NCBI GenBank assembly: GCA_023130215.1
Contig: JAGMAN010000047.1
Location: 1 to 6,512, forward strand
Reading direction: 5' to 3'
Length of the DNA stretch: 6,512 bases
From: a bacterium
GTDB lineage: Bacteria; NPL-UPA2; JAGMAN01
Shown: piece after piece, positions 1 to 6,512 of the stretch
How the letters are laid out: each line of letters begins with the position of its first letter
Position numbering within the stretch: position 1 is the first letter of the stretch
Position numbers and translations under genes: made by a program
The notes under the pieces: model-generated
What the model was told of the DNA's origin: nothing
Seen by the model: only the letters and a program-made list of their open reading frames with translations
Database searches by the model: none

Positions 1-204
1 AAGAAGAGAAAGAGTAAACAGGGAAGTTCATGGTTATTCAGTGCAGATTACCGTGACAAATATGAATTTGTGAGAAAACTGTTTAAGGAATTTAAATCCC
101 TGCCTGCGGATATTAGAATTAATACAACTAAACTTACACCACAAGAGGTATATAAGATTGCGAGCGATAAGTTAAAAATATTCTCAAGAAGTTATTGTTT
201 CTGA
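1..204 (+). CDS. C-terminal end of a possible P-loop (cytidylate-kinase-like) protein, 5' truncated by window edge
   Basis: Frame 1 is open from the first base to a TGA at 202-204, giving 67 residues with no start in view. The stretch KYEFVRKLFKEF followed by IRINTTKLTPQEVYKIASDKL resembles the C-terminal end of cytidylate-kinase-like P-loop enzymes. There an Arg-containing helix is followed by an 'I-N-T-x-K-L-T/S-P-E-E' turn and a final helix. No P-loop or other catalytic motif is inside the window, so the family is a resemblance judged by eye, not a firm call. The Lys/Arg-rich beginning may be a lid or linker. The gene ends 61 bp before the next small reading frame on the same strand and shares no obvious function with it. 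Confidence 0.4.
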   Translation, partial: KKRKSKQGSSWLFSADYRDKYEFVRKLFKEFKSLPADIRINTTKLTPQEVYKIASDKLKIFSRSYCF

Positions 205-265
205 AAATTATTCTTTTTTTGATAAAAAAAGAGCCATTCTTTTTATGCCGATATTTTTTGTTTAA

Positions 266-427
266 ATGAGAAAAATTGATATTGCAAGAAAACAGATACA
301 GAATTACGAAAAATCACTTTCCTCTATCATAAAGAAGATTGAGGAGAGCAAGCATAAAGCAATCACTGATGAATATGTTTTAGAATTCTTAGACCTATCA
401 GAAACTTTTTCAGAATGGCAGTATTGA
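266..427 (+). pseudogene. 53-codon ORF, probable N-terminal remnant of a tyrosine recombinase (alternative: DUF1016-related scrap)
   Basis: ATG at 266 to TGA at 425-427 encodes 53 residues. The pattern N-Y-E-K-S-L...I-K-K-I-E-E-S...Y-V-L-E-F-L-D-L...F-S-E is what the helical SAM-like N-terminal domain of many tyrosine recombinases looks like. The resemblance runs about 40 residues and then stops abruptly where the nuclease gene begins. No catalytic Arg/His/Tyr part follows. A second reading is possible: DEYVLEFLDLSETFSE matches 10 of 16 positions of DPYVLDFLELTDTYSE in the downstream nuclease, with conservative changes elsewhere, although the DNA is diverged. There is no Shine-Dalgarno sequence before the ATG, which favours a remnant over a real small gene. 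Its stop codon lies inside the ribosome binding site of the next gene, so translational coupling cannot be excluded. Confidence 0.35.
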
Positions 428-432
428 GGGGG
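426..432 (+). promoter_or_regulatory. Ribosome binding site deciding the nuclease start at 442
   Basis: GAGGGGG at 426-432 lies 9 nt before the ATG at 442. The in-frame upstream ATG at 415 has only A/T-rich sequence in front of it (gaaactttttcaga) and no purine-rich site. The start at 442 is therefore chosen. The site overlaps the TGA (425-427) of the preceding small frame. Confidence 0.7.
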
Positions 433-441
433 CATTGTTTG

Positions 442-1491
442 ATGAATGATGTGGTGAGAAAAGAAGACCTTCTGGGCAAAATCTCTGTCTTGATTGAGCA
501 GGCAAGGAAGAAGGTTGCCCTGACAATCAATCAGGAGATGGTAATTCTTTACTGGAATATCGGTAAAGTAATCAAAGAAGAGGTAATAAAGACGGATAGG
601 GCTGAGTATGGAAAACAAATAGTGCAATCACTGACTGCACAATTGGTCCCAGCATATGGAAGAGGATATTCTAAAAGAAATTTATGGTATATGGTACAGT
701 TGTATGAAAGCTGCCCAATTCTCCAATCACTGCTTGGAGAATTTGAAGGGTTGAGCTGGACACATGTAATAACTCTTTTGCCCGTGAAAGACAAATTAAA
801 GCAAGAGTTTTATGCTCTCTTGTGTCAGAGAGAACACTGGAGTAGCCGTATACTTAGAGAAAGAATAGGCGGTATGCTTTATGAAAGGACAGCATTATCT
901 AAACTTCCTGAGAAAACTATAGAAATGCAGTTGAAAGAGTTGAAAGAAAAGGACAAGATTACACCAGAACTTGTATTCAGAGACCCCTATGTTCTGGATT
1001 TTCTGGAACTTACAGATACTTACAGCGAAAGGGACTTAGAAAAGGCAATATTGAATGCTTTGGAGAAATTTATTGTTGAATTGGGAAAGGATTTCTATTT
1101 TGTGGCAAGGCAAAAGAGGATTACGCTTGATAATGAAGATTATTATATGGATCTGGTTTTTTATCATAGAAAACTGAAATGTTTTGTTGTAATAGAGCTG
1201 AAACTTGATAAATTTAGAGCAGAACACAAGGGACAGATGGAGCTTTATCTCAGATATCTTGAAAAATATGAAATGGAGGATGGGGAAAATCCGCCATTGG
1301 GGATTATCCTTTGTGCTCAAAAAGGCAGAGAGCAAATAGAGCTGTTGCTTTTGCCAGAAGACAGGATAAAAGTGGCCGAATATTTGACAAAACTGCCGCC
1401 AAAAGAATTATTTGTGGAGAAATTGCACAAGGCTATTCAGGTCGCTCAGCTGAAACTGGCAGAAGGAAAGAGTGAAATTAAAAAGCGATAG
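442..1491 (+). CDS. DUF1016/YhcG-family PDDEXK nuclease
   Basis: The protein has 349 residues, about the usual length for the family, so it looks intact. The N-terminal half (about 8-160) is the helical DUF1016 N domain, with the hallmark stretches ARKKVALTINQEMVILYWNIGK, YGRGYSKRNLWYM and SWTHVITLLPVKD. The C-terminal half (about 165-330) is the YhcG PDDEXK nuclease domain: DPYVLDFLEL, then YYMDLVFYHRKLKCFVVIELK, with putative metal-binding Asp237, Glu252 and Lys254 in the D-x14-E-x-K arrangement, then GQMELYLRYLE. Family members are found in defence islands and with mobile elements and restriction systems. The biochemical role is not established beyond nuclease-fold membership, and a role in degrading foreign DNA is an inference. 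An alternative in-frame ATG at 415 would add 9 residues. The gene is followed after 9 bp by a truncated cas1 on the same strand. Confidence 0.92.
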   Translation: MNDVVRKEDLLGKISVLIEQARKKVALTINQEMVILYWNIGKVIKEEVIKTDRAEYGKQIVQSLTAQLVPAYGRGYSKRNLWYMVQLYESCPILQSLLGEFEGLSWTHVITLLPVKDKLKQEFYALLCQREHWSSRILRERIGGMLYERTALSKLPEKTIEMQLKELKEKDKITPELVFRDPYVLDFLELTDTYSERDLEKAILNALEKFIVELGKDFYFVARQKRITLDNEDYYMDLVFYHRKLKCFVVIELKLDKFRAEHKGQMELYLRYLEKYEMEDGENPPLGIILCAQKGREQIELLLLPEDRIKVAEYLTKLPPKELFVEKLHKAIQVAQLKLAEGKSEIKKR

Positions 1492-1500
1492 GAATGAATT

Positions 1501-1650
1501 ATGCAGTTAGTCATCAATACCCGTGGTTCGTATCTGCGGAAAAGGAATGAGTGCTTTTTGGTTAAGTGCACTCCGGAGGGAGAAACTGAGGAAAAGGTTT
1601 TTGAGGTTTCGGCCAAGAAGGTGAGCAGTATTATGAGAGGACTTCTTTGA
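1501..1650 (+). pseudogene. cas1: Truncated cas1 (N-terminal fragment of the CRISPR integrase)
   Basis: ATG at 1501 begins MQLVINTRGSYLRKRNECF, continues LVK, and after an acidic insert reaches KVFEVSAKKVSSI. This is the start of the beta-strand-rich N-terminal domain of Cas1, the integrase that inserts spacers into CRISPR arrays. The resemblance ends at codon 44 (about 1632), where the family normally continues with a hydrophobic I-L/V-T-T/N segment. Instead the frame reads M-R-G-L-L and stops at 1648-1650, inside DNA that is the antisense of the etfA 3' end. The catalytic Glu, His and Asp lie in the missing C-terminal domain, so the fragment cannot act as an integrase. AGGA at 1490-1493 is a reasonable ribosome binding site, 7 nt before the ATG and overlapping the nuclease stop. 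No Cas2, repeats or other cas genes are visible. Confidence 0.75.
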
Positions 1651-2821
1651 ATTTCTTAGTCAGGGTGGGGACGACCTGGAAGAGGTCGCCTACTATTCCA
1701 TAGGTAGCTATATTGAAGATGGGAGCATTGGGGTCTTTATTTATGGCCACGATGTTATCCGAGGACCTCATTCCTACCAGGTGCTGAATGGCTCCTGAAA
1801 TTCCACAGGCGACATATAATTTTGGCTGAACGGTCTTTCCTGTCTGACCGACCTGATGGTAGGAGGGAATCCAGTTAGCATCCACGGTAGCCCGGGAGGC
1901 TCCCACTGCTCCCCCTAATACTTCTGCTAATTGCTCAATTAACTTAAAATTCTCCGCCTTTCCTAAACCCCTTCCACCAGAGACGATAATCTCGGCTTCC
2001 TGCAAATCAACTACCTTAGTCTCCTCCCGGATAATATCCAAGACTTTGGTAACTATATCTTCCCTGCTGATCTTGGGATTAACCTTAATGATCTCTCCCT
2101 TTCGAGAACTATCTGGACTGGGCTTTTTCATTACCTTGGGTCTCACCGTAGCCATCTGAGGACGATAATGGGGGCAGATGATGGTAGCCATGATATTTCC
2201 CCCAAAAGCAGGTCGGGTCTGACGCAGTATTTTCTTCTCTTTATCTATGTCCAGTCCGGTGCAGTCAGCAGTAAGGCCAGTCTGGATGCGAGCGGCTATT
2301 CGAGGAGCTAATGATCTGCCGATGGTAGTAGCTCCGAAGAGGACTATATCTGGCTTGTGTTCTTTTATTAAATCTGTTAACACCCGGGCATAGGAGCCAT
2401 ATTGGTAATGCCTTAATCTTTCATCGCTGGCTAAATAAACTTTATCTGCTCCATAGCTAATGAGCTCTTTGGCTTCGGACTCCATGCCATCTCCGAAGAG
2501 CACTGCATCTAACTCTTCTCCCAAATCATCGGCTAATTTTCTTCCTTCTCCTAACAGTTCTAAACCTACCGGCTGGAGTTTACCATCCCGCTGCTCGGCA
2601 AAGACCCAGACCCCTTGATAATCTTCCAAACCTTCTACTTTTTTCTCCTCTTTCTCCAGAAGAATAGCCTCAAAAGGGCAGACCTCTACACATGCCCCGC
2701 AGAGGTTACAGTTCTCTAAGATCTTAGCCTTCTCATCAACAATCTCTATTGCCCCAAAGGAACAGGCGGCCAGACACTTCTCACAGCCAGTGCATTTATC
2801 AATGATTATCTCTATGAGCAT
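1631..2821 (-). CDS. etfA: Electron transfer flavoprotein alpha subunit with N-terminal 2x[4Fe-4S] ferredoxin domain
   Basis: The protein has 396 residues, longer than a standard EtfA (about 320-340) because of an N-terminal ferredoxin module. Cys10, 13, 16 and 20 and Cys38, 41, 44 and 48 form two CxxCxxCxxxC cluster motifs. The EtfA N domain follows (about 70-230), with LFGATTIGRSLAPRIAAR. The FAD-binding C domain (about 275-390) carries SGGRGLG, GASRATVDANW, QVGQTGKTV and GISGAIQHLVG. In the family, such proteins pair with EtfB to pass electrons between NADH or ferredoxin and a flavin dehydrogenase in the cytoplasm. Ferredoxin-domain EtfA proteins occur in electron-bifurcating complexes of anaerobes such as lactate or caffeyl-CoA systems. 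The start is coupled to the etfB stop (TAATG), with AAGG 7 nt upstream. The C-terminus is full length, but its TAA sits on the junction with the cas1 fragment. The physiological partner is not in the window. Confidence 0.95.
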   Translation of the reverse strand: MLIEIIIDKCTGCEKCLAACSFGAIEIVDEKAKILENCNLCGACVEVCPFEAILLEKEEKKVEGLEDYQGVWVFAEQRDGKLQPVGLELLGEGRKLADDLGEELDAVLFGDGMESEAKELISYGADKVYLASDERLRHYQYGSYARVLTDLIKEHKPDIVLFGATTIGRSLAPRIAARIQTGLTADCTGLDIDKEKKILRQTRPAFGGNIMATIICPHYRPQMATVRPKVMKKPSPDSSRKGEIIKVNPKISREDIVTKVLDIIREETKVVDLQEAEIIVSGGRGLGKAENFKLIEQLAEVLGGAVGASRATVDANWIPSYHQVGQTGKTVQPKLYVACGISGAIQHLVGMRSSDNIVAINKDPNAPIFNIATYGIVGDLFQVVPTLTKKFKEVLS

Positions 2822-3612
2822 TAAATGACCTTGGCCTCCCTTAACTTGGAAACTAATGCTTCTACTTGCTCAGGGACGGTTCCCTCTAAGAGCTCCCCCT
2901 TGCCCGGTGGTTCAGGAGTGAAGATCTTTATGACCTGAGTTGGGGAACCATCCAGGCCAATTCTTTCCTTATCTAAATCAAGGTCAGTTGCTTTCCAAAC
3001 AGGAATCTGTGCCTTTTTTGCCCTTAATACACCACGCATTGAAGAATAACGGGGCTCATTCATCTCCTTGGTCACCATAAAGACCGCAGGCAATTTTGTC
3101 TCAACCACTTCGAAAGCGTCTTCTAAGGTTCTCTGTGCTTTCACCTTGCTATTTTCGATCTCCAATTTCCGCACATAAGTTATCTGGGGCAGTCCCAGTC
3201 GTTCAGCTACTCCCGGTCCCACCTGTGCAGTGTCTCCATCAATAGCTTGCTTGCCAAAGAGAATAAGGTCGAACTGGCCTATCTTCTTAATGGCGGTAGA
3301 CAAAGCATAAGAGGTAGCCAGAGTATCAGACCCAATGAGGGCAGGGTCACTGAGCAGTATGGCCTCATCAGCTCCCATAGCTAAGGCTTTTCTAAGAGCC
3401 TCCTCTGCCTGAGGTGGCCCCATAGTAATGACAGTTACTTTGCCTCCATGTTTTTCCTTAAGGCGAAGAGCCTCCTCAATAGCATTCTCGTCGAATGGAT
3501 TGATGATAGAAGGAATCCCTTCCCGAATGAGGGTATTTGTCTCACCATTTATTCTCACGCTACCGAGGGATTCGGTATCCGGCACCTGTTTTATACAGAC
3601 AATAATATTCAT
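2821..3612 (-). CDS. etfB: Electron transfer flavoprotein beta subunit
   Basis: The protein has 263 residues, the normal length for EtfB. It starts with [15 protein letters not shown], typical of the family, and has [16 protein letters not shown] (38-53), the nucleotide-binding segment [18 protein letters not shown] (123-140), and the EtfB signature [16 protein letters not shown] (185-200). It forms the heterodimer with EtfA. In bifurcating Etfs the beta subunit holds a second FAD where ordinary Etfs hold AMP; which one applies here cannot be decided by eye. Its ATG overlaps the threonine synthase TGA (ATGA, 3609-3612) and its TAA overlaps the etfA ATG. I see no good Shine-Dalgarno sequence before it, so translation is probably coupled to the upstream gene. 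Confidence 0.95.
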
Positions 3613-4670
3613 TCTGAAAAACCAATTTCTTTGAGGACAGCATCTACCTGGACAGGAATTATAACTGGCTCTCCCACTACCTTTACTGCCCGGTCTGGAT
3701 CCTTCAGTCCATGTCCGGTGATAATACAGACTATACTTTCCCCCGGCTTAAAGTAGCCCTTCTTACTCAGCTTAATTAATCCAGCCAAGCCAGCGGCTGA
3801 AGCGGGCTCCACAAAAATTCCTTCTAAGTTAGCTAACATTTTATAAGCATTGATAATTTCCTCATCACTCACCATATCAATCATCCCGCCTGATTCGTCC
3901 CGGGCAGCTTCCGCTCTTTTCCAACTGGCCGGGTTGCCGATTCTAATGGCAGTAGCAATCGTTTCCGGGTTCTCAATGGGATGTCCTCTGACAATGGGAG
4001 CGGCTCCCTCTGCCTGAAAACCCATCATCTTAGGGAGCTTCTCCGCATTACCGGCTTTGTGGTACTCCTTATATCCTTTCCAGTAAGCAGTAATATTGCC
4101 GGCATTTCCCACAGGCATGAATTGATAATCGGGTGAATCGCCTAAGACATCAATGATTTCAAAGGCGGCCGTTTTCTGCCCCTCAATCCGATTGGGGTTG
4201 AGGGAATTAACCAAGGTAATGGGATATTTAGAGGTAATCTCTCTTACTAAATTCAGAGCATCATCGAAATTCCCATCTACGGCCAATACCTTAGCCCCAT
4301 GCACTAAAGCCTGGGCCAGTTTCCCTAAGGCAATGGCCCCTTTGGGAATCAAGACGATGCACTTCATCTTACCCCGAGCGGCATAGGCGGCGGCCGAGGC
4401 AGAAGTGTTCCCGGTGGAGGCGCACATCACTGCCTTTGAGCTTTCCTCCAGGGCTTTCGAGACCGCTACCGTCATCCCCCTGTCTTTAAAGGAACCCGTG
4501 GGATTCAGTCCCTCATACTTGAGATAAACTTTTAGGTCCTGGCCGAGCGCCTTAACTAAATTCTCCGCCTTAATGAGAGGAGTATTCCCTTCCTTCAGAG
4601 TCACTACCGGCGTCCTATCAGTGACCGGCAAGTAGTCTTTATATTTATCAATTACCCCTTTCCAAACCAT
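3609..4670 (-). CDS. thrC: Threonine synthase (PLP-dependent)
   Basis: The protein has 353 residues, matching the short bacterial/archaeal type of threonine synthase. It converts O-phosphohomoserine to threonine in the cytoplasm, the last step of the pathway. Seen in sequence: EGNTPLIKA near the N-terminus, the PLP lysine Lys62 in [11 protein letters not shown], the [14 protein letters not shown] stretch (84-97), the phosphate-binding PVGNAGNI (186-193) and [11 protein letters not shown] (288-298). The start at 4670 is preferred over an in-frame ATG at 4733. It has GAGGG just upstream, and the extra 21 residues of the longer form (with N-S-M-N-S-M-N) are simply translated intergenic repeat. 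The gene overlaps etfB by 4 bp, so it heads a three-gene thrC-etfB-etfA operon. Homoserine dehydrogenase is the next gene upstream; homoserine kinase is absent here. Confidence 0.94.
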
Positions 4671-4674
4671 TATT

Positions 4675-4679
4675 CCCTC
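4675..4679 (-). promoter_or_regulatory. Ribosome binding site of threonine synthase
   Basis: Read on the minus strand, AGAGGGAATA lies directly before the ATG at 4670, with GAGGG about 4 nt upstream. The spacing is short but usable. It supports the 353-residue start over the one at 4733, which lies inside a repeat and has no such site. Confidence 0.5.
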
Positions 4680-4697
4680 TCGCCTTACACTGTAGTA

Positions 4698-4744
4698 GTT
4701 CATTGAGTTCATAGAGTTAAAGAACTCAAGCAACTCAAGTAACT
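4698..4744. repeat. 9-bp-period repeat with internal inverted repeat
   Basis: The plus strand reads AGTTCATTG, AGTTCATAG, AGTT, then after a short turn AACTCAAGC, AACTCAAGT, AACT. The left arm is a tandem 9-mer and the right arm is the near-complementary 9-mer, so the whole is palindromic. TTGAGTTC (4703-4710) and GAACTCAA (4722-4729) form a perfect 8-bp stem around an 11-nt centre. It sits in the gap before thrC and would be in the leader of any transcript entering thrC. It resembles short dispersed intergenic palindromes or MITE-like units, but no second copy is in the window. There is no T-run, so it is not a typical terminator. Confidence 0.7.
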
Positions 4745-4796
4745 ATATCATTGATTCCGCTCGAATGAGCATGGTCTTAGCTTTGACTACAGCAAC

Positions 4797-4826
4797 ATGG
4801 TAGCATAAAGAGGGTAGGACAGTCAA
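4797..4826 (-). promoter_or_regulatory. Candidate sigma70 promoter for thrC-etfB-etfA
   Basis: On the minus strand, TTGACT (4826-4821) is followed after 18 nt by TACCAT (4802-4797), with TG one base before the -10 box (extended -10). The -35 matches 5 of 6 consensus positions and the -10 matches 4 of 6. The predicted start is about 4790, giving a leader of about 120 nt that includes the 9-bp repeat. The hom-thrC gap of 196 bp makes an own promoter reasonable, but the operon could also be read from the hom promoter. Confidence 0.35.
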
Positions 4827-4866
4827 ATAAAAAGCAGGAACAAGGTGGGAATGAAAAGGTTCTAGA

Positions 4867-6144
4867 TTAAAAAACTTTTTCCTCTATTCTTATTAGTTTA
4901 GTTTTGCTTTTCACTATAGGAAGTTTATCTATTATCTTAACTGCTTTTTGAGCTTCTCTTTCTACTGCTTCATCAGTAATTATTATTATAGGCATGACTG
5001 CCCCAATTTCTTCACCTTTTTGAATAACCTTTCTTATATTGATGTTATATTTTGCTAAAACAGAAGCAATTTTAGCCAAAACCCCAGGTTTATTGATGGC
5101 ATTAAAGCGAATATAATATTTACATTTAATTAAAGGCATTTTTTTGATGGAAAGCTTTTCAATTGGCTCTGGCAAGTAAATTCCTGAATCATTTGCTATA
5201 TCAATCAAATCGGCAAGAACCGCACTTGCTGCCGGGTTGCCACCAGCGCCTTCCGCTATCAATCCACCATTTCCTCTAGCCTCATCAATGATTTCAATAC
5301 CATTTTCAACCCCTTTAAGTAGTGCCAGGGATTTGTTTTTGGGCACTAAGCAAGGGTGCACTCTAACCTCCAAAGCATTATTCTCTCTCTTAACTATTCC
5401 AAGCAATTTAATGGCATATCCCAACTCCTTTGCAAATTGAACATCTTGTATTTCAATATTTCTTATTCCTTCAATATAAAAACTATCTGGTTTTAAGTTA
5501 TATACAAACGCAAGCCTGACAATTAATATTAATTTATAGGCACTATCTAAACCATCAATATCTAATGAAGGGTCTCTTTCTGCATACCCTAATTTCTGTG
5601 CTTGCTTTAGAGCATCAGAAAAACTCATATCATTCTCTTCCATTTGGGACAGAATGTAGTTAGTGGTTCCATTAAACACTCCCAAAATACTTTTAATTGT
5701 TCCACCGTACTCTAAATGATTTAGTACCTGATGACAACCCGTCATCGCTGCCCGGAACCCCAGGTAACGGTTGTTCTTGTTGGCTTCCCTGAATAAGCTT
5801 TTTCCATGCAAGCCTAATAAATGTTTATTGCCGGTAACCACATTTTTCTTTCTTTTTAGAGCCTCTCTAATTATTTTGTGGGCTGGATCAATACCGCCAA
5901 TAAGTTCAATTACTGTGTCAATTTCAGAATCGCCCAATATTTCTTCTACATTTTTACATAAAATACCCCTAAATGATTTTAGATTTTTTTTCTTTTTCGG
6001 GTCTTTTTCCGCAATTCTCTTTAAATAGAAATTTAATCCATGTTGCTTTTTTAGTTCATTTTTTCTTTCTTCTAATAGGTCAAAAACACTATAACCCACA
6101 GTTCCTAAACCAATAAGTCCTATGGTCAATTTCTTTTCTTTCAT
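4867..6144 (-). CDS. hom: Homoserine dehydrogenase with C-terminal ACT domain (divergent)
   Basis: The protein has 425 residues, the usual length for the Hom-ACT form. It reduces aspartate semialdehyde to homoserine with NAD(P)H. The Rossmann fold is marked by GLGTVG (12-17). TGNKHLL (104-110) has the conserved Lys107. NGTTNYIL spans 158-165. YAERDPSLDIDGLDSAYKL keeps Glu189, Asp200 and Lys204 with the spacing of the yeast catalytic residues Glu208, Asp219 and Lys223. GAGGNPAASAVLADL spans 299-313. The ACT domain (about 345-422) begins RFNAINKPGVLAKIASVLA and is the usual site of threonine feedback control. Odd points: the usual F-E-A-S-V-x-G-G-I-P loop reads FRAAMTGCHQV (130-140), so the Glu and Gly-Ile-Pro are lost, and the gene is visibly A+T- and Lys-richer than thrC and etfBA. 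There is no clear Shine-Dalgarno sequence before the ATG. It may be a divergent or transferred Hom. Confidence 0.87.
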   Translation of the reverse strand: MKEKKLTIGLIGLGTVGYSVFDLLEERKNELKKQHGLNFYLKRIAEKDPKKKKNLKSFRGILCKNVEEILGDSEIDTVIELIGGIDPAHKIIREALKRKKNVVTGNKHLLGLHGKSLFREANKNNRYLGFRAAMTGCHQVLNHLEYGGTIKSILGVFNGTTNYILSQMEENDMSFSDALKQAQKLGYAERDPSLDIDGLDSAYKLILIVRLAFVYNLKPDSFYIEGIRNIEIQDVQFAKELGYAIKLLGIVKRENNALEVRVHPCLVPKNKSLALLKGVENGIEIIDEARGNGGLIAEGAGGNPAASAVLADLIDIANDSGIYLPEPIEKLSIKKMPLIKCKYYIRFNAINKPGVLAKIASVLAKYNINIRKVIQKGEEIGAVMPIIIITDEAVEREAQKAVKIIDKLPIVKSKTKLIRIEEKVF

Positions 6145-6165
6145 TTTTAGGTCTTAGTTGAAATA

Positions 6166-6202
6166 GATAATTATCAGTTTTTAATTTTTTATTTTCTGAT
6201 AA
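6166..6202 (-). other. A/T-rich inverted repeat in the hom leader
   Basis: TTATCAG (6171-6177) and CTGATAA (6196-6202) are exact 7-bp complements around an 18-nt A/T loop. GATAATTATC (6166-6175) is a self-complementary 10-mer sharing one of these arms. In the hom transcript the shared arm could pair upstream or downstream, but not both. The stems are short and A/T-rich, so any regulatory role is speculative. Confidence 0.3.
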
Positions 6203-6280
6203 AAAATCAATTTTTGTACTTTTCCAAATATGTTATTTTAGCAAAAATACAGATTTTCCCCGTAAACGCCATCCGCCAAG

Positions 6281-6309
6281 ATTTTACCCATATCCTTAAT
6301 TGTTGTCAA
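6281..6309 (-). promoter_or_regulatory. Strong sigma70-type promoter for hom
   Basis: On the minus strand a perfect -35 TTGACA (6309-6304) is separated by exactly 17 nt from TAAAAT (6286-6281), a 5-of-6 match to the -10 consensus. It lies in the 206-bp gap between the aminotransferase stop and the hom start. The expected transcription start is about 6274, giving a leader of about 130 nt. This suggests that hom, and perhaps the genes after it, is not dependent on read-through from the aminotransferase gene. Confidence 0.7.
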
Positions 6310-6350
6310 GAAAAATCGGCATTAAAGGTTAAAAAGAAATTGCTATATCC

Positions 6351-6512
6351 TTAAACTAAGACCTTCTTTATTCCCCTCACTGCCTGGCGGAGGCGATGCT
6401 CATTCTCTACCAGGGCAAACCTCACATAACCTTCCCCACATCTTCCAAAGCCTATTCCCGGAGCCACCGCCACTTCTGCCTTCTTCAGAAGCAGGGAGGA
6501 GAATTTCATTGA
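6351..6512 (-). CDS. Class I/II aminotransferase, C-terminal part (5' end beyond window)
   Basis: The minus-strand frame is open from the window edge to TAA at 6353-6351, giving 53 residues. The sequence [20 protein letters not shown], then a short turn, YVRFALVEN and [13 protein letters not shown] matches the C-terminal end of PLP-dependent alanine/aspartate-type aminotransferases (AlaC/DapL-like fold type I). It contains the conserved Arg (in Y-V-R-F-A-L) that binds the substrate carboxylate. The PLP lysine lies outside the window, so the exact substrate cannot be told. It lies upstream of hom in the same orientation, and aminotransferases of this group are commonly seen next to hom and thrC, which suggests an aspartate-family role. 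Confidence 0.88.

Follow-up and report, generated by a model that had tools for sequence, protein, structure and literature searches.

Gene content of the window

The window, by which we mean the whole stretch of DNA analysed (6,512 nucleotides), is one entire contig of a 1.01 Mb draft genome consisting of 136 contigs and estimated as 90% complete. It was compared with G001 and G002, which belong to the same genus, and with G004, which belongs to the same order; the window genome, G001 and G002 are sister species, not strains. The features on which the analysis rests are the following.

439..1491, plus strand: intact yhcG-like DUF1016 / PD-(D/E)XK nuclease gene, whose start may be 415 (Pfam, PADLOC)
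1501..1636, plus strand: remnant of the 5' end of a subtype I-B-like cas1, comprising codons 1-45 plus 1 nt (amino-acid identity to G001 and G002 Cas1; PADLOC Cas1b)
1501..1650, plus strand: chimeric 49-aa frame of 45 Cas1 codons, 4 antisense etfA codons and the stop TGA (open reading frame list, alignment)
1631..1636, no strand: probable deletion junction with the 6-bp microhomology TTATGA (window aligned to the cas1 starts and etfA ends of G001 and G002)
1631..2821, minus strand: etfA, electron transfer flavoprotein alpha with an N-terminal ferredoxin domain, intact down to the stop codon (Pfam ETF/ETF_alpha)
2821..3612, minus strand: etfB, flanking metabolic gene (Pfam ETF, NCBIfam)

The yhcG product matched Pfam YhcG_C (4e-51) and DUF1016_N (3e-41) as well as the PADLOC model PDC-S02 (6e-125). 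Upstream of it, on the plus strand at 266-427, lies a 53-aa open reading frame, possibly the relic of a second DUF1016 gene, with an end (DEYVLEFLDLSETFSE) similar to residues 190-205 of the protein encoded by yhcG. On the other side, EtfA of the relatives shares 82-90% amino-acid identity with that of the window. Further along, the window encodes a homoserine dehydrogenase (4867-6144, minus strand) with 38-39% identity to its G001 and G002 counterparts, which likewise lie between thrC and the gene for LL-diaminopimelate aminotransferase; those two are 90% identical to each other. Since the window enzyme is nearest to that of G004 (55%) and then to those of G006 and G008 (~50%), hom of the window looks like an in-place replacement by a distant version.

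A cas1 remnant joined to antisense etfA

Residues 1-45 of the 49-aa frame align with the start of the 329-aa Cas1 of G001 at 98% amino-acid identity (E=4e-25) and with that of the 329-aa Cas1 of G002 at 89% (E=2e-22). Among the profiles, PADLOC Cas1b recognized the frame significantly (E=2.5e-8; the full G001 Cas1, as a comparison, scored 1e-142), while TIGR00287 (E=0.021) and Pfam PF01867 (E=0.081) stayed under their curated cut-offs because the piece has only 45 residues. The fragment thus belongs to the Cas1 family by sequence similarity, and we regard its direct identity to two full-length Cas1 proteins of the same genus as the decisive evidence that it is a remnant of cas1. The first-pass annotation had described the first ~44 codons of cas1 as well preserved up to a boundary with antisense etfA; the preservation holds, the length is corrected to 45 codons plus 1 nt (1501-1636), and the boundary is as described, in that six shared bases overlap the etfA end and the last four codons of the frame are antisense etfA.

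The frame stops after 45 Cas1 residues, so the remnant amounts to 14% of cas1 and is without the catalytic C-terminal domain. One might still propose that it was kept as a small gene with a function of its own, for instance as a regulator or a decoy built on the N-terminal domain of Cas1, given that its start codon and frame are preserved and that it differs from G001 cas1 over the 45 codons by one amino-acid change and 5 synonymous ones. However, this stretch has too few codons for purifying selection to show, the catalytic domain is gone, and a stand-alone 49-aa gene is found in neither same-genus relative, where the same residues open a 329-aa Cas1 encoded by a full-length cas1 at the same position. 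We consider such a gene extremely unlikely, and the frame is best taken as a non-functional pseudogene.

The intact locus in two sister species

In G001, contig C103 carries, in order, an ATPase gene (AAA_14/DUF4143), a yhcG scar, cas1, cas2, cas4, a CRISPR array and etfA in antisense, with these coordinates.

1168-2157: cas1
2162-2452: cas2
2482-3081: cas4
4512-4547: tenth repeat
4581-5771: etfA, on the strand opposite to the cas genes

The array comprises nine repeats of 36-37 nt with spacers of 36-39 nt, then a 613-bp gap and the tenth repeat. That 613-bp stretch (3907-4511), which separates the ninth repeat from the last in place of the expected spacer, carries an open reading frame of ~190 aa with no Pfam match. 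In G002 the locus is split over two contigs: C26 holds cas8b (partial), cas7b, cas5b, cas3, cas6b, a small open reading frame, a DUF6036 nucleotidyltransferase gene, cas1 and cas2, and C44 starts near the array end with one repeat at 59-94, 33-36 bp from etfA, which follows. Since the array or its last repeat is followed by etfA in both genomes, etfA downstream of the array is a shared arrangement.

The models of subtype I-B CRISPR-Cas (cas8b/Csh1, Csh2, Cas5b, Cas3, Cas6b, Cas1b, Cas2b, Cas4b) fit the G002 locus and the adaptation part of the G001 locus. A subtype I-B locus with array is thus present in G002, and its adaptation part with array in G001; in contrast, the window holds the 14% of cas1 and no other part of such a locus. 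The I-B locus of G001 shows adaptation genes and array only, and G001 contig C155 (3-2760) encodes a type III-like Cas10 (Csm1) and a Cas6; the I-B-locus array may feed this type III complex.

The junction and the missing segment

The window follows cas1 as far as AGTATTATGA (1636) and follows the etfA end starting at TTATGAGAGGAC (from 1631 on), the two overlapping in TTATGA. This hexamer occupies cas1 codons 44-46 in G001, where the breakpoint reads AGTATTATGATCAC, and the 3' end of etfA, comprising the stop and the last Ser codon, in G002. The match is exact with the etfA end of G002 (GTTATGAGAGGACC) and 5/6 with that of G001 (GTTACGAGAGGAGT; TTACGA), so that the microhomology is one we infer for the ancestor. 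Read on the other strand, the TTA of the hexamer is the stop codon of etfA (1631-1633), and etfA is therefore complete. The window lacks all sequence beyond cas1 codon 45 and up to that stop codon, a segment of 3,283 bp in G001 (1298 to 4581).

A total homology of at least 6 bp at random breakpoints has a computed chance of 0.22%, and TTATGA at both breakpoints points to microhomology-mediated illegitimate recombination. By its sequence the junction has the form of such a deletion, a short identical sequence at the breakpoints with one copy retained. No insertion sequence end or mobile element was seen at the window junction, no direct repeat joining cas1 and the etfA end was found within the G001 locus, and the junction has no hairpin beyond chance; the junction is thus not that of a mobile-element or long-homology deletion. 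Of the two causes first put forward, recombination or mobile-element activity, only the former, through 6 bp of microhomology, agrees with these data. The cas1 side differs from G001 by 5% and the etfA side by 13%, and both stand in the right order and orientation, which argues that both sides of the junction are own-lineage sequence.

Two other origins were considered. That a transferred cas1 fragment had been inserted was rejected because the order yhcG-cas1-etfA is common to the window and G001. An autoimmune spacer as the cause was examined by comparing the eight ordinary spacers of G001 with the window, where the best match was 15 nt and not meaningful.

CRISPR genes in the rest of the window genome

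The 90%-complete window genome contains no Cas1 elsewhere, no Cas2, no Csm1/Cas10 and no copy of the CRISPR repeat, nor did it yield relatives of the sister-genome Cas2, Cas3, Cas4 and Cas7. No Cas3 was found above the cut-off, the sole match reaching 32.9 versus 102 bits, and weak Cas3 matches of this kind occur in all control genomes. Cas6 (PF10040) was likewise not found, in a search that is not exhaustive since this model did not recognize the Cas6b of G002 either. The contigs missing from this 136-contig draft may carry cas genes or an array. The suggestion that a complete cas1 and perhaps an array persist elsewhere in the genome or in related strains is thus not supported for the assembled genome itself, which has no such gene or repeat, and correct for relatives, these being related species.

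An assembly or amplification chimera, in which the true genome retains cas1, cas2 and the array and the contig falsely joins two places, has to be weighed here, as the genome is a draft, assemblies break at CRISPR arrays, the G002 contigs end inside this very locus, and amplification chimeras often join at microhomologies. Yet a 6-bp overlap is far under assembler k-mer lengths, so that reads should span the junction; the missing Cas1, Cas2, Cas4 and repeat are on no contig of the window genome; and the join leaves etfA whole up to its stop codon. We hold a chimera to be unlikely, and the contig appears correctly assembled at the junction.

Histories of yhcG, cas1 and etfA

At synonymous sites the window and G001 differ by dS 0.20 in the cas1 remnant and 0.54 in etfA, while G001 and G002 differ by 0.34 in etfA and 0.71 in whole cas1; Fisher tests on these sites, which are not strictly independent, gave p = 0.026 and 1e-5. 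cas1 and etfA thus give conflicting relationships among the three genomes, and the window and G001 seem closer to each other in the yhcG-cas1 block than in the adjoining etfA. This suggests either that the defence block was exchanged between lineages or that the G002 version was acquired from a more distant source. The few changes between the remnant and G001 cas1 lend little weight to the earlier view of a fairly recent loss, and the deletion is datable only as later than the common ancestor that the window and G001 share in the yhcG-cas1 block.

The opposite loss is seen in G001, which retained cas1, cas2 and cas4 and lost the upstream yhcG that the window retains: at 1095-1167 of C103, about the first 11 codons of yhcG remain and are joined directly to GATAGGAATGAATT-cas1. 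A second yhcG tail in G001, 85% identical, opens contig C92 before a different gene. With yhcG whole in the window and cut in G001, two independent deletions would have struck neighbouring genes in two sister lineages. Insertion of yhcG in the window lineage was judged less likely than its deletion in G001, because AAAGCG, immediately followed by GATAGG in the window, is also found ahead of cas1 in G002 and is absent in G001; the first yhcG codons are not conserved in other homologues and so cannot decide between the two. The yhcG-type nuclease survives in one sister lineage and the adjoining adaptation module in the other, so the two might be alternatives, incompatible or redundant, and their losses not unrelated; we think this very unlikely.

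Discussion

Taken together, we conclude, with a probability of nearly nine in ten, that the window carries the scar of a single deletion by which ~3.3 kb including a CRISPR adaptation module and its array was lost through recombination at TTATGA. The ancestor would have had the arrangement (yhcG)-cas1-cas2-cas4-CRISPR array-(etfA, antisense), derived from a subtype I-B locus. Through strand slippage or alternative end joining, the TTATGA in cas1 codons 44-46 would have recombined illegitimately with the TTATGA at the stop codon of etfA. This would have removed ~3.3 kb, a size taken from G001 whose true value depends on the lost array, and left 45 cas1 codons beside an intact etfA. Synteny with G001 and G002 shows that a CRISPR adaptation locus was lost, as the first-pass annotation had it, and its array with it. 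Spacer acquisition needs Cas1-Cas2 and repeats, and a locus devoid of these also yields no crRNA. As no cas1, cas2 or repeats were found elsewhere, the cell presumably can no longer acquire spacers.

In Staphylococcus epidermidis CRISPR-Cas deletion mutants, whole-locus deletions abolish immunity, sometimes at little fitness cost, and their junctions lie mostly in IS elements or long homology, with deletions of 65-306 kb (PMC3784566). The window is like these mutants in the loss of a CRISPR locus by deletion, whereas its scar is without an IS element, spans ~3 kb, has 6 bp of microhomology and lies in a wild genome. More generally, CRISPR loss is common and well described, and the loss in the window is an ordinary kind of event with clean evidence. 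It offers a clean case of an adaptation module and array lost in one small step, documented both before and after the loss by three genomes of one genus in a little-known candidate phylum, and indicates that a short cas1 open reading frame in an annotation can be, as here, a deletion scar.
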